A DNA stretch of 64,000 nucleotides from a virus. Below are positions 1 to 64,000 of this stretch, in pieces; the first letter of the stretch is position 1; every line of letters begins with the position of its first letter. The notes under the pieces are model-generated. The model had not been told where the DNA came from and made no database searches. It worked only from the letters and a program-made list of their open reading frames with translations. The position numbers and the translations under genes were made by a program. The stretch lies in the IMG/VR virus record IMGVR_UViG_3300010938_000004, positions 1 to 64,000 of that record; one strand, 5' to 3'.

Positions 1-234
1 CACCAAGGCACTTTAGCGAAAGACACAGACCCTAATGTCCGCCGGTACCTTGCCCGGAACACGTCTCTACACGAAAAACACCAAGGCACTTTAGCGAAAG
101 ACACAGACCCTGATGTCCGCCGGTACCTTGCCCGGAACACGTCTCTACACGAAAAACACCAAGGCACTTTAGCGAAAGACACAGACCCTGATGTCCGCCG
201 GAACCTTGCCTGGAACACATCCTTACACGAAAAA
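1..234 (+). repeat. Three tandem 78-bp coding repeats
   Basis: Three head-to-tail copies start at 1, 79 and 157. The first two differ by about one base and the third by a few. 78 bp is exactly 26 codons, so the array is in frame in the gene that covers it. Each copy encodes a unit with the core LAKDTDPDVRRYLARNTS, and a degenerate fourth unit follows (HALAQDS...AAKRQL). The A-D-x-D-P-x-V-R-x-x-L-A-x-N pattern is that of LRV/HEAT-like repeats. The near identity at DNA level points to recent duplication. The array may continue left of the window. Confidence 0.9.
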
Positions 235-1800
235 TACCTACACGCGCTGGCGCAGGACTCGCACGCAAACACAGCGGAGGCAGCTAAACGGCAGCTCAAG
301 TCTAGGGGGCTTTTGAAATCCGATTCTCACCAAAGTGAGAACGAGTCTCAGATGCCCCAGCACCAAGCTCCCAAAGCCGAATTGCCGACCCGCGACCTGA
401 GCGATCCGGATGACAAAAAACGGGCTCACGTCGATGCGGCCCTCCACCACGCCGCCTGGTACGCCGGCCACCAAGGCATGCACGAGATGGATAAACACCT
501 GCCCCAGAAGATGAAAAAGTCGCTTGAGCCGGGGATGTCCTACCAGGATCTGGCCAAGGCCAAAATTTACGATTTCCAATCGAAGAGGCTGGTTGCAGAT
601 CTGCCTTCAGTTGAGACCCCTAAGAGAGGCATCGGCACCAAAACAGATCGGCCGGTTAACTTCGTACCCCAGGAGCGCTCCCCCAAGGAGGCGATAGATT
701 TTTTGCGTTTGCGATTCAAAGGACATGATGCGCTGTCTTTTATTGACACGCACCAGTGGCACGGCCACGATGAGCCGTATGTCGGCGGTGACGCAACAAA
801 CATTATGTGGCGCAAACACGAAGGCGACTCAAATCCAAAGACCGGCCATAAGCCGCGCTGGAACGAACCCCATCCTTTCCCGGTGCATCCCGACAAAGTG
901 AATCACGGCGGGACTCTCGGCAAGCGCGTTGCCACGGGCGGCGGCGAACCGTTCCCGTGGATAGACCTGAAGTATGGCGTCAGCAAGCAGATTCTGAAAG
1001 ACAACAAAGACAAGGATCTGACGATCCACACGCGCTCAGACCTCATTGCTCACGATGACTACATGAAGCATCTCACCCCGGGTAAACACAAAATCAAGAT
1101 GCACGTTATGGCCGACAACGACCGCCTGTCTCGTCAGCTGGAGCCCGGTGCTCCAAGCGTCGCGCGCCGCATGGCTGCGGCAAAGAAACTTCGCGATGCT
1201 GGCCATGACGTCACGATCGTGCACGACCAAGTCGAAGGCATCCATGGACATCCGTCAGCGGATCTTCTCGTTGGCAAACACAACGAGGAATTTGGCGAAT
1301 TTAAGCGTGAAGTGAACCAGGTCAAAACTACCGCCAAAGGCAAAGCCCGAATCAAAAGGGCGCTTGGCGGAACGATTGATGAGGCATTCCCGCAGTCCCA
1401 TGGCCCCAGGCTCGTGAAGGCGATCTTGCAGGCCAAGTCCGACCTTTTGAAGGCCAAGATCTACGACCTAAAGACCAAGGAGAAGCTGGCCGATCTGCCC
1501 TCCACGCAGACTCCCAAAGAAGGGGTTCCTGTAGTGCGCGACGGCAAGAAAGAGATCGAGACCAAGACTTACGTGAAAGAGAAATTCAAGCCCACCAAGC
1601 CCAATAGAACCAAGCAGGGGGATGGCGACGTCGAGAAAAAAGATGACAATCAGCCGCTCTGTGAAAATTGCGGCGGCAGCGTCGAGGTGGTAGGAGATAG
1701 TCAGACGTGTGCGAAGTGCGCGCAACCATTGCGCAAGGCCGTCTATTCTATGACCTCCGGCAAACGAATCGACAAAGACCTCGATGAGTCCGATCTGTGA
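1..1800 (+). CDS. Modular cargo protein with LRV-like repeats and C-terminal zinc ribbon (5' partial)
   Basis: The reading frame is open from base 1 and the start lies outside the window. Using window residue numbers, 1-100 are the LRV/HEAT-like repeats. A GLLKSD linker (residues 104-109) follows. Residues about 300-430 have a pattern like the second half of spore photoproduct lyase-type radical SAM proteins (TRSDLIAHDD, then RQLEPGAPSVARR), but no CxxxCxxC cluster motif is present, so radical SAM activity is not supported. The element KAKIYD...LADLPS..TPK occurs twice (from residues 186 and 484), the second just after AILQAKSDLL. C554/C557 and C570/C573 form a zinc ribbon. An in-frame TGA ends it and the same frame stays open into the next gene. 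No function is assigned. The build matches the other K-S-linked proteins in this window. Confidence 0.75.
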   Translation, partial: HQGTLAKDTDPNVRRYLARNTSLHEKHQGTLAKDTDPDVRRYLARNTSLHEKHQGTLAKDTDPDVRRNLAWNTSLHEKYLHALAQDSHANTAEAAKRQLKSRGLLKSDSHQSENESQMPQHQAPKAELPTRDLSDPDDKKRAHVDAALHHAAWYAGHQGMHEMDKHLPQKMKKSLEPGMSYQDLAKAKIYDFQSKRLVADLPSVETPKRGIGTKTDRPVNFVPQERSPKEAIDFLRLRFKGHDALSFIDTHQWHGHDEPYVGGDATNIMWRKHEGDSNPKTGHKPRWNEPHPFPVHPDKVNHGGTLGKRVATGGGEPFPWIDLKYGVSKQILKDNKDKDLTIHTRSDLIAHDDYMKHLTPGKHKIKMHVMADNDRLSRQLEPGAPSVARRMAAAKKLRDAGHDVTIVHDQVEGIHGHPSADLLVGKHNEEFGEFKREVNQVKTTAKGKARIKRALGGTIDEAFPQSHGPRLVKAILQAKSDLLKAKIYDLKTKEKLADLPSTQTPKEGVPVVRDGKKEIETKTYVKEKFKPTKPNRTKQGDGDVEKKDDNQPLCENCGGSVEVVGDSQTCAKCAQPLRKAVYSMTSGKRIDKDLDESDL

Positions 1801-1854
1801 CATCTGAGTACCGCTAGAGAGCTTCCTCATGGTCATCCCGCCCGCAAGGGCAGC

Positions 1855-2277
1855 ATGCTTCTTGTGGGGGCCCAAAATTGGTTGAGGGCTCATGGCGCTC
1901 CAGTCCAGACACACGACATCCATCTATTGTTTCATCCACACTCCGCTCCGCACTGGACAATCGGGGCTGTGTCGATTGATCGCAAATCTGGCAAGGCGCT
2001 GTATCACAAGGCCGAGCACTATGACATCAACGAGGCCCATAAGCAGCTTTTGACTAACATCAAATCGGATCTTGAGGCGGGCAAGGGTCACGATGTCTCT
2101 GAGCATCAGCGAAGGCTTTTGGACAACTCTATCTACAGAATGGGCAAGCTTTCCCATAGGGACATTTTGGGCCTTGAGCCATATGAGACTAGTGGGCACT
2201 CTGAAAGGCTGTATGCGGAGAATGGGAACCCTGGTTATAAGCAACCTGGGCGAATACCTGGTAATGAATCGAAATGA
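1855..2277 (+). CDS. Hypothetical protein, possibly a detached C-terminal module of the previous gene
   Basis: This 140-residue protein has no family I recognise. It lies in the same frame as the preceding gene. Only the TGA at 1798-1800 separates them, and the codons between (HLSTARELPHGHPARKGS) look coding, so it may once have been the C-terminus of one longer protein. No convincing ribosome binding site precedes the ATG at 1855, which makes the start uncertain. It contains a TNIKSDLE stretch like the K-S linkers elsewhere. Its stop overlaps the next start as ATGA at 2274-2277, which suggests translational coupling. Confidence 0.5.
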   Translation: MLLVGAQNWLRAHGAPVQTHDIHLLFHPHSAPHWTIGAVSIDRKSGKALYHKAEHYDINEAHKQLLTNIKSDLEAGKGHDVSEHQRRLLDNSIYRMGKLSHRDILGLEPYETSGHSERLYAENGNPGYKQPGRIPGNESK

Positions 2278-3035
2278 GCAAGAAGATACTCAACTTGCTG
2301 CGCGCGAAGTCAGCTCTTTCCCGAGCCATGGCTGGCGAGCTGAGTGACTTCGTGAAATCCAAAAACGTCCGCGAGAAGACTCGCAATATCACGCACGCAC
2401 AAGCCGACGCTCGTCGCGAGCAGTATGCTAACAAACTAGGCCTGAAGGTGGAGCAGATGTATTGGAATAATCCCGCTCATTATGATGAAGATTTAAAAGG
2501 AAACAAGTACCCAAGGGCGCACGGCAGTAAGCTTAGAGTTGGCGGCCTCTTCGGGGTCGACCACGAATTGGCACATGCGATGATGACGCCTGAGGGGCGG
2601 ACCGTTCGTCAGCACCAGAAGTTCTTAACTGACAATGCCTCTTATGATGATGAGAAAGATTACAGGACGCTGGGTGAGCATGGCCATTCTCATGTCAGGG
2701 CGGTTGACGCAGAAAACATTGCTCGGGTATTGGAAGACAAGATTGACCGACGTGCTGGCGTTAGAAAGCCCAATGCGTTCCGCAGTCGCTCAGCTATTGA
2801 CGACAAGAAACATTTCGATACCTCAGCTCAACAGATGCCCGCCGATGGGGCGGGTGGAGTAGAATCGCTGATGGGTCCCGATGAAGGCTCTGAGGACTAC
2901 CACCGGCGCATCTCTGAAGAAGCCTCCCGCATAGCGCGGCAGTTCGACGAGGGTTTGAAGACCTTCAAGCGCGGCAAAGTTGTGGCGCGCGAGACCCTCG
3001 ACACTAAGATCAGCCAACGAGTCAAGAAAGGGTGA
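2274..3035 (+). CDS. Putative zinc metallopeptidase (HELAHA) module protein
   Basis: The 253-residue protein begins with a K-S-rich segment (LLRAKSALSRAM, then SDFVKSKN) and carries VDHELAHAMMTPEG in the middle. This is an HExxH zinc-ligand and catalytic motif of zincin metallopeptidases, and acidic residues about 50 positions downstream could supply a third ligand. The start ATG overlaps the previous stop (ATGA). After its TGA, another frame continues with EDLAKSPFVSYAYDSEF, which has the K-S linker seen between modules in this phage. The gene may therefore have been joined to the GNAT module downstream before a frameshift. Substrate unknown. Self-processing or host-protein cleavage are possible inferences. 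Confidence 0.6.
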   Translation: MSKKILNLLRAKSALSRAMAGELSDFVKSKNVREKTRNITHAQADARREQYANKLGLKVEQMYWNNPAHYDEDLKGNKYPRAHGSKLRVGGLFGVDHELAHAMMTPEGRTVRQHQKFLTDNASYDDEKDYRTLGEHGHSHVRAVDAENIARVLEDKIDRRAGVRKPNAFRSRSAIDDKKHFDTSAQQMPADGAGGVESLMGPDEGSEDYHRRISEEASRIARQFDEGLKTFKRGKVVARETLDTKISQRVKKG

Positions 3036-3154
3036 GGACCTGGCCAAGTCTCCATTCGTGAGTTATGCGTACGATTCGGAATTTCACGTCGAGGAGCTGG
3101 GAGAGCACAAGGCAACCGTGAAACACAAAGGATAAGGATATACGATCCATCGCT

Positions 3155-3523
3155 ATGGAGAAAATTGATGGCAACCATTGGACTCATTACGCCATTACTC
3201 ACGACGACAGGCCCAAAGCAGCCCTCTGTTATGTCCATTATTTACCACGACCCAGAGAATTACACCGATCGTCTCGGCCGACTGTCGCTTACTTATTCAC
3301 GTCAGAGAAGCACCGGGGCAAGGGGATGAACACAGCCATTCGCTCCCTGACCTTGAAGGGCCACAACGTACTGACCAGTGATACGTCCTTGACCCTTGAC
3401 TCCCAGAGGCAGCGGGAACGTTTCGCCCGCAAGTCAGGGGTGCGCGCCAAAATGGGCTTGATAGGCGATGAAGATCAACATGTTATAGCCCTAAAAGGCA
3501 AACGGCCCAAGAAGCCTCACTGA
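3155..3523 (+). CDS. GNAT-like acetyltransferase
   Basis: The 122-residue protein has the GNAT acetyl-CoA signature: a strand (TVAYLFTS) followed by EKHRGKGMNTAIRSL, the R-G-K-G-M phosphate-binding turn and helix. The usual N-terminal strands are short here. They may lie in 3036-3154, where another frame encodes EDLAKSPFVSYAYDSEF and VEELGEHKATVKHKG before a TAA, so the present ORF is probably the 3' part of a larger, broken module. A TACGAT box lies eight bases before the ATG and there is no ribosome binding site, so expression may be from a near-leaderless transcript. Compare the two GNAT modules in the large protein at 14.3-19.1 kb. Confidence 0.55.
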   Translation: MEKIDGNHWTHYAITHDDRPKAALCYVHYLPRPRELHRSSRPTVAYLFTSEKHRGKGMNTAIRSLTLKGHNVLTSDTSLTLDSQRQRERFARKSGVRAKMGLIGDEDQHVIALKGKRPKKPH

Positions 3524-3565
3524 TCAACCACTTACAACCTACCTCGACGGACGACTTTGGCTGGG

Positions 3566-3580
3566 TATGATCTACCTATG
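3566..3580 (+). promoter_or_regulatory. Leaderless promoter, -10 TATGAT six bases before ATG
   Basis: TATGAT (3566-3571) is followed by six bases and the ATG at 3578. No Shine-Dalgarno sequence fits in between. A weak -35 (CTCGAC) lies 17 bases upstream. The spacing matches the other leaderless starts in this window. Confidence 0.5.
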
Positions 3581-4006
3581 CCCAGGTACTGCAAGAACCT
3601 TGAGTGGCTTCGCCCGTTTGTAGAGGCGGCAGCCAAAAAGCGACTCTTCCCAGCTCACAGGCTGGTGCGGGTCCGCGGCTATCGCACCTCCCTTGGCAGG
3701 GAGGAGTCTCAGTACGGTTCGTGCGCCTGGGAAGGACCGTGGTTTTACGTAAATCTCCGCACCCACGTGAAGATACCCTCCACCGGGCGACGCAGGTGGT
3801 ATCATCGGCCGTGTAGAGCCAGTACAATTCTGGGCTTTTTGGCGCACGAACTATCCCACATGACACATAAGGACCACGACGCCGCTCACCTGGCCCTTGA
3901 GGCTCGCATTCTTGCGGTATTCGCAGCCACCGCTCACAGGCTGGGGGTGCGCGACCTCTCGGCCCATTACGATCGGGTCCGTCTTGACACAAAGCGTAAA
4001 AACTGA
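3578..4006 (+). CDS. Small zinc metallopeptidase (HELSH), SprT/zincin-like
   Basis: The ATG at 3578 gives a 142-residue protein. An in-frame TTG at 3557 is possible, but the -10 box six bases before the ATG supports 3578. The core STILGFLAHELSHMTHKDH holds an HExxH motif with further histidines downstream (HKDHDAAH) and a following helix (LEARIL), as in compact SprT/WSS-like zincins. Many basic residues precede the core. The substrate is unknown. It is one of five HExxH proteins or modules in this window. It stands alone between the GNAT gene and a run of small hypothetical genes. Confidence 0.65.
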   Translation: MPRYCKNLEWLRPFVEAAAKKRLFPAHRLVRVRGYRTSLGREESQYGSCAWEGPWFYVNLRTHVKIPSTGRRRWYHRPCRASTILGFLAHELSHMTHKDHDAAHLALEARILAVFAATAHRLGVRDLSAHYDRVRLDTKRKN

Positions 4007-4096
4007 GACGATTTACTCTTAACAGGAGGAGTGATGAAGGATCGGCCGTCACCACCTTCATGTGGGCTGTCGACTGGAGACGACAGGGGAGGGATC

Positions 4097-4357
4097 ATGA
4101 AAATCAATTACTACAAGGTTAAGCTGAGTCAGGGCGAGACAGTCGTCCGCGCGATAAGCCAGCAAGACGCCGAGCGCTGGGGAATGGCAGAGTTCGGTCG
4201 GTCGAGCCTTGTGTCGGCGGAGTTGGCCACAGACAAGTATATGGAATGGGTGAAAGCTATGGGTGGAATTATTCATCTCACTACGCGCGCTGTTACAAAC
4301 GCGGAGGTCTGTGTGAAAAGACCATGCAGATCCTTGAGAAAGAAGGCCCCCAAGTGA
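4097..4357 (+). CDS. Hypothetical protein
   Basis: The 86-residue protein beginning MKINYYKVKLSQGETVVRA has no recognised domain. GGGAGGGATC just before the ATG at 4097 is a good ribosome binding site and decides the start. An in-frame ATG at 4034 also has a strong site (AGGAGGAG) and would add 21 residues, so two starts are possible. The C-terminus is rich in K and R. The stop overlaps the next gene (GTGA at 4354-4357). Confidence 0.6.
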   Translation: MKINYYKVKLSQGETVVRAISQQDAERWGMAEFGRSSLVSAELATDKYMEWVKAMGGIIHLTTRAVTNAEVCVKRPCRSLRKKAPK

Positions 4358-4983
4358 GTGACTCATACATCAAAGTCCAGGGTTTGCCTAAGATGACGCC
4401 CAAAAGGGCGATGTCTCTTCATAGGAAGCTTGGCGTCGCCCTGGACAAGTTGAGCTGCCGCATTGATGCTCAGCATGAGCGCATGCGCTTTGGCTTGTCA
4501 AAAAAGGAGTTAGGAGAGTTTTCTCAATTGCTCAATGACATGGTCGAAGCGTTGCGCCAGCCTGGATGGCCCAAAGATGGGGCGGTGTCTCAGTTTGGTG
4601 TGTCAGCCTCATACAAACGCTTGACCATCAAGATTGCAGCTAAGGATGAGCAGTTCATGTGGGTGAACGTGTTGCTAAGTGGGCCACATCCAGTGGATGA
4701 GTTGGGGCGTACTCATATGGGGCCGCAGTTTTCATTGCGGTTTAGCGATCAGCTGATCGCGATCTTTGGTGGTCTTCCTGGATTTAGCTGCACCGAGCCG
4801 TGGGGCGGGGGTACGTATCAGAGCGCCATATTGAAGGCTGAAGTCGGCAACATGCCAAAATCGCTAGTGGTGGCTGGCAATAATTACGCTGACTCTGAAA
4901 CGCCGGTCGAAGCGCTGAACAAATTTGATGAATGGTTCAATAAAGCGCTGCGTCGCGTGCGCAAACAAAGAGAGCGTAAGTAA
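4354..4983 (+). CDS. Hypothetical protein
   Basis: The 209-residue protein starts at a GTG that overlaps the preceding stop. AGAAGG about eight bases upstream is a plausible ribosome binding site. A longer form from ATG 4246 would overlap the previous gene heavily and is less likely. Its N-terminus (about residues 10-70) looks helical. The middle has alternating strands with a GGLPGFSC turn. I recognise no family. Its stop TAA shares a base with the next ATG (TAATG), so genes 4097-5899 look like one translationally coupled string. Confidence 0.65.
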   Translation: MSDSYIKVQGLPKMTPKRAMSLHRKLGVALDKLSCRIDAQHERMRFGLSKKELGEFSQLLNDMVEALRQPGWPKDGAVSQFGVSASYKRLTIKIAAKDEQFMWVNVLLSGPHPVDELGRTHMGPQFSLRFSDQLIAIFGGLPGFSCTEPWGGGTYQSAILKAEVGNMPKSLVVAGNNYADSETPVEALNKFDEWFNKALRRVRKQRERK

Positions 4984-5432
4984 TGCACGACCTGGTGTGT
5001 GCCATAGCGACAGGCCTGGTCACCCTCTACACGACGCAGGCGCAAGAGCTTAGGGCGCTCTCGTCGGTGGAGTCTGCCTTCGGGTCGAACATGAACCACG
5101 CCCTCATCCTGACCGGCATCCACGCCGGCACCGCAGCCGGAGGGCGATACGGAATCATGCCCAAGACCGCCCGCCCTGTGATGTGCCCGCAGCACCCCGC
5201 CTGCCACAGCGACCTGGCTATCGCTCAAGCTTTGACCCAGGACTCGGTGCTGGACCATCATGTGGCAAAAGTGTTGTGGTCGAAGCTTAGGCAGACGAGG
5301 CCCGCGCTGCGCTCCGCGGCAGCCTGGTACTACGGCCCAGCCTGGGACCCCGAGAAGACTGACGAGCAGGTGTGCGCTTCTCCCTACGTGCGCAACTACG
5401 CTGAGGCACTCCTCAAGGAGGTTGCTCGATGA
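4983..5432 (+). CDS. Putative lysozyme / lytic transglycosylase-like protein
   Basis: The 149-residue protein contains SSVESAFG (candidate catalytic E30) followed by GIHAGTAAGGRYGIMPKTA. This glutamate plus G-x-YGIMPxTA arrangement resembles phage muramidase and SLT-type lytic enzymes that cut the glycan backbone. The first 20 residues are hydrophobic and end TTQAQ, and could be a weak signal peptide or anchor. The DPEKTDEQVCASPYVRNY region may pack the C-terminal lobe. It could serve as endolysin or for cell-wall entry. No holin is certain next to it. Family assignment is by motif only. Confidence 0.5.
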   Translation: MHDLVCAIATGLVTLYTTQAQELRALSSVESAFGSNMNHALILTGIHAGTAAGGRYGIMPKTARPVMCPQHPACHSDLAIAQALTQDSVLDHHVAKVLWSKLRQTRPALRSAAAWYYGPAWDPEKTDEQVCASPYVRNYAEALLKEVAR

Positions 5433-5899
5433 CACCCCTATCTTTTGGTTGGCACCCTGGCAGCCAGCTGGAACTCAACGCATACATAGAGAGACTGTTC
5501 CAGCGTAATTTCGATGTGATGTTAAAAATGGATGTGTGCCAGTGTGCCACGTGCGCTGCTAGAGATCTCCAGTTTCCCGCGGCATCTACATACTCGGCGC
5601 TTGATGCCATTTATGTACGGCCATCTTCTGACGTCTACTCTGTCCTGTACAATTTTGTTCAGCACGCCGCTCTTGGCGCCGGGGGCAGATATCGCCGAAC
5701 CGACTGGCGCTTATCTCTGAATAGAGCTACTTTTAAGCAGGACCTTAACCGGTTGCTGTGTAGTTTGGCCGCTTTTGAGATGAAGCCGTGTAAAGTGGAT
5801 GAACATCGGGAGTTTTGGAAGGAGCGGGAGCGGAAATGGGAACACGTAACGATCGCCCTATCTTTGACTTCTGCGGTCCTTGATAGGACGGGAGGATAA
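5429..5899 (+). CDS. Hypothetical protein
   Basis: The 156-residue protein overlaps the lysozyme-like gene by ATGA. The segment VCQCATCAARD has a C-x-C-x2-C cluster that could bind a metal. The rest is mixed helix and strand with no transmembrane segment. I recognise no family. Position and coupling suggest the same transcript as the upstream genes. Confidence 0.6.
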   Translation: MTPLSFGWHPGSQLELNAYIERLFQRNFDVMLKMDVCQCATCAARDLQFPAASTYSALDAIYVRPSSDVYSVLYNFVQHAALGAGGRYRRTDWRLSLNRATFKQDLNRLLCSLAAFEMKPCKVDEHREFWKERERKWEHVTIALSLTSAVLDRTGG

Positions 5900-5900
5900 A

Positions 5901-6069
5901 ATGGACTATCCTTTTAAGCATACGAAGTTTCAGCCATCCATGGAAGAGTGGCGCCGCCCTAAGTGCGGCATGGACCATGGGGTGTTTACCATAGAGACCG
6001 GCTGCGTCGGACCACACACTGCTTCACGAAGAGGATGGCGTCTATTGCCGCAATTGCGAGTATATATAG
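5901..6069 (+). pseudogene. Frameshifted zinc-ribbon protein
   Basis: A good ribosome binding site (GGGAGGATAAA) precedes ATG 5901. The first frame reads MDYPFKHTKFQPSMEEWRRP, then KCGMDHGVFTIETGC. At about 6012 the coding pattern moves to another frame, which reads HTLLHEEDGVYCRNCEYI and stops at TAG 6067. Joined, the two parts make a short protein with PKCG and CRNC knuckles, a four-cysteine zinc ribbon. As given, the first frame runs on without the second knuckle. A single-base indel, real or a sequencing error, explains this. Confidence 0.55.
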
Positions 6070-6083
6070 GTGACGGGCGCAGG

Positions 6084-6188
6084 GTGGCATAGGCCATTAA
6101 GCGCAAGTTGGACAAGGCCCAGCGAGACGCGGGGCTGGTTACCTGCCCACACTGCAAAGGATCTGGCAAGGTTCCTAAGGGTCAATAG
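6084..6188 (+). pseudogene. Small CxxCxGxG zinc-finger protein interrupted by TAG
   Basis: From GTG 6084 (after GCAGG) the frame reads V-A-TAG-A-I-K-R-K-L-D-K and ends with LVTCPHCKGSGKVPKGQ before TAG 6186. CPHCKGSGKV is the knuckle of DnaJ-type zinc fingers. The TAG at 6090 is the third codon. Replacing it with CAG would give a normal small protein (MAQAIKRK...). It is one of several accessory ORFs here with an internal amber codon. A downstream start (TTG 6105) could also restore a shorter product. Confidence 0.4.
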
Positions 6189-6202
6189 TTGGGAGGTGGC
6201 CC

Positions 6203-6240
6203 TTGATAACGTGCGTTAGATGGTGTACCATCTAAAAATG
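6203..6240 (+). promoter_or_regulatory. Leaderless promoter with overlapping palindrome
   Basis: TTGATA (6203-6208), a 17-base spacer, TACCAT (6226-6231), six bases, then ATG 6238. A perfect inverted repeat, TTAGATGGT-GT-ACCATCTAA (6216-6235), overlaps the -10 box and the predicted transcription start, as an operator would. No Shine-Dalgarno sequence lies before the ATG. Confidence 0.6.
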
Positions 6241-6474
6241 CGAAACTTACTCGCAAGCCGGGTCCTAACCCTACTACTCCTGACGATGACTGTGGCCGCA
6301 TGCGGCCACGTGTACGTTGGTGACTATCGAGATGCATATAGGACGCAAGTTACCTGCAGCGAAGAGCCTCGCCACGGGAATCCATTCAGTAAGTCTCCCG
6401 ATAAGGGGATGTGCGAGATTAGGCTGGTGCCTAAGGCATCGTGGTACGGCCCAGATCGCCCCTCCAGGGACTAG
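6238..6474 (+). CDS. Small lipoprotein
   Basis: From ATG 6238 the 78-residue protein starts MRNLLASRVLTLLLLTMTVA-ACG, a signal peptide ending in a lipobox (V-A-A-C), so the mature protein should be a membrane-anchored lipoprotein starting at Cys22. The mature part is about 57 residues with two more cysteines (VTCSEE and GMCEIR) that could form a disulfide. An in-frame ATG at 6220 would add six residues, but it lies inside the operator-like palindrome. Small phage lipoproteins can act in superinfection exclusion or lysis. Neither role is shown here. Confidence 0.65.
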   Translation: MRNLLASRVLTLLLLTMTVAACGHVYVGDYRDAYRTQVTCSEEPRHGNPFSKSPDKGMCEIRLVPKASWYGPDRPSRD

Positions 6475-6488
6475 CGCTCGGCGCGTGG

Positions 6489-6503
6489 TATAATTTATTC
6501 ATG
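6489..6503 (+). promoter_or_regulatory. Leaderless promoter, consensus -10 TATAAT six bases before ATG
   Basis: A perfect TATAAT (6489-6494) is followed by TTATTC and ATG 6501. The expected transcription start coincides with the start codon. The preceding bases (GGCGCGTGG) resemble those before the 13383 promoter. Confidence 0.65.
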
Positions 6504-7349
6504 GGACGCAAGAACAGACCTTCCCCCACCGTCCCCCACGGCTTTAAGATGCCAGGCATCTCCCTGGGCACCATGACTCCGCCTAAGGTGAGTCCCACAC
6601 TCAACCCCGAGGCATTCCACACGCTGGTGCAGTCACACGGCATACGCATGGTGCATGCGCGCCCCATCCCCTGCCCTTGCGTGCGGGACCTGCGCGGAGG
6701 CGACTCCACCCCCAGTTGTAGTCTGTGCAATCAGGGCTTTCGTTTCTACCAGCCTGTCGAGTTCGTGGGCGTGATGCAGCAGAACACCATGGGCCTGCGG
6801 ACGCAGCAATACGGGGCGCTACAGGTGGACACCGCGGCCATCATCATGCCTCTCAGGGACATCAATGGTGGCACGATGGATGTACAAGTCTTTGACAGAA
6901 TCACGCTTCCGAATCACTCGGTTCGCTACTGGCAGAGGGTGGAGCACTCTCAGACCGGGATAGACCTACTGTCATTTCCGGCCATCAAGGTAGAGATCTT
7001 AGTTGACCGCGAAGAGAATGTCTACAAGCAGGGCGTGGACTTTAATCTGGACGATGCGGGCAGGATCGTATGGACCGGCCAGCGGCGCCCCAAGTGGGAC
7101 CCGATCCAAGAGCAGGGAGGGATTTACTCCGTCTCCTACTACATGCGGCCGGTATTCACCATCATCCAGATACCGCACCAGATCCGGTCTACCCAAGTTC
7201 AGTCGCAGCGGGGGCCTGGCACGACGAATGACCAACAGTTTCATCCTCAGCTAGTGGTGGTGAGGAAGGACTTCATTCCCGAAAGTAAGTCCTACTACTC
7301 CGAAGAGACACTTAGCGCTGATTTCGATCGTGGTTCCATCAGGCGGTAG
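6501..7349 (+). CDS. Putative virion structural protein (neck/tail-completion type)
   Basis: The 282-residue protein starts MGRKNRPSPTVPHG. Residues about 60-85 hold PCPCVRD...CSLCNQGF, a possible zinc knuckle (CxC...CxxC). The rest is rich in strands, with ILVDREENVYKQGVDF, then IYSVSYYMRPVFTIIQIPH, a pattern I associate with large-phage connector or neck proteins. It is the only structural-looking gene between 1 and 23 kb and has its own leaderless promoter. The next virion gene is at 23.1 kb, so 15 kb of accessory genes appear inserted between them. The exact role is inferred from composition and context only. Confidence 0.5.
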   Translation: MGRKNRPSPTVPHGFKMPGISLGTMTPPKVSPTLNPEAFHTLVQSHGIRMVHARPIPCPCVRDLRGGDSTPSCSLCNQGFRFYQPVEFVGVMQQNTMGLRTQQYGALQVDTAAIIMPLRDINGGTMDVQVFDRITLPNHSVRYWQRVEHSQTGIDLLSFPAIKVEILVDREENVYKQGVDFNLDDAGRIVWTGQRRPKWDPIQEQGGIYSVSYYMRPVFTIIQIPHQIRSTQVQSQRGPGTTNDQQFHPQLVVVRKDFIPESKSYYSEETLSADFDRGSIRR

Positions 7350-7445
7350 TACAAAGAAGCGCCCGCCTTTAAGGCGTGACTGTTGTGCATATCGAACGCA
7401 TGAGTGGCTAAAATCGTCTCAATCTTACGAAGCAAGAGCCATCCG

Positions 7446-7613
7446 CTAAATGTGCCGTAGTTTACCCGCCGCCCATCGCCTATCTCTACAAATCAGACTC
7501 CAGGCACGAGGCGCCTTAAGGCGGCATCGCAACTCTTCAGACGGATCGTCTACATATATGTCAAAGCGCCAGTGGTCGCACTCCTGTGGTTTGCTGCTCT
7601 CGGTGAAGAACAT
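7446..7613 (-). CDS. Small hypothetical protein
   Basis: A 55-residue ORF reads on the minus strand from ATG 7613, two bases after the stop of the upstream gene. It begins MFFTESSKPQECDHWRFDIY and has a natural acidic/basic composition, ending KLRHI before TAG. It looks like the last gene of the minus-strand operon that starts at 8959. No domain is recognised. Confidence 0.5.
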   Translation of the reverse strand: MFFTESSKPQECDHWRFDIYVDDPSEELRCRLKAPRAWSLICRDRRWAAGKLRHI

Positions 7614-7615
7614 GG

Positions 7616-7903
7616 CTACCGACTCTGTCGGTAGTGTATGATGGTAAAAATCTCACTATCCATATGTTTCAAGTAGGTTCCGTAAAATAAGTGAGCCGCC
7701 AGGATCAGTTCGGCTGTGCGAATCTCGTCGAGAGTTTTGGGGCTACACATTGCTGTCTGGTATCGAATCCCACGGTCCTGGGGGGGGGTAAGCAAGAAGC
7801 GCTCCAGGGCGGCCGCCAACTCACTTGTGGGGTTTATCAGGTACAGGTAATAGCGGCGCCTGTCGTTTCTGTGTCGCACATCGTCGGCTGAGAATAAAAA
7901 CAT
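7616..7903 (-). CDS. Hypothetical protein
   Basis: The 95-residue protein starts MFLFSADDVRHRNDRRRYYL and follows the upstream gene after only nine bases. It has a basic stretch near the N-terminus and otherwise mixed composition. No domain is recognised. It is the fourth gene of the minus-strand operon 8959-7446. Confidence 0.5.
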   Translation of the reverse strand: MFLFSADDVRHRNDRRRYYLYLINPTSELAAALERFLLTPPQDRGIRYQTAMCSPKTLDEIRTAELILAAHLFYGTYLKHMDSEIFTIIHYRQSR

Positions 7904-7912
7904 TTTCTACCC

Positions 7913-8257
7913 CTAAGCCTCATCTGCAAGCTCGTATTGGACCAGATAGAGCACTTCCGCTGCGTCATCGAAGGGCGTTATATTTTTGACATATCTACCA
8001 GTGAACCCAAAGCTGGCGAGTGTCAGTTCCACCGCCCTGATTGTTTCGCGACCTTTCACATCTAATGTAAACTTTTTGCCGCCAGTGATTTCGTATTCGA
8101 TATGCATGGTCGCCGTGGCAGCCGATGCCATGATGGCATCTTCTAACATCAAGGCTTGAGACTTAGTCATGCAACTGGCTGGGACACAGATGGTCATCGT
8201 TGCTTTTATTGTCCTTGGGTAATTGTCGAGGATGTAACTGGACAAGAACATGCTCAA
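7913..8257 (-). CDS. Hypothetical protein
   Basis: The 114-residue protein overlaps the previous gene's stop (ATGA at 8254-8257), which implies coupled translation. Strands such as HIEYEITGGKKFTLDVKG alternate with a helix (ETIRAVELTLASFGF). The general look is that of a small alpha/beta domain. No family is recognised. Confidence 0.55.
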   Translation of the reverse strand: MSMFLSSYILDNYPRTIKATMTICVPASCMTKSQALMLEDAIMASAATATMHIEYEITGGKKFTLDVKGRETIRAVELTLASFGFTGRYVKNITPFDDAAEVLYLVQYELADEA

Positions 8258-8763
8258 GCCTTGTAAGAAAAAAAATGATAGAAGATGCCCATGCTGCCGG
8301 AGAATTTCACCATGCAGTGAGCATAGTTATCCATCCTATAGCCAAAGGCAGCCAGTAGCAACTCGCACTTTTTGAAAGTAAAGATGCTGTGAGTCATAAA
8401 ATGCATGTGCGTTTCCGCTGTACTTGTATATGTATATGAAATGCATTCCGAGTTGAGGCTTTTGAGCCGCGAGACTTCATTAATAATGATGGCCTCTTCC
8501 CATGTGGAGAGCTTGGATACGTCAACAGTGAACGCGGCGCGAAAGTCGGCGGCGCATGATGAGGGAAGCAGTCCCTGATTTTTCGCCTGGTTTGACAACG
8601 CATGAAAATGGTCGTCAATGTAGTCAAACGCGTGGGGACTTTTTATTTTGAAGAACCGAAACAACGGAAAGTGCGCCGTTTGATAAGCATATTTGGGGTC
8701 GATCCCTATGGATTTCAAAATTGACCCCAGCGGCCCTATCGTGAACTTAGGCTCACTGTCCAT
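8254..8763 (-). CDS. Hypothetical protein
   Basis: The 169-residue protein overlaps the zinc-ribbon gene before it by 11 bases. It is rich in aromatic residues, histidine and phenylalanine (FPLFRFFKIKSPHAFDYI). The C-terminal part (STAETHMHFMTHSIFTFKKC) has a layout like the neighbouring 114-residue protein: strands, then a KKCELLLAAFGY helix. The two may be distant relatives, since both end in a helix containing LxxxAFG or LxxxSFG. Function unknown. Confidence 0.55.
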   Translation of the reverse strand: MDSEPKFTIGPLGSILKSIGIDPKYAYQTAHFPLFRFFKIKSPHAFDYIDDHFHALSNQAKNQGLLPSSCAADFRAAFTVDVSKLSTWEEAIIINEVSRLKSLNSECISYTYTSTAETHMHFMTHSIFTFKKCELLLAAFGYRMDNYAHCMVKFSGSMGIFYHFFSYKA

Positions 8764-8959
8764 CGAAGTGGCCCTCTGGATAGTTGCGGCGCTTTACGAA
8801 GCTTATCTCGTAGTTCTTGCCTTTCACGTGGGTGAACTTGTCGTCTTTCTCCTTGATGGAGATGGTGTTGCACTGGGCGCATTCGACTTGTCGCCCGGAT
8901 ACGTATACTCTAGTGGAGCCACAGCCCTTAACCGGGCACGTTGCTGGAGGGACTCTCAT
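8753..8959 (-). CDS. Zinc-ribbon protein
   Basis: The 68-residue protein contains CPVKGCGSTRVYVSGR followed by ECAQC, a four-cysteine zinc ribbon (CPx3C...CxxC) close to its N-terminus, then a lysine-rich tail. It is the first gene of the minus-strand operon and follows a full promoter with no leader. Such small ribbons are common in phage accessory genes and may bind nucleic acid. No specific role can be given. Confidence 0.6.
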   Translation of the reverse strand: MRVPPATCPVKGCGSTRVYVSGRQVECAQCNTISIKEKDDKFTHVKGKNYEISFVKRRNYPEGHFDGQ

Positions 8960-8994
8960 GGAGAAAGTGTACTGGCTTTACTGCTATGCGTCAA
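8957..8994 (-). promoter_or_regulatory. Leaderless sigma70-type promoter for the 8959-7446 operon
   Basis: On the minus strand: TTGACG (8994-8989), 17 bases, TACACT (8971-8966), six bases, ATG at 8959. There is no Shine-Dalgarno sequence. This is one of the best examples of the leaderless layout seen repeatedly in the window. Confidence 0.7.
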
Positions 8995-9006
8995 CCTTGA
9001 TGTTAA

Positions 9007-9034
9007 TAGCTCAGTATGAGTAGCTCAGTATGAG
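9007..9034 (+). repeat. 14-bp tandem duplication
   Basis: TAGCTCAGTATGAG occurs twice in direct succession between the divergent promoters at 8966 and 9052. It is too short to classify. It may be a duplicated regulator site or replication slippage. Confidence 0.7.
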
Positions 9035-9051
9035 TCCATCGCACTTTGGTG

Positions 9052-9066
9052 TACCCTGCTTAGATG
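9052..9066 (+). promoter_or_regulatory. Leaderless promoter, TACCCT six bases before ATG
   Basis: TACCCT (9052-9057), GCTTAG, ATG 9064. There is no Shine-Dalgarno sequence. It sits divergently to the promoter at 8957-8994. Confidence 0.5.
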
Positions 9067-9443
9067 CAAATGTCTCCGTTGCTCAGCAAGATGATGGCCG
9101 CACACGGAACTATGCCTACCTACAGCTCGGAGGCGCAACAACAGGCCGCCCTGGCCGACGTCTACGAAAGAGAGCTTCCTGGATGGTCCTGCGAGAGCAC
9201 AGACTCACAGACAAAGACAGGCCCGACTTCTTCGCACCGTCCGAGGGGATTGCTGTAGAACTTAAGACCCAGGGCAGTAGGGCCAGTGTCTTGCGTCAGC
9301 TTAATCGTTACGCGACTCACCCCGACGTCAAGGTGCTGTGTCTTGTGACCTCTAAGGCGAATCTGACTAAGATGCCAGCCTCTCTTAAGGGGAAGCCGCT
9401 CTATGTGACTTTTACTGGTTGGAGAGCGCTATGTACAGGATAG
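9064..9443 (+). pseudogene. PD-(D/E)xK-type nuclease gene, frameshifted
   Basis: The N-terminal part is in frame from ATG 9064 (PTYSSEAQQQAALADVYERE). Around 9175-9200 the coding pattern moves to another frame, which continues REHRLTDKDRPDFFAPSEG, then IAVELKTQGSRASVLRQL and LCLVTS. R-P-D-F-F plus the later E-L-K-T-Q-G are the two catalytic half-motifs of VRR/PD-(D/E)xK nucleases. In such proteins a short helical N-terminus (QAALADVYERE) precedes the core, so one indel has split this gene. A functional copy would cut DNA, possibly host DNA or branched structures. Confidence 0.6.
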
Positions 9444-9513
9444 GGGCTAAGGCATTGCAGCTCAGAAAGTATCTCCCTTTATGATGTCGCTGTCATCTAC
9501 GAAACTTGTCTGC

Positions 9514-9519
9514 TATCAT
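9514..9519 (+). promoter_or_regulatory. Candidate promoter of the structured RNA
   Basis: TATCAT (9514-9519), with a weak -35 TGTCAT (9491-9496) 17 bases upstream. The predicted start near 9526-9528 coincides with the first base of the closing helix of the RNA element. Confidence 0.4.
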
Positions 9520-9527
9520 CTTATGTC

Positions 9528-9693
9528 GAGCCGGGACAGAAGCAATTGGTCTGGTGACCTCAGGGATACCCTGGACTCTCGTTCGATTCGAGAGCCGCAT
9601 AGCTGCGGGCGGTGGAGCTTTACTCCCACCTGCAGCCTTGCTGGCTGGCGCGCTGGAAGGTTCAATTCCTTCTTGTTTTGTCTCGGCTTTTTT
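9528..9693 (+). ncRNA. Compact multi-hairpin structured RNA ending in a U-run
   Basis: A 12-bp helix (two of the pairs G-U) joins 9530-9541 to 9676-9687 and is followed by six T, as in an intrinsic terminator. Inside it seven hairpins stand in a row: 9548-9559 (GGTC/GACC), 9561-9573 (CAGGG/CCCTG), 9576-9594 (CTCTCG/CGAGAG), 9595-9608 (CCGCA/TGCGG), 9611-9630 (GGTGG/CCACC, extendable), 9633-9647 (CAGCC/GGCTG) and 9656-9672 (GAAGG/CCTTC). The third and last have seven-base loops TTCGATT and TTCAATT, the tRNA T-loop pattern. No cloverleaf with a matching acceptor can be drawn, so it is not an ordinary tRNA. The ribosome binding site of the helicase gene follows at once, so this is either a free ncRNA or an attenuator-type leader. 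Confidence 0.6.
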
Positions 9694-9702
9694 GGAGTTT
9701 CG

Positions 9703-11391
9703 ATGCGGACTTTTGGCACCTTGGCAGTCTCTAAGCGTGACGGCGAGGACATCTTCTTAGCGCGTGACGTAGAGCCGCACGTCGCCATCCGCATGAAGCA
9801 GTTGTTCCCGTTCATCCCCAAGTGGACCGCATCAAGCGAAGGCTACAAGCTTCCTCTCACGCCGGCCATCGCACGCGATCTTGCCTGGTTCATGAGCCGC
9901 TATCCCCTTGAGATGTCCGCGGCGACCAAGCAGAAGGTGAACAACTTGGCTGGTGAATTTGACCAGGCCCAGCTTGAGTTGGAGCGCATCCTGACCGAGG
10001 CCTACGTGCCGCGCCCGGTTGCCATGAAGGGGGAGTTGCGGCACTATCAGGCACAAGCGGTAGATCTCCTGCTCAAGACCAAGCGCCTCCTTGTGGCTGA
10101 CCAGGTGGGCATGGGTAAGACCCTGGTGGGTATAGGCCTTGCGGTGACGCCTGGCACGCTCCCCATGCTGGTGGTGGTCCCGGCCCACTTAACGCTCCAG
10201 TGGCAGGAGCAGCTAGCACAGTTCACGGACCTTCAGGTCCACATTATCAAGAAGGGCATTCAGTACCAGCTGCCCAAGGCCGATGTGTACGTAACCACCT
10301 ATTCGAAGCTCGCCGGGTGGACGGAGCTATTTTCGTCTGGCTTCTTCAAAAGCGCCGTGTGGGATGAGTGTCAAGATCTTCGCCACGACAATACTGAGAA
10401 ATACAAGGCGGCCAACATTCTGCAGGAAAATGCCGAGTACGTTCTGGGCCTGTCGGGGACCCCGGTCTACAACTACGGCAACGAGATCTTCAACATCTTG
10501 AACCTAATCAAGCCGGGGTGTTTGGGTGAGTGGTCCGATTTTTCGCGCGAGTGGCTTGCTTGGGAGAAGAAGGTCAAGAACCCTGAAGCTTTAGGCTCCT
10601 ACCTTAGGGAGCAGCACCTGATGCTGCGAAGGACTCGCAATCGTGCGGCCCCTAATCGGATAGTCCACCGCGTGCCGCACGATCAGAAAGTGCTGGAAGA
10701 TGTCGACGGCGTAGCCAGGCAGCTCGCCACTACCGTAATGTCCGGCTCCTTTGTAGAGAGAGGGCAGGCCGCGCGCGAGCTGGATGTGATGTTGCGTCAG
10801 GCAACTGGGCAGGCCAAGGCCAAGTACGTCGCCGAGTACGTCAAGGTGTTGCTTGAGTCTGGCGAGAAGGTACTCCTGGCGGGATGGCACAGATCGGTGT
10901 ACGAAACGTGGCTAGAGGAGTTGAAGGATTTTAGTCCAGTGATGTACACCGGTAGTGAATCGCCGGCCCAGAAGAAGAAGAGCAAGGAAGACTTCGTTTC
11001 CGGCAAGAGCCAGCTCATGATCATTTCATTACGCTCTGGCGTAGGCCTAGACGGCCTACAGAAGGCGGCCTCTCTCGTGGTGGTGGGGGAGCTAGACTGG
11101 AGTCCGGCTGTACACGATCAGATTTTGGGACGCCTCGATCGCGATGGCCAAAAGGATGAGGTGACTGGGATTTTCTTGGTGGCAGATACTGGCACGGACC
11201 CACTCATGGTGGAGGTTAACGGCCTTAAGTCAGCTCAGTCCCGCGGCATTCTAGACCCAGGCAAGCCTGTAGACCACACAGCGCCTGATGAAAGTCGTAT
11301 CAGGATGCTAGCCGAGGTGGTGTTGAAGAGAAGAGGCGTATTGACGCACCTCGTTGAAGCAGGTACGATCCCCTCAAGGAGAAACCAATGA
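9703..11391 (+). CDS. SNF2/superfamily-2 DNA helicase or translocase
   Basis: GGAG five bases before ATG 9703 sets the start and gives 562 residues. The first 110 residues (FIPKWTASSEGYKLPL...) resemble the small N-terminal domain of phage SNF2-like helicases. Then come motif I DQVGMGKT (about 131-138), motif II WDECQD, motif III GLSGTP, and the C-terminal helicase lobe with GVGLDGLQKAASLVVVGEL and the motif VI region QILGRLDRDGQ. This is the SWI2/SNF2 order. The protein should use ATP to move on double-stranded DNA, for example in recombination or replication restart. It overlaps the next gene by ATGA. The structured RNA just upstream may regulate it. Confidence 0.85.
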   Translation: MRTFGTLAVSKRDGEDIFLARDVEPHVAIRMKQLFPFIPKWTASSEGYKLPLTPAIARDLAWFMSRYPLEMSAATKQKVNNLAGEFDQAQLELERILTEAYVPRPVAMKGELRHYQAQAVDLLLKTKRLLVADQVGMGKTLVGIGLAVTPGTLPMLVVVPAHLTLQWQEQLAQFTDLQVHIIKKGIQYQLPKADVYVTTYSKLAGWTELFSSGFFKSAVWDECQDLRHDNTEKYKAANILQENAEYVLGLSGTPVYNYGNEIFNILNLIKPGCLGEWSDFSREWLAWEKKVKNPEALGSYLREQHLMLRRTRNRAAPNRIVHRVPHDQKVLEDVDGVARQLATTVMSGSFVERGQAARELDVMLRQATGQAKAKYVAEYVKVLLESGEKVLLAGWHRSVYETWLEELKDFSPVMYTGSESPAQKKKSKEDFVSGKSQLMIISLRSGVGLDGLQKAASLVVVGELDWSPAVHDQILGRLDRDGQKDEVTGIFLVADTGTDPLMVEVNGLKSAQSRGILDPGKPVDHTAPDESRIRMLAEVVLKRRGVLTHLVEAGTIPSRRNQ

Positions 11392-11675
11392 CTGAACTCT
11401 TCTACGTTACTTCCGCTATCCTGACCGGCGGCAATGGACTTTACGATCAGGAAAGTCTAGTTCACACCTTCTACGATCCGTCGGATGGAAGCCTCCATCA
11501 AGTGCACCAGAACACCCGCCTGGTTCGCACCAGGCTCATGGAGAGTTCCGAGCAATTGGAGCGCAACCAGTTCAACGAGTACGACGGATGGAAAGTCAAT
11601 AATGCAGTGCAGGAACTGGCGGAGCCTCAGGTTCGACAGCTGGAGCGCAGCATGCGCCACCGGAAGCGGCGGTAA
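11388..11675 (+). CDS. Hypothetical protein
   Basis: The 95-residue protein is coupled to the helicase gene by ATGA. The N-terminal half has strands (LFYVTSAILTGG) and the C-terminal half is a charged helix ending RHRKRR. No family is recognised. It may act with the helicase, judged by coupling only. Confidence 0.6.
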   Translation: MTELFYVTSAILTGGNGLYDQESLVHTFYDPSDGSLHQVHQNTRLVRTRLMESSEQLERNQFNEYDGWKVNNAVQELAEPQVRQLERSMRHRKRR

Positions 11676-11679
11676 AAAC

Positions 11680-12231
11680 ATGTCGGCTACTCGCGATCGA
11701 AGTCAGGGGATAGGGTTCGTGTACGGCGATATCAGCGAGCTTCTGCGCCGTGGCGCGCCTCAGGGCCCGGTGATTCCTCGCCCAGGGGACCACGTGGTTA
11801 ATTTGCCTGCTCCGGCTGAGCATAAGAAGTCGCCGAAAGATAGCGCGCCAGCTATTGGCACCGACGCGTTCGAGGCCGCTCGCGCCGAGGCGGTCTCAGA
11901 CTCGCCTGAAGACGAGGGGCGACGCGCGGAAAGGGAGAGTGACGCTGCCATTTTGAAGATCAAGAGCAACCTTGACAGGCTGCAAGAGCTACACAGCAAG
12001 CTGCACGCAGTCCTGGCAGAGGAGTTGGGATCGACTAGCAAGAAGAAGTGGACCCATAGGGGAAGGGGCGTTATTATGCATCGCATGCGATACCTATCAG
12101 ACGTACTGTGGACTTTGGCCGTGATCCTGGCCTTTGGGATATTGCTCACCATGAAGGTTCATCTTTCCCACGTGGAGGATGATGAGGCCCCCGGGCCAGT
12201 GGTAGAGGTGGTCCCTGGAGCAGAACCATAA
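11680..12231 (+). CDS. Single-pass membrane protein with coiled-coil stem
   Basis: The 183-residue protein starts at ATG 11680 (GGAAGCGG upstream). Residues about 1-60 are low-complexity and proline-rich. A charged helix (RAERESDAAILKIKSNLDRL) runs to about 120 and looks like a coiled coil. One transmembrane segment, LWTLAVILAFGILLTMKV, lies near the C-terminus, followed by an acidic tail. Topology is uncertain. It resembles small phage membrane proteins of unknown function. Confidence 0.6.
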   Translation: MSATRDRSQGIGFVYGDISELLRRGAPQGPVIPRPGDHVVNLPAPAEHKKSPKDSAPAIGTDAFEAARAEAVSDSPEDEGRRAERESDAAILKIKSNLDRLQELHSKLHAVLAEELGSTSKKKWTHRGRGVIMHRMRYLSDVLWTLAVILAFGILLTMKVHLSHVEDDEAPGPVVEVVPGAEP

Positions 12232-12502
12232 AGGCAAGAAAGGAATTGGAATCGACGAAGTAAAGAGGCTGAGGGAAATTGCAGTGAAGCTCATCTAGGT
12301 AGCTGAGGAATTCGAGGGCCTGACGTCCAAGCCGGAATGCGCGTGGACTGATGCAGATTATGACGCTCAGTGCGCATCCAGCTTCGAACTACACCGACTC
12401 CGCGCTGAGCTACTGCATCGATTCCGCACTGAGCTAGAGGAGAAGACTAAAGGCGCACAGGCCGCGGGCGTTCTGTCCTTAAAGGAGGGGAAAGATGCGT
12501 AA
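12179..12502 (+). pseudogene. Coding frame interrupted by two TAG codons
   Basis: From ATG 12179 or 12182 the frame runs to TAA 12500, broken only by TAG at 12203 and 12296. The peptide between and after the stops looks genuine: KKGIGIDEVKRLREIAVKLI, TAG, VAEEFEGLTSKPECAWTDAD, then LRAELLHRFRTELEEK. Its TAA overlaps the ATG of the next small gene, as coupled genes do. Both stops are amber and would be glutamine if CAG. Either the gene is dead, translation resumes internally, or amber is read through. Confidence 0.45.
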
Positions 12503-12629
12503 AGAACTGCCATTCATTGTGAGGCTTACGATCGGAGTGCTGCTTATGGCCGCACTGATCGCTGTCAAGATGATCCCGCCCAGCCGGTCGCCGGCCATCT
12601 TGCCTGAGACCGTCGAGGCACATCGATGA
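12495..12629 (+). CDS. Small membrane protein
   Basis: This 44-residue protein has a strong ribosome binding site (AAGGAGGGGAAAG) before ATG 12495. It has a short basic N-terminus, one transmembrane helix (FIVRLTIGVLLMAALIAV) and a short tail. The size fits a holin-like, spanin-like or lysis-regulating peptide, but nothing specific supports one of these. Its stop overlaps the following start (ATGA). Confidence 0.6.
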   Translation: MRKELPFIVRLTIGVLLMAALIAVKMIPPSRSPAILPETVEAHR

Positions 12630-12775
12630 CGAGGTACATCTTTCTCGATGTAGACGGGTGCTGAACAAATTCCCCACCAAGAGTGACCGATCCTATACCC
12701 GGCCTACATCAAGATGCGCCTGTTCTCTCTTCTGTGCTTGCTGTCTATTTATTTGGTAAGGCCATTCATCCCAAA
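12626..12775 (+). pseudogene. HAD-type hydrolase remnant
   Basis: The ATG at 12626 overlaps the previous stop and reads MTRYIFLDVDG, the first HAD motif (DxDG), then stops at once. One extra G in the run at 12655-12658 would give FLDVDGVLNKFPTKSD, the expected HAD start. Downstream the frames switch further and no second or third HAD motif is found. The stretch 12776-12875 holds only short open pieces (one reads FEAKCLIGKPLSPSAAQQIA) in changing frames and appears decayed. Confidence 0.5.
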
Positions 12776-12875
12776 GCTTTGAGGCTAAGTGCTTGATTGG
12801 TAAGCCTCTCAGTCCCTCTGCCGCGCAACAGATAGCAAAGGCTGCCCATCACTTCTTCCAGGTCAAAATGCCCTA

Positions 12876-12983
12876 GTGCCCCTCCAGCTGGAGAGAGTCG
12901 AGAGCCAGATTAAAAGAATCCAGGACAAAGCCATTCGTGAGGCTTTAGAGCGGCTATTGAAGAACATACACATTCCTCCTTGA
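12876..12983 (+). CDS. Short helical ORF, probably a gene fragment
   Basis: From GTG 12876 a 35-codon frame reads LERVESQIKRIQDKAIREAL and ends NIHIPP. The composition is a clean charged helix. There is no good ribosome binding site, and it may be the end of the decayed gene upstream rather than a separate one. Confidence 0.35.
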   Translation: MPLQLERVESQIKRIQDKAIREALERLLKNIHIPP

Positions 12984-13025
12984 CACATTGCGCCATCCAT
13001 GAGAAGCTATCTTTACGGAGGGGAC

Positions 13026-13298
13026 ATGGACAAGGAACAGCTTTTCAAGGACTGGATGGCAGCCAAGGCGGCGCTGAGCGTCGCGGAAGAGGCTTATAGA
13101 CAGCTCGACAGGCAGGTGAAAGCTCACCTTGAGGGTTGTGAGGGCTTCCAGGACCAGCAGGGAGCGCTGGTGCTCCGCATGGATGTCCAGTCTCGCCGCA
13201 GCGTGTCCCTGGAGAAGGGCTACGAGATTTTCAAGGAAGAATTTGACAAGATCGTCTCTCGGACCGAGTACGGTGTTGTGCGCCAGGTCAAAGGGTGA
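13026..13298 (+). CDS. Hypothetical protein
   Basis: ACGGAGGGGAC before ATG 13026 sets the start and gives a 90-residue protein. The N-terminal half is a helix (AKAALSVAEEAYRQLDRQVK) and the C-terminal half alternates strand and helix. No family is recognised. A strong terminator follows. Confidence 0.6.
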   Translation: MDKEQLFKDWMAAKAALSVAEEAYRQLDRQVKAHLEGCEGFQDQQGALVLRMDVQSRRSVSLEKGYEIFKEEFDKIVSRTEYGVVRQVKG

Positions 13299-13327
13299 TA
13301 TCGTAGACTTTCACTACCCCCAACCCG

Positions 13328-13369
13328 GAAGCCGGTTCCGCCTTACTGGTGGGCCGGCTTCTTTCTTTT
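13328..13369 (+). terminator. Rho-independent terminator
   Basis: The stem GAAGCCGG (13328-13335) pairs perfectly with CCGGCTTC (13354-13361) and is followed by TTTCTTTT. It separates the preceding accessory genes from the cargo cassette, whose promoter starts 14 bases later. Confidence 0.85.
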
Positions 13370-13382
13370 GTGCGCGGCGTGG

Positions 13383-13397
13383 TATACTTGAGTTATG
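13383..13397 (+). promoter_or_regulatory. Leaderless promoter, TATACT six bases before ATG
   Basis: TATACT (13383-13388), TGAGTT, ATG 13395. There is no Shine-Dalgarno sequence. The upstream GGCGTGG matches the promoter at 6489. It should drive the cargo cassette 13395-19795. Confidence 0.65.
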
Positions 13398-14351
13398 CCT
13401 GACGATCCTAATAATCTGAATCTTCCCAACCACTTCTCTATGGTCTCTTCTCACATACCCGGCAAAGGTGACAGACACGACGAACTACTGCAGGTCCTTA
13501 AGGACGCCGGCTACTCTCCCATCGACACCCAAGGTTCTTGGCAGGGGATAACCGAGAGGGTTGCGGTGGTTCCGCACTCTGGTAGCATACAGAACATGTC
13601 CGACATAGAGAACGTGGCTCAGAATTTCGGCCAGGAGGCCGTGCTGCACCACTCCCATGGGCGCTCCTACCTCTCTCCTCTTACCGGCGGCGTGCTGCCG
13701 GCTGAAGGAGCAGGCTGGGTAGAGGCCAAGGATGGAGAGGATCACCTAAAGGTGGGGAACAAGCGAGTGCGTTTTCATCTCAATGACATATATGATTCGG
13801 AGAAGATCGCCAAGAGCCTTATCGACCGCATCCGTCACCGATGGGTGCCGGCCGCTGCCGCGATAGATCCGCTGCAAGGCCACAAGACTCGCCATTACGA
13901 GTTTGAAGATGGTTGGGCCGGGACGGCCTATCGAGTGAAGCTCCACGATCGCGATGGCGAAATAGTCGGCATGGCCTCTTATCACAAAGTACCCTCAGGT
14001 CTGTTCGAGGAGCGACACGTCTTCACCCACCCGAAACTCCGCGACAAAAAGGCGCTGGCGGTTCAGAGAATGCGCGAGCGCGCCGCTCAGCTGACTGGCG
14101 GAGCGGACATCCTTCACAAGGCCAAGGCCCCTTCGGACCAAGAATTTATCTTCAGTGTTGAGTCGCATCCCAAAGAAAATCGGGTCAATGTGGTGGCGAA
14201 ATCTGATTCGGGCCCTCAAGCCTTGGTTGAGCTTGAGAAGACCGACGACGGCTACCGAGTATTGTCCTACGTGTCCAACGCTCCAGATGAAGAGCTAAGG
14301 AAGAGCTTGCTCTATTACGCCGAAAACGAACTGGGCAGCATAGAAGAATGA
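13395..14351 (+). CDS. Two-domain protein with DUF3293-like N-terminus; cargo cassette gene 1
   Basis: The 318-residue protein begins with about 115 residues whose pattern (LLQVLKDAGYSPIDTQGSW, then ENVAQNFGQEAVLHHSHGR) resembles DUF3293. Residues about 165-260 (AYRVKLHDRDGEIVGMASYH, then FTHPKLRDKKALAVQRMRER) have a GNAT-like strand order, but the acetyl-CoA turn is missing. VVAKSDSG near residue 275 matches the K-S linker of the cargo proteins. The stop overlaps the start of the 1585-residue gene (ATGA), so the two are co-expressed. Activity unknown. Confidence 0.6.
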   Translation: MPDDPNNLNLPNHFSMVSSHIPGKGDRHDELLQVLKDAGYSPIDTQGSWQGITERVAVVPHSGSIQNMSDIENVAQNFGQEAVLHHSHGRSYLSPLTGGVLPAEGAGWVEAKDGEDHLKVGNKRVRFHLNDIYDSEKIAKSLIDRIRHRWVPAAAAIDPLQGHKTRHYEFEDGWAGTAYRVKLHDRDGEIVGMASYHKVPSGLFEERHVFTHPKLRDKKALAVQRMRERAAQLTGGADILHKAKAPSDQEFIFSVESHPKENRVNVVAKSDSGPQALVELEKTDDGYRVLSYVSNAPDEELRKSLLYYAENELGSIEE

Positions 14352-17300
14352 ACTCTCACCCGCATATCTATCCGTGGCATGATGGGCACACGACGCACTA
14401 TCAGCTCGCCAAGGGCGAGGAGCACCCGCATGTTAGCGCCCATGGTCCAGTGAATGACCAGGCCGGCGGGAACGAATCGGGCCTGGCCCACGAGATCCTT
14501 GAGCACTATGGAGCGCTCTCGCCAGGTAAGAAGACCAATCTGAAGTTTTACGGCGGATTGGAAAGCATAGAGCATAAGGTGGACCAGCACCTAAAGGACG
14601 CCGGCTACTCTGTCTATTACGCGGGCGGTAAGCATGGTAAGCCCGAACTGGCCTCTAAAAATTACAACACCAAGCACCTGATGATCTATGACCCGACGCC
14701 CGAGTCAGGCGGTGACTTTGGCGATGAGGCCTTCACTCGAACCTGGAGAAAGCTCCACGAGAAAGCCCACGCCGACACTTACGGCGAGGTCAATCGGCAG
14801 TTCGGTGAAGGGCGCCGTCTGGGAAAGCTGGGGAATCGCACCCTCAACGAGATGCAGCGTGCGGTCTACTGGGAGCACCTAGCAGCCCATCGCCAGCGCG
14901 ACCTGGCAAAGCAAATGGGCTACACCATGTCAGATCGAGACTTCGCCCGTGAGTACAACACGGTAATTGGCGATGCGGTTCATCGGGCTATCACTGGAAA
15001 ATTCACCGACCCCGCCGACTTGGGCTTTGAGCCACACGACAAGATGGTACCTATCTCCCATGCGATGTCGGCCCTTAAGGCACAAGCTGATAAACTGGGC
15101 CTGCGCCATGAGCACGATACGCTCCAGGCGGCCCATAGTGAGCTGAAAAAGGACCTTTCTAAGACGCGTGGTCACTCAAAACTTCCCCAATGGGCTAAAC
15201 AGGGTTATCGATTCAAGATCGATCCGCCAGAGAAGCCTTCGTACGGCACACCCGACTACGTTGACGCCCATCATTACGTGAAGACTGGTAAGATGCGCCG
15301 GTTTAGCCATCTTAATAAATCCGTTCTCGCTAAGTCCCCTTTTGGAGATGCGCCAAGTAAGACTCTGCCCTCTACGAGTCGTACTCGCTATCACGACTAC
15401 ACCTCTGTCCTGCCCGAAAAAGCCCGCCAGGAGGGTTACACGATCACCGTGGTCGACTCTTCCGGCATTGACCCGGACCGCGAAAGGTCTTACTTCCAAG
15501 CGCGCATACATCATCCTTCCGATCGGAGCATTCATGGCTGGCTGACTGCAGTCCACGGCAGCAAGACGGGCAACTTGTTTACGATCCACGACACCGCTTC
15601 CTTGGATAAGGAACACCGCGGCAAGGGCCTTGGGCGCGCGATGTACGAGGCGCTGTACCACCATCTAGTGAAGAACGGCGTCCACCATGTGGCTGGCGGC
15701 CTACACACCAAAGAGGCTCAGAGGGTTCATGAGTCGATAGCGCGCAAGCATGGCATTACCATTATGGGCGGTAGGGGTGAAAGCTATTTTTACAAGCTGC
15801 CAATCGCAAAATCAGAATACCAGTCGCTAAACAAGAAGGAGCCCGATCACATCGGCCTCTACCATCTAAGTACGGTTGCCGGGCTGAAAACAATTCATCC
15901 CGACCGCATGGGCACGTCAGGCGTAAAGGCCGAGGAGTACAAGCGGGGCCTGCCCGAGGTCGGGCGTGCGTACTTTTATAGGGATGGGCATGAAGCTGAG
16001 CCTGTGGTGCGAGACGCATCTAAGGTTGTGTACCGAACATCTGTTGACTCGGCGAGCTTGTACGACATGGGCGAGGATAAATGCGGCCACGTGGCCTCCG
16101 CGGTAAAAGAGAATGCCGGCGTTTGGAATCCGGACCGGGTGTACTCGAAAATTCGCGCAGCTGGCTATAAGGGCGTGTATAATTCGCAATCTCGCCTGCC
16201 ACATGTAGTGGCCATGCTGCATCCGGTAGAGGTCCATCACGAGGAGGAGCTGAAAAAGTCCAAGGTCCAGCCCGAGAAGCTGAAAAAATCCGAGACCAAG
16301 GGTCCGAACTGGCGCATGCCGACCGTAGAAGACCTGCACGAAGAGTATAAGACCGAGCGTGGTTTTTTCGAATGCTGGCCTGAAGAAAACCACGTCGATG
16401 TGCCGTCAGCTGAATCCTTCGCCGCTGGCGCGTTAAAGCACGGCCGCATCGAAACGATCGAGTACAAGGATATCAAGTCTAAATTCGATGATCACCATTC
16501 TATCGAAGACGAATACATGGGCGAGCGCGTTGGCAAACTAAAAGAAGCAATGGATTCCGGTGCTGAACTGCCGATGCCGGTGGTTTTCCAGACCCAAGAT
16601 CCGACTTCCACATACCATCACCGGTACATCAATCTCGGCGGCCGTACTCGAATCGGGGCGGCTCTTGCCGGTGGCCATCACGTCAAGGCTCTTGTTATCC
16701 CGTACCCGGAAGAGGGCGAGCCTCTTTACTCGCCGGCCCTGAAGAAGTCCGAAGACAAACCAGCAGAGACTAAGCGCCAGAAGAAGCGCTCGTTCTACGA
16801 GCAGATCGTAGAGGAGAACTACAAAAAGCAGAAGGTGAAGCCTCACTATTTAGGACGGGTTGGCGATATGCACGTCATGATCGCCACCCATCCAGATCAT
16901 GACAATCTCATCGGCCACCATCACTATGCTGAAGATGCCCACAATGCGATGCGACAACTTGAGGGAGCAGCAGGTCAGGGATTTCGCACCTTCATTATGC
17001 ACGGTCCGAAAGCGATGGATGTGGCCAAGGAAATGGGCTACGCCTCCGCTCTTCCGGAAGAGTCCAAGAAGCTGAAGAAGTATGACTTGGCAAAGTCTCC
17101 GCCCGTTGCGGCCTTCGATTCAATCGAACAAGCAGACGACTGGGACGCGCATAATCAGCCCCGGTCAATCTATAGGCCGGGCTACCACACTGTTAAAACT
17201 ACGAAGGTAGGGATGTTTCGCGGAAAAGCTCTTTATCATCATGTCATTTCTGATCCGGTGGCACACAAAAAAGACGACGCGACCGTGCAGCATTTTTTAT

Positions 17301-19105
17301 CTCATCACGCAGATCCGTCGAAGCGCGGCATCTCGCACATTAGCGGAGAAACCTACAAAGGTACCCTGCAGGTGTATGCCAGCAATACAGACAGGCGTTA
17401 TCGCGGGATGGGCCTTGGTGCCAAGCTGTACGATCTGGCAGCCAAACATCACGGCAGCCTAAGCTCTGATTTTGCTCTTTCGGGGGCGTCGGATGCGATT
17501 TACCGCAAGCTCGCTGAGCGGCCTGGATACAAGGCCAAGTTGCGGCCATGGGGGAAAGAGCAGGGACACTATCTTGAATATAAAAAGCCGCAGCCCAAGA
17601 AACTACGCAAGTCAGAGCTGAAGCAGTCTGAAGAAGCCCATCGCCTAGCGGATTCGTGGTCAGCAGATGGCATACCCGATGACAGAGAGGCGCTGCACGC
17701 TGAGATGGCGAAGCCAGAGAACCATGCACTGGCGCGTCAGATGCGCGATCATCTATCTACCCTAGTGCCCACTAAGGATATGAACGGAGAGCGTCATTTC
17801 CTACTGCATCGTAGGCACTCGCGACTGACTGAAAGCGCTATTACGCATGACAAGCCAACTTCTTATAGTGCGCTACCAAAGGGCCGCGTTCATGAGGTCA
17901 TGGATGGTGGATACATCCATAGCGCTTGGGTGCCCGAGAGTAAGGTGTCTTACTCTTTTCTTTACCGGGGCCATGACCCGGAAGCAGAGGTCATCGTATC
18001 GCCTGGCACTTATCAGGTGCACGAGAAGTTCTTTCAAACCTCGAACATGTCTCACCCCGTGCTGGGGCATCCCAAGAACGCATGGGACAACTACTACAGC
18101 GGCTTTTACAGCGACAAGTTTGTAAAGAAGTCCGAAGATCCCGAGCGCACGGATTCTGGCGCTACTCCTCCTGCCCTACCTGGCTCTAGCTTTCGGCCTA
18201 ACAAGGAACCACCCCCTCTGCCTGGAGACCGTGGTAAGCGTTACGCGGCGTACGTCCCTGCTAACCACCTTGCCCATCCTGCGCACTCGGATGGGCGGCT
18301 TAATCATGACTGGGACGCTTTCTATGCGGGCCCCGGTAAAGGTTACACGCACGATTCCACCCAGGCGATGAAGTTCCTTTCAGTAGAGCAGGCGCACAAA
18401 CATCTAAGCCAGCGTGGGAAGATCGATGCTCCTAGCGCTAATGACCACTACTTCGCCGAGGTGTCTGGCAAGGATCTGGAGCGTCTCGTCAAGAATGAAG
18501 GCAAGGAAGTTGCTTCCATTGCCGTAATGCGAGATGGTTGCCTCTTGATGGGGCGACGCAAGGACTCCAATCGTTGGACTTTGCCTGGCGGCCATGCTGA
18601 CCATGGCGAGGACAAGCACGATGCTGCTGCCCGCGAGTTGTGGGAGGAAGCCGGCATCAAGGCCCGGCGCAGGGACTTGAAGCATTTAGCCAGTAAACAC
18701 GTCACCACTTTCACTGGTAAGCAGAAGTGCGTACACGCTTTCTTGTACGAGCATCGGGGCGAGGAACCACACACCAAGAACGACCCGGACAATGAGTGCT
18801 ATGAGTGGAAGTTCATAGACGTGCGCGATGGACTTCCACAAGATATCAAAGAGAATCTGCACAGCCCCAACAACTTGGTTCTGGAAGAGCTAGGGCTCCT
18901 TGGAGAAGAGATCAGCAAGTCCGAAGGGGCCAATCCTCACCGCGGATGGATTCACCCCGATGGCTCATTTACTCCGATCAAGGATCACGAAGATCGTGCC
19001 GGAAGGGGGCCTGAATACCAAAAAGCCGGCCTTGAGGGGAAGCATCATGCCCATGATGCTAATGCCTTCATCCGTAGTGGTATCATCAAGCCTTATAGGA
19101 GTTAG
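14348..19105 (+). CDS. Giant modular effector: zincin, GNAT, YH-S module, ParB-like, GNAT, ART-like, Nudix
   Basis: The 1585-residue protein is built of modules cut by K-S motifs at S325/S330, S489, S638/S648, S801, S917, S1089/S1094, S1262 and S1525. Module 1 has HEKAH at 137-141 (zincin-like). Module 2 is a GNAT with R424-GKGLG. Module 3 starts GLYHLST (505-508), a pattern seen in ADP-ribosyltransferase-like folds. Module 4 is ParB-like (LGGRTRIGAALAGGHHV, 763-779). Module 5 is unknown. Module 6 is a second GNAT (R1019-GMGLG). Module 7 has the R-S-E layout of ADP-ribosyltransferases (R1155/R1156, TSYS 1171-1174, EAE 1212-1214). Module 8 is Nudix, with a perfect GX5EX7REUXEEXGU box at 1415-1437. 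The last 60 residues are unassigned. Several activities would modify proteins or nucleotides. Virion delivery and cleavage at K-S sites are inference. Confidence 0.85.
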   Translation: MNSHPHIYPWHDGHTTHYQLAKGEEHPHVSAHGPVNDQAGGNESGLAHEILEHYGALSPGKKTNLKFYGGLESIEHKVDQHLKDAGYSVYYAGGKHGKPELASKNYNTKHLMIYDPTPESGGDFGDEAFTRTWRKLHEKAHADTYGEVNRQFGEGRRLGKLGNRTLNEMQRAVYWEHLAAHRQRDLAKQMGYTMSDRDFAREYNTVIGDAVHRAITGKFTDPADLGFEPHDKMVPISHAMSALKAQADKLGLRHEHDTLQAAHSELKKDLSKTRGHSKLPQWAKQGYRFKIDPPEKPSYGTPDYVDAHHYVKTGKMRRFSHLNKSVLAKSPFGDAPSKTLPSTSRTRYHDYTSVLPEKARQEGYTITVVDSSGIDPDRERSYFQARIHHPSDRSIHGWLTAVHGSKTGNLFTIHDTASLDKEHRGKGLGRAMYEALYHHLVKNGVHHVAGGLHTKEAQRVHESIARKHGITIMGGRGESYFYKLPIAKSEYQSLNKKEPDHIGLYHLSTVAGLKTIHPDRMGTSGVKAEEYKRGLPEVGRAYFYRDGHEAEPVVRDASKVVYRTSVDSASLYDMGEDKCGHVASAVKENAGVWNPDRVYSKIRAAGYKGVYNSQSRLPHVVAMLHPVEVHHEEELKKSKVQPEKLKKSETKGPNWRMPTVEDLHEEYKTERGFFECWPEENHVDVPSAESFAAGALKHGRIETIEYKDIKSKFDDHHSIEDEYMGERVGKLKEAMDSGAELPMPVVFQTQDPTSTYHHRYINLGGRTRIGAALAGGHHVKALVIPYPEEGEPLYSPALKKSEDKPAETKRQKKRSFYEQIVEENYKKQKVKPHYLGRVGDMHVMIATHPDHDNLIGHHHYAEDAHNAMRQLEGAAGQGFRTFIMHGPKAMDVAKEMGYASALPEESKKLKKYDLAKSPPVAAFDSIEQADDWDAHNQPRSIYRPGYHTVKTTKVGMFRGKALYHHVISDPVAHKKDDATVQHFLSHHADPSKRGISHISGETYKGTLQVYASNTDRRYRGMGLGAKLYDLAAKHHGSLSSDFALSGASDAIYRKLAERPGYKAKLRPWGKEQGHYLEYKKPQPKKLRKSELKQSEEAHRLADSWSADGIPDDREALHAEMAKPENHALARQMRDHLSTLVPTKDMNGERHFLLHRRHSRLTESAITHDKPTSYSALPKGRVHEVMDGGYIHSAWVPESKVSYSFLYRGHDPEAEVIVSPGTYQVHEKFFQTSNMSHPVLGHPKNAWDNYYSGFYSDKFVKKSEDPERTDSGATPPALPGSSFRPNKEPPPLPGDRGKRYAAYVPANHLAHPAHSDGRLNHDWDAFYAGPGKGYTHDSTQAMKFLSVEQAHKHLSQRGKIDAPSANDHYFAEVSGKDLERLVKNEGKEVASIAVMRDGCLLMGRRKDSNRWTLPGGHADHGEDKHDAAARELWEEAGIKARRRDLKHLASKHVTTFTGKQKCVHAFLYEHRGEEPHTKNDPDNECYEWKFIDVRDGLPQDIKENLHSPNNLVLEELGLLGEEISKSEGANPHRGWIHPDGSFTPIKDHEDRAGRGPEYQKAGLEGKHHAHDANAFIRSGIIKPYRS

Positions 19106-19108
19106 CAC

Positions 19109-19795
19109 ATGAACCGTGAGATCAACCCGCTCGCCCAGAAGCTTGCCGACCTGGTAGATCGCGTTCAGGCGCGCCTCCAAGAGAAGTACGAGATGGAGGA
19201 GGCTAAGCGCGAAGAAGAGCAGGGCTACGAAGAGGTAGACCCGCGTGATGGCCGAGTGTACGTGTCTTATGACGGCGACGACATCGGCAATGCCGTGGCA
19301 CGCGCCGAGGAAGAGAACGACCCAGAGAAGCTCAAAGAGATCTCTAACCGCATCGACCAGGGTCAATCCAGACTCAAGCAGTGGGCTCTCGCCCAGAATG
19401 GAGAAGTGGTGGAGGCCGGCGGCGACGAGGGCATGCTGCTGGTGCCGGAGATGGCCTTGGACTCGATCGAGAATGTGCGCCAGGAATATCTAGATACGGT
19501 CGGCGCTACCCTCACTGTTGGAGTTGGACGAGACGTGCGTCAGAGCATCCGGGCCAGAATGGTCGGCAAGCTCCGCGGCAAGAACATGGTCGTGGAATGG
19601 ACTCCTGAGGTCAACCGAGAGTACGAAGCTCGCATGCTAGTGTACGAGCAAGATGAAGGCGCCAAGGTCCGAGGGGCCATGGGCGCTCAGGAGAGCGCGG
19701 TCGAGAAAGCTCTGAGGGAACAGGAACGAGAGGCGCTGCTGGATGAAGACGATGCCCTGATCCCTATCGAGGGATACGCACAAGAAGAGGACTGA
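19109..19795 (+). CDS. GGDEF/mCpol-like nucleotide cyclase or polymerase palm protein
   Basis: The 228-residue protein follows the giant effector after three bases with its own site (AGGAGTTAGC). Residues 51-60, YVSYDGDDIG, supply the first metal-binding aspartates. Residues 102-111, EAGGDEGMLL, form the GGDE hairpin. TLTVGVG (134-140) and GKLRGKN (153-159) complete the pattern of GGDEF-type and minimal CRISPR polymerase (mCpol) palms. The N-terminal 40 residues and the C-terminal 50 are acidic helices. The family makes cyclic di- or oligonucleotides from NTPs. No receptor or partner domain is visible here. In a phage it could make a decoy or signalling nucleotide, which is inference. Confidence 0.65.
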   Translation: MNREINPLAQKLADLVDRVQARLQEKYEMEEAKREEEQGYEEVDPRDGRVYVSYDGDDIGNAVARAEEENDPEKLKEISNRIDQGQSRLKQWALAQNGEVVEAGGDEGMLLVPEMALDSIENVRQEYLDTVGATLTVGVGRDVRQSIRARMVGKLRGKNMVVEWTPEVNREYEARMLVYEQDEGAKVRGAMGAQESAVEKALREQEREALLDEDDALIPIEGYAQEED

Positions 19796-19798
19796 GCG

Positions 19799-20134
19799 TC
19801 AGCTGTCAGACCAATGATCCTTCATGCCAAACGAGCTGAAGCGACTCCATTTAACGTGACTAGAGCTTAACATGCGGAATTGTCCCACTCCGCATTTCTT
19901 GCAGCTTCTGTGCTTCCAAGAATCCTCTATGGACCCAGCCGTTTTCCATTTGCCGAACTTGTGTCGGCATCCATAGATTGCAGATAGATTGCAGATAGCC
20001 GACGGTAGCCCTTGAGTAGCCAGCGACTCAATTGAAAGCTGTAATACACCCAAATTACTCAGTGCGCCAGAGCCACCAAAGGCAAAAGATCGAAGGCGGG
20101 AATCCAGGACCGGCGAATCGCATGGGTCGCCCAT
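19799..20134 (-). CDS. Zinc-knuckle protein, weakly supported
   Basis: The 111-residue minus-strand ORF has an undistinguished N-terminal half. Its C-terminal half (CRHKFGKWKTAG, then RSCKKCGVGQFRML) resembles small phage zinc proteins with C-x-H and CxxC pairs. An internal start near the CNLSAIYGCRH segment is possible. It converges on the cyclase gene with a gap of three bases. Confidence 0.4.
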   Translation of the reverse strand: MGDPCDSPVLDSRLRSFAFGGSGALSNLGVLQLSIESLATQGLPSAICNLSAIYGCRHKFGKWKTAGSIEDSWKHRSCKKCGVGQFRMLSSSHVKWSRFSSFGMKDHWSDS

Positions 20135-20176
20135 ATTAGAGACGCCAGAAGACCTGATATTGCCATGCTCACTATT

Positions 20177-20929
20177 TCAATTATTTTCTCGCTCTTTATG
20201 CTTGCGCTTTAGGTTATACACTTTGCATTCACCCCGGTCGATTTCGCACATTAGCGGGGCCAGACTGACCCCAGCCTCCACTCCCCCTGCTGCAGCGGCC
20301 CTCTCCTCTAGGCGCTCGATGAATTTGGGGTGCGCCTTGTTTCTTCTCGCCCGCTTGACGACGTCCATTGCCGAGCGTAGGGGGTGCTTCTTAAATTTCA
20401 TGGCATTTTCCATGAACTGCTCGAAGGCTCGATGGTTTTCTTCAGCTTCTTTGCTCACGAACGACACAGACACGAAGGGCAGGATGGCGCTCTTATATTC
20501 TATCTGTGCGTAAATCACCGGTTCGTATCCCCACTCTACAACCCTCTCGCGGGCAATTTTTAGCGCACGCATGTAGCCAGACACTCCTGAATCGGTACAG
20601 CCCCTTAGCATGGCTACGTATCCGCCCGGCTTGTCCTCGTAGATCTGGTCTGCATCATGAATATTTTGGTAGAACATCAACTGATTCCTGAACTGCACCA
20701 AGGCCTCAGTCACCCATTGACCTTGCCAGTCTTGGCAGGACGCCTGGAATACTTCTTGGCGAGCTGGGATGACCCTGATGGTCCAACACTTTCGACCCCA
20801 TGCAACGCAGAACACTGAGCGCCCGGAGAGCAGGGCTCTTTTGACCTCTGGCAGAAAGAGAAGAAAGCCTTCCGAATCGGGAGTGCGCTTGTACTTGTAC
20901 GTATCGTCCCTGTACGTTTGGATGTACAT
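20177..20929 (-). CDS. Hypothetical protein
   Basis: AAGGAGGGGTAG directly before ATG 20929 sets the start of this 250-residue protein. The first half alternates strand and helix (EVKRALLSGRSVFCVAWGRK). The second half is charged, with a RSAMDVVKRARRNKAHPKFI helix. No transmembrane segment or known motif is seen. TATCAT lies about 20 bases before the site and could be its -10 box. Confidence 0.6.
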   Translation of the reverse strand: MYIQTYRDDTYKYKRTPDSEGFLLFLPEVKRALLSGRSVFCVAWGRKCWTIRVIPARQEVFQASCQDWQGQWVTEALVQFRNQLMFYQNIHDADQIYEDKPGGYVAMLRGCTDSGVSGYMRALKIARERVVEWGYEPVIYAQIEYKSAILPFVSVSFVSKEAEENHRAFEQFMENAMKFKKHPLRSAMDVVKRARRNKAHPKFIERLEERAAAAGGVEAGVSLAPLMCEIDRGECKVYNLKRKHKERENN

Positions 20930-20975
20930 CTACCCCTCCTTTTATGCCTTATGATACACAAGCTCTCGATAACCG

Positions 20976-21359
20976 CTAAGCATGGTCGTGATTCCCCCAG
21001 CGCGGGATTACCATCACAACCTCTCGGCAGGCCTGCTTGACAACCTCGTCGTTCTTAGCAAATGCCTTTAGATAGCGCGGATCTTTGCTTGCCGCCATTT
21101 TCAGCATGCGTTTAGGATTCGTCGCTCGGATGGGGCATAGATTGACCACCGCGATTGAAGCAAAGCCAAGATGAGATGCGAAGCCGCACATGCGCCTGAT
21201 GGTGGAGCCATCTACCTCGGCATCTGCTGTCGACGGATTAAGCCCTATGAAGCACACGGTTCCCGGTGCGGCGGCGTCGCTTAGCCATGCCCCCTTGAGC
21301 AGGTAACGAAACCGCAGACATGGGCTTAGAACGGCTGATTTCTCGTCCGTGTCAATCAT
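20976..21359 (-). CDS. DUF1643 family protein, C-terminally short
   Basis: The core reads VCFIGLNPSTADAEVDGSTI, then ASIAVVNLCPIRATNP, the hallmark of DUF1643 (GLNPSTAD and NLfpxRAT). It ends IPRWGNHDHA, just after the WG position. Family members usually continue for about 40 residues with a Pro-His-Pro-Leu-type motif, which is missing here, so the protein is truncated or diverged. ATG 21359 was chosen. A GTG two codons earlier is also possible. Its 5' end overlaps the 3' end of the preceding gene. DUF1643 proteins are common in phages and their activity is not established. Confidence 0.7.
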   Translation of the reverse strand: MIDTDEKSAVLSPCLRFRYLLKGAWLSDAAAPGTVCFIGLNPSTADAEVDGSTIRRMCGFASHLGFASIAVVNLCPIRATNPKRMLKMAASKDPRYLKAFAKNDEVVKQACREVVMVIPRWGNHDHA

Positions 21360-21642
21360 GACCACCTGTCCTCCAGGTGACCTTGACCCATGGCTCCGCG
21401 TCGTCGACTGCCTGATAGAAGAGCCGGTCTAGGATATCAGTGATATCAGGCGGTGCCTCGTATTGAGAGCTGTGCTTCAGAATGTGCTTAGCCACATATC
21501 GGCCCATTTTCTTGATGTCCACCACATCGCAGTCAATGTATTCCGGATTATTTTCGAAGGCGTGCTTCATGAGGGCCAATGGCACACGTATCACAAGCTC
21601 ATCGTCCTCAATCTTTGCTTTCATTTGTCGGATCTTTCCCAT
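21352..21642 (-). CDS. Hypothetical protein
   Basis: GATGAGGAGACTGCTG before ATG 21642 is a good ribosome binding site, so the protein is 96 residues. A longer form from 21684 lacks one. The sequence (MGKIRQMKAKIEDDELVIRV, then IDIxxxGRYVAKHIL-like helices) suggests a small alpha/beta fold. No family is recognised. Its end overlaps the DUF1643 gene. Confidence 0.55.
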   Translation of the reverse strand: MGKIRQMKAKIEDDELVIRVPLALMKHAFENNPEYIDCDVVDIKKMGRYVAKHILKHSSQYEAPPDITDILDRLFYQAVDDAEPWVKVTWRTGGHD

Positions 21643-21713
21643 CAGCAGTCTCCTCATCCTTGATATCTTTCGATGGTCTCCCACCAGGAGTGGTGCATGC
21701 CGTCGTGGTCCGT

Positions 21714-21854
21714 TTACTCACGATACTCCTGTACTTCCTTATACTTTTCCAGCCAGATCGTGTAACCATCGTTCAGCCGCACGGGCAACAGCGCGAACTC
21801 GTGCACGATGCGCCTGTCGCCCGCAACCGGAGGCCGCTCAGTGCGCCAGCGCAT
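21714..21854 (-). CDS. Small hypothetical protein
   Basis: A 46-codon ORF reads MRWRTERPPVAGDRRIVHEF, then ALLPVRLNDGYTIWLEKYKE, ending EYRE. The style (W-R..P..GD.R....FA..P, then WLE.Y) is that of small phage proteins. It starts seven bases after the upstream stop. A second short frame from the GTG overlapping its stop (SKRTTTACTTPGGRPSKD) could be another tiny gene, but it overlaps the next start and is not listed. Confidence 0.55.
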   Translation of the reverse strand: MRWRTERPPVAGDRRIVHEFALLPVRLNDGYTIWLEKYKEVQEYRE

Positions 21855-21861
21855 TCATGAC

Positions 21862-22254
21862 TCATTGAAGCTCGCGCTCACAGCGCTGAACCGCCATGAC
21901 TCGGATAATTAGCTCATCCGCGGTCATGGGGCCCACAAAATTCAGCTCACACGCTGGATGATTGCCGCGAATGTAGGTCCAAGGGATGACACCCGGAGCT
22001 TCGAGTAGTTTGAAATCCTCCAAGTAAATGAGATCAGCGATCGGCGCCAACAGCGGCTCTGCCTCTTTGAGGCTCGGCTCGTAGAGCTTGCAGCCAAAAC
22101 ACCAACTGGGTTCGGTATTGATAAACACCTGCATCCGAACCTTGCTGGTCTGACGAAAGTAGAACCTACCCCCGTCCGGAATGATCCGATGGTACCTGTA
22201 GGCCCCGAGCGCACAGCTGGACGCCAGAGCGAGCATCAGCAGTAGCATTTTCAT
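21862..22254 (-). CDS. Exported thioredoxin-like protein
   Basis: GGAGGGAAAACT before ATG 22254 sets the start. The 130-residue protein begins MKMLLLMLALASSCALG, a signal peptide. The mature part has VFINTEPSWCFGCKLYEPSL, the W-C-x-x-C active site of the thioredoxin fold, followed by strand and helix. A cis-Pro (GVIPWTYI) lies about 50 residues later, as in the fold. It may assist disulfide chemistry outside the cytoplasm or be a host-surface factor. The partner is unknown. Confidence 0.6.
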   Translation of the reverse strand: MKMLLLMLALASSCALGAYRYHRIIPDGGRFYFRQTSKVRMQVFINTEPSWCFGCKLYEPSLKEAEPLLAPIADLIYLEDFKLLEAPGVIPWTYIRGNHPACELNFVGPMTADELIIRVMAVQRCERELQ

Positions 22255-22355
22255 AGTTTTCCCTCCACTCTTCATCATTAGAGCACGCATTGGGCGATAA
22301 AATCTAGTTGAAATTTGCCTAGTAGCCATGCAGACTTTTCCCACAGAGGCGGATA

Positions 22356-22640
22356 GTGAATGATGAAAATTTCGATGTTAAAGCTTTCGAAGAGGCCCTC
22401 AGTGACGCCATGGGCCACGTCGTGGGTTAGAAAAGAGAAATCACCGACGATCCTAAAATCCGAATCGAGACTACCACTCAGTATGCCGACGCAGGCGGTA
22501 TATTCCGCCCCGTGGGGCCGACCGTAAAGGCCCTTAAGCCCGGATGTTATAGCCTGATTGTAGATTCAGCCGGAATAGGCTTTAAGCCTAAAAGCATCGT
22601 CACGGATACCCCGCATCGCTTCAAGGACATCGGACGATGA
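22356..22640 (+). pseudogene. Coding frame interrupted by one TAG
   Basis: From GTG 22356 (AGAGGCGG upstream) the frame reads NDENFDVKAFEEALSDAMGH, VVG, TAG (22428), KREITDDPKIRIETTTQYAD, then GPTVKALKPGCYSLIV and ends TGA 22638. Codons on both sides of the TAG look coding, are in the same frame, and the final TGA overlaps the next start (ATGA). CAG in place of TAG would make a normal 94-residue protein. The family is not recognised. Confidence 0.5.
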
Positions 22641-22852
22641 GTGATCCTTTCGAAAAAGTCCTAGGCGCCTTGGCTGAACTAAGGGACGAATTGCGCGACG
22701 TCCTTGGTCGGTGGCGCGGATTGCCTATATACATAGGCGCAATCCGCAATGGTGGCACACCCTGCGATATGATGGTCGGCGCCTGCGCCTGTGGCGCCTG
22801 GCACAAGGCAGATGAGTGGCCGCTGCGCCTCTCAAGGGCAAGATTCTTCTAG
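22637..22852 (+). CDS. Hypothetical protein
   Basis: The 71-residue protein starts MSDPFEKVLGALAELRDELR, overlapping the previous stop by ATGA. It ends with a CACGAWHKADEWP stretch and a TAG at 22850. If that amber is read, the frame continues EIKCGSL to a TGA at 22874 that overlaps the next ATG, the coupling seen elsewhere. The function is unknown. Confidence 0.5.
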   Translation: MSDPFEKVLGALAELRDELRDVLGRWRGLPIYIGAIRNGGTPCDMMVGACACGAWHKADEWPLRLSRARFF

Positions 22853-22872
22853 GAAATCAAGTGTGGCAGTTT

Positions 22873-23022
22873 ATGAACCGTAAACGCAAACCCAGCAAGT
22901 AGAGCCGTGCGAAGGCGATGTGGCCAAAGATTGGGCCTGCCTCGATGCCCGCGGAACTTCTTCCAGACCAAAAGCCCAGCCTGGAGAGGCGAGTAGGCTG
23001 GTCGCCTTGCGGACCGGCATAG
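22873..23022 (+). pseudogene. Possible small gene with internal TAG
   Basis: From ATG 22873 the frame reads MNRKRKPSK, TAG (22900), SRAKAMWPKIGPASMPAELL, then PDQKPSLERRVGWSPCGPA and TAG 23020. It is coupled by ATGA to the readthrough end of the previous gene. The composition after the first TAG is plausible but not distinctive. 23023-23087 holds no gene. Confidence 0.3.
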
Positions 23023-23065
23023 CGCCACTGCCGTAGAGGCCACCATCGCCAGAATGTTCGGCATT

Positions 23066-23102
23066 TAGACAGCCATCTTATCCCTGATAGGATGTAAGGG
23101 TG
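23066..23102 (+). promoter_or_regulatory. Leaderless promoter with palindrome over the GTG start
   Basis: TAGACA (23066-23071), 16 bases, TAGGAT (23088-23093), six bases, GTG 23100. The perfect repeat AAGGGTG-TT-CACCCTT (23097-23112) covers the start codon and could form a hairpin at the very 5' end of the mRNA. Confidence 0.55.
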
Positions 23103-23885
23103 TTCACCCTTACCCTAAGTGAATCCTTTCGGTACAAGATGGCAGAGGTGGCTGGCGCCGCCAAGGAGGCACTGGAGGCCGCGGCCAATCAGGCTGCCCG
23201 AGACCTAGCCTACATGGCTGCCGAGGAATGGCGCAGGCTGGCCTACGAGAGACTCAAGGACACCGCTACCCAGTACGCCGATGGCATAGCGGTCGAAGAC
23301 CTGGGCAACGCGGTTTACCGCGTCAGTCTCGATAAAGACCTTAAGTACTTGGAATCAGGATACAGTTCCTTCGACATGAAACCGGGGCTGCTCAAGAATG
23401 CTAAAAAGTTCTCCAAGCGCGGCTACCCCTACCGTGCCATCCCGTTCACCCACAAGACTACTGGGGACTTCGGCCAGGACCTAAAGCGCCTGCGCGGCGC
23501 CTTCGGAGACCGGGGCAACACGCTTAGCCCGTCCGGCTCCCCCATGGTGGGTAAGGCTTGGTCTCTCCGGCGTGACCCAATGGGCGCCTGGAAGCTTACC
23601 CCGGGCCGCGGGAGCGGAGAGCAGGCCCAACGAGCCTTCTTGACCGATCCACAGCCCACGCGCCACCTAGACGGCCTGCAGAAGACTCAATGGAAGCAGC
23701 CGCTCCGTAAGGGCGGCTTCCGCGTGCGGTCTGAATTCACGACCTTCCGGACCGTGTCTGGTGATCCGCGCTATGCAATGAAATGGCTTCACCCAGGCTT
23801 CCGAGGTGCTGGCTTACTGCCAGAGGTGCAGCGCTGGGCCCTAGCGAATGCCTACCGGGTGCTGGATGAGCTACTCGGTCGATAG
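23100..23885 (+). CDS. Virion neck / tail-completion-like protein
   Basis: The 261-residue protein starts at GTG 23100. A later ATG in frame is possible, but the promoter position supports the GTG. The N-terminus is a long helix (AAKEALEAAANQAARDLAYM) followed by strands and a conserved-looking MKWLHPGFRGAGLLPEVQRW end. The layout of helix, strands and a W-x-H-P-G-F motif resembles HK97 gp10-like or neck proteins that act between head and tail. The neighbouring virion genes support this. The exact role is uncertain. Confidence 0.5.
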   Translation: MFTLTLSESFRYKMAEVAGAAKEALEAAANQAARDLAYMAAEEWRRLAYERLKDTATQYADGIAVEDLGNAVYRVSLDKDLKYLESGYSSFDMKPGLLKNAKKFSKRGYPYRAIPFTHKTTGDFGQDLKRLRGAFGDRGNTLSPSGSPMVGKAWSLRRDPMGAWKLTPGRGSGEQAQRAFLTDPQPTRHLDGLQKTQWKQPLRKGGFRVRSEFTTFRTVSGDPRYAMKWLHPGFRGAGLLPEVQRWALANAYRVLDELLGR

Positions 23886-24151
23886 TTCTTACTTTGCACA
23901 TCCCGATGTAGTAAGATCTACCGGCAAGAGCAGCGGCGTGGAGGCCTGTACGCGGCAGGCCGAAGTTGGTTACCAGAGGCGCCCTTTGTTTCGCGCTCTA
24001 GGGCGATTTTCGTTTAAGTAACCAGTGAGGACACGCTATGGCCAGCCGTCTGGGCGACGGCAACCCCGGCTCGTATCCGGGTATGGCCTAGACCAAGCGC
24101 CCTAGCCAGTATCAAGCCTGGCCTGCTCTTGTTTTTGAATGAGGAGCGAAG
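23886..24151 (+). other. Hairpin-rich intergenic region, possible structured leader RNA
   Basis: No gene fits here. TAAGAT (23912-23917), with TTACTT 17 bases upstream, could be a promoter. Downstream lie 23943-23961 (GGCCTG/CAGGCC), a helix 23967-23973 with 24018-24024 (TGGTTAC/GTAACCA) enclosing 23980-24005 (CGCCCT/AGGGCG), then 24045-24061 (GCCGTC/GACGGC), 24065-24081 (CCCGG/CCGGG) and a bulged hairpin near 24085-24107. GTTTTT at 24131 and the site GAGGAGCGAAG before ATG 24152 follow. It may be an untranslated leader that controls the next virion gene. Confidence 0.4.
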
Positions 24152-25066
24152 ATGATCCACACCCCCGACGTAAACACGCAGTACGTACTTAAAGCAGGTT
24201 TCCGACAGCTCAAGAAGGACCCCGATCGCCTGGTGCGCGAGATCTTCTGCCAATACGCCTCAACAGAGCTGGCCCCATCCTTGGGTGACCCGTTTATTGA
24301 AAAGATTGTAGCTTGGGTGAAAAAGACCGATTTCCCGGTTTACTTGGGCTTCGAGACCACCGACCAACCACCCAAGGTACCATCGACCACTGTCTCACTG
24401 GGCTCTTGCACGCCCAAGCAGTTGTTCATCGGCGACCGCGGTGAGAATACCTACGAGGAGTTGAAACCTTACGAACGACAGGTGGTGGTGGCTGCGTTCA
24501 ATCCCGCAGCTCTTGTATTGAACTCGGACAGCACCGGATGGCTTTTGACTCTTCCTGACTCGATGTCGGATGACGACCAATCCCTATTCACACTCTCCTC
24601 GAACGTCCAGATCAGGGATGCCAAAGGTCAGCTGTTCAATGTCTCGTGGGACGAGGCTGCGGCAAAAACCCTCATCACAAAGGCTTCGACCCCGATACTG
24701 CAGCTCGACGGGACTAAGCTTGAGCTGGTCACCTCGTTCGTAACGTCCTCTTACCAGTCCGGCAGCGCCGTCTACAACTGCAGGGTCGATGTTATCTCCC
24801 TCGGTAGAGATCGCAACGAGACGACATGGATCAGCCATGTCGTCACCTGGATCTTATTGCGCTACCGCATCGTGATGGAGCAGGCGTTCGGCATGGGCCA
24901 GCTATCGGCTCCCATGATTAGCGACCTGGTCCGAGACGAGACGTGGGGAGACCTCGTATGGCAACGCAGCCAGACGCTGACCTCTACGTGCCTTTTCACG
25001 TGGAAAGAAGCCCAGAATACCGACATCGTAGCCATGCTGCTTGAGGTTGACGCAGATCGAGCTTAG
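24152..25066 (+). CDS. Virion-associated protein (neck/tail region)
   Basis: The 304-residue protein has a clear start (GAGGAGCGAAG before ATG 24152). It is mostly mixed strand with motifs such as CTPKQLFIGDRGENTYEEL and ELVTSFVTSSYQSGSAVYNC, like phage structural proteins. No enzyme motif is present. It lies between the neck-like gene and the sheath, which suggests a tail-terminator or connector role. Transposase fragments on the other strand overlap or abut its 3' end, so its last residues may not be native. Confidence 0.5.
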   Translation: MIHTPDVNTQYVLKAGFRQLKKDPDRLVREIFCQYASTELAPSLGDPFIEKIVAWVKKTDFPVYLGFETTDQPPKVPSTTVSLGSCTPKQLFIGDRGENTYEELKPYERQVVVAAFNPAALVLNSDSTGWLLTLPDSMSDDDQSLFTLSSNVQIRDAKGQLFNVSWDEAAAKTLITKASTPILQLDGTKLELVTSFVTSSYQSGSAVYNCRVDVISLGRDRNETTWISHVVTWILLRYRIVMEQAFGMGQLSAPMISDLVRDETWGDLVWQRSQTLTSTCLFTWKEAQNTDIVAMLLEVDADRA

Positions 25067-25560
25067 GGCATGGAGCCGGAGCATCGCCCAGGCCTTGCGA
25101 TGGCCCTCGCCGAGCCACGGCGAGTTGGCGATCGCTCGTCGAATGTGGACGACGAGGACCAACTCTTCCAGACGTTGGGCCAGGAACAAGATCCTTGTGG
25201 TTTTCGACTTGGCCATACCTCACAAAATAATCGTACCTCACTGTTTTGGTGAGGCATGCTCATTTGCTGATATTTAGAAACCGGCAACGCTAACCCATTG
25301 CCCGGGCGCGTACGGCGGGAGCAGCTCGATCTGGAGCCGTGATTGTCCGGCGAGAAAGCGCTCGACCTTCTTCGACCGGTGCGCGAGGAGTCTGTCCCAG
25401 ATGAGAATGACCGGCCCCTTCGTGTTCTGCTTGAGCTGGCGGAGGAACGCGACGCACTCGTTCGCGCCGAAGTTGGCGTCGGGCAGCAGGCGAAACATCA
25501 ATCGCCCACTGTCCTTCTGGACCAGCCGCAGTAATGGTGGTAAGATCCGAGCCTTAGGAG
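25060..25560 (-). mobile_element. Remnants of two insertion-sequence transposases
   Basis: On the minus strand, about 25530-25305 encodes GRLMFRLLPDANFGANECVA, then GPVILIWDRLLAHRSKKVER and LLPPYAP, the DDE_3 core of IS630/Tc1-type transposases (catalytic D in IWDRLLAH). It is cut off at both ends and the LNPVE motif expected next is absent. Nearer the sheath-proximal gene, 25216 down to about 25066 encodes MAKSKTTRILFLAQRLEELV, then SPWLGEGHRKAWAMLRL, like the HTH start of IS3-type orfB proteins. Neither is functional. A CCTCAC/GTGAGG hairpin lies near 25233-25254. Confidence 0.6.
25541..25546 (+). promoter_or_regulatory. -10-like TAAGAT before the 25566 gene
   Basis: TAAGAT lies 19 bases before ATG 25566, leaving room for a short leader with TTAGGAG as ribosome binding site. 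TA[A/G/C]GAT boxes recur before virion genes (23912, 38167, 42376, 43826, 59123). Confidence 0.35.
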
Positions 25561-25565
25561 AACCT

Positions 25566-25832
25566 ATGGCAGGACGAAGAACTCCCAACGATCCTCAACC
25601 CCATGAGCCCTTGGCCTCGAAGCTGCAGGAGCAATCACAGGGGCAACCGCAAGAGACCAGACCACCCGAGAAGGTGCACTTCTACGAGTGGTTCGAGCAG
25701 CTCCTCTCTCGCGACGGGCGTGTTAAGCCCGGTCACATGGCCGGCATCCAGGCTGCGTTCCATGCGGAAAATATCTCCGACAAGGAGACGGCCGAGACCT
25801 ACGAGGCTGCGCTCAAGCGATATGGTTTATAA
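25566..25832 (+). CDS. Hypothetical protein
   Basis: TTAGGAGAACCT before ATG 25566 gives an 88-residue protein. The first 40 residues are proline- and glutamine-rich and probably disordered. The second half (KVHFYEWFEQLLSRDGRVKP, then ETAETYEAALKRYGL) is helical. No family is recognised. It lies between the connector-like gene and the sheath. Confidence 0.6.
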   Translation: MAGRRTPNDPQPHEPLASKLQEQSQGQPQETRPPEKVHFYEWFEQLLSRDGRVKPGHMAGIQAAFHAENISDKETAETYEAALKRYGL

Positions 25833-25876
25833 ACCATAGATTTTATGGTCAATGTGCTGTACTATTAAGTACATGC

Positions 25877-25984
25877 ATGGCCGAATCGTCGCCTGAGATG
25901 GCGGAGTCAAAGCGCGCTACTCAAGATGGGCTCTTTAAAATCTGGGATGCTGGGAAGAAGAGATGGAGGGCCAGTCGGGCCTGA
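25877..25984 (+). CDS. Tiny ORF before the sheath gene, doubtful
   Basis: ATG 25877 opens a 35-codon frame (MAESSPEMAESKRATQDGLF, then KIWDAGKKRWRASRA). The composition looks coding, but there is no ribosome binding site. ACCATA/TATGGT at 25833-25849 could form a hairpin upstream. Confidence 0.25.
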   Translation: MAESSPEMAESKRATQDGLFKIWDAGKKRWRASRA

Positions 25985-25998
25985 CAGTTGTGCGGGAT

Positions 25999-26025
25999 AA
26001 TCACCTCTGACTAGATGAGGTGATT
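25999..26025 (+). promoter_or_regulatory. Hairpin holding the sheath gene ribosome binding site
   Basis: AATCACCTC (25999-26007) pairs perfectly with GAGGTGATT (26017-26025). The 3' arm contains GAGGTG, the ribosome binding site for ATG 26031, so the hairpin would hide it. GATAAT (25996-26001) just upstream could be a -10 box. Confidence 0.55.
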
Positions 26026-26030
26026 GGACC

Positions 26031-27815
26031 ATGGCTCTCTCTATCACGTTTCAAGGCCAGACCATTTATCGTGCAGGCGCGTACTCGCTTACCCGAGTTT
26101 CTGACTCGGCCACCAGCTTAGCCCAACTCGGGGTTGTAGCCCTCATTGGTGAGGCGGAAGAGGGCGAGCAGATCGCTGCGACTACTTCGGTGGATGCGGT
26201 CACCTTCACTCCGGACCAGTTTGGCTCCATCGTCGAGAAGTTCGGATCTGGCTATCTGGTTGACAATGCCAAACTCGCTATAAATCCTTCCAACGATGCC
26301 GACATCTTCGGTGGCGCCCAGACCATCATCTGCCTCAAAACCAATGCTTCCACACGCGCCAGCCTGGCGCTGGCGTCGTCCTACGGGACCGTCTACGCCA
26401 AGAAGTACGGTGCGCCCGGCAACCTGACCTCGGTAACGATCACTGGCGCCTCGACGACCCGCGTCATTACGCTAGAGCGTGCGGACCTGGGCATCACGGA
26501 AGTCGGTACGGTTGGCAACGTCGCGGTGCTCACGATCCAGAATACGGACGCGGGCTCCTCGGCCGGAGTCATGTCGATTACGGCGACCCACATCACGACC
26601 ACGATCACTGGTGGCAGTTCCTCGAACCTGTCGCTTCGCAAGGCGGACTTCGCGACGATCCAGGATGTTGTCAACTATATCAACACCTTCACGAACTACA
26701 CGGCTTCGGTCGCCACGGCCGCCGAAGCTCAGTCTTCGCCCGATGTGCTCGACCGCGTCACCGGCGTGGATATCAAGACCGCGGCCTATACGGTCAAGCG
26801 CGATGCGTACGACGTGGCCCAGTTCTTCGCCGAGAGCCAGCTCGTCACCTTCACGCAGACTACCTACGCGGGCCTCCCCGCGGCGGTCGCCAAGACGTTC
26901 ATGTCGGGCGGCGCCAAGGGTGCTACGACCAATGCCCATGTGCAGACGGCTCTCGACTTCCTGAAGAAGACGAACGCGAATTTCGTGGTTCCGCTCTTTA
27001 GTCGCGACGCGACGTCAGACATCACCGATGGCTTGACGGACGCGAGTTCCACCTATACCTTCGATTCGATCACGGCAGCACTTCGGTCCCACCTCATCGA
27101 AATGGGCAACATCAAAGGCCGCAAAGAGCGCCAGGGCTTCGTGGGCTTCGATGGCACCTTCGCGAATGCCAAGATCAAAGCGGCTGCGATCGCCTCTGGC
27201 CTCATCGCCTTGAACTTCCAGCGCGTTGACGCAGTCGGGGCCTCGGGCTCTTTGGCCACTCAGAAACCGCACACCACGGCGGCCATGATTGCCGGCATGA
27301 TGGCCGGTAGTGTGGTCGGGCTCTCCCCGCTTTACAAGTCGGTCAACATCTCTGGCATTTCCACGGCGGCTTCGGACTTCGACCCGGATGCGGACGGCGA
27401 ATCCGCGATCAAGGCGAACCTCATGTTCCTGGAGAAGGACCCGAACGGAGGCTTCCGCGTGGGCAACTTCGCGTCTACCTACGGCCGCACGGACCGGAAC
27501 TGGTACTGGTCGCGTCCCGCGGTGGTGTACGCCTCGTTTGTGGCGTCGCGCTCGATCCGACTGAACCTCGAAGCCTTTATCGGCAAGCGCAACTCGGATG
27601 TGTCGCCCACGTCGGTTGAGAACTTCCTCTCGACGGTGTGCGATAGCCTACGCGCTTCGGGCATCCTAGTGGCCACGGCGGCCAACAAGGGCAGGGGCTA
27701 CACGGCCATATCGGCCAGGCTCGAAGGTAACGTCTACCGCGTGTCGGTCACCCTGACCCTGGTGGAGGCGGTCGAGTTCGTGCTGGCTGACCTTACGGTT
27801 GTCCGGGCGTCGTAA
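26031..27815 (+). CDS. Tail sheath protein
   Basis: The 594-residue protein starts MALSITFQGQTIYRAGAYSL, typical of myovirus sheaths (a short strand followed by the P/AGAYS turn). VVALIGEAEEG follows, and the C-terminal region RNSDVSPTSVENFLSTVCDS, then EGNVYRVSVTLTLVEAVEFV, is like the conserved C-terminal sheath domain that contacts the tube. The long middle is Ala/Thr-rich and variable, as expected for the outer domains. Sheath subunits surround the tube and contract to drive it through the host envelope. Tube-like genes are found 10 kb away at 38.2 and 39.5 kb, an unusual separation. Confidence 0.85.
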   Translation: MALSITFQGQTIYRAGAYSLTRVSDSATSLAQLGVVALIGEAEEGEQIAATTSVDAVTFTPDQFGSIVEKFGSGYLVDNAKLAINPSNDADIFGGAQTIICLKTNASTRASLALASSYGTVYAKKYGAPGNLTSVTITGASTTRVITLERADLGITEVGTVGNVAVLTIQNTDAGSSAGVMSITATHITTTITGGSSSNLSLRKADFATIQDVVNYINTFTNYTASVATAAEAQSSPDVLDRVTGVDIKTAAYTVKRDAYDVAQFFAESQLVTFTQTTYAGLPAAVAKTFMSGGAKGATTNAHVQTALDFLKKTNANFVVPLFSRDATSDITDGLTDASSTYTFDSITAALRSHLIEMGNIKGRKERQGFVGFDGTFANAKIKAAAIASGLIALNFQRVDAVGASGSLATQKPHTTAAMIAGMMAGSVVGLSPLYKSVNISGISTAASDFDPDADGESAIKANLMFLEKDPNGGFRVGNFASTYGRTDRNWYWSRPAVVYASFVASRSIRLNLEAFIGKRNSDVSPTSVENFLSTVCDSLRASGILVATAANKGRGYTAISARLEGNVYRVSVTLTLVEAVEFVLADLTVVRAS

Positions 27816-27833
27816 GAGCAAATACATTTGCCA

Positions 27834-28553
27834 CTAAAGTAGCTTAGTGTAAAAAGTATTTTCCATTAACGCAGGAAGGTAAAAACCTTTTACCTTACGC
27901 TTGAGCGCCTTGATGCTGGACTCTTTGTGAGTTTTGATTCTCAAGAACTCTACTCCCCACAAGGCGAACTGAAACTCCAGTACATCTGCGATCTTCTGAC
28001 CGCAAAAATGCGCGACCAGGTCTAAATAGACGCCACAGAACTCTTTCCCATGCGCCGGGAACCTTTTGGACGTGAATACGTGTGCCAGCTCGTGCAGGAT
28101 CAGCCAGTGTGGCACCTTTACTTCGTCATTGGCATCCAGAAAGCTTGCTCGCCGGATGAGTAAGATCGGGGCGCGAGAGGGCGGTCGTCGTCCGATCGCC
28201 GCGTCATACTCAACGTCATCTGGCCCCCACTCAACCCTAACCTCGTGAACCCCGTAGTTCTGCGTCACATGGGCTGCCTGCAACACATCTTGCATGAAAA
28301 ATCCGATTGATTCCAAGCTATCCAGGTGAGCATCTACCTTCAGCTGGTCCTCGGCGGCGTACACCTTATCTGCCTGAGTGTCTAGTGGCCGAACTACCGA
28401 CGCCAATATGCGACACAAGGCGCCCAAGAATAAGGGTAAGAAGTAAATCTTGCTCTCCGTTAAAGGAAACAAGATAATAAAAACCACCATATCCACATAG
28501 TAGGTGGTCATCAAAACACGCCGATCATTCGCCCAGATCTCCTTCAGCTTCAT
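27834..28553 (-). CDS. Membrane-anchored zinc metallopeptidase (TIGR04338-like)
   Basis: The start ATG 28553 overlaps the previous stop (ATGA), giving 239 residues. Two hydrophobic segments (MVVFIILFPLTESKIYFLPL and the following FLGALCRILASVV) anchor it in the membrane. The C-terminal domain carries WLILHELAHVFTSKRFPAHG, then KEFCGVYLDLVAHFCG. HELAH plus a downstream H-G-x-x-F and Y-x-x-L is the pattern of the putative metallohydrolase family TIGR04338. The neighbouring broken gene encodes a soluble relative with the same core. The substrate is unknown, possibly membrane-proximal host proteins. Confidence 0.65.
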   Translation of the reverse strand: MKLKEIWANDRRVLMTTYYVDMVVFIILFPLTESKIYFLPLFLGALCRILASVVRPLDTQADKVYAAEDQLKVDAHLDSLESIGFFMQDVLQAAHVTQNYGVHEVRVEWGPDDVEYDAAIGRRPPSRAPILLIRRASFLDANDEVKVPHWLILHELAHVFTSKRFPAHGKEFCGVYLDLVAHFCGQKIADVLEFQFALWGVEFLRIKTHKESSIKALKRKVKGFYLPALMENTFYTKLL

Positions 28554-29033
28554 GCTGCCATCTCCGTTTCTTGTTTTGCTTTCCGCATCCGACTCCAGAT
28601 GAGCGCATGAGCTAGGCCGCGGTACCGCACTCTCTCTGGCTTGAAGGCAGCCTTGAGAGTCAGCCAATGGCCCCGACCTATGAACCTCTTCACCAGCTCT
28701 AAGTACACGCCGCAGAACTCCTTGCCGTGCGGGGCGAACGGATCTGGCGTCATCAAATGCACCAGCTCATGGAGCACTACCCACTTGCTGACCGCGCCCA
28801 TGGGGAACTCGACCACGTGCAGGCAGCGCATCGCTTGAGTGCGCTGAAGGCGAGCTTTGATGTTGATCGTGATCATGAGGAAAGTTCTTTTGGTGCCAGG
28901 CGCTGTCGAGAACAGTGGCGATCGTAGCCCTGATGAAATCTTCCCCGCCCTTCTCGTTCTGGGCAAGCATCGTGCGGTGAGTCACCCTCTCAGCCTCGTA
29001 CACCCGAGACCTCTGTGAATTCCTGACCCTCAT
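28550..29033 (-). pseudogene. TIGR04338-type metallopeptidase gene, frameshifted
   Basis: From ATG 29033 (coupled to the upstream stop by ATGA) the frame reads MRVRNSQRSRVYEAERV, the family N-terminus, then DFIRATIATVLDSAWHQK. Near the CCAAAAGAAC stretch (about 28893-28902) coding moves to another frame: MITINIKARLQRTQAMRCLH, then WVVLHELVHLMTPDPFAPHG and KEFCGVYLELVKRFIG. HELVH and HGKEFCGVYL match the membrane-anchored relative. One indel beside an A-run accounts for the break. The second half alone still has a possible start at the MITIN methionine. Confidence 0.65.
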
Positions 29034-29203
29034 GCTTCCTCCTGTATGGCTACCCGCCCCGAACCGCCACACACGTCACATGAGATGTGCCAATCGCACG
29101 AAAGCCAAATCTTTCCTGAGCCCTTACATACGCAGCACTGCTTCTTTTTTAGACGCAGCTGTTTGAGGATGCTGCCATGCTTCTTTCTGAGGATTCGATT
29201 CAT
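29030..29203 (-). CDS. DnaJ-type zinc-finger protein
   Basis: The 57-residue protein has a strong site (GGAGGGAGGGCC) before ATG 29203. A basic N-terminus (MNRILRKKHGSILKQLRLKK) is followed by CCVCKGSGKI and CDVCGGSGRV, two CxxCxGxG knuckles as in the zinc domain of DnaJ. It heads the minus-strand operon with the two metallopeptidase genes and overlaps the next start (ATGA). It may bind unfolded protein or nucleic acid. The role is not known. Confidence 0.65.
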   Translation of the reverse strand: MNRILRKKHGSILKQLRLKKKQCCVCKGSGKIWLSCDWHISCDVCGGSGRVAIQEEA

Positions 29204-29238
29204 GGCCCTCCCTCCGCCCTAGAGAGATCGTGCCATGA

Positions 29239-29272
29239 TTGACATTATGCATCAACTGTCAAGTTATTGACA
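29239..29272. promoter_or_regulatory. Double inverted repeat of the TTGAC-N7-GTCAA type
   Basis: TTGACATTATGCATCAA (29239-29255) and TGTCAA-GTTA-TTGACA (29257-29272) lie between the 29264-29473 gene end and the 29203 gene. They resemble the elements at 34219 and 35180. They probably form the operator and -35 region of the 29203-27834 operon. Confidence 0.5.
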
Positions 29273-29473
29273 TTTTTGCGGCATCTTTACCCCTTCTTTA
29301 CACTTGCGAGGGAGGCGCAGCCGCTCTAGATGGGCGTGACACAGCCCACCCACGTAGAGCAGCCCGGCATCAACGGTGATGAAAATCGGGTAAGTCTGCT
29401 GCACCGGCTGCGGGCTGATAACTGGTACCAGGAAAGGCAACCAGGCCAGGTATGCGAAGCACAGGTGGGTCAC
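29264..29473 (-). CDS. Small membrane protein
   Basis: GTG 29473 overlaps the previous stop (GTGA) and opens a 69-residue protein with two hydrophobic stretches: the LCFAYLAWLPFLVPVI segment and then IFITVDAGLLYVGGLCHAHL. A basic tail (RLRLPRKCKEG) follows. A longer form from ATG 29530 would overlap the peptidase gene by 60 bases. Coupling to the C39-like peptidase suggests a related job. The function is unknown. Confidence 0.5.
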   Translation of the reverse strand: MTHLCFAYLAWLPFLVPVISPQPVQQTYPIFITVDAGLLYVGGLCHAHLERLRLPRKCKEGVKMPQKCQ

Positions 29474-30153
29474 GGCTGAGAGCGTATGGTGGTGGCCAAA
29501 AAGGCACGTTGGAGAAGATTTTTCGCCCAAAGCTTCGTTCGCTTCCAGAAAGTGCCTTGCGGGGTCGGCTCAAGCGGCTCCCCATCAAGCGAGACTGCTT
29601 CTGTGCCGAAAACGTCGACGGGCGGCACGCAGTACTGAGCCGGGACGCTGACACTTTTGTCGCTAATCTCGATTAGCCACGGTCGCGAGCCCATGCGAGA
29701 AAATAGATCCTCAACGGGGTAGTAGAGTTCTGATCCGTAATAAGGGTCCTGAACCAGTACGCACTTGGTCTTCCAGGTATCGAGCAGCACGTGCACTACC
29801 ACATAGTGCCACTCCAGCTCCTCTCCTCGCTTGTGGCCCGGGTCTCGGATCAGGGCAATCATCGGCATGAAGAGGCCCTTCACCAGGAGCTGCTCAGGAC
29901 GCCTGATGTGCTTGAAAGCAAGGTTAGCCTCCTTTAGAACTCGCTTCATGTCACGAAACGAAGTTCCGTAGGTTGCGCTGGTCTTGGCGAGCTTCACGAG
30001 GCCCATCTTGGTGTATGGCTTACCGCGGCGCTTCTTGCCGAATAAATCCAGTACCATTTTGAGGCAGCAAGGGCCACATGCCGCACTGTCGCTCTTCTGC
30101 TGACAGAAAGGCAAATTGGATGGCCGGGCTTGGTTGAATGCTGTACGGCTCAT
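29470..30153 (-). CDS. C39-like cysteine peptidase
   Basis: The 227-residue protein has QQKSDSAACGPCCLKMVLDL near the N-terminus (catalytic Cys26 in the CGP context of C39 and related papain-like peptidases). A later ELEWHYVVVHVLLD supplies the histidine, and VLVQDPYYG the expected aspartate region. There is no transporter domain, so it stands alone. C39-like enzymes cut at double-glycine or similar sites. It is a candidate protease for the K-S-linked cargo proteins, by inference only. The start overlaps the previous stop (ATGA). Confidence 0.65.
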   Translation of the reverse strand: MSRTAFNQARPSNLPFCQQKSDSAACGPCCLKMVLDLFGKKRRGKPYTKMGLVKLAKTSATYGTSFRDMKRVLKEANLAFKHIRRPEQLLVKGLFMPMIALIRDPGHKRGEELEWHYVVVHVLLDTWKTKCVLVQDPYYGSELYYPVEDLFSRMGSRPWLIEISDKSVSVPAQYCVPPVDVFGTEAVSLDGEPLEPTPQGTFWKRTKLWAKNLLQRAFLATTIRSQP

Positions 30154-30464
30154 AACTCCCTCACAATGAATTCCCCATCTCTCAAGCGGACCACGTGCCG
30201 ATCCACGATGACCTCGTCGCCGTCTTGCATGTTACGCGCAGACTGGAACAAGAAGCGCAGATGCTCGGCATCAGTTACTTTGATGGAAGGCTGATGCCGG
30301 GTCTGGCGCACGGCTTCAACTATGTAGTCCGCCAAGACGGCAAGGCCGGTCACGATGACTAAGCAGACAGCCAGCATTCGCAGGTCGAACAGCCACATGG
30401 GGGTCGTGCGCGCAAGCCACATGCACGCCTCGTAGGCGACATGGTCTGAGCCCAGGAACGACAT
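30150..30464 (-). CDS. Single-pass membrane protein
   Basis: ATG 30464 shares a base with the previous stop, giving 104 residues. LRMLAVCLVIVTGLAVLADY is a transmembrane helix near the middle. The C-terminal half (SIKVTDAEHLRFLFQSARNM, then DGDEVIVDRHVVRL) looks like a small soluble domain. Coupled on both sides, it belongs to the long minus-strand transcript. No family is recognised. Confidence 0.6.
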   Translation of the reverse strand: MSFLGSDHVAYEACMWLARTTPMWLFDLRMLAVCLVIVTGLAVLADYIVEAVRQTRHQPSIKVTDAEHLRFLFQSARNMQDGDEVIVDRHVVRLRDGEFIVREL

Positions 30465-30796
30465 CACTTCTCCTTCGGCAAAAAGCGCAGGATCTGACTG
30501 CTGAGCCCGCGGAGCCGGCTAGCGAGGCCGGGCACCCTGGTGAGAAATGAAGAAGCGGCAGAGTTGTCGGCTTTCTCCTCCGAGGCGGCGATCTTGTACA
30601 TCGCCGACAGTAGGGTTGAGACGGTTACGTCGAGTCCGTTGAAGTCGACGACACTGACGCGCGGGTCTAGCTCAAATGCCTTGAGCACGTCCTCGGTGGT
30701 CACATACTGCGCCGTGCGACTGCAGTACAGCTTGCGGTTCTCGTACCGCTTGAACTTCAGCGGGGCTTCAGGGGTCTTAAGGTTCGCTTCTTCCAT
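30464..30796 (-). CDS. PhaR-like DNA-binding domain protein (PHB_acc_N-type)
   Basis: Residues 14-40 read KFKRYENRKLYCSRTAQYVT, then TEDVLKAF, followed by RVSVVDFNGLDVTVSTLLSA. This matches the N-terminal DNA-binding domain of polyhydroxyalkanoate regulators (K-R-Y-x-N-R-x-L-Y-D/C, Y-V/I-T-x-E-D, V-x-D-x-x-G-x-D-V/L-T). The rest of the 110 residues is a helix and a basic tail. The bacterial proteins repress PHA granule genes and bind polymer. In a phage it could regulate its own operon or rewire host storage, which is inference. GAGGAGTAAATC before ATG 30796 sets the start. Confidence 0.65.
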   Translation of the reverse strand: MEEANLKTPEAPLKFKRYENRKLYCSRTAQYVTTEDVLKAFELDPRVSVVDFNGLDVTVSTLLSAMYKIAASEEKADNSAASSFLTRVPGLASRLRGLSSQILRFLPKEK

Positions 30797-30799
30797 GAT

Positions 30800-31999
30800 T
30801 TACTCCTCTTTTCGAAACCTCAACCCCACCGGAAAGCGCGGCTTGCCGTGCTCTGTCCACCCTTGGAACTGTACCGTCAATTGACGCCCTATGTAAAGAC
30901 CTTTGTCCCGCAGCATGTCGGCCAGCGATGAGCGCAGGCCGCGCATGTTGCAAGTAAAATCCTTGCCGTCTTTTGTGATGCACTTAAACACGGCCTTGCC
31001 GGCCATGCGCCCCTCGCCTTCTACGACGCCCACCACGGTGAACTCCTCATCGTGCATGGTCTTGAGCTTGAGCAAGCTGTGCGTGCGAGCGCCCACGTAA
31101 GGCGCAAATCGATCGCGCAGAATTGCTCCCTCGAAGCCGGCTTCGAGCATCTCTGCCAAGAACTCTTGTGCGCCTTCATGAGAAAGAACGTACCGATCGG
31201 GGACGATCTGTACCAGGTGGGAGACGGGTAGAGCATAATGTATCAGCTCATCCACGATCTCACTGCGCCTAAGATCGTATGTCATCCTTTCCTTGCCAGG
31301 GAAGAATCCGTCAAAGATGTGAAGCGGGATCGAAACAGCCTCCGGATTGGGCTCCTTCCGACGCAGTGCGCTCATCATGTGCTCGAAAAGCATTCCGTGA
31401 CGATAAAGCTCTCCGTCCAGCACGACCTTGAATTCGGGCTTTCGCAGCGGGTTCAGGGTGTTCTCTACGATGCTCTTTACCCCATCCTCGACGTGTGGAC
31501 AGGAGGTGATGGCCTTCCGAGAGCGCGACAGCAGCGTAACCTTGCCTCCATCATAGACGGCCAGACAGCGCATCCCGTCAAGTTTGGGCTGGGCAACACA
31601 TGGCCAGGCGATCTTGTGGGAGAAGTCCTCGTACTTCTCGGCCAGCACGGGCTTGTACCCTCCGACCTCATCCTCCCCGCGCTGAGCCTTTTCCAGGTCA
31701 GTCGTATAGCCGGCCTTGAATTTCTTTTGCCACTTCTGCTTAACCAATGCTTCGGCTTGGTCGCGCACGGAGGTCTCGTTGGAGCGACCGACGTTTTTTC
31801 CGCTCTTCACTTGCACGCGATCTACCTGCAGTTGACCATTAAGCGTTCCATGAGTCGTCACCACATAAGTCAGCACGAGCTGAGCTGGCCACTCATTGAT
31901 AGGAACATGCTCTTCTTCCACCGACACGCGCCACACAGACACGGCCCCGGTCTTGGCCAATTTGTAAAGGGGCGGCAGCTCGAAAAACTTCTTGCTCAT
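30800..31999 (-). CDS. ATP-dependent DNA ligase
   Basis: The 399-residue protein has the nucleotidyltransferase motif AQPKLDGMRCL (K139 is the lysine that takes AMP), motif III region VVLDGELY, GFEGAILRD (motif IV) and LLKLKTMHDEEFTV (motif V, K-x-K). The C-terminal OB-fold follows (GEGRMAGKAVFKCI, then FPVGLRFRKEE). The first 110 residues include a WGR-like start (TGAVSVWRVSVE) not present in the smallest phage ligases. It seals nicks during replication or repair. Its ATG shares a base with the previous stop (TAATG). Confidence 0.85.
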   Translation of the reverse strand: MSKKFFELPPLYKLAKTGAVSVWRVSVEEEHVPINEWPAQLVLTYVVTTHGTLNGQLQVDRVQVKSGKNVGRSNETSVRDQAEALVKQKWQKKFKAGYTTDLEKAQRGEDEVGGYKPVLAEKYEDFSHKIAWPCVAQPKLDGMRCLAVYDGGKVTLLSRSRKAITSCPHVEDGVKSIVENTLNPLRKPEFKVVLDGELYRHGMLFEHMMSALRRKEPNPEAVSIPLHIFDGFFPGKERMTYDLRRSEIVDELIHYALPVSHLVQIVPDRYVLSHEGAQEFLAEMLEAGFEGAILRDRFAPYVGARTHSLLKLKTMHDEEFTVVGVVEGEGRMAGKAVFKCITKDGKDFTCNMRGLRSSLADMLRDKGLYIGRQLTVQFQGWTEHGKPRFPVGLRFRKEE

Positions 32000-32796
32000 T
32001 AGTCCTCCGCCAGAAAGGCCACTTGGTTTTTGAGTGTGTCCCCCAGCCTGCCCTTAAGGATGCTAGGACCACGACTCCGCGGTTGAATGGTGAGCTTTCT
32101 GCAAACTCTTCGAACTACCTTATGGCGCTCTGCCAGCGCATAGGTGTCCGGACTCAATCTGCTCCAGTCCTCTACCGTTAGAAGCTTTTTAGCAATGGGG
32201 CTCAGCTTCTGAGAGATCTCATCCGCTAACTGCATGCGCCGCGCAAACGCACACTGTCGCTTAGTATCACGAGTGACTTCTTTCAGGGCCTCATGATGGA
32301 CGCTCATGTTCGAGCAAGGCGGGATCTTTCTGGCTTTATAGCCGCGAGTCCGCCCCTGATTGTCCATCTTATTTCCGCACCATTTAAGGCGCGAGTAAAC
32401 CCTAGCCTTGATGGTTGAATCTGCCCGAATGACTCGATACAGGCCCGGGTACCGCTTCATGCAGTCGCCAGGGGAAACGATCCCTAGTTTTTGAATTTCG
32501 GCCACAAGTTCATCCGTAGTCAGTTTGCTCCATCTTCCGTATGGCGTCCCATGCCTCGTCAGCGAAACTTTAGCCTGCACCCCAAGAGAGCGCAGGCTCT
32601 TCGAAATCACATCCTCAGCCTGCTTAAGGAGATCCAAGTACCAAAGGCGCCCATAGAACCTGGGATAAAATTTACGCACTGCAGACAGGGAGCCGACTCG
32701 CTCCGGCTGTTCTAGGGCGGCCTTTTGCAGCAACGCGAGCGCAGCATGAGGTGGGTCGCCTGGTCGAAAATTGCTGAATAGTGCGTTGGCTTTCAT
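31999..32796 (-). CDS. Hypothetical basic protein, possibly DNA-binding
   Basis: The 265-residue protein is strongly basic and helical. Segments such as TTDELVAEIQKLGIVSPGDC, then MKRYPGLYRVIRADSTIKAR repeat a helix-turn-helix rhythm (an L-x-x-x-G-x-x-S/T-x-x-D/E pattern), like small DNA-binding repeats. No enzyme motif is found. It sits between the vWA protein and DNA ligase and overlaps both neighbours, so it shares their transcript. Confidence 0.55.
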   Translation of the reverse strand: MKANALFSNFRPGDPPHAALALLQKAALEQPERVGSLSAVRKFYPRFYGRLWYLDLLKQAEDVISKSLRSLGVQAKVSLTRHGTPYGRWSKLTTDELVAEIQKLGIVSPGDCMKRYPGLYRVIRADSTIKARVYSRLKWCGNKMDNQGRTRGYKARKIPPCSNMSVHHEALKEVTRDTKRQCAFARRMQLADEISQKLSPIAKKLLTVEDWSRLSPDTYALAERHKVVRRVCRKLTIQPRSRGPSILKGRLGDTLKNQVAFLAED

Positions 32797-34199
32797 CTCG
32801 CAGCCTTGTGTATGGGTTTAGCCTTGGCGATCGTCCGATACACCTGGCGCATGACCGTGAGTTTGTCCCCATGGAGGTCCACCGGCGCCACCACGTCACA
32901 CCACTCTGTGAGCGACGAAGTCCTTGACTGATCCACCTGCAGGCCAAAGGTGCGCATCCCGCGCGAGCGAAACGCGTCTAGCTTTTGCATAGTGTAAGGG
33001 CTGACTCGATCTTCGCCATCAGTAAGCACCACGAGATCTGCTACCTTGTGATGGACCTTGGCGTTCTTCACCATGCGGCTCAGGCAATGCTCGATAGCCC
33101 GATCGAAGCTTGTTCCTCCGCTTGCGTGAAGCGACAGCACATCACTGGGCTTGATGGTCCAGGCGGCGTCGTTGAACGCCACCACCTCAAAAGGGCGACG
33201 CTGCTGAGCGCAGGCAACCGCCAGGCCCGCGGCCATCGACTTAGCCCACAGCAGGCGCTGCTGGTCCATAGAGCTTGAGCAATCAAGCGCCATCACAACA
33301 GGCCCCATGGCCGACTCGGAGGCCTCGACGGTCTGAATCGGCAGGCGGCCCTCGGCCATCTCCAGAAGGAAGAGATCTTCGTTCATTTCAAGCTTGAACA
33401 GCGCGCTGGGTAGGATCTTCGATAGGTCTGAGCCGAAGGAGATGTCTACCATCTCGCCCGAGCTGTAGGAGTTGGTGAATAAGCACTCAAGCTTAGATGC
33501 AGCTCGTGCACGGCCCATCAGATCAAACAGCTCCAGCAGATTGCGATCCAAGCAAACGGACGGCTCTTTGGCCGCAAACTGAGGAACAGTGTAGTGCTTG
33601 CCAGCCTGCCGGCCGCCAGGAATAGATTTTCCTTGTTCATTGGGGCTCTGGTCCAGCTGCTCAAGCTCGCGCGCGGCAGACATACCAGCCTGCAGGCCCG
33701 CTGCTTGCTCCAGGGCACCTCGCACTGCCTGATTCAGGCCCTCGGAACGCGACCGCTGCTCCTGTTCATCCTTGGGCGGCTTCTGCGTCAGGATCTTAAC
33801 GATCTGCTTCGCAAGCGACAGGACTGACATCGCAGCCACCATCGGGTCCATCAGCGCGCACTCCATCAGGTGCGCCCAGCTATCGGTCTTCGCCAGCTCC
33901 TCAGTAACCTTCTGAGTGGCCTGAGCATGCTCGTCCGCGAACTCGAAGTCTGTTACGCGAGAAGGATTCGACAGCACCTCCTCGGTTTTCCCCACGCTCA
34001 GGACGGCCGCAATGCCCTGACCCACCCGAGTAAGGGTCGTCACCGCTTCCTTGGTGGTCTGTTGCTGGTCGCCCTTCAAGTTGGCGCCAACAAAGACCCG
34101 CTCAGGGCCGCGGCGCTCGATCTGGCGACTCAACACCAGGGCCGTAGACCGTCCAACCAGCACTTCGAGAGGAGATAGGTTTTGACTTTTGTCTTCCAT
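32793..34199 (-). CDS. von Willebrand A (MIDAS) protein, ViaA/CoxE-like
   Basis: The 468-residue protein has VVMALDCSSSMDQQ at about residue 300, the DxSxS metal-ion site of vWA domains. GGTSFDRAIEHCL (the T of MIDAS) and VVLTDGED (the D) follow. The first 280 residues are helical and acidic. This is the layout of ViaA/CoxE-like partners of MoxR AAA+ ATPases, and a MoxR ATPase lies two genes upstream. Together they may act as a chaperone that remodels a metalloprotein or a large complex. The promoter TTGACA-N17-TAGAGT lies seven bases before the ATG. Confidence 0.8.
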   Translation of the reverse strand: MEDKSQNLSPLEVLVGRSTALVLSRQIERRGPERVFVGANLKGDQQQTTKEAVTTLTRVGQGIAAVLSVGKTEEVLSNPSRVTDFEFADEHAQATQKVTEELAKTDSWAHLMECALMDPMVAAMSVLSLAKQIVKILTQKPPKDEQEQRSRSEGLNQAVRGALEQAAGLQAGMSAARELEQLDQSPNEQGKSIPGGRQAGKHYTVPQFAAKEPSVCLDRNLLELFDLMGRARAASKLECLFTNSYSSGEMVDISFGSDLSKILPSALFKLEMNEDLFLLEMAEGRLPIQTVEASESAMGPVVMALDCSSSMDQQRLLWAKSMAAGLAVACAQQRRPFEVVAFNDAAWTIKPSDVLSLHASGGTSFDRAIEHCLSRMVKNAKVHHKVADLVVLTDGEDRVSPYTMQKLDAFRSRGMRTFGLQVDQSRTSSLTEWCDVVAPVDLHGDKLTVMRQVYRTIAKAKPIHKAAR

Positions 34200-34235
34200 G
34201 AGCTTTACTCTATCGTTCTTGACGCGTCATGTCAA
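34200..34235 (-). promoter_or_regulatory. Promoter and operator of the vWA-ligase operon
   Basis: On the minus strand TTGACA, 17 bases, TAGAGT, seven bases, ATG 34199. The -35 is one arm of the inverted repeat TTGACATGACGCGTCAA (34235-34219), extended to TTCTTGAC/GTCAAGAA, which also occurs at 35180 and in a variant form at 29239. Confidence 0.65.
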
Positions 34236-34243
34236 GAACTGAC

Positions 34244-35143
34244 TTATTGAGCGCTGAGCATTCCTCCGGCCAGGCCCAAATCCTGCGCATTCTTGCTGAG
34301 TACGCCGACCGCTACCTCGACTTCTTTGAGCTTGAGCTTAAGATCGTCGGATTTGAACTGGAGCAACTCTGAGTACAGCAGCACGCGCTCCTTGACGTCG
34401 TTGAGGTCGTCGACCCGAGAGGTGACGTAGCGCTCACTGGCGCTCGTGCCCTTATCCTTGACGGCCTTGAGAATGTCTCCCAATTCGGCCTCCACCGAAG
34501 CCGAGAAGCTCTTCCACGCCGCGACGCGCGCCTGCTCGGTGTTGACCACCGGCACCGTACTCACCTCGCAGCCGAATTGCTTGAAAAGCTCCTGGAAAGC
34601 CCGGAACTCTACTTCGTGCGCGGACGGCACGAAGTAGACCCCGCCATTGTCTCGGATGGCGACGCCCTTCAGCCACAGGCGCAGGGCGCGCAGGACCGAC
34701 GTGCGGAGCATGTCCGAGGTGAAGCTCGACTTCAGACTCTCGAACTCTTGCACAATCTGCTCGCGATCGAGACCCTCGACCTTGGCCGTCTTCGTATCCT
34801 TGTCATACACGGCCCTAGTCTCGGTGAAAAACTTGGCTCCCAACTGGTCCTTGTTGATGCTGTCGCTCTCAGACTGGACGATGAGGTATCCCGCTGCCGA
34901 GGCGTCGTCGAGCACCTTGCGGGAAAACACACCCTCTCGGCCCTTGGCCGCCGAACGCACCGCCTTGCTCAGGGCGGACTTTGTCAAGATCTTGGCCAAG
35001 TAGTCCGTCGGGACTCCCGCCGCAGCAAACTTGGCCTCGGCTTCCTCGATGGTGACCCGGAAGCTTCGGATGGTCCAATAGACCACCCACCCCAGAAGCG
35101 GAAAGCCCTCGGCCGACTTAGCGATAGTGATTTTCGTGCTCAT
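34244..35143 (-). CDS. MoxR-associated protein (DUF6744-like)
   Basis: The 299-residue protein starts after AAGGAGGAATC at ATG 35143. It has an N-terminal helix-rich domain, a strand region (GGVYFVP, about residue 170) and a C-terminal coiled coil (SRVDDLNDVKERVLLYSELL). The order and the wording (WLKGVAIRDNGGVYFVPSAH) recall DUF6744 proteins, which I associate with MoxR neighbourhoods. It lies between the MoxR and vWA genes, so it is probably their partner. Confidence in the family name is moderate. Confidence 0.55.
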   Translation of the reverse strand: MSTKITIAKSAEGFPLLGWVVYWTIRSFRVTIEEAEAKFAAAGVPTDYLAKILTKSALSKAVRSAAKGREGVFSRKVLDDASAAGYLIVQSESDSINKDQLGAKFFTETRAVYDKDTKTAKVEGLDREQIVQEFESLKSSFTSDMLRTSVLRALRLWLKGVAIRDNGGVYFVPSAHEVEFRAFQELFKQFGCEVSTVPVVNTEQARVAAWKSFSASVEAELGDILKAVKDKGTSASERYVTSRVDDLNDVKERVLLYSELLQFKSDDLKLKLKEVEVAVGVLSKNAQDLGLAGGMLSAQ

Positions 35144-35170
35144 GATTCCTCCTTGTTCTTCCTGTTCAGG

Positions 35171-35392
35171 CTACTCTTTTTGACGCACTATGTCAAGCAG
35201 CATCTCGCGGGCTTCGTACATGACGGCCGACGCGTGCAAGTACCCGAGTTCTTCTGCTTCGTAAGCCATAATGGAGAGATCGGCGGCAATCTCCTTCGTC
35301 TTCTTGTGGAGAAAGGACCCACGCGGCACCAGTGGTTTGGTGAGAAGCGTGGGTCCCCGACGGGTCAGGAATTTGACAATGCGCTGAATCAC
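35171..35392 (-). CDS. Small hypothetical protein
   Basis: GTG 35392 overlaps the MoxR stop (GTGA), giving 73 residues. The N-terminus is basic (IQRIVKFLTRRGPTLLTKPL). The rest is two helices (KEIAADLSIMAYEAEELGYL, then ASAVMYEAREMLLDIVRQK). Coupling suggests a partner of the MoxR ATPase. The 3' end overlaps the promoter of the next gene. Confidence 0.55.
   Translation of the reverse strand: MIQRIVKFLTRRGPTLLTKPLVPRGSFLHKKTKEIAADLSIMAYEAEELGYLHASAVMYEAREMLLDIVRQKE
35174..35196 (-). promoter_or_regulatory. Promoter and operator of the DUF6744-like gene
   Basis: On the minus strand TTGACATAGTGCGTCAA (35196-35180) is an inverted repeat, TTGAC-N7-GTCAA. Its first six bases are a perfect -35, with TAGCCT 17 bases downstream. 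A leader with AAGGAGG follows. A half-site (TTGACGCAC) also precedes the MoxR gene near 36593-36585. Confidence 0.6.
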
Positions 35393-36531
35393 GGCTGAGA
35401 CACTTTCTTCTGGAGCTGCTTCTGGATGTCGTCCAGCTCTTCGACCAACTTCACGCACTGCTCGCGATTGCTCTTCAAGCCCTGCGTGGTGAAAGGTTCG
35501 ATGGTGCCTCTGGCGTTGCGAATGGCCGTGGATATCTTGAATATGTTGTCTGGGCCCAGGTCCTTCGACGGCATGCCCATGATGGCCTTGAAATCCTCTC
35601 GGATCTGGCCCATCGCCTGCTGAGCCATCAGGAGAGTCTCCTTACCGGACTGCACCACCTTGCCGATCGCCACCGCGATCGCCGGCCGCTGGTCCGGGTC
35701 CGTCCACAGAACGTCCGACAGGATGTTCAGGTGGCCAATCCCGACCTGATTGTCACCGTTCAAATACGCAACCGCCTTCAAGAGGCGGGCCGCCTGAACC
35801 CATCGGCGATCTGACACGTAGATGTCTCCACCGGAAAACTCCTGGCGCAGGCTGAACATGGCCTGGACCACGTCATCCGACAGCGGAATCGTGAGGGCCT
35901 CTTCGCGAGCCGCGGACAGGTCGCTATCGGTGATGACCGTCTCCACGGCCTTCAAGGAGGCGCCCGACAGAATCTGCTCGAAGGAAGAGGCTTTGGTGAT
36001 CGGCTCGACATGGATGCGCACCGCGAAGCGGTCATATAGCGCTGCGAGTTCCGGGCTGGTCGGGATCTCGTTCGAGGCGCCCAGCACCATGCGCAGCGGG
36101 ATGCGCTTGGGCGTGGTCCCATCGAAGAAGACCTTCTCGTTCAGAATGGGAAGCAGAGTGTTCAGGATCGCCGAACTGCCCTTGAAGATCTCGTCCAGGA
36201 AGGCTACATCGGCCTCCGGGAGCTTGTGCGCGGTAACCCGCTCATAACGCCCCTCTTTCAGGAGGGGAAACGAGAGCGGTCCGAACAGCTCTTCGGGCGA
36301 GGTGTGCTTGGTCAGGAGCCACGAGAAGTACCGGCCACTGATCGCCTGGGCGAGAGCGCCGCAGAGCGATGACTTGGCGGTGCCCGGGGGGCCCAACAGA
36401 AAGACGTTCTCGCTGGCCACCAGCGCGGCCACGATCGCCGAGATCGCCTGCTCGCGCTCGGGGAAGCGAGCATTCAGCTCCTCCGCGAGTTTTTGAAACT
36501 TGCTGGTATTATTGTTGTTCTTTTGTTCCAT
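35389..36531 (-). CDS. MoxR-family AAA+ ATPase
   Basis: GGAGAGGGAAAG before ATG 36531 sets the start and gives 380 residues. LLGPPGTAKSS (Walker A, 46-55), ADVAFLDEIFKGSSAILNTL (Walker B and the helix of MoxR proteins), GASNEIPTSPELAALYDRFA (sensor 1, arginine region) and SDRRWVQAARLLKAVA (sensor 2) appear in order. MoxR ATPases pair with vWA proteins to remodel or activate client complexes. The vWA gene and a probable third partner follow directly, so this looks like a complete phage-borne MoxR-vWA set. Confidence 0.85.
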   Translation of the reverse strand: MEQKNNNNTSKFQKLAEELNARFPEREQAISAIVAALVASENVFLLGPPGTAKSSLCGALAQAISGRYFSWLLTKHTSPEELFGPLSFPLLKEGRYERVTAHKLPEADVAFLDEIFKGSSAILNTLLPILNEKVFFDGTTPKRIPLRMVLGASNEIPTSPELAALYDRFAVRIHVEPITKASSFEQILSGASLKAVETVITDSDLSAAREEALTIPLSDDVVQAMFSLRQEFSGGDIYVSDRRWVQAARLLKAVAYLNGDNQVGIGHLNILSDVLWTDPDQRPAIAVAIGKVVQSGKETLLMAQQAMGQIREDFKAIMGMPSKDLGPDNIFKISTAIRNARGTIEPFTTQGLKSNREQCVKLVEELDDIQKQLQKKVSQP

Positions 36532-36727
36532 CTTTCCCTCTCCGTCAGTTTGTCTCAGCCATGAGAATAGCGGGCTTATATGTGGTGCGTCAAGAAGGAA
36601 ATAACGCACTGCCCCGCCGAATGCGCACCTACACTCAGAACACACGAGGCGGGATGGCTAGTTTGTACCTAAAGTGCCGACATTCTTAGTTTTAGATTCT
36701 GAGACCCAGGGTTTACGCCTTGTAGGC

Positions 36728-36742
36728 TATCCTGTTAGAATG
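36728..36742 (+). promoter_or_regulatory. Leaderless promoter, TATCCT six bases before ATG
   Basis: TATCCT (36728-36733), GTTAGA, ATG 36740. There is no Shine-Dalgarno sequence. It is divergent from the MoxR promoter. Confidence 0.55.
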
Positions 36743-37864
36743 AGAGGCAGACCCTCCACCACCGCGGCCTGTGCCTTTTGCGGCAAAGACGAGAAGGACG
36801 CGGCGCTCATACACGGGATCTCTGGCTCCATCTGCTCTTACTGCGCCGCCGTCGCCAAGGAAGCCTTCGACAAGAAAGAGACCGATGCTGAGGTGAAGCT
36901 GGACTTCAAGCCTCGCGATGTCGCTTCCTACCTGGATCAGCACGTAGTTGGACAGGAACACGCAAAGAAGATCCTTTCAGTCGCAGTTTACAACCATCAC
37001 AAGCGTCTGTCTAAGAAGTTGACAACTGGCAAGAGCAATATCTGGCTCATCGGCCCGTCTGGTACAGGCAAGACCCTGATGGCCGAGTTGGTGGCCAAGT
37101 ACGTGGACGTACCCATGGTGAGCATCGACTGCACCACCATTACGGAGGCGGGATACGTGGGCGACGACCCCGAAATGATCGTGGCCAGGCTCTTCAATGC
37201 AGCTAAGCAGGACCACGCTTTAGCATCAAAGGGACTGGTGTTCTTGGACGAGGTTGATAAGCTGGTAGCCAGCAAGAACGACACGACCAGGGACGTTCGC
37301 GGCAGGGGCGTACAGCAGTCGCTTCTGAAGATGATCGAGGGCTGTGACGTTACTTTCAACCCGTCGGGCCGAAAGAAGTCGTCAGGGGAAACTGTGGAAA
37401 CCATCAACACGAAGGACATGTTGTTCATCTTGGGCGGAGCCTTCGTGGGGCTAGATAACGTTCGCACCCGCAAGGGCATGGGCATAGGTCAGAATCCCCA
37501 CAAGACCAAGACAAAGGGCCCTCCTACCTCTGACGAGCTTGTCTCTTACGGCATGATTCCGGAGTTGGTGGGGCGCGTCCCCATCGTAGCTGAGCTTTAC
37601 CCGCTCGGGCAAGCGCAAATGGAGATGATTCTCTCGGTGGTCAAGAACAACCTCCTGTCTCAGTACGCAGAGTTGATGGCCGCGGAGGGGGTGAGCTTGA
37701 CATTCACCCCGGGATTCGTGACCAAGGTTGCGCGCCTGGCACTCAAGAGCAAGGGCGGCGCTCGATCGCTGCGCACCATCATGGAGGCTTCGCTGCTTGA
37801 CTTGATGTACGACCCGGCCACCACCGAAGTGGTACTGGACGAGAAAGACGTGAGGGAGCCATGA
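36740..37864 (+). CDS. clpX: ClpX-like AAA+ unfoldase with altered ClpP-docking loop
   Basis: ATG 36740 gives 374 residues, close to bacterial ClpX minus some N-terminal length. The zinc-binding domain has C11/C14 and C32/C35. GPSGTGKT (105-112) is Walker A, LVFLDEVDK (167-174) Walker B, and AGYVGDD (137-143) pore loop 1. KGGARSLRTIMEASLLDLMY is the sensor 2 helix. The loop that in bacterial ClpX carries I-G-F, needed to dock on ClpP, reads GMGIGQNP (I-G-Q at 249-251). The pore-2 loop reads RDVRGRGVQQ rather than RDVSGEGVQQ. It may therefore unfold proteins without ClpP, or inhibit host ClpXP by mixing. The stop overlaps the next start (ATGA). Confidence 0.85.
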   Translation: MRGRPSTTAACAFCGKDEKDAALIHGISGSICSYCAAVAKEAFDKKETDAEVKLDFKPRDVASYLDQHVVGQEHAKKILSVAVYNHHKRLSKKLTTGKSNIWLIGPSGTGKTLMAELVAKYVDVPMVSIDCTTITEAGYVGDDPEMIVARLFNAAKQDHALASKGLVFLDEVDKLVASKNDTTRDVRGRGVQQSLLKMIEGCDVTFNPSGRKKSSGETVETINTKDMLFILGGAFVGLDNVRTRKGMGIGQNPHKTKTKGPPTSDELVSYGMIPELVGRVPIVAELYPLGQAQMEMILSVVKNNLLSQYAELMAAEGVSLTFTPGFVTKVARLALKSKGGARSLRTIMEASLLDLMYDPATTEVVLDEKDVREP

Positions 37865-38148
37865 CAGGCACCTGCGCACTCAAACTTCTGGCTTTAGTCT
37901 CGGGACTCTGCTTGTCCGCATCCTTATTGAGCATGCACGCCGTCGAAGGCCCAGAGCTACTGTTGGTGTGCATCTTTTTAGTAGTGTCATTCCTGTGGAT
38001 TACGGATTACTTGGCTAACAGGCTATTTGAGAGCGCTATGCAGAGCTGGGAAGAGAAGGTTCCTCCGGCGCCTGCCCCTAAGCCCAAACTACGCCCGACC
38101 AGGACCAACAATCTGGGCCTGCGCCTAGTGAAGGGCGGCAAAAAGTAA
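37861..38148 (+). CDS. Small two-helix membrane protein
   Basis: The 95-residue protein overlaps the ClpX-like gene by ATGA. It has two transmembrane segments (LKLLALVSGLCLSASLLSM and LLLVCIFLVVSFLWITDYL), then a proline- and lysine-rich cytoplasmic tail (PPAPAPKPKLRPTRT). It could be a holin or a membrane anchor for the ClpX-like protein. Only coupling supports the latter. Confidence 0.6.
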   Translation: MTGTCALKLLALVSGLCLSASLLSMHAVEGPELLLVCIFLVVSFLWITDYLANRLFESAMQSWEEKVPPAPAPKPKLRPTRTNNLGLRLVKGGKK

Positions 38149-38166
38149 GGCTTACCTGTTCGATGT

Positions 38167-38196
38167 TAGGATCTCCTCTTCTGGGAGAACTCTAAG
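38167..38196 (+). promoter_or_regulatory. -10-like TAGGAT and RBS hairpin before a tail tube gene
   Basis: TAGGAT (38167-38172) is followed at once by TCTCC...GGAGA (about 38172-38188), a hairpin whose 3' arm is the ribosome binding site of ATG 38198. The sheath gene and the 39461 gene (GAACC/GGTTC) have the same layout. Confidence 0.5.
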
Positions 38197-38197
38197 A

Positions 38198-38656
38198 ATG
38201 CGTCCCCAACTAGCCTCAGCCGCCCGCACCAGAGTAGTGATTAACGGCGTCCCGCGCGCATATATCACGGACTTCTCGGTGTCCGTTCAGGAAAACGTTA
38301 GACAGGTGATTACATTTGGCTCGCCTGCAGCCCGTTCGATCGAGCCTCTCAGCACGTCGTGCTCGGTTCGCATCGGCCGAGTAATCCCACTGAACAACGC
38401 CGATGGCACGCCGGTCAATGCTGGTGTCCACCAAGAAGGCCTGGTTCCTACGATCCAAGACATGATCACCGCCGAGGATATGACGATCGAGATGATCGAC
38501 AAGGTAACCGGCGCAGTCCTGGCCTCGGTTCGCAACTGCCGCCCCACTGGGCACACCCTGTCCATGGCCGGAGCGGCCATTGGCACTCAAAACCTCACCT
38601 TCGTCGGAATTTACGATTCTGCGGGCGACAATTCTCCTGATAAATTAGGCTTTTAA
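38198..38656 (+). CDS. Tail tube-like protein A
   Basis: The 152-residue protein is all strand: TRVVINGVPRAYITDFSVSV, then VRIGRVIPLN, then IEMIDKVTGAVLASVRNCRP and a glycine-rich C-terminus. Two other proteins of similar size and wording are at 39461 and 42400 (shared GRVIPxN and a V-T-G/R-T-x-x-x-x-x-x-x-R turn). Tube proteins stack in hexamers inside the sheath, and a virion with three relatives may use one for the tube and others for its ends or the baseplate. Which is the main tube cannot be told here. Confidence 0.65.
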   Translation: MRPQLASAARTRVVINGVPRAYITDFSVSVQENVRQVITFGSPAARSIEPLSTSCSVRIGRVIPLNNADGTPVNAGVHQEGLVPTIQDMITAEDMTIEMIDKVTGAVLASVRNCRPTGHTLSMAGAAIGTQNLTFVGIYDSAGDNSPDKLGF

Positions 38657-38660
38657 GCCT

Positions 38661-39424
38661 CTGTATCATCAAAATCTCGCGCGAGCGCGCTATGAAGCGT
38701 CTCGCCCTTTTTGTGATCCCAATGAAGTGGCTCTCGCACCCCAAGAACGGGGTCAATTGCTGCCGCCTGCCCCTCCTTACGACCACATCTTCGTGGGCAC
38801 GGACCCGCGTGATGATGACCCCAGACGCGGGTCCGTCAATTCGACGCGATCGTCAATGCGTCAGACACTATCGGTACGACCTTTGATCCGCCCCACGCTG
38901 AGCAGCGAACCTACTGGTACCCGCTCAATGAAGTCGGCAGCTGGGGCTACGGATACTTGTTCTGGCTGGTGAAAATACTGGACCAACTCCATAAGCAGCG
39001 GACCATGACCTATGTTCATTGTCACGCTGGTGCTTATCGGTCTCCCACCGCAGTTTATCTGTGGCTCAGATATAAGGGCCTCTCTATCAAAAAGGCGGCG
39101 CTCATTGCCAAGTCGTGTCTCAAAGATAGTGACGAAGAGACGCTGCTCAAGCTGGCCGAGAAACACGCGTCACGCTTCGTGAATGTGCCAAAGCAAACGG
39201 AGGAGTTCTTCCGTAGGCTGCGCGCGAATCCCAACTGGTCTTTGATGTCGATCTTGACCCAGCCCCTATTGACGATTCCTCCGAGGTCTACTCGAAAGGC
39301 AATAGATCAAAGATTAAGAGTAGTTAAACTAAGATCGGCGACTCTAACCCGCGCAGTTTACATAAGCCGTTTTCTCTCAAAGCTCGGTAACTACACACGA
39401 AGGCTACTGACGACCATCCCTTAG
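38661..39424 (+). pseudogene. Dual-specificity phosphatase-like gene, frameshifted
   Basis: One frame from about 38661 reads YHQNLARARYEASRPFCDPN, then PPYDHIFVGTDPRDDDP with no ATG (CTG or an unseen start). Around 38815-38840 coding moves to another frame: QFDAIVNASDTIGTTFDPPH, then TYVHCHAGAYRSPTAVYLWL. HCHAGAYRS is the HCx5R(S/T) signature of tyrosine and dual-specificity phosphatases, and the expected aspartate loop lies upstream. One indel separates the halves. The second half could still be made from TTG 38957. It interrupts the tube-like genes. Confidence 0.6.
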
Positions 39425-39460
39425 CTGTGCTGTGAGACAATCGAACCGTCAAGAGGTTCT

Positions 39461-39970
39461 ATGTCTCAACCAAACCTTCTGAGCGGAGCGCGCGGCCTCA
39501 TCAAACGCAAGTCTTCCGATGGCTCCTATGAGCCGTTGTACGTCGTGACGTCCGTCTCGATCTCTACTTCTATTGGTGTGCGCCAGACGTTCGTGATCGG
39601 CTCTAAAAACCCGATCAACTCCGATCCAGTCAGCATCACCGCGCGGGCGACGATTGGCCGGGTCATCCCGGTGAATCAGCCGACCAGCTCATCTGCCGAC
39701 CAGTCCAAGGTGACGGCGATCGATCTCAAGCTGGAAGAGAAGATCTTCGAGTCGCTTGAGAAGGAGACGCTGATCATCGAGGTGCAGGACCGCGTCACAG
39801 GCAAGACGGTCGGCGCACTCAAAGAGGCCCGGTTCGCAGGCCGCGACATGGGAGACAGCGCAGGCGACCTGGCGGGTGAGTCGATTCGTTTCGAGGGTAT
39901 CTGGGACGCAGGATATGACGGTTCGGAAAACGTGGCGGTTCTGCTGGGATATGACTCCAGCAACGCCTAA
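39461..39970 (+). CDS. Tail tube-like protein B
   Basis: The 169-residue protein is a relative of the gene at 38198: ARATIGRVIPVNQPTSS, then LIIEVQDRVTGKTVGALKEA, then a Gly/Ser-rich C-terminus ending ENVAVLLGYDSSNA. All-strand composition and position point to the tail tube or a tube-end protein. GAACC/GGTTC (39444-39460 area) forms a hairpin around AGAGG, the ribosome binding site. Confidence 0.65.
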   Translation: MSQPNLLSGARGLIKRKSSDGSYEPLYVVTSVSISTSIGVRQTFVIGSKNPINSDPVSITARATIGRVIPVNQPTSSSADQSKVTAIDLKLEEKIFESLEKETLIIEVQDRVTGKTVGALKEARFAGRDMGDSAGDLAGESIRFEGIWDAGYDGSENVAVLLGYDSSNA

Positions 39971-39988
39971 GGCGGAAGGAAGTAACTT

Positions 39989-40519
39989 ATGATCTCAGCG
40001 AGTGACGCGTTCAATGCCATGATGAAGGGAATCCTGTCCCCTCAGGAAGCCCTCACCAAGGTGAACAAGGCCGAGAAAAACAACCTCATCAAGGCCATCA
40101 AGATGGCGCAAGAGCGGTTGAAAGCCATGGCCTCCGAAGATGGAGATGCTATCGCCGCGGGCTACGAGCTTCAGAAGATGAGCCAGCAGCAGCGTTCGCG
40201 CCATCCGGGACCCAGGCCGCAACACGTGCAGTACGGCGAACAGTCGGGTCCGATCTTCACGGATCTGGGCGACTTCTCTCGCCAGGCCCAGCAGTGTGGG
40301 CGGGCTCCTGGTGCGTTCTTCAAGAATGAAGAGTTCGCTATGTGTGGGGATGATCCCATTCCTACCGAGAACAACGGCCTGACCTACCCGTCGTTCGCGC
40401 AGCAGCGCGTAAACCACGGCGGTAAGCCCTATGACTGGAGCAAGCTCCCCAACAAGCCTGCAGATGTGGGCTGGGAAGCTTTCAGTCACTCCAACCAGGG
40501 AAGGGTCAGTTACCGGTGA
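39989..40519 (+). CDS. Hypothetical, possibly virion-associated protein
   Basis: CGGAAGGAAGTAACTT before ATG 39989 gives 176 residues. The first 60 are helical (TKVNKAEKNNLIKAIKMAQE). The rest is low in hydrophobic residues and rich in Q, P, G and N, with two cysteines. It precedes the CarD-like cargo gene with a GTGA overlap. It may help package or load that protein, by analogy only. Confidence 0.5.
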   Translation: MISASDAFNAMMKGILSPQEALTKVNKAEKNNLIKAIKMAQERLKAMASEDGDAIAAGYELQKMSQQQRSRHPGPRPQHVQYGEQSGPIFTDLGDFSRQAQQCGRAPGAFFKNEEFAMCGDDPIPTENNGLTYPSFAQQRVNHGGKPYDWSKLPNKPADVGWEAFSHSNQGRVSYR

Positions 40520-42342
40520 GCCACAAAAAGATCAAAGACACGCTCGACAAGATCCGGTCGCAGCTCCTGAAGAACTATTCGCCCTACAAGATCGGCGAGA
40601 AGTTATCTCACCCGGCGATGGGTATGGTCAGCGTGGTCGGAGTCAATTCCGATGCCGAGCATCCTCATTACGAACTGTCCGACGGCAAGCAGAAGGTAAA
40701 GATGCCCTGGGCTAAGTCGAAGAACCTGCGCCCGGTACTTGATGCTGCCAAGGCCGAGATCATCAAGCAAAAGCTTGACGCTCCGCTTACCCATGACGAC
40801 TTGCGTCAAGGCGCGCACCGCGCCGTGGCCCACTTCATGGAAGATGTCCACTCCAATGACCCCGAACGCGTTGTGGTGGCTGTCCGCCAGCTGCGGGCTA
40901 AGAAGGCCCATCTTGGACTGACGCTGGGCGAGCATGCAATCTTGAACCAGGCACACACGATGATCGCTCGCGAGTATGAGAACGCGACCGGCCAGCGCGT
41001 TGCCCCCCTATCCAAGAGTCAGGCATGGAGCTACGATTCCCTGGAGAAGAGTAAAAAGGACTTCAAGGTAGGCAGTTACGCCCTGCATCAAAGCCATGGC
41101 ATCGGCAAGGTGATCGAACACAAAGAGGTCAACGGGCAGCGGTTCCATGTGCTAGAAATCGAAGACGGTGGGGCCCCTAAGAAGGTGTTCACTGGAGTCG
41201 AGAGACTTCGCCCTCCCATGTCCAAGGAAGAGGCAGCCAAGGTTAAGGAGGCGTATCATGCGCCACTTACCTTGGACGATCATTCACCCGAGATGACTTG
41301 GAACAGGCGCTATCGCGATCTCATGGAGATGACGCATGGCAACGAACCCATGCAGCAAGTAAAAGCCATCCGGCAACTTAAGTCCCTAGCTAACTTCAAG
41401 GATCTGTCGTTCGGCGAGCGCAAGCTGCTAGAGCAGAACGTCCGGGCGCTGGGCGCGCACTACAAAATTGCGACTGGCGAAGATCTGGACGCTCCGCCTC
41501 CCGAGGACAAGCCCACGCTGAAACTTGTCAAGCACGAGGCCATCCAGGCCTTGCTTAGCAAGTCGGATGAAGAGCACAGCCCGGAAGACGAGGACATCTA
41601 CTTTCACCCGTCAGGGCCGCTTGGCTTTAAGACTTCCGTGTCAGCTGGCGGCAAGCACCTGGGCGAATTCAGCTCTAATGATGAGGCAGAGGCTGCCGCA
41701 CGTGAATGGACCAATCGGTCTAATTTCTGGCCCAATGTTTGGCGCGTGTCTGACCATGGCAACTATCACCTCGCAAGCAAGGACTTTTACTCGCACCCGG
41801 ACTTCCAGCAGCCTAAGAAGGAAGACGTCAAAAAGTCTGAAGACCAAGGAGAAGGGGCCAAGATCATCAAGCTCCCCACCCTCTACACGCCTCCGGCTGA
41901 GGAACACATTCCGCTGGTTGAACTTGAGAACGAGCTTCACTACCACCTTCATCGCGCCGCGTCTCATGACAATATGGCTAAGCTTCTGGAGATAGCGGCT
42001 GAGACTCTCTACCGCAAGGGCGACCAGATGAGTGGTCACAAGGTCACGGCCGAGAAGCGGGCACACGAGACCGCCAAGGAAGCTCACCAAAGAGCGGCTG
42101 AGAAGACTTACCGGTCGATTGGTGTGTCGGACAAACAGCAGCCTCTGGGCGCCCTTTATCGCAGTCATGTCAGTGAGGGTGGCAAGTTGCTGACAGTGAA
42201 GTACGAGCCTAAATTTGAGCCGTACCAGCCGAAGGTGGAGAAATCCGAGCGCCCGGTGCTGAAAGAGGGCGAGAGCTACTCCTCGCTGCGTAAGCGGGAG
42301 AAAGCAAAGTCCAAGGGTGTCTGTAAGGATTATTCCAAGTAA
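40516..42342 (+). CDS. Cargo protein with two CarD/CdnL-like modules and K-S linkers
   Basis: The 608-residue protein starts at a GTG overlapping the previous stop. Residues 22-160 and 181-325 are an internal duplication. Each has a CarD/TRCF-type RNA polymerase-interacting domain (YKIGEKLSHPAMGMVSVVGV; FKVGSYALHQSHGIGKVI) ending in LRP, then the helical CarD C-domain. Copy 2 shows WNRRYRDLMEM (262-272) and KDLSFGERKLLEQ (295-307), the clearest CarD signatures. SKS 166-168, SKS 348-350 and later KKSE and EKSE motifs separate modules, as in the giant effector. Residues 360-608 hold two further helical modules of unknown role. CarD proteins bind the RNA polymerase beta subunit and stabilise open promoters. 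A phage version could redirect host transcription. Confidence 0.7.
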   Translation: MSHKKIKDTLDKIRSQLLKNYSPYKIGEKLSHPAMGMVSVVGVNSDAEHPHYELSDGKQKVKMPWAKSKNLRPVLDAAKAEIIKQKLDAPLTHDDLRQGAHRAVAHFMEDVHSNDPERVVVAVRQLRAKKAHLGLTLGEHAILNQAHTMIAREYENATGQRVAPLSKSQAWSYDSLEKSKKDFKVGSYALHQSHGIGKVIEHKEVNGQRFHVLEIEDGGAPKKVFTGVERLRPPMSKEEAAKVKEAYHAPLTLDDHSPEMTWNRRYRDLMEMTHGNEPMQQVKAIRQLKSLANFKDLSFGERKLLEQNVRALGAHYKIATGEDLDAPPPEDKPTLKLVKHEAIQALLSKSDEEHSPEDEDIYFHPSGPLGFKTSVSAGGKHLGEFSSNDEAEAAAREWTNRSNFWPNVWRVSDHGNYHLASKDFYSHPDFQQPKKEDVKKSEDQGEGAKIIKLPTLYTPPAEEHIPLVELENELHYHLHRAASHDNMAKLLEIAAETLYRKGDQMSGHKVTAEKRAHETAKEAHQRAAEKTYRSIGVSDKQQPLGALYRSHVSEGGKLLTVKYEPKFEPYQPKVEKSERPVLKEGESYSSLRKREKAKSKGVCKDYSK

Positions 42343-42358
42343 GAAATACGCATCACAA

Positions 42359-42374
42359 TTAACCTTCGGGTTAA
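42359..42374 (+). other. UUCG-capped hairpin
   Basis: TTAACC-TTCG-GGTTAA forms a perfect six-pair stem with the very stable UUCG loop. No U-run follows, so it is more likely an mRNA-end stabiliser or processing site than a terminator. TAGGAT (42376-42381) begins two bases later. Confidence 0.6.
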
Positions 42375-42399
42375 CTAGGATGCATAATAAGAGTCCACC

Positions 42400-42870
42400 A
42401 TGCAGCCACAGCTCATATCGGGCCAGCGAATCGTGGTCGAGTTCGACGGCAGGAACATCTCCGCGGGTTTCGTCATGTCGGCCAACATTCTTACTCCACA
42501 CTCCGAAGAATTCGGGGTCGATTCCACCATCCCATTTGAATTGGTGCCCGGTCCGGTCCGGGTGCGCTTCATGCTCAAAATCTACCGCTCGGTGGCGAAC
42601 GACCCCTCTAACATGGGGATCGCCCCTAAGGCTGACCCACAATACGATGGCCGTGACCATCAGACCAGGTATGTGTCCATCGAAGTAAGGGAGCGCCTTA
42701 CCGATCGGACTATCCTATTTTTGCCCAAGTGCGTCATTACCGCGCGGACGATAGAGTCTCAAAGTGAGGACCTTGTGACCGAAGTGTGGTCCGTGACCTC
42801 CATCGGCTATAAGGGGCCCGAGGGCCAAAGGGCCGGTATCTTGCCAACGATCGCGGGCGCCCTGCCTTAA
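42400..42870 (+). CDS. Tail tube-like protein C
   Basis: The 156-residue protein (MQPQLISGQRIVVEFDGRNI) shares its start style with tube-like protein A (MRPQLASAARTRVVINGVPR), and has the equivalent VSIEVRERLTDRTILFLPKC turn. It is somewhat diverged, lacking GRVIPxN. All-strand composition. Its position just before the chaperone and tape measure genes suits a tail completion or initiator role. Confidence 0.55.
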   Translation: MQPQLISGQRIVVEFDGRNISAGFVMSANILTPHSEEFGVDSTIPFELVPGPVRVRFMLKIYRSVANDPSNMGIAPKADPQYDGRDHQTRYVSIEVRERLTDRTILFLPKCVITARTIESQSEDLVTEVWSVTSIGYKGPEGQRAGILPTIAGALP

Positions 42871-42933
42871 GCCTTGTTCGTTACTGTCGTTTTTCAACAG
42901 CTATGAACAGAATAGTCTTTTCACTACCATCTG

Positions 42934-42958
42934 AACTATCCGGAAATGCCGGATAGTT
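42934..42958 (+). other. Perfect 10-bp hairpin before the tail-chaperone genes
   Basis: AACTATCCGG pairs with CCGGATAGTT around an AAATG loop. AAGGAG, the ribosome binding site of ATG 42977, follows six bases later. There is no U-run. It could be a processing or stability element between the tube-like gene and the chaperone genes. Confidence 0.7.
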
Positions 42959-42976
42959 ACTTCAAGGAGATAGCTC

Positions 42977-43405
42977 ATGCTTAAGATGCTCCCATCGTTC
43001 AACCGTTCCGTCACGATCGACTACACGGGACAGACTACCGGCACTCGATATCAAGGCACCTTCGAGTTCAAGGTAATCCTCGACGCGCAGGAAGAATTGC
43101 GCATGGAGGGGCTGGCGACCATGAAACTCCTGGGCCAAATAGGCCAAGCAGGTGCTGGCTACCAGGAGTTCGCCCGCTCGCTTGCTACTCTGCAAGTATC
43201 TATCTTGAAGTCGCCTGACTGGTGGTCGGACCCCAAGCAGCTCGCCGACGGCGAAAAAGTCTACGATCCGGACCTCATCGCCCACCTGCGGCTCGAACTT
43301 CGTAAGGCGAAACTTGCCTGGCAGGAAGACGTCGGTGTGAAAGCCAAGAAGGCGGAAGAGTCCAATGACAAAAAGCCTGAACCGGTCGAAGCCGCTGGAG
43401 CTTGA
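42977..43405 (+). CDS. Putative tail assembly chaperone 1
   Basis: AAGGAGATAGCTC before ATG 42977 gives a 142-residue protein with an N-terminal strand pair (TIDYTGQTTGTRYQGTFEFK), helices, and a lysine-rich C-terminus. It and the next gene overlap by 41 bases and directly precede the tape measure gene, the usual place of tail assembly chaperones. The usual -1 slippery frameshift does not fit, since the frame change needed is +1. The second protein has its own ribosome binding site, so two separate proteins are more likely. Confidence 0.55.
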   Translation: MLKMLPSFNRSVTIDYTGQTTGTRYQGTFEFKVILDAQEELRMEGLATMKLLGQIGQAGAGYQEFARSLATLQVSILKSPDWWSDPKQLADGEKVYDPDLIAHLRLELRKAKLAWQEDVGVKAKKAEESNDKKPEPVEAAGA

Positions 43406-43814
43406 TGAACTGCTCGAAGTTCTGCGATCGCTGGCTTCCGAGCATGCCCGGTCTACTCGTCTTGGCCCTAGGACCAGGGACGAGCTGTGGCTGGCGCTTT
43501 GTTCGTGGTGGAGCGAATACTACAATCGTCCGCTCAAGGACCCGATACTGGAGAAATACACCCTTGAGGAGTTGGCTTACGAATTTTTCCTGAAGAAAAT
43601 GTCTGACCCCGAGACAGTCAAGAAACAAGCGCAAGAGAAGAAAAACAAGGAAGATGAGGAGTGGGCAATAGCAGAAGCGCGGGCTCAGTTCGAGGCGTAC
43701 CAGCAGAAGCTTAAGGCAGCAAAAGCGCCAGAGGGGGAATCTAAGGCGGAGGACGACAAGAAGAGGTTAACGCAGATGGCCGCGGCTATTCCAGATGTCA
43801 AGAAGGTGTTCTGA
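43365..43814 (+). CDS. Putative tail assembly chaperone 2
   Basis: ATG 43365 lies inside the previous gene with GGAAGAG seven bases upstream. The 149-residue protein is helical (LELDELLEVLRSLASEHARS) and ends in a long charged helix (AQFEAYQQKLKAAKAPEG). Position before the tape measure supports a chaperone that coats it during tail assembly. The W-W-S-E-Y-Y segment is a recognisable feature but not diagnostic. Confidence 0.5.
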   Translation: MTKSLNRSKPLELDELLEVLRSLASEHARSTRLGPRTRDELWLALCSWWSEYYNRPLKDPILEKYTLEELAYEFFLKKMSDPETVKKQAQEKKNKEDEEWAIAEARAQFEAYQQKLKAAKAPEGESKAEDDKKRLTQMAAAIPDVKKVF

Positions 43815-43879
43815 TAGGCTGCTGGTACGATCTAGGCTCAACGATTTGCTACCAACGGGCCTTCAGTAAATGGTAACTG

Positions 43880-46081
43880 GTGGATAATAATATAGAATTA
43901 CTATTCAAGGCGCGAGTAGACGATCCTTCGTCTACCATCCGCTCGTTCGAGGATCTAGGCAAACAGATCCAGGACGTAATGACTCGTGCCTTCGAGCAGG
44001 CTGCCAGGAATATCTCGCAGACCGTTCAGGGTATAGCTCAGGACGCCAGGAAGACCCTAGTGGACCAACACGGCAACCCGGTTGGCGCAGGCGGGTCGCA
44101 GACGACCAATGAAGGTGGAGTGCCAGGCCAAAGCCCAAACGCATTCACGGGCGTACGCTCCGGCACTTCTGGTCCCATCGGTCTGGGTGAGGCGGGACAG
44201 ATCTCACGCATATTCTTCACGGGTGGGACAGGGGGAGTGTCGAACTCCGTCTACCAGGGCTTGTACGATGCGACCCGCGCTGACATGGCAATGGTCGACA
44301 TCATCAAGGCCCAGAAGGACGCAGGCCTAGACACCGACCTCACGCGATCGGCACCTAACCAGCTCAAGCAGATGCTGGAGAATATGACCGGCGCGATGCG
44401 GGAAGCGACGCAGCGCATCACTGAGATTAATCGCCAACTGGCCGACTCTTCGCTGTCTCCAGAGAAGCGAGCGGAACTAGTAGGACAACTACAGTCGGAA
44501 GCCGCAATGCAGCGAGCAACCAGCAGCCGCGTGCGCGACATCGAAGGCATGCTGCCGGGCCAGGGGCCAATGTTCTCTCCGTACTTCATGACCGGTCTGG
44601 GGGCCGCAATCACAACGGGAGGCTTCGCAACTCAGCTGCCGATGGCCATGCGCGCTCGCGCGGCCGGGATGGCTGGGGTAGACGCTTTTGGATCGCGAGC
44701 CTTCATGGCTGGCGATGTAGGCTCCATCTACGCCATGGAGCAGATGGGCGGGGAAGATGCTGTGCGTCATGCGGCAGGCAGAGAGGCCATGAACTCCTCA
44801 TTGGCCAGAGTGGTCGGTGGCGGCGCGCAGATACTGGCGGGCAGCGCGCTAGGATTCACTGGGCTACCTGGCTTCATGTTGGGTGCTCAAGGGGCTCAGA
44901 TGTTCGGCGGCGCAGTGATGGATCTCATTTCTCTTCCCCAGCAGACTCGCGAGCGCATGGCTCAAGCCGTCGGCTACCGCATGGAGCAAGAAAAAGAGGC
45001 CATAGCCGCGATTCAGTCCGCCTACAACACTCGCATGAGCGCATATGGAAACGCACTGAACATTGGCAACGTGGGCGCCATGCACGTCCTCGATATGTCC
45101 AAAGGGGGCTCCAACGCCCTCCCTCTGGCGGTGCAGCTTCAGCTTAGAGCCCGCCTTGCGGGCGGTGGAGCTGCTCTCTCTACCGAAGACATCATGCGCC
45201 AGATGACGGGGTTGGCTGAAACTGGGCTTTTAGGCGCGCCCGAGATCATGGCCGGCCTATACCAGGGTGGAGTGGGCGCTGGGGCAGTAGGCGGGCTCGT
45301 GAGCTCTCTTCAAGGTCAACTATACGGCGCCGGATTCGACCCGACCGCCATTGGACCGGCATTGGCCGGCATGGCCCAGCAAGCTGGTTCTTTCGTGGGC
45401 GGGGCAGACTCTGCCGTAGCGAATTTCAGAGCCGACGCAGGCCTCGCGCGCCGGATGTATGGATCGGGCGGAGTTACTGCCGCGGAGCTTGCCCAAGGCG
45501 GACGCACGGCAGGAATGTACCGCGATACGATCACTGGCACCGGAGTTGGACAGATAGGAGCGTTCATGGGCCTTATGGGCCTGGGCGTCGAGATGTCCCT
45601 CCCGCAGCTCAGGTTCCTGCAGCGCCGAGGCTTCCAAGTAGACGACGCGACGCTTCGCAAAATGTTCCCAGGCTCAGGGCTCACCTCCTCGAAAGTGCGG
45701 GATGCCCTGGCCGGCGGGTTCGACGACCTGGGCGGCTTCATAGGTGACGAGGCGAAAACCCTAATTCTACAGCAGATGGCACCCGACATGCCATCTGAGG
45801 CCGCGGCGGTGATGGGTATGGGCGCCCGCGAGGCGCTAGGTCAGACTATAGGAGGTCCCGGCGTTTCTCCTCCTACCTTGCGCCAGAATCCGGATCGAGT
45901 GGCTGTGGGCCAGATAACCGCCGCCTTGGAGAAGCAGATGGTGGAGCTGGAAGCGGGGTTTGCTGCCTTGAACAAAATCATAGGCCCACTTCTCATAGCT
46001 GCTGACCAGCTAAAAAGAGCATTTGAGAAGCTCTCGCTTAGCTCCATGACGGGCGGCTACACCCTACACCCGAGGAAGTGA
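43880..46081 (+). CDS. Tape measure protein
   Basis: The 733-residue protein starts at GTG 43880 with no clear ribosome binding site (TACGAT at 43826 may be the promoter). It is Ala/Gly-rich with helical N-terminus (EDLGKQIQDVMTRAFEQAAR), hydrophobic stretches in the middle (GGGAQILAGSALGFTGLPGF) and glycine-rich repeats, typical of tape measures. At about 0.15 nm per residue it would set a tail near 110 nm, a rough family rule. No peptidase or lysozyme motif is visible inside it. Confidence 0.75.
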   Translation: MDNNIELLFKARVDDPSSTIRSFEDLGKQIQDVMTRAFEQAARNISQTVQGIAQDARKTLVDQHGNPVGAGGSQTTNEGGVPGQSPNAFTGVRSGTSGPIGLGEAGQISRIFFTGGTGGVSNSVYQGLYDATRADMAMVDIIKAQKDAGLDTDLTRSAPNQLKQMLENMTGAMREATQRITEINRQLADSSLSPEKRAELVGQLQSEAAMQRATSSRVRDIEGMLPGQGPMFSPYFMTGLGAAITTGGFATQLPMAMRARAAGMAGVDAFGSRAFMAGDVGSIYAMEQMGGEDAVRHAAGREAMNSSLARVVGGGAQILAGSALGFTGLPGFMLGAQGAQMFGGAVMDLISLPQQTRERMAQAVGYRMEQEKEAIAAIQSAYNTRMSAYGNALNIGNVGAMHVLDMSKGGSNALPLAVQLQLRARLAGGGAALSTEDIMRQMTGLAETGLLGAPEIMAGLYQGGVGAGAVGGLVSSLQGQLYGAGFDPTAIGPALAGMAQQAGSFVGGADSAVANFRADAGLARRMYGSGGVTAAELAQGGRTAGMYRDTITGTGVGQIGAFMGLMGLGVEMSLPQLRFLQRRGFQVDDATLRKMFPGSGLTSSKVRDALAGGFDDLGGFIGDEAKTLILQQMAPDMPSEAAAVMGMGAREALGQTIGGPGVSPPTLRQNPDRVAVGQITAALEKQMVELEAGFAALNKIIGPLLIAADQLKRAFEKLSLSSMTGGYTLHPRK

Positions 46082-47715
46082 TGGTCAAATCTCATTCCTC
46101 ATCCGCAGACGCAGCGATCCTGGCGTGGAATTATGACTCCCAGAACACCAGGAAGATCCAGTCAGATGCTGAGATCACCAAGGTCACCCCTCTTCTGGTA
46201 CAGGCCCCTATTAAGAGTATCAACGTATCCGAGACCAAAGGTGCGCCAGCAACCTTCAGTGTTGTGCTGGAAGCAAGCGAGGACTGGCGCTGCAAGATAC
46301 AAGTCGGAGCCTGGTGCGCTATAGTTATCAATGACCAAAAGATAAACAGCATGGATGATGCCGCAGTCGTAGGTAACGGCCTGCGCTGCGTAGGAGTGGT
46401 GAGGTCAGTCAGGTACCGCGAGGTCGTCATGGGCAACGGCGCCGTGGTACGCCGCTACGTGGTATCTGGCCAGGACTACAGTTCTGTCATCACCCGCGCA
46501 TCCTTCTATTCCAACGCTGCGCTCGCGGCGCTCCGCGGGAGCGTTGAGGGTCGAATCATCCTTCAGCTCATGGACAAGCAAGAGCACAAGAAGAAGCTCG
46601 ATGCGCCCAGGGCGACACCGGATGAACTTGTCTACCGTTTCTACAATTTCTTCATGGGTCAGGTGAATTTTACAATCGGTGATGACCGCAAAATCAAGAA
46701 GAATCAGGAGTCAGCGGGCCTCGTCGGCGTCCCGCTCTTGGTTCCGCCCGAGGTGTACCGCTTCATGCGTGGAACCTCGCCCGAGAGCCGTCAGTTCACC
46801 GCTCTGACGCATTACGTTAAGCAGAAACTGCCTGGAGTGATTTCAAACTCCCTGGGCATTGGGTCCAACTCGTCAGTGTGGGGGATCATGCAGGCGTACG
46901 CCAACCTGCCGTTTAATGAGCTTTACGCCACCATGCTTCCTACCACCATCGACGGAAAGCAGCGGCTATTGCCGACCATCGTTCATCGCATGAACCCATT
47001 CTCCAACACCACCGCTCTGAAAGTCGGCACCAACCAGACCTCTCAGGGAGATTCCTCATACGATACTTCGATACGCAGAGACCTGTCGGCAAACCTCGAA
47101 GAGAAGGACCCCTCCAAGGGGCAAGAGCAGATGGAGCACTGCTATGTCTCTAGGATCATCCATGGTGAAGAGGTTTATGACCAGGACTTGGGCCTCTCAG
47201 ACCAAGAGCGGTTCAACTTCTTTTTGTGCTCACCCTCGGTCGCTGGCTCAAGCTCTGAGATGGAGAACGTCATCATCGCCGACGCACTCAAAAACAATAA
47301 GGTGCTCATGGACCGCGCTTCCATGCAGAGGCACGGCCTCAGGCCCATAGTGGATAGCTCAATGTACTCCCTGCCTGGCTACACCACTAAGGACTCTTCG
47401 CCACTCTTGGTCCTCACCGACCAAATGCGCTCGGCCCTTGAGGATGCCTACCTGCTTGAGAACGGGACCATCCGATGTGCTGGGCGCTCAACACACGTAC
47501 CGCTGGGCACGAATGTGTACTTGGTTCATAGGGCCATGGTCTTCCATATAGAAGGCGCAAGTCACGACTACTCTGTGGACGACCGAGGCGAGCGGACATA
47601 CGAAGTGACTTACCGAGTGGTCCACGGCAAACGTTATGACCCTCTGACCGGCATTAAGGGCTATCCCATAGACCACCCCGACTACAAGGCCCAGGCTTCA
47701 CGGAGAGACAAATGA
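46081..47715 (+). CDS. Baseplate hub protein (gp27/gpD-like)
   Basis: ATG 46081 (GTG 46078 is also in frame) shares a base with the tape measure stop, giving 544 residues. Strand-rich segments such as APIKSINVSETKGAPATFSV, then RCVGVVRSVRY and YVVSGQDYSSVI match the first domains of hub proteins (gp27, gpD). A helical insert and a second beta domain (TYEVTYRVVHGKRYDPLTGI) follow. The hub forms a trimer at the tube tip. The spike gene follows at once with an overlap. Confidence 0.7.
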   Translation: MVKSHSSSADAAILAWNYDSQNTRKIQSDAEITKVTPLLVQAPIKSINVSETKGAPATFSVVLEASEDWRCKIQVGAWCAIVINDQKINSMDDAAVVGNGLRCVGVVRSVRYREVVMGNGAVVRRYVVSGQDYSSVITRASFYSNAALAALRGSVEGRIILQLMDKQEHKKKLDAPRATPDELVYRFYNFFMGQVNFTIGDDRKIKKNQESAGLVGVPLLVPPEVYRFMRGTSPESRQFTALTHYVKQKLPGVISNSLGIGSNSSVWGIMQAYANLPFNELYATMLPTTIDGKQRLLPTIVHRMNPFSNTTALKVGTNQTSQGDSSYDTSIRRDLSANLEEKDPSKGQEQMEHCYVSRIIHGEEVYDQDLGLSDQERFNFFLCSPSVAGSSSEMENVIIADALKNNKVLMDRASMQRHGLRPIVDSSMYSLPGYTTKDSSPLLVLTDQMRSALEDAYLLENGTIRCAGRSTHVPLGTNVYLVHRAMVFHIEGASHDYSVDDRGERTYEVTYRVVHGKRYDPLTGIKGYPIDHPDYKAQASRRDK

Positions 47716-48647
47716 GTTACAACGAGTACGGAGATGCGATTAGCTACATGCTCGCGCCGGTTGCTGACCAGGCAAGTCAGCGCATGTTCGCGGATCACTC
47801 GATCGCCGTGGGTCAAGTGACCGCTGTCTACGCAGTGGACGACAAAGACAACTACAACTCGAATGACAAGCTTAAGCAGGTTCGGTACGACGTAGAAGTA
47901 TTGGGCCCCAACGGCGAAAGCGAACTCATCCCGCGCTGCGTGGCGATGGGCCCTGCGTGGGCCGGCGGTGCCAATGATTCACTGGAATTCACCTATGAAG
48001 ACCCGGCCCCGGGCAACCAGCCCAATAGATCTCTACGCAAGGGCCATTACGTAGTGGTCGCCTTCCTAGCCGGGAAGCGCGAAAGTGGCGTGATCCTGGG
48101 CTCTCTCGGCCACAGATCCTCGGTCGCGGCCAGGCGACGCCCCAAGAAAGCCGACGGCGCTGTGCTCGTAGGAGAGCTTCGCGGACTCTCCTTCTCGGTG
48201 AACAAAGACGGTGAGTTGAAGGTCACTTTCAATGGGCCGCGCGATGCTTCGGGCAATACCACCTCGGACAAGGGCCCGACCAGCGTGACCTTGGACAAGA
48301 CAGGCAGTGTGGTGGTCGAGACTAATAATCAGCAGAAGATCGTCATAGACCGCGATGCACAAGAGGTAACTGTGACTTGTGGTCCGACATCATGCGTCAT
48401 GAAGGGGAAGAGTGACCTCATTCAGGTCAAGGCAGACAGGGTAGAAGTAGGTGACGCCAATCTGGAGCCAATGGTGACTGGGTACAAGTGGAAGAAAATA
48501 ATGGAGGATCTCATCGACGAGATCATGCGGATCATCCACCCTACTGGCGTAGGTCCGTCAGGGGTGCCGTATAATAACCCCAAGTTCCTCGCCTTACGGA
48601 AGCGCCTCAAGGAGGCGCTCTCCGACCACCATTGGGTAGAGAAGTAA
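47712..48647 (+). CDS. Baseplate spike protein (OB-fold plus beta-helix)
   Basis: The 311-residue protein overlaps the hub gene by four bases. Residues 30-130 are an OB-like domain (SIAVGQVTAVYAVDDKDN, later HYVVVAFLAGKRESGVILGS), as in gpV and gp5. About 150-240 holds short repeated strands (VTLDKTGSVVVETNNQQKIV, then IDRDAQEVTVTC) that would build a beta-helical needle. A helical end (KKIMEDLIDEIMRIIHP) follows. It should puncture the outer envelope when the sheath contracts. Confidence 0.75.
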   Translation: MSYNEYGDAISYMLAPVADQASQRMFADHSIAVGQVTAVYAVDDKDNYNSNDKLKQVRYDVEVLGPNGESELIPRCVAMGPAWAGGANDSLEFTYEDPAPGNQPNRSLRKGHYVVVAFLAGKRESGVILGSLGHRSSVAARRRPKKADGAVLVGELRGLSFSVNKDGELKVTFNGPRDASGNTTSDKGPTSVTLDKTGSVVVETNNQQKIVIDRDAQEVTVTCGPTSCVMKGKSDLIQVKADRVEVGDANLEPMVTGYKWKKIMEDLIDEIMRIIHPTGVGPSGVPYNNPKFLALRKRLKEALSDHHWVEK

Positions 48648-48651
48648 GAGC

Positions 48652-51216
48652 ATGGCCAGACCTATAAACCTGGGAGTGGACACGAGTCTTGAAGCGTTCT
48701 CCAAGACCACACTCCCGTTTGATCCATCGAGCCTGAACAAGGTAGACGATGCGGTCCCTTTCCAGCTGCCAGGAGACTCCGATAAGACCCTCACTTTCAT
48801 CAGGGCCGAGAACTGGAACAAACTGTTCCACTACTCCTTTATTGTCTACGAAGTAGACGAGTCCGGCGCCATGGGTGCCGCGCCCCTGGCTACGATGCGA
48901 TGGACCTCGAACCGGGTACAGCTGAACATACCGCCGCGGGCGATCCGCATCACTACGCCCTTTGCCATGTCGGTCGTCCCCACCACGAGAGGTGTAGTAG
49001 AGTACGCCTCAGGCACGGCCATCAAGCAGATCACAATCAGCGGCACAACTGGAGTCTTCCCTGCACGTCGCACCTCAGCCAACGCAGCCTCTACGATTGG
49101 TGATAAGATTCTCAACACCGCCAACATCATTGCTCCAGCTGCCGCATCCGCGGTGCGTTCCTTCTTCGAGCAGGCCAAAGCCGTCAAACAGACGATCCTA
49201 GGTTCAGCCGAACGACCCGAGTACCCCGAATTTGAAGACGACCTGGTAAACACGGGCCACTACCAGTTCGCACAGCTGTATCAGTTCCTGGTATCCTACT
49301 CGGAGCACAAGGCCAAGAATCCGAATCTGCGCCTGGTGTTCGAGTGTCCCAAGGACAACGTCGGCTACGTGGTTACGCCCATCTCGTTCTCAGACGAGAA
49401 ATCGGCTGACTCGCCACTCGCGCGCAACTACTCCATCTCGATGGTCGCCTGGGACCAAGTAGATCTGACGGAAGCGCAAGTAGAGGAAGTAAAACGAGAA
49501 CAGTATTCGCCGCGCAACCAGAGCCTGGTGCGCAGCATGGTTGACTCGCTTCAGCAGTTTCGCTCCCTCATCATGCAGAAAGATAACGTGGTTCGGTCAT
49601 TCGGAACTGACGTCAACGCACTGCTTCAGGTGTACAACCAGAGCGTTCTGGCTCTGAAAGAGTTGGGCGGCGTCTCGAAAGACCTAAACGACTTCACTAC
49701 CACGCTCCGTCCAAGCGTCAAGACACTAGCTACCTCTCCAGTGGCGGCTGCTGCGATTGATGCGCTGCAGGCGGCGGCAAGCGGTGGCTCTGTGAATGCG
49801 AAACGCGCACTGGCGACGGGACTGGCAGACCAGAGGGACAACCTCCTCTCGCTGGTGCGAAGTCAACAATCAGCACAGCGCGGGGTGACCCCGCGGGGTG
49901 AGTCTGTCACCTCGGATTCGGCCGGCAAACAAGCCCCCTCACTGCTCCAGGCTTCTCAGAGTGCGGTTGAACTGGCCCTCACCGATCCCGAGGTCGGAGA
50001 GCGCATCGATCTAGACGCCCTAGATGTGGACCCCGGGGTCAGACAGTTGATGGATAAGGACCTGGAAAATTCGCGACAGCTAAGTCAGGCCGACGTGCGT
50101 GCGCTTGTGGTGAGGCTCACGCTCCTATCTGACCAGCTGGCCTACGCCACCGGCAGTATGCCGGATGAATACATAAAAGCTTACAGCCTAAGAGAAGCGA
50201 GCCCACACGAGGAGACCCGACAACTGACGCCGGACGACATCCTGCTGCAGGCCTCCACCTTCGAGGCGATCGCAGCCCTGAATGGGACACTGGCCTCCGG
50301 GCAGTTCTTCGGGAACAAGCAGTTAAGTCCCTTCCCCGAAGCCAGTGTAACAAGTCAGGAGTTCATCCCGGCTCCGCCCTCAGCCTACGTGGTGGGGATG
50401 GACCGCGGCGCTTCCATAGAAGACATGGCGCGCCGGTACCTTGGCTCGGCCTTGAGGGCGAAGGAAATTATCCTTCTCAATAACCTCAGGGCTCCGTTTG
50501 TGGATGAGGCGGGGCAAACTCGTTCGATCTACGCCGCCACGGGCCGCAGGTTCGTGGTCGAGAGTGACGAGGATCTTGAGGTGGGGCAGTACGTCACGAT
50601 CTTGGCTAGTGGCTTGCCCTCGTCGCGACGGCGCATCCTGTCGATCGAGGAGGTGTCAGACAGCTCCTATCTCGTCGTGGTGGATGGCAGCGAGAACCTG
50701 TCTACCTTCACGCCAGCAACTAACCCTTCGATCTCGTTCAGGAAGCCTGGAACAGTTGGGTCAGGAGACACAATCCTCATCCCCTCCAGTGAGCCCACCG
50801 ACCAACCAGACTTTCGAGAGACCTCCTATTACCGCAGGGTGGCGATGGCCGAGCGCATCTTCGGGGTAGACGTCAAGCTCACGCCCGAAAACGACCTCAT
50901 GTACGACCAGTTCGGCAACTTCACCCTCTGCTCGGGCTATGACAATGCCCTTCAGGCTTTGCGGGGTATCATAGAGACAGAGCGCGGGGAGCTTGAGCTT
51001 CATCCAGGGTATGGCGTCCCTTTCAAGGTGGGCATCAGGCGCAGTGACCTAGTGTCAGCGCAGCTTAGGGAGCGCATTAAGGCTCAGATCCTGGCGGACC
51101 GCAGATTCTCAGGGGTAGACGTGGACGTAGAGGTGGGACCAAATTATGTGAACGTGAAGGTTCAAGCTCAAGGTGCCGGAAACACTGGGCTTATACCGGT
51201 AGTGTTCAGGTTCTGA
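48652..51216 (+). CDS. Baseplate protein fusing LysM-like and gp25-like domains
   Basis: The 854-residue protein has a strand-rich first third (FIRAENWNKLFHYSFIVYEV), a helical middle (SLVRSMVDSLQQFRSLIMQK), then a LysM-like region (YVVGMDRGASIEDMARRYLG, ending DTILIPSSEP) about 580-720. The last 130 residues (FGVDVKLTPENDLMYDQFGN, GIIETERGELELHPGYGVPF) are the gp25/DUF2634 wedge domain. T4 makes gp53 and gp25 separately, and here they appear fused. It links hub and wedges. Confidence 0.75.
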   Translation: MARPINLGVDTSLEAFSKTTLPFDPSSLNKVDDAVPFQLPGDSDKTLTFIRAENWNKLFHYSFIVYEVDESGAMGAAPLATMRWTSNRVQLNIPPRAIRITTPFAMSVVPTTRGVVEYASGTAIKQITISGTTGVFPARRTSANAASTIGDKILNTANIIAPAAASAVRSFFEQAKAVKQTILGSAERPEYPEFEDDLVNTGHYQFAQLYQFLVSYSEHKAKNPNLRLVFECPKDNVGYVVTPISFSDEKSADSPLARNYSISMVAWDQVDLTEAQVEEVKREQYSPRNQSLVRSMVDSLQQFRSLIMQKDNVVRSFGTDVNALLQVYNQSVLALKELGGVSKDLNDFTTTLRPSVKTLATSPVAAAAIDALQAAASGGSVNAKRALATGLADQRDNLLSLVRSQQSAQRGVTPRGESVTSDSAGKQAPSLLQASQSAVELALTDPEVGERIDLDALDVDPGVRQLMDKDLENSRQLSQADVRALVVRLTLLSDQLAYATGSMPDEYIKAYSLREASPHEETRQLTPDDILLQASTFEAIAALNGTLASGQFFGNKQLSPFPEASVTSQEFIPAPPSAYVVGMDRGASIEDMARRYLGSALRAKEIILLNNLRAPFVDEAGQTRSIYAATGRRFVVESDEDLEVGQYVTILASGLPSSRRRILSIEEVSDSSYLVVVDGSENLSTFTPATNPSISFRKPGTVGSGDTILIPSSEPTDQPDFRETSYYRRVAMAERIFGVDVKLTPENDLMYDQFGNFTLCSGYDNALQALRGIIETERGELELHPGYGVPFKVGIRRSDLVSAQLRERIKAQILADRRFSGVDVDVEVGPNYVNVKVQAQGAGNTGLIPVVFRF

Positions 51217-51232
51217 GGGTAACAGCTACCCT
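51216..51232 (+). other. Hairpin between baseplate genes
   Basis: AGGGTA-ACAGC-TACCCT lies right at the stop of the gp25-like gene. The ribosome binding site CAGAGG for ATG 51256 comes next. There is no U-run. Confidence 0.5.
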
Positions 51233-51255
51233 TTACCAGAGGTGCTTTCGATTTT

Positions 51256-54200
51256 ATGGCCGCCATCACTCTCAAGACCATCCAGCAGCTCATACGCGAC
51301 AAAATCGCCAAGATAGAAGCGGATACCGACGTCAACGACTTACACGCTGGCGCATCGCTGCTCACCGTCATTGAGGCGGCGTCGATGAGCGATCTTGCAA
51401 TCGAAGCCAAGATCTTGCGTGTGATGATCTTGAACAACCTGGACAAGGTCACTGGCGCTGACCTCACCAGGCTTGCGCGGGACCTTGGAGTGCGACCAGA
51501 TCGCTATGGCGCAGAGCCGGCCAAGGTATCTCTGACGCTATCAGACAGCTCCTTCTCCAAGGTGTCGTCTACGATTTACGCAGGTTCTGCTGCCCCGCTT
51601 GCCGGCGCAACGTCGATGCGCATCCTGTCAGGAACCGGTTTTGCCTCCTCAGGGACCGTGCACGTAGGCCGAGGTCTGGCATCCTACGAGTCAGTCGCAT
51701 ACAGCGCTATCGTTAACTCTGGCGCCGGGTATTGGACTTTGACCCTTTCGGCTCCGCTCACCAAAGACCACCTTCAGGGAGAAGAGGTGGTTATGGCGCA
51801 GGGAGGGGACCGAACCGTCTCCTCTACCGACACCGTGCGTGCGCCGTCCACTGGCGGCTCTCCGGTAGTGAACTTCATCCTGGACGACACCTACACGCTG
51901 CTCGACGGTGAACAGTCTCTGACCAATGTGCGGGCGACTGCATCGCTGCCCGGGGCGTCTGGTTTGGTGTCTGTAGGTAGGGTGGTTGAGTTCGCGTCTC
52001 TACCGTGGCCCACGGCCGTGGTTACTAACCCCGAGCCCTCCGCGGGCGGGCGAGACGAGGAGAGCGATGAAGACCTTCGCGAGCGCGTGAGAGACAGATT
52101 CCACACTCTCGCCCGTGGTACTGGAACTTCTATCGAGCGCGCCCTGATAGGGCTGACCGACCCTACTTCTAGCAAGCGGATCATCTCGGTATTCATCAGG
52201 AAGCCAACAACGCCTGGCGAGTATTCCGTAGCGTACATAGACGATGGGACCGGGTTCGAGCCTGAATTCTCAGGAGTGGGCATAGAGAGTGTAGTTACCA
52301 AGGCTGCTGGTACCGAGGAAGACTTTCAGCTCCAGCAAGACGACATCACCAAGGCTCAGCTGGTGTCAGTCGAAAGCGAACCATTCGACCTGTCAGGCGG
52401 AGAAGTGTTCTCCTTTGAGGTCGACGCCGAGAACGAGCTGGTCACTGTAGATGATGCCGACATCGAGGTTCTAGGCCGAGTCACGGCTCAAGAGCTAGCG
52501 GAGACCATTAACCGCTCCTCCACTCTGGTGGAGGCGAGATCTAAGGGCGGGAAGCTGTACGTAACTCCCCTCAAGGACGATCCGGGCTACCTTCGGTGCT
52601 TGGTTCCCTCCACCGGGACCAATGCTAACGATGCGGTGAAGTTCCCCTCAAACAAAATCTACACCCTCAACCTGTACCGCAACGATGACAGGTTGTACCA
52701 AAACGGGCAGGCGGCCTCCATCTACTCGAAGCCCCAAAACCAATGGAGTGGGCTTGCGTCGACCATGTACGGCAAATTCAAGATCGACGGCATCGTAGGC
52801 CCCGAGGTGACGATCGCAGACGCCGACTTCGCGCTCTACAGCAGTTCGACGACGTTGGTCGGTGCGAGCCCCAGCGACTGGGCCAAAGTGCTCAATGCGA
52901 AATTCATCGGGGTGACGGCCAAGGCAGGCGATGACTCGCGCGTCAGGCTCACGTCAAATAAGGGCAAAGACTCTCAGGCGGCGATAGAGGTGCTCTCTAC
53001 TTCTGGCAGCCCGAGTCTGGCTGGGACTATCTTTGAGGCAGGAAGCGCAGCCTCTGGGCGCACATCTGACTTCAAGGTCAACAGACTTACCGGGCTTGGA
53101 AGGCTGTCTGAAAAATTGACATCTGGCGACTCTCTCGCCTCCGGGACTGACATGACGCGAGGCTTTCTTGAAAGCACGGCGTCTGCGACCTACGACCTGT
53201 CCCTGGTAAGCGGAGCCGCGTCACAGTTGGTGCTGGTGCCGGATGATGTGTCTACAATCCGTACGATTGCTCAGTCTGGTAACTTGACCTTCTCGGCCCC
53301 TGGCGGCAACCTTCAGCGGATCGTGTCCAACGTATCCGGACATTTCTCAGGCCTACAGGCAGGGGACTGGGTATACCTGTTTGGGTGGGCTCAGGTGGGG
53401 CTCTACAAGGTATATCGTGTATTTACGACCTCTCTCACCAACGACTCGGTGGAGCTATTCGACCCTAACCCACAGACAGCGGCGTCGAGCGCATGGACTG
53501 CCGACCGCGTGATGGCGGGGTTCAAGACCGTGGGCAGGCCACAGTTGGTCACTCTCCCTTCTGGCAGCGCGGTCACGCGAGCTGCCGTGGTGGCTTCAAT
53601 CAACTCTCAGGTAGAGAGCATGCTCGCCGCAGAAACGGACGCTGGCAAGATCCGGATCTACTCTCTCAGGTATGCGGAAGGAAAAGGCCTTACCCTGGCT
53701 GCGGTCGGCGGGACGGCTCGTGTAGCGTTGGGCTTTACCATTTCGTCAGAGGAGAATGACTCGCCGCACACCGCAGCTCTTGAGTCTGGAGACTTACTGG
53801 GCTATCCGCTGGGCAAGATCAGTGTGACTTCTGCCGACATTTCGGCTCCATACGACACACTAGTCGACTCAGGCGCGCCCTTCACTGCGCAACACGCGAA
53901 TCGGCCTGAAGTGCCGTATTACGGTTCCTCGCAGGCCGCGGTGCGGGTGCCGGAGAATCGCAACTCCACCTCATCCCTCACGCTTCGCGGAGACGCCCCA
54001 GCGCAGTGGGTGGGTTTCGGAACTGAGACCAGGCTATTTTCGCCTCTGGGCTTGATGTTGGGCGAACAGGACACGCTGCTGCTTAGGCTTGACGATGACT
54101 CCACCAAGAAGAACTTCAACGTGCCCTTTTATCAAGATGCCGTGGTCTCCTCGTCCTACGTGGCGACCACTACACAGATGGATCTTGAGGATTCGGCCGG

Positions 54201-57117
54201 CAACAAACTTGCCTCCTCGTCCAGATGGTCTGGTTTCCGATGGGAAGACTTCCGCCTCCTCATGCAGGCTCGGGCAACTCTGACGGCTACCGGCGCCAAT
54301 AACGACGTCGCCCTGAAAGCTCGCCTGTACGGCAGAATCGGGGAGAAAATCCAGGCTGGCTATTACTACCCGTCCGTGGCCGACACCTCGTTGGCTGTCG
54401 CTCACTCTCTCGATTCGGGGAATAGTATCGTGTCTATCGCCATCACCCTTGGCTCCGGCGTGTCCAGGAATATCGGCACGGCCGCGGCGCAAAAGGTGTG
54501 GGTAGATTTCTCTGGTTCGGGCCCCGGCACTTGGAAGTTCCAGTTTTCAGACCCAGTAGACCTGACGTCGGTGGCTGTTGGCGATATCATTTCCGCGGCG
54601 AGCGGTACCGAGTTTGCGGCCAATAACCGTAAGCCGATGAAGATTGCCACCAAGTCTAATCTCAGGGATGTGTCTAAGAGCTTTCAGCACTTGCAAGAGG
54701 ACAAGGTGGCCACGATCGCAACCGGCACCAGCCTAACCTTCACCGACGGCGCAGTAACCCAGTCGATGCAGGTCGGAGACAAGATCCGCATCATGGGTTT
54801 CAAAAAGCAGATCACCGCGGTGGGGACTAACACCATCACTACCGGCACCGGTCAGCAGTTTGCGGCCGGCGGTGGCGTAATCTTCATCAACAGCAATCCC
54901 TACACATACACTTCGTACACGACCGGTACTGGCGTCTTCGCTGGCGTAAGCCCGGACCCTGCAATCTCAGGCGTGCTCGTCGGCGACTTCGCTGAACAGT
55001 ACTTGTCGTCGCCGGTCGAGCGCACGGTCGCGGGTGACATTGGGGCCAGCACTGCGACCTTGAATAGTTCCTACACGAACGACACTGGCTACATCATTCA
55101 GCTCATCCACAAGGCCGTCACGGCCAGCGCTGCTCCGTCCTTCACGGTGGCAGTAAACGACATCATCCAGGTGGCCGGCCAGTTTCTCAGAGTCAGTGCA
55201 GTGGTCTCTACGACTGTCTACAATGTTGACAGCGAATTCACTTTCTCTGGACTTAACTCTGGCGTGGTGTCCCGTATCTACGTGACAGCAACCAAGTACT
55301 CTACCGGAAGCACCGAAGCGGTGGCGTTGGCTAGCGGAACCTCGGTCGACATCTTCCCCCTCAATAGTGACACCGCATCTTCAGTTATCGCCGCGATAAA
55401 CAACTCGGCAGGGGTAGGCTTGCTACTCACAGCGAGCAATGCTTCAGGCAGTAGCGGAGCCGGCACCATCCTCTCGTCCACCGAGGACGAGCTTGGGAGC
55501 GGAACGGCTTACCAGTCACTGCTTGGTGGCGAATCCTACGTACGCAGTAAAAGCGGGTCGAGCCCTGAGTTCACCTTGAAAGAAGCGCTTGGTACGGCGC
55601 CGATCGCTGGCGACTTGGTGAAATTGGTGCCTGCTACTCCCAAGAACGCAGAATCTCTGCTGTCCTCAAAGAATTTTAGCGGGCTACCGATCGTCGCCTC
55701 CACCAAGGTAGTCGGTGCAGGTCGCAAGGTGCAGATCAGCACGGCCGCGATTGGCGGTGCGGGCCAGGTCTACTGTTTGGGGGGCCGCGCAAACGGCGAC
55801 TCGACTCTTCCGGTATACAACAACCCGCGCGCTTTATCTGCCTCGCGTGGAGAACTTGAACTTGATGCATCGGCGCTCACAATGTTGGCGATCGACCAGA
55901 AAGTAAAGATCTCGCAGACAGCGCCGGTCAGAAAATCCTGGCCGTCTACGGCGCCCACTGGCAGCGATACGGTGACCATCTCTAATCCGTCTGGCTCTAC
56001 GGCCAGGCTGACCTTGGGTACCGCTGTACTGGTGTCGAACTACGCCTTTACGCACTCAGGCTCCGTGGTGTGGCTCGTGCGTCGCTTGTCTTCGGGCCTC
56101 ACGCGCTTTCAGGTGCTGTCTGGGACCTCCTCAATTCCGGCCGGACTACTTGAGAATGACTGGGTGTTGGTGGGTAATGGAACGGCCTATGCTGGCAGTA
56201 CTCCAGCCAGCGCCTTCTCGGCCGGCAACCGTGGCTGGTTCCAGGTGAGAAACACCGACAACTCGACCTACTTCGATGTGGAGCTTGAGGAAAGCGTAGA
56301 AGAAATTATCACCACGGCCTCCGCTCCGTTCTTATTCACTTCGTACCACTCAGCTCGGCCGGGTGACAAAATCGTGATCGGGAAAGAAGTGCCGGTTTCC
56401 GATAAGAACCGCGGCACGTTTGTTATCACGAACGTGAACTCCACTACCTCCGTGGATTACGTGAACCCCTCGCTGGTGGTGGAAGGGCCCATCGTCCTGA
56501 CGACCGCGGGAGCCGCAGCATTAGGCGTGAACGATCAGGGGTACTCTTCGTACCGTCAGGTGGTGGCGCTTGCGCCTAAACCCGAGGACCCGCTCAATCG
56601 AGTCTTGGTAACAGTCTCCCCAGGCTACGACCTATCGCTGCACGGTGAACAGTACGGCTCGCGCCTCACCATGAAGGGCAAGCTTGGGTTCTCCACCACG
56701 CCGGTGAACGGGACGAATGGTTACGAATACTGGACTGGCTTGAAACGTTTGGCCCAACGCGTGGTCAGCGGTTATGCCCCTGACTCAGCCCAGTTTGAGG
56801 GTTACAGCGCAGAGGGAGTGTTCGTAGAAGTGAGAGAGCCTCAAACGCAGCGCGTTAGACTGTCGTTCCAAGTCAAAACCAAGGAAGGGGTGTCCCTTTC
56901 AACGGTGTCAGACGACTTAAAAAGCCGCGTCATCTCCTACGTCCAGTCCTTGGGGCTGGGCGACGACGTGGTGTTAGGAGAAGTTATCCGAGCTGCCCAA
57001 GAGACTCCCGGAGTCGAGGCTGTCGTTCTCCTGTCCCCCTCACCTACTGGTGAGCGGGTCACGGTGGGTGACCGAGCTAAGGCTGTCATACGTGCGAGCG
57101 ACATCACGTTGAGCTAA
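51256..57117 (+). CDS. Very long baseplate J-like protein
   Basis: The 1953-residue protein begins like baseplate wedge J/gp6 proteins (ITLKTIQQLIRDKIAKIEAD, ALSDLAIEAKIL-type helix, then GADLTRLARDLGVRPDRYGA; later GGRDEESDEDLRERVRDRFH). It ends with the matching C-terminal domain (QVKTKEGVSLSTVSDDLKSR, then LGEVIRAAQETPGVEAVVLL). Usual J proteins have 350-650 residues. About 1400 residues of Ser/Thr/Gly-rich strand modules are inserted between. These could decorate the baseplate or bind host surface. A possible peptidase or glycan-binding module was looked for and not seen. Confidence 0.75.
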   Translation: MAAITLKTIQQLIRDKIAKIEADTDVNDLHAGASLLTVIEAASMSDLAIEAKILRVMILNNLDKVTGADLTRLARDLGVRPDRYGAEPAKVSLTLSDSSFSKVSSTIYAGSAAPLAGATSMRILSGTGFASSGTVHVGRGLASYESVAYSAIVNSGAGYWTLTLSAPLTKDHLQGEEVVMAQGGDRTVSSTDTVRAPSTGGSPVVNFILDDTYTLLDGEQSLTNVRATASLPGASGLVSVGRVVEFASLPWPTAVVTNPEPSAGGRDEESDEDLRERVRDRFHTLARGTGTSIERALIGLTDPTSSKRIISVFIRKPTTPGEYSVAYIDDGTGFEPEFSGVGIESVVTKAAGTEEDFQLQQDDITKAQLVSVESEPFDLSGGEVFSFEVDAENELVTVDDADIEVLGRVTAQELAETINRSSTLVEARSKGGKLYVTPLKDDPGYLRCLVPSTGTNANDAVKFPSNKIYTLNLYRNDDRLYQNGQAASIYSKPQNQWSGLASTMYGKFKIDGIVGPEVTIADADFALYSSSTTLVGASPSDWAKVLNAKFIGVTAKAGDDSRVRLTSNKGKDSQAAIEVLSTSGSPSLAGTIFEAGSAASGRTSDFKVNRLTGLGRLSEKLTSGDSLASGTDMTRGFLESTASATYDLSLVSGAASQLVLVPDDVSTIRTIAQSGNLTFSAPGGNLQRIVSNVSGHFSGLQAGDWVYLFGWAQVGLYKVYRVFTTSLTNDSVELFDPNPQTAASSAWTADRVMAGFKTVGRPQLVTLPSGSAVTRAAVVASINSQVESMLAAETDAGKIRIYSLRYAEGKGLTLAAVGGTARVALGFTISSEENDSPHTAALESGDLLGYPLGKISVTSADISAPYDTLVDSGAPFTAQHANRPEVPYYGSSQAAVRVPENRNSTSSLTLRGDAPAQWVGFGTETRLFSPLGLMLGEQDTLLLRLDDDSTKKNFNVPFYQDAVVSSSYVATTTQMDLEDSAGNKLASSSRWSGFRWEDFRLLMQARATLTATGANNDVALKARLYGRIGEKIQAGYYYPSVADTSLAVAHSLDSGNSIVSIAITLGSGVSRNIGTAAAQKVWVDFSGSGPGTWKFQFSDPVDLTSVAVGDIISAASGTEFAANNRKPMKIATKSNLRDVSKSFQHLQEDKVATIATGTSLTFTDGAVTQSMQVGDKIRIMGFKKQITAVGTNTITTGTGQQFAAGGGVIFINSNPYTYTSYTTGTGVFAGVSPDPAISGVLVGDFAEQYLSSPVERTVAGDIGASTATLNSSYTNDTGYIIQLIHKAVTASAAPSFTVAVNDIIQVAGQFLRVSAVVSTTVYNVDSEFTFSGLNSGVVSRIYVTATKYSTGSTEAVALASGTSVDIFPLNSDTASSVIAAINNSAGVGLLLTASNASGSSGAGTILSSTEDELGSGTAYQSLLGGESYVRSKSGSSPEFTLKEALGTAPIAGDLVKLVPATPKNAESLLSSKNFSGLPIVASTKVVGAGRKVQISTAAIGGAGQVYCLGGRANGDSTLPVYNNPRALSASRGELELDASALTMLAIDQKVKISQTAPVRKSWPSTAPTGSDTVTISNPSGSTARLTLGTAVLVSNYAFTHSGSVVWLVRRLSSGLTRFQVLSGTSSIPAGLLENDWVLVGNGTAYAGSTPASAFSAGNRGWFQVRNTDNSTYFDVELEESVEEIITTASAPFLFTSYHSARPGDKIVIGKEVPVSDKNRGTFVITNVNSTTSVDYVNPSLVVEGPIVLTTAGAAALGVNDQGYSSYRQVVALAPKPEDPLNRVLVTVSPGYDLSLHGEQYGSRLTMKGKLGFSTTPVNGTNGYEYWTGLKRLAQRVVSGYAPDSAQFEGYSAEGVFVEVREPQTQRVRLSFQVKTKEGVSLSTVSDDLKSRVISYVQSLGLGDDVVLGEVIRAAQETPGVEAVVLLSPSPTGERVTVGDRAKAVIRASDITLS

Positions 57118-57118
57118 G

Positions 57119-59119
57119 ATGCCTGACTACAAAGAGATAGCTTTCCAGGGACTGGCAGACCGCATCCCTAAGCGGTACAAGCCCAGGTCCAACCCGAACA
57201 TGAAGGGGCTACTCCGCGCACTGGCGGAGGGTGATGGTTACTTAGACGAGCTGATTGCCGCTGTGGCGGACAATTTGACGATCGAAAATGGTGAAGGCCG
57301 ATACCTAGACGACGCTACCGCACGCGTGGGCGTATCACGCGGACTCAACTCTGGCATCTCAGATGAGGCTTACCGCAAGGCCGCGACGATCGTAGGCCCC
57401 GGGCTCAAGAGTGTGCGGGACCCCATCCAGAGGGTGCTTGGCGCACTGTACTCAAGCGATCAGGTAAGGGCCAAGGTAACCACCTCGTCCTTTGAGCCCT
57501 ACGTCATCACTGATGGGGACACCATCATCCTTGAGGTTGACGGTGAAGACGTAAAGATCCGACTAGACTCGGCAGACTTCCAGTCGCCTGGAGCGGCGAC
57601 TGCCGCGGAACTTGCTCGGGTGTTCTCGGTAAGGTCTGGCGGCAAAATAAGAGGGGCGGTCAATACTGTCCCGTCCACAGGACAGAAGGTGTTGATTCTG
57701 TACACCCGCACAGAGGGGTCGTCCGCCTTCATCAGAGTCAAGGCCGGCAACGCTCAATCGCGCCTTAAGTTTCACTCCCCCAGGCCGATATCGCTGGGGA
57801 GTGTCACGTGGACTATCGCCCGGGAAGGCACCTCGGATCTCATGCGTTACACCGCAAGCTCTGGACCCTCTCCGCTCTTTGTGACTCAAGGAGTTAAAGA
57901 AGGCGACTTGGTAACTATCCGCACTGATTGCGGCCTACATGCCAGAAACTGTGGGACTTTTGAAGTCACAACGGTTTTGTCGGAGACCGCGCTCATAGTC
58001 CGCAATCAGGTGGGGCTGCCTCAGTCAGCATCGACCTCAGCTGCGGACGCCATGACTTTCTATGAAAGCGTCGCAGACAATGTACTCCTGCACGACTCCT
58101 TCGCGGCTGTGCTGTCCACCTCTCCCCTTGAGACTCGCGTGGTACTGCCGGTTAACCCACTCCTTAAGTTGGACGGAGTGCCAAGTTCTCGCCACTACTA
58201 CAAAGGGGGGTGGTCTACCGTACTCTCTGCTACCTCAACCACTGCGACTATAAAATTAGCCACCTCCTTCCCTTCGTCTGGGGCTATAGTTCCGGCTGGA
58301 TCTAGGATCAGAGCCAGCTCGGCCGTCACGGCGCAGACGGCCACCACCATCACACTGCAGGACGCAGGCGGCTTCCCAACCAAGGGGGCAGTGTGGTCCC
58401 GCGCCTCGCGCGCTTGGTATTACTACAGCGGCAAGTCTGGCAACCAACTACAGAACGTCACCCCGACCATGCCGGCGACAGACATTGGCCAAGTGGTCGC
58501 CTACTCAGAACGTTTCAAGTACACAGGAAAGACCGGGAACCAGCTCACTGGGGTGTTTCCTGACCCATCTACCTTGGTTGGCTACGAAGTAAGAGCGGGT
58601 CAGGCCTCAAAAACCACAGCGGGTCCCCAGACCGGATACGTATACGACCGCACGAGTCGCAGGGCGCTGACGGAGCTTAGTGCTACGCTGACTGCGCCAG
58701 TATCGGCCGGAGATTTCGCTTCTATCCTGGTGGTATCTGATGTCTCAGCATGGCCAGACCAAGGTTACCTGGTGGTAGAGGGCAATTCAGGGCGAGAGGA
58801 TGGTCCATATCGCTACACGGCGAAACTGGGCACCACACAGCTAGTGGTGGAAATCCCGGGCGGATTTACGCACTCACATCCGGCCGGAGCCCTAGTGCGC
58901 CACGCCCAGTCGAACACTGCCTATTACCCAGTCAGCACCGGAGACGAGGGCGGTTTTTATGCTTTTGGCTCTGGAAAAGCCCGGGAAAGGCTCCAAGAGT
59001 GGATTGTCTCCATGGAGGCCGAGGGAGTCTTCTACAGGTTCGATGTGAGAGAGCCGTCGCGTATTTGGTCAGTTGGTCCGAGCCTTTACGCCTCTGACCC
59101 CATAGGTTCAGTGTCCTAG
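57119..59119 (+). CDS. Baseplate wedge / tail protein I-like
   Basis: The 666-residue protein starts one base after the J-like stop. Its first 110 residues (IAFQGLADRIPKRYKPRSNP, then LIAAVADNLTIENGEGRYLD and DEAYRKAATI) match the start of tail protein I/gp7-type wedge proteins that bind J. The rest is repeated strand domains rich in Ser and Thr, similar to those in the J-like gene. It should link wedge and fibers. Confidence 0.65.
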   Translation: MPDYKEIAFQGLADRIPKRYKPRSNPNMKGLLRALAEGDGYLDELIAAVADNLTIENGEGRYLDDATARVGVSRGLNSGISDEAYRKAATIVGPGLKSVRDPIQRVLGALYSSDQVRAKVTTSSFEPYVITDGDTIILEVDGEDVKIRLDSADFQSPGAATAAELARVFSVRSGGKIRGAVNTVPSTGQKVLILYTRTEGSSAFIRVKAGNAQSRLKFHSPRPISLGSVTWTIAREGTSDLMRYTASSGPSPLFVTQGVKEGDLVTIRTDCGLHARNCGTFEVTTVLSETALIVRNQVGLPQSASTSAADAMTFYESVADNVLLHDSFAAVLSTSPLETRVVLPVNPLLKLDGVPSSRHYYKGGWSTVLSATSTTATIKLATSFPSSGAIVPAGSRIRASSAVTAQTATTITLQDAGGFPTKGAVWSRASRAWYYYSGKSGNQLQNVTPTMPATDIGQVVAYSERFKYTGKTGNQLTGVFPDPSTLVGYEVRAGQASKTTAGPQTGYVYDRTSRRALTELSATLTAPVSAGDFASILVVSDVSAWPDQGYLVVEGNSGREDGPYRYTAKLGTTQLVVEIPGGFTHSHPAGALVRHAQSNTAYYPVSTGDEGGFYAFGSGKARERLQEWIVSMEAEGVFYRFDVREPSRIWSVGPSLYASDPIGSVS

Positions 59120-59147
59120 TGTTAAGATGTAGTCAGGAGTCAAAGTC

Positions 59148-62100
59148 TTGGTCCTCACCCGAGTAGCACTGTACGAGAACGAACGCGTTGACCTGGTGGA
59201 TCTTAAATCCATCGAGGCATACGCGCAGACCGACGTCCACTACCTGCTCAGGGGCGTGTACTCGCCCACGAGCTACATCCTGGGCGGCTTCCGGCTCTCT
59301 AACTATTCCGATCTGTTCGCCGCCTCTACACCGGTGAAAATCAAGGCCAGCGATGCAGCGCTCTTCCACCCAGAGGCAGCCACGCAGGCGCGTGGCTTCT
59401 ACGTCAGCGCGGGCAACGAAGACGACATCGAGGTCGCACTCTCCGCCTCTGCTACCAACTACCTTGAGCTTGATCTCAGTACGGAGACCGGCGCGCCTGA
59501 AGCCCGCGTCTTCGTGAATCCGCAGGGCTCGTCCGGAGCCGGGGAAGAGTATGAGGACGTGGTCGACGCCGCCATCTACTTGAAGCTCTCGATCACCGTC
59601 AACACCTCTGGTTTCACCTCCGGCAAGATTCCGCTGTACAAGATCGTGACGAATAGCTCGGGAGTGGCGACCTCAATCACCGACTGTCGCAGACTCCTCT
59701 TCCGATTGGGAACCGGCGGAACCACTCCGGACCCAGACGCCGTCTTCACGTGGCCGTCTGACCCCACGGCGAGCGACGCGCGTGCCGAGAATCCCTCTAC
59801 CTCCACCAGCTCGGCCGCGGCTGACGTTCCGTACGCGGGTGGTGACAAAAACATAGTGAATTTCAAGCAGTGGATGGATGCTGTCATGTCCATCTTGAAG
59901 GAGCTTGGCGGGGGTACTTACTGGTACAGCGACATAGACACTTCGATTGCGGGAGTCCTGCGACAGCTCAACACCGTAGTGGTGGGGAACACCTCCGGAG
60001 CCAAGTGGAGCTGGTCAGGATCGGCGCTTTCAATCACTGATTCGTCTGGTTCTCCCTCTTCTTCCGACAACGTCGCCAAAGTTCGAAGATTGGGCACAAG
60101 CCAAGACCTCAATCTGCGTCGCCAGGATGGCACCGCAAGCACGTCCACGATCGCCATTGCCGACGGTGAAGTGCTCTACATCACACTACCTGCGTCTGGC
60201 AACCAGAACTACAGCGGAGTAGGCTCGGGCGCTGCAAACTACAAGATCGCCACGCGGGCCGCCTTCACGCAGAATGAACTGAACTACTGGATTGCGTATC
60301 GTGAAGGCGCGCGCCTGTACGTCCGAGGCGGTATCGAGCTTGAGGCCAATGAGTCCAGTGAGATTGGCGACACGGTACCCATCACGCTTTTGAATAACAT
60401 TGGATTGGCATCTGAAATTGCGGCACCTTCTTATTCGTCTGATATTCGAGGCACTGCTGCTCAAAGCATCGTGGCGCGTGTCGGCGCCTTGACCGACGCT
60501 CTCGGCGACTACCAGGAAGATCGTTCGGCCATTCTCCGATCGGCGACTGCTTTGACCTGGTCAGGCACACAAGTCTCTTTTTCGTCTGACATTGTGCTCG
60601 ATGTGATTAACACCAAGAATGGTACCGCCAACACGTACACGGTCTCAACCGCGGGGAGTCCCATTGCTCTCTCTGACGGCCAGGTAGCGTACATCTCGGT
60701 CACCCGCGGGTCATCTGGCACTGCGTCCGTAACGGTCGGAGCGGCCACGCCGGCGCAAACGCAAGCTAATAAGGACGTGTTCGTGCTGTTCAAGCGGGTC
60801 GGCAGCGTGCTGCTTGTCCCGTTCAATAAGCAGGTATACACATCGGGTCAAATTGAGTACCTCGGCGGCTCCACACTGGGATCGATCCAAGGGCTGGGTC
60901 CGGATGATTCCATCGTCTTCGACGACTCGACGAACATCTTGTCATTCAATGCGGATAGTGGCAGCGGCAACATGCTGCTCTCGGCCGCAAAGTACATTGC
61001 GAACCGCTCTTCGACTGCAACCTTAGCCGACATCGCGTCCACCGCCACTACCTCGATTAACACTCCTGGCGTACTGGTAGCTACCACGTATACCAGTGGC
61101 CACTACATGCCCGGTATCACTTGGCACACTACAAACGAAAGCGCGACGGTTCCCAAAGCTGCTGTATTTGAATCTCATTCAGGCTCGTCCGGCTCCTCGG
61201 TTCTTATTGGAGTCACTAATACTTTTGCTTCTGGACTAAATAATTTTCACATTTTCACTGCTCGCGGACTAGAAGTAAACAGAACGGCCGCCACTGTCAT
61301 CTATGATCAGTACGTCTCATTACTACTTAGCCCTCCGCCCAGTGCGACTTACAACCAGCTCAGAGTGGCGTCAGCCACCAGCGGCTCTGATTCAACGCGA
61401 GCTGATATCTGGATCGCGACCACTTCAGCTACTTGTGGAGCGGGAGTTTACTTCGATGACTCGGCGACAGGGGAGGCGTGGTATGCAGGCAAAAGTACTA
61501 CCGCAGGCTTGTTCGCAATCGGTTACGCTGCAAATGCCACTGAGTCCAGTCGTCGTGCTGCTGCGAATTTTACTAATGCGCGACTGCTCATGAACTCGAA
61601 CGGAGTCACCGCCCTTGGTGATCAGCCTGCTATAGATACGAATTACGTCCTTTCGCTGCGCCCAACGTCTGGCAGTGATGGTGCCATTAAGCTGGTGAGC
61701 GGTAACGCAAATGCCACTCTAGCGATCGTTGCCCCAAACACAGGTTCAAGTTACATCAACGCCGTCGATGGGTCTGGGCTAAGAATCCTAGATGCGGGCT
61801 CATATGTGGCTACTTTCAATCATGACACCGTACGTGCATTTATGTCAGTCGGAACCAACAGCGCCGGTTCCGAGATCTCTCAAATCGGTCATTTCCACAA
61901 CCCGAGCGGCATATGTCGGGTACGTCTGTCAAACAACACGACGGGCACCACTGGCGGTGGCTACCTGCAAATGGGCACTGCTGACCTGGAACTCCGGAAC
62001 GAACAGAGTTCGGGTGAAATCCATATGGTGATCGATGATACGGACGGCACCCCGACTATCGCAGGAGAGTTCATTTCATCGGCATCGGGTAAGGCCTCTT

Positions 62101-62462
62101 TGGCTATCCCATTCCCCAGGACAGCGTCAGTAAGCGCAATCGGCTTTATCTCTGGCAGTAACGAAATAGCGATTTCTACTTCTTCCAGACGTTTCAAAGA
62201 AGACATCGAAGACTACACGGACATTCGCTCCGAACGGATATACGATCTCCAGCCTGTGAGATTCTGGTATAAAGGCGCCCAGGAAAAAGAGAAGGCTCCC
62301 TATCAGCCTAAATGCGTGGGTCTAATCGCAGAAGAAGTTTACAAAGTTCTGCCCGAAATCGTTCACCTGGACGCTGATATGAAGCCCTACACGGTGAAAT
62401 ACGATTTGTTGACGCTGTATCTGCTCGAAGAAGTGAAAAAGCTCAGGGAGCTTGTAAAGTAA
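59148..62462 (+). CDS. Tail fiber with C-terminal S74 chaperone domain
   Basis: CAGGAGTCAAAGTC precedes TTG 59148, the most likely start, giving 1104 residues. The N-terminus (TRVALYENERVDLVDLKSIE) should attach to the baseplate. The long middle is Ser/Thr/Ala-rich with collagen-free strand repeats. The end (SSRRFKEDIEDYTDIRSERI, then PKCVGLIAEEVYKVLPEIVH) is a peptidase S74 intramolecular chaperone, which folds the trimer and cuts itself off at the S in SSRRFKED. The fiber should bind the host surface. TAAGAT (59123-59128) may be its -10 box. Confidence 0.8.
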   Translation: MVLTRVALYENERVDLVDLKSIEAYAQTDVHYLLRGVYSPTSYILGGFRLSNYSDLFAASTPVKIKASDAALFHPEAATQARGFYVSAGNEDDIEVALSASATNYLELDLSTETGAPEARVFVNPQGSSGAGEEYEDVVDAAIYLKLSITVNTSGFTSGKIPLYKIVTNSSGVATSITDCRRLLFRLGTGGTTPDPDAVFTWPSDPTASDARAENPSTSTSSAAADVPYAGGDKNIVNFKQWMDAVMSILKELGGGTYWYSDIDTSIAGVLRQLNTVVVGNTSGAKWSWSGSALSITDSSGSPSSSDNVAKVRRLGTSQDLNLRRQDGTASTSTIAIADGEVLYITLPASGNQNYSGVGSGAANYKIATRAAFTQNELNYWIAYREGARLYVRGGIELEANESSEIGDTVPITLLNNIGLASEIAAPSYSSDIRGTAAQSIVARVGALTDALGDYQEDRSAILRSATALTWSGTQVSFSSDIVLDVINTKNGTANTYTVSTAGSPIALSDGQVAYISVTRGSSGTASVTVGAATPAQTQANKDVFVLFKRVGSVLLVPFNKQVYTSGQIEYLGGSTLGSIQGLGPDDSIVFDDSTNILSFNADSGSGNMLLSAAKYIANRSSTATLADIASTATTSINTPGVLVATTYTSGHYMPGITWHTTNESATVPKAAVFESHSGSSGSSVLIGVTNTFASGLNNFHIFTARGLEVNRTAATVIYDQYVSLLLSPPPSATYNQLRVASATSGSDSTRADIWIATTSATCGAGVYFDDSATGEAWYAGKSTTAGLFAIGYAANATESSRRAAANFTNARLLMNSNGVTALGDQPAIDTNYVLSLRPTSGSDGAIKLVSGNANATLAIVAPNTGSSYINAVDGSGLRILDAGSYVATFNHDTVRAFMSVGTNSAGSEISQIGHFHNPSGICRVRLSNNTTGTTGGGYLQMGTADLELRNEQSSGEIHMVIDDTDGTPTIAGEFISSASGKASLAIPFPRTASVSAIGFISGSNEIAISTSSRRFKEDIEDYTDIRSERIYDLQPVRFWYKGAQEKEKAPYQPKCVGLIAEEVYKVLPEIVHLDADMKPYTVKYDLLTLYLLEEVKKLRELVK

Positions 62463-63789
62463 CCGCGCCCTGCGGACACGCCAGCATGTTGCCGCACAAC
62501 GGCCAACAATCAGTGCTGGGCAACTCAATCTCTCGAAAAGAAGAGCGGGACTCGTAAAGTCTGGCTTTCTTCGTACTCGTAGACGCAAAGAATAGTGGGC
62601 CAGCGATAGTGTCGATCGAGTGCACAAAATACCAATAGGGAGAGATCCATAGCGAATCCCCGCCTCTGCCCACGAGCTGTTTGTATCCAGGGTAAAACAC
62701 CTCCCCTGCTACGCTGACTGGTCGCTGCAGCGTGTAATCATCGTAGTTCTCACCCAGCGCGGGGCTAGAGCCGCAAACCTGGCGAAGCTCTTCCACGGAG
62801 CTATTCCTGTAAAGCCCATCGGCATAGCGGACTTTCTTGACTTCAAGATTGGGCCAAGAAAGCTCCATAATCTGCCCGCTGTAGGTGGATGCTACGTACA
62901 GTGTGTCGCCCTCGAACAAGAGCCCATAGGGCATATTCCATCTCTCTTTTCCGGGCCCATTTCGTCCCACCACGTATCTAAACGCTAAGTCTGGAACCGT
63001 AAATTCCTGGATCATCCCGTTGTGGGCATCTGAGATCAGGACAGTGTCGTCGCTGGGCCCAGGCACCGTGGCCACCGGCCACAAAAAGGAGCCTGGCTCC
63101 CACCCGCGAGAAACTCGCCGGTTAATCAGCTCTCCAGTGGCGAGCGACCAGACGGATATACTCCTATCGCCGAGGCTCGTTCCCACTACGTAATCTCCCA
63201 CAATCGTGCCGCTGTGCGCATTGGGCGTATCCTGCGACCATAAGAAGGACCCATCAAGCAAATTGAAGACACTGACCGAATGGCTGTCGTAGCTCCCAAT
63301 CACTAAGCGATCGCCTTTTACGAACACGCTCTCAGGCGAGACGAGCGATCGGTGGGTAATTTGTCCTTCCAAAACGAGGGAATCTCCCCGAACCTTGAAC
63401 CACAGTACGTTGTTGTGCGGGTAGCTGGCCACGTATAGCAGCTCAGTCTCGCGATGCCAAAATAGGCCGGTGGGCGCCCATGCTGAAATTCTGCTTCCAT
63501 CCGACAACTCAGGGGTAAGCTTCCTGGTGTTCGGCCCATCTAGGTCCATCACGTCCTGGTAGTTGGCCGCGAGCAACCTGCCCTCCACCTTGGCCAAGGA
63601 AACGAAGTACGGGTGGGCGACTTTGCCCATGGAGACATACTGCGTATGCTCGGTAAAAATGGGTAGGATCTCTTGGAACCCGGCATTGTTATTTCGACCG
63701 CAGCTCAACAGTAAGAGCGCACAGGACAAAAGCAGCGTTATCCCATAACGCATCTGGGTTGCGGGAAGCTTCAGGTCTTTACGGTTCAC
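62443..63789 (-). CDS. Beta-propeller (NHL-like) lipoprotein
   Basis: GGAGGCAGG before GTG 63789 is the best start, giving 448 residues. Residues 13-31 (MRYGITLLLSCALLLLSC) are a signal peptide with lipobox L-L-S-C. The rest repeats strands with blade-like wording (GLFWHRETELLYVASYPHNN, GLLFEGDTLYVASTYSGQ), the pattern of six- or seven-bladed NHL/SMP propellers. It would sit on the host outer surface or periplasm. It ends 20 bases inside the tail fiber gene on the other strand. It may block superinfection or alter the host surface. Confidence 0.6.
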   Translation of the reverse strand: MNRKDLKLPATQMRYGITLLLSCALLLLSCGRNNNAGFQEILPIFTEHTQYVSMGKVAHPYFVSLAKVEGRLLAANYQDVMDLDGPNTRKLTPELSDGSRISAWAPTGLFWHRETELLYVASYPHNNVLWFKVRGDSLVLEGQITHRSLVSPESVFVKGDRLVIGSYDSHSVSVFNLLDGSFLWSQDTPNAHSGTIVGDYVVGTSLGDRSISVWSLATGELINRRVSRGWEPGSFLWPVATVPGPSDDTVLISDAHNGMIQEFTVPDLAFRYVVGRNGPGKERWNMPYGLLFEGDTLYVASTYSGQIMELSWPNLEVKKVRYADGLYRNSSVEELRQVCGSSPALGENYDDYTLQRPVSVAGEVFYPGYKQLVGRGGDSLWISPYWYFVHSIDTIAGPLFFASTSTKKARLYESRSSFREIELPSTDCWPLCGNMLACPQGAVTLQAP

Positions 63790-63885
63790 CCCTGCCTCCA
63801 TCCAAGTCTACGCCAGCATTGCGCAATGGCCGCCCAGGTAGGGCTTTCTTCTCTCCTCGTCTTTGTGCTTGCGCCCTTTGGGCGC

Positions 63886-64000
63886 CTATTCCAATGATTC
63901 CAAAAGCGTAGACAACTTGCTCTTGCGCTTCTCTAGGGACCGGAGCGCTTTTTCAATTTTCTTTTTCCCAGCCTTGACCGCTTCCTCTCTAGAAAAGAAA
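63886..64000 (-). CDS. Lysine-rich helical protein (partial)
   Basis: The minus-strand frame is open from the right edge and ends at TAG 63886. The visible 37 residues (EEAVKAGKKKIEKALRSLEK, then RKSKLSTLLESLE) are a charged amphipathic helix. The start lies outside the window. The hairpin GCGCCC-TTT-GGGCGC (63871-63885) follows its stop. 63790-63870 holds no gene. Confidence 0.4.
   Translation of the reverse strand, partial: FFSREEAVKAGKKKIEKALRSLEKRKSKLSTLLESLE

What the first reader, a model, noticed from the sequence alone, without database searches (positions are those of the whole stretch)
9528..9693. New structured RNA: seven hairpins closed by a 12-bp helix, ending in U6
Seven consecutive perfect or near-perfect hairpins in 166 nt are enclosed by a long-range helix with U-run, with a candidate promoter whose start fits the first paired base. 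Two loops (TTCGATT and TTCAATT) match the tRNA T-loop. It lies directly before an SNF2 helicase ribosome binding site. It may be a stand-alone phage ncRNA or an attenuator.
Basis: seen in the sequence. Interest (0 to 1): 0.78.

Follow-up and report, generated by a model that had tools for sequence, protein, structure and literature searches.

The report
Two-elbow tRNA-like phage RNA
A large phage carries a small RNA gene that looks like two transfer RNAs fused inside one stem, and unannotated RNAs of the same build turned up in the tRNA clusters of many other phages, so this may be an overlooked class of tRNA mimics whose function is unknown.

Summary
Window 9528-9693 folds to -78.0 kcal/mol (z -4.7, 0 of 200 shuffles as good). 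A long closing helix ends in U6, and a promoter-like site fits the start. One correction: the three middle hairpins compete with one long hairpin only 2 kcal/mol better. Both T-loop hairpins are canonical tRNA T-arms. They are the only two in the 132.5-kb genome, which has no recognisable tRNA.

I read it as two tRNA-like modules (D-like arm, anticodon-like arm, T-arm) enclosed by one acceptor-like helix. Unannotated phage RNAs of the same build exist, mostly in tRNA arrays: Myxococcus phage Mx1, several IMG/VR contigs, and about ten Streptomyces phages. The Streptomyces set is homologous, keeps the closing helix through compensatory changes, and has two or three T-arms. None matches Rfam; I found no published description. 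The nearest known relative in build is T4 RNA C, also of unknown function.

The window RNA splits a nuclease-SNF2 gene pair that overlaps by about 4 nt in most relatives, so it is an inserted stand-alone gene rather than a conserved attenuator. No close homolog of the window RNA was found, so its own covariation is untested. Function (tRNA mimic or decoy) is inferred.

The parts
9528..9693 (+). Structured RNA gene (two-elbow tRNA-like RNA) ending in U6
   Evidence: MFE -78.0, z -4.73; no Rfam or ARAGORN match
9490..9519 (+). Promoter-like site CTGTCA-18-TATCAT with TG before the -10
   Evidence: Consensus scan, 9 of 12; weak evidence
9528..9545 (+). 5' strand of acceptor-like closing helix (GAGCCGGGACAGAAGCAA; G9542 bulged)
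   Evidence: Pair probabilities 0.9-1.0 for the core 9 pairs
9548..9559 (+). D-like arm 1: GGTC TGGT GACC; GTCTGGTGAC identical in L244, TGGT tetraloop also in Mx1
9560..9574 (+). Anticodon-arm-like hairpin 1 with triloop ATA (TCAGGG ATA CCCTGG), so no anticodon
   Evidence: single-module tRNA-like RNAs with triloops in L093, L094
9576..9594 (+). T-arm 1: CTCTCG TTCGATT CGAGAG
9595..9608 (+). Middle hairpin CCGCA TAGC TGCGG (inner acceptor remnants; alternative pairing exists)
   Evidence: same position as CCCCTC/GAGGGG in L244
9611..9630 (+). D-position hairpin 2: GGTGGAG CTTTA CTCCCACC (no TGGT loop)
9633..9647 (+). Hairpin before the last T-arm, CAGCC TTGCT GGCTG; pentaloop TNGCT shared with Mx1, L177, NootNoot-type, Wofford
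9656..9672 (+). T-arm 2: GAAGG TTCAATT CCTTC, abutting the 3' closing strand
9673..9693 (+). 3' strand of closing helix (TTGTTTTGTCTCGGC) plus U6, intrinsic-terminator-like end
   Evidence: Sequence, pairing
9030..9443 (+). Upstream nuclease-position gene (phrog_5928), normally overlapping SNF2
9703..11391 (+). SNF2-family helicase gene, GGAG at 9694-9697
   Evidence: Pfam PF00176 E 1e-21, tblastn

Best explanation
The locus is an independent small-RNA gene inserted between a nuclease gene and the SNF2 gene. Its product is a tRNA-derived RNA with two D/anticodon/T modules, hence two tRNA-like elbows, held in one acceptor-like helix whose outer part doubles as the transcription terminator. Shown: the fold statistics, the two canonical T-arms, the insertion relative to SNF2 relatives, and unannotated phage RNAs of the same build, one homologous set of which has compensatory changes in the closing helix. 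Inferred: promoter use, independent termination, descent from two fused tRNAs, and membership of the window RNA in that class. Most likely function, inferred and weakly supported: a stable tRNA mimic with no usable anticodon that occupies or recruits proteins recognising the tRNA acceptor/T-arm and elbow (RNase P, tRNA-modifying or tRNA-cleaving enzymes, EF-Tu), multiplied by carrying several elbows per molecule.
For: z -4.73. Two canonical T-arms where 0.0006 are expected, none elsewhere in the genome; no tRNA gene in the genome. Nuclease-SNF2 gap 259 nt against a median of -4 nt in 52 relatives. RNAs of like build: Mx1; L168, L133, L199, L145, L169, L194, L238, L244, L210, L158, L180; a closing-helix score of 20 or more occurs 7 times against 0.2 in shuffled controls, though one of the 7 is a tandem tRNA duplicate. 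Homologous Streptomyces-phage RNAs with 2 or 3 T-arms: 10 of 20 pairs change on both sides, 98% of cells paired against 40-53% when slid, 0 of 500 shuffles as good; further phages with fresh compensation such as GCACAAAGAG/CTCTTTGTGC and TGTACAGAGG/CCTCTGTACA. The window-only covariance model finds L244 full-length, 23.2 bits, E 1.4e-4 in 151 kb. TNGCT pentaloop before the last T-arm shared by window, Mx1, L177, NootNoot type and Wofford.
Against: No close homolog of the window RNA exists in the collections reached, so its own pairs are untested by covariation. L244 was picked by a pattern taken partly from the window, so its E-value is optimistic. The model of the Streptomyces-type family scores the window only 18.6 bits (E 0.024), no better than ordinary tandem tRNAs. 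The MFE fold is not the seven-hairpin fold. There are no expression data, and nothing tests the decoy function. Unlike the other members it does not lie in a tRNA array.
Confidence: 0.55

Rival explanations
1. Relic of two tRNA genes: a deletion fused neighbouring tRNAs and the product is decaying, with the long helix surviving as a terminator.
For: Two D/anticodon/T sets, the spacing of the T-loops (79 nt) fits tandem tRNAs, both anticodon-like loops are ruined, and the phage has no other tRNA.
Against: A random fusion would not leave a 17-bp closing helix. Separate phages hold closed two- and three-T-arm RNAs, and in Streptomyces phages the closing helix is kept by compensatory change.
Confidence: 0.15
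2. Cis-acting leader or attenuator of the SNF2 gene: the long helix plus U6 terminates transcription and an alternative fold lets RNA polymerase through.
For: U6 ends directly before the SNF2 ribosome-binding site; two near-isoenergetic folds of the middle part exist (-78.0 and -76.1).
Against: The alternative folds do not touch the terminator helix (probability about 1). No SNF2 relative has the RNA, and the gene pair is normally overlapping. The relatives in build sit in tRNA arrays, not before SNF2.
Confidence: 0.13
3. A functional but aberrant tRNA or tmRNA-like adaptor: the hairpin before the last T-arm is a shortened anticodon arm (UNGCU, an alanine-type NGC) and the RNA is charged and used on ribosomes.
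For: TNGC[TA] loops in window, Mx1, L177, NootNoot type, Wofford, L205; Mx1 acceptor has 7 bp with G3-U70 and A73.
Against: Loops of 5 nt instead of 7; about half of the members lack the motif; the G3-U70 pair is not general; no tag reading frame; no Rfam tRNA or tmRNA match.
Confidence: 0.08
4. An ordinary intrinsic terminator plus an unusually hairpin-rich spacer, with chance T-loops.
For: Terminator-like sites are common here (32 found, 18 expected), and windows more structured than this one exist elsewhere in the genome.
Against: Two canonical T-arms in 166 nt have a chance of about 2e-7, and the other structured windows are repeat arrays or simple terminators.
Confidence: 0.05

Closest known systems
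Bacteriophage T4 RNA C (rnaC, species 1 stable RNA, 139 nt)
   Same: Phage-encoded stable RNA of unknown function (PMC9697503, PMC3014915); long internal hairpins, then a canonical T-arm (CCGGG TTCGAAT CCCGG) next to a 3' strand that pairs back to the 5' end.
   Different: One T-arm, in the T4 tRNA cluster, weak closing helix; no sequence match with the window model or with the model of the Streptomyces-type family.
Unannotated multi-T-arm RNAs of Streptomyces phages (Wofford, Blueeyedbeauty, NootNoot, Faust, Moab, Comrade) found here
   Same: Acceptor-like closing helix around two or three T-arms; in most of them a hairpin with TNGCT loop before the last T-arm (not in Blueeyedbeauty).
   Different: Lie in tRNA/tmRNA arrays, 7-12 bp closing helix, no U-run terminator, mostly no anticodon-like hairpins; sequence not specifically similar.
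IMG/VR L244 RNA and Myxococcus phage Mx1 RNA
   Same: Order acceptor, D-like TGGT hairpin, T-arm, middle hairpin, D-like hairpin, T-arm, acceptor; L244 shares GTCTGGTGAC and scores 23.2 bits with the window model.
   Different: Shorter (96 and 113 nt), no hairpin between D1 and T1, in tRNA arrays.
tmRNA
   Same: 3' T-arm next to an acceptor-like helix that brackets a long insert.
   Different: No Rfam RF00023 match, no tag reading frame, less than half the length, second T-arm.
Bacterial Y RNA (YrlA)
   Same: A tRNA-like module used as a mimic in a closed-stem ncRNA (own knowledge).
   Different: No Ro60/TROVE gene in the genome, no Rfam match.

Membership tests
tRNA | 7-bp acceptor, D-arm, 7-nt anticodon loop, T-arm recognised by tRNA models | tested here: not met
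   No ARAGORN gene, no Rfam tRNA match even at E 10; anticodon-like loops are 3 and 5 nt
tmRNA | Match to RF00023 and a tag reading frame | tested here: not met
   No match, no ARAGORN tmRNA
YrlA / Ro60 system | TROVE-domain protein encoded nearby and Y RNA match | tested here: not met
   No PF05731 in the 132.5-kb record (record may be incomplete); no Rfam match
T4 RNA C type stable RNA | Single canonical T-arm abutting the 3' strand of an end-closing helix, long internal hairpins | tested here: met
   Same 3' arrangement in build, with a second T-arm added
T4 RNA C type stable RNA | Sequence or profile homology | tested here: not met
   Models R1 and R2 find nothing in T4
T4 RNA C type stable RNA | Detected stable transcript | not testable with these tools
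   No RNA data for this phage
Multi-T-arm phage RNA class (found here) | At least two canonical T-arms inside one acceptor-like closing helix, last T-arm abutting the 3' strand | tested here: met
Multi-T-arm phage RNA class (found here) | TGG D-loop-like motif shortly after the 5' closing strand | tested here: met
   GGTC TGGT GACC at 9548-9559
Multi-T-arm phage RNA class (found here) | Profile homology to a member | tested here: inconclusive
   L244 23.2 bits E 1.4e-4, but the Streptomyces-type model gives 18.6 bits, E 0.024, at tandem-tRNA background
Multi-T-arm phage RNA class (found here) | Compensatory changes in the closing helix | tested here: inconclusive
   Met for the Streptomyces phages; not testable for the window, no close homolog
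Attenuator of SNF2 | Conserved before SNF2 in relatives | tested here: not met

The most novel reading that the evidence does not exclude
Phages widely encode an undescribed class of modular tRNA-like RNAs with two or three complete elbows in one acceptor stem. Modules are gained and lost as units, and the RNAs act as multivalent tRNA mimics during infection. The window holds a stand-alone version with its own promoter and terminator.
Probability: 0.4. Interest if true: 0.85.

Novelty: new variant of a known kind. Interest (0 to 1): 0.7.

Why it matters
The function of T4 RNA C has stayed unknown since its discovery. If multi-elbow RNAs are a recurring, covarying class in phage tRNA arrays, the question becomes testable in easily grown Streptomyces phages, and it may reveal how phages occupy tRNA-handling enzymes or tRNA-targeting defences. 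Annotators also currently leave these RNAs blank or appear to call part of them a tRNA.

Tried and rejected
Rfam and ARAGORN on the window and on the rest of the genome: nothing. Search for relatives of this phage by SNF2, MCP, GroEL and DNA-transfer protein: no close relative; MCP is about 28% identical to SPO1-like phages. HCV_X3 match (E 0.74) rejected as chance. YrlA/Ro60 idea rejected. An exact T-arm scan found mainly ordinary tRNAs and coding sequence. T-arm1 exact scan: none. LR745208 full-length model hits (E 0.09, 0.4) rejected: one has no T-arm and the other overlaps a tRNA. Bacterial-genome pattern hits are mostly tandem tRNAs; L283, L265 and L163 in the descriptor list are tandem duplicates. 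Hits of the Streptomyces-type model at 17-30 bits are largely neighbouring tRNAs. MAFFT alignment of the window with the class slipped by one module and was not used.

Full report
Observation. The 166 nt at 9528-9693 fold to -78.0 kcal/mol, 4.7 standard deviations below dinucleotide shuffles, with none of 200 as good. The closing helix has pairing probability near 1 and, with one bulged G (9542), runs from G9528-T9689 to A9545-T9673, ending in U6. Four hairpins are firm apart from frayed outer pairs of the first T-arm; the three in the middle have an alternative, one long hairpin favoured by 1.9 kcal/mol. No Rfam family, tRNA or tmRNA is recognised in the window, and no Rfam family or tRNA in the rest of the 132.5-kb record.

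The tRNA signal. Both 7-nt loops sit in canonical T-arms (G53-C61 closing pair, TTCRANN). A first-order Markov control gives 0.0006 such arms per 166 nt and one per genome; the genome has exactly two, both here. Read from the 5' end the RNA is: acceptor-like strand, TT, D-like GGTC-TGGT-GACC, anticodon-like stem with triloop ATA, T-arm, hairpin CCGCA/TGCGG, hairpin GGTGGAG.., hairpin CAGCC-TTGCT-GGCTG, T-arm, acceptor-like strand. This is what two tRNAs would give if the 5' acceptor of the first paired with the 3' acceptor of the second and the inner acceptor strands paired with each other. This parsing is an inference.

Context. The SNF2 gene (562 aa, Pfam SNF2) and the nuclease-position gene before it are a conserved pair. 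In 52 relatives the gap is -4 nt at the median; here it is 259 nt. No SNF2 relative shows a similar RNA upstream or elsewhere in the records searched. The RNA is therefore an insertion with its own candidate promoter and terminator, not a conserved leader.

Relatives in build. A covariance model of the window alone drew attention to a region of the Myxococcus phage Mx1 tRNA array (E 0.2, not significant on its own). That region holds an unannotated RNA with a 7-bp acceptor, D-like CTCG-TGGT-CGAG, T-arm, hairpin, D-like hairpin, CAGAGG-TCGCT-CCTCTG, T-arm. After removing tRNAs, several phage contigs remained with two or three T-arms inside one closing helix, some 20-22 bp long. With the 3' strand shuffled, closing scores of 20 or more fell from 7 to 0.2 on average; of the 7 one is a duplicated tRNA. 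None of the 12 loci tested has an Rfam match over the RNA.

Covariation. One member is in Streptomyces phage Wofford, between tRNA-Gly and tRNA-Arg. Homologs in Blueeyedbeauty, NootNoot, Paradiddles and Navo are also unannotated; NootNoot and its kin carry one extra 33-nt module with a T-arm. Over three distinct rows, 10 of 20 pairs change on both sides, 98% of cells pair, and slid controls pair 40-53%. Faust, Sham, TunaTartare, Moab, Patelgo, Stigma, Comrade and Belfort add further fully compensated closing helices. Aligned RNAs from unrelated IMG/VR contigs (L210, L227; alignment) and model hits (L177, L158 above 60 bits) extend this family. This part rests on natural compensation and is the firmest result. 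Folding energy alone is not remarkable for every member (z -1.2 to -3.5).

Does the window RNA belong? For: build, TGGT D-like loop, T-arm abutting the closing strand, a window-only model hit to L244 (23.2 bits, E 1.4e-4, full length), and a UNGCU pentaloop hairpin before the last T-arm as in Mx1, L177, NootNoot type and Wofford. Against: L244 was preselected by a pattern partly from the window; the Streptomyces-type model gives only 18.6 bits, as for tandem tRNAs; there is no close homolog. I call it a probable member by build, not by proven homology.

How it works. Shown: fold statistics and class covariation. Inferred: transcription as a unit, folding into two elbows through D-loop/T-loop contacts, and action as a multivalent tRNA mimic lacking a usable anticodon. 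T4 RNA C, a stable phage RNA of unknown role (PMC9697503, PMC3014915), has the same single-T-arm 3' arrangement and is the nearest known thing. Literature searches found no description of multi-T-arm phage RNAs, but the library is partial.

Noticed in passing
L325-L337 (Streptomyces phages Wofford, Blueeyedbeauty, NootNoot, Paradiddles, Navo, Faust, Sham, TunaTartare, Moab, Patelgo, Stigma, Comrade, Belfort): Conserved, covarying RNA with two or three T-arms in a tRNA/tmRNA array; unannotated in most, and in Comrade and Belfort an annotated tRNA-Ser overlaps the first part of it, probably a misannotation.
   Followed up: yes
L093 3062-3151; L094 7875-7968 (also L089, L092, L098, L110): Single-module tRNA-like RNAs in phage tRNA arrays with a tiny D-arm and an anticodon arm closed by a triloop (8- and 15-bp stems), so without an anticodon.
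   Followed up: partly
L103 12218-12332, L106 3852-3966: tRNA-Gln-like genes whose leader and trailer pair for about 13 bp beyond the acceptor, resembling the long closing helices of the multi-T-arm RNAs.
   Followed up: no
L105 2869-3035: tRNA-like gene with an insertion of roughly 75 nt around the anticodon, forming long hairpins.
   Followed up: no
G000:C1 88270-88400 (L112 4270-4400): Tandem array of about eight AAGTGATACATCGCT units forming a long hairpin between two genes.
   Followed up: no
G000:C1 73160-73270 (L111 9160-9270): Array of AGCGGTCTGAAA repeats followed by inverted GCAGACCGCAAA repeats inside an open reading frame; among the strongest fold windows of the genome.
   Followed up: no
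L123 1446-1557: Mx1 RNA has a 7-bp acceptor with G3-U70 and A73, the alanine identity elements also used by tmRNA, and a CGC-type loop before the last T-arm.
   Followed up: partly
window 32793-36645: MoxR-type ATPase and VWA-domain genes on the minus strand of a myovirus with SPO1-like capsid protein and a GroEL gene.
   Followed up: no
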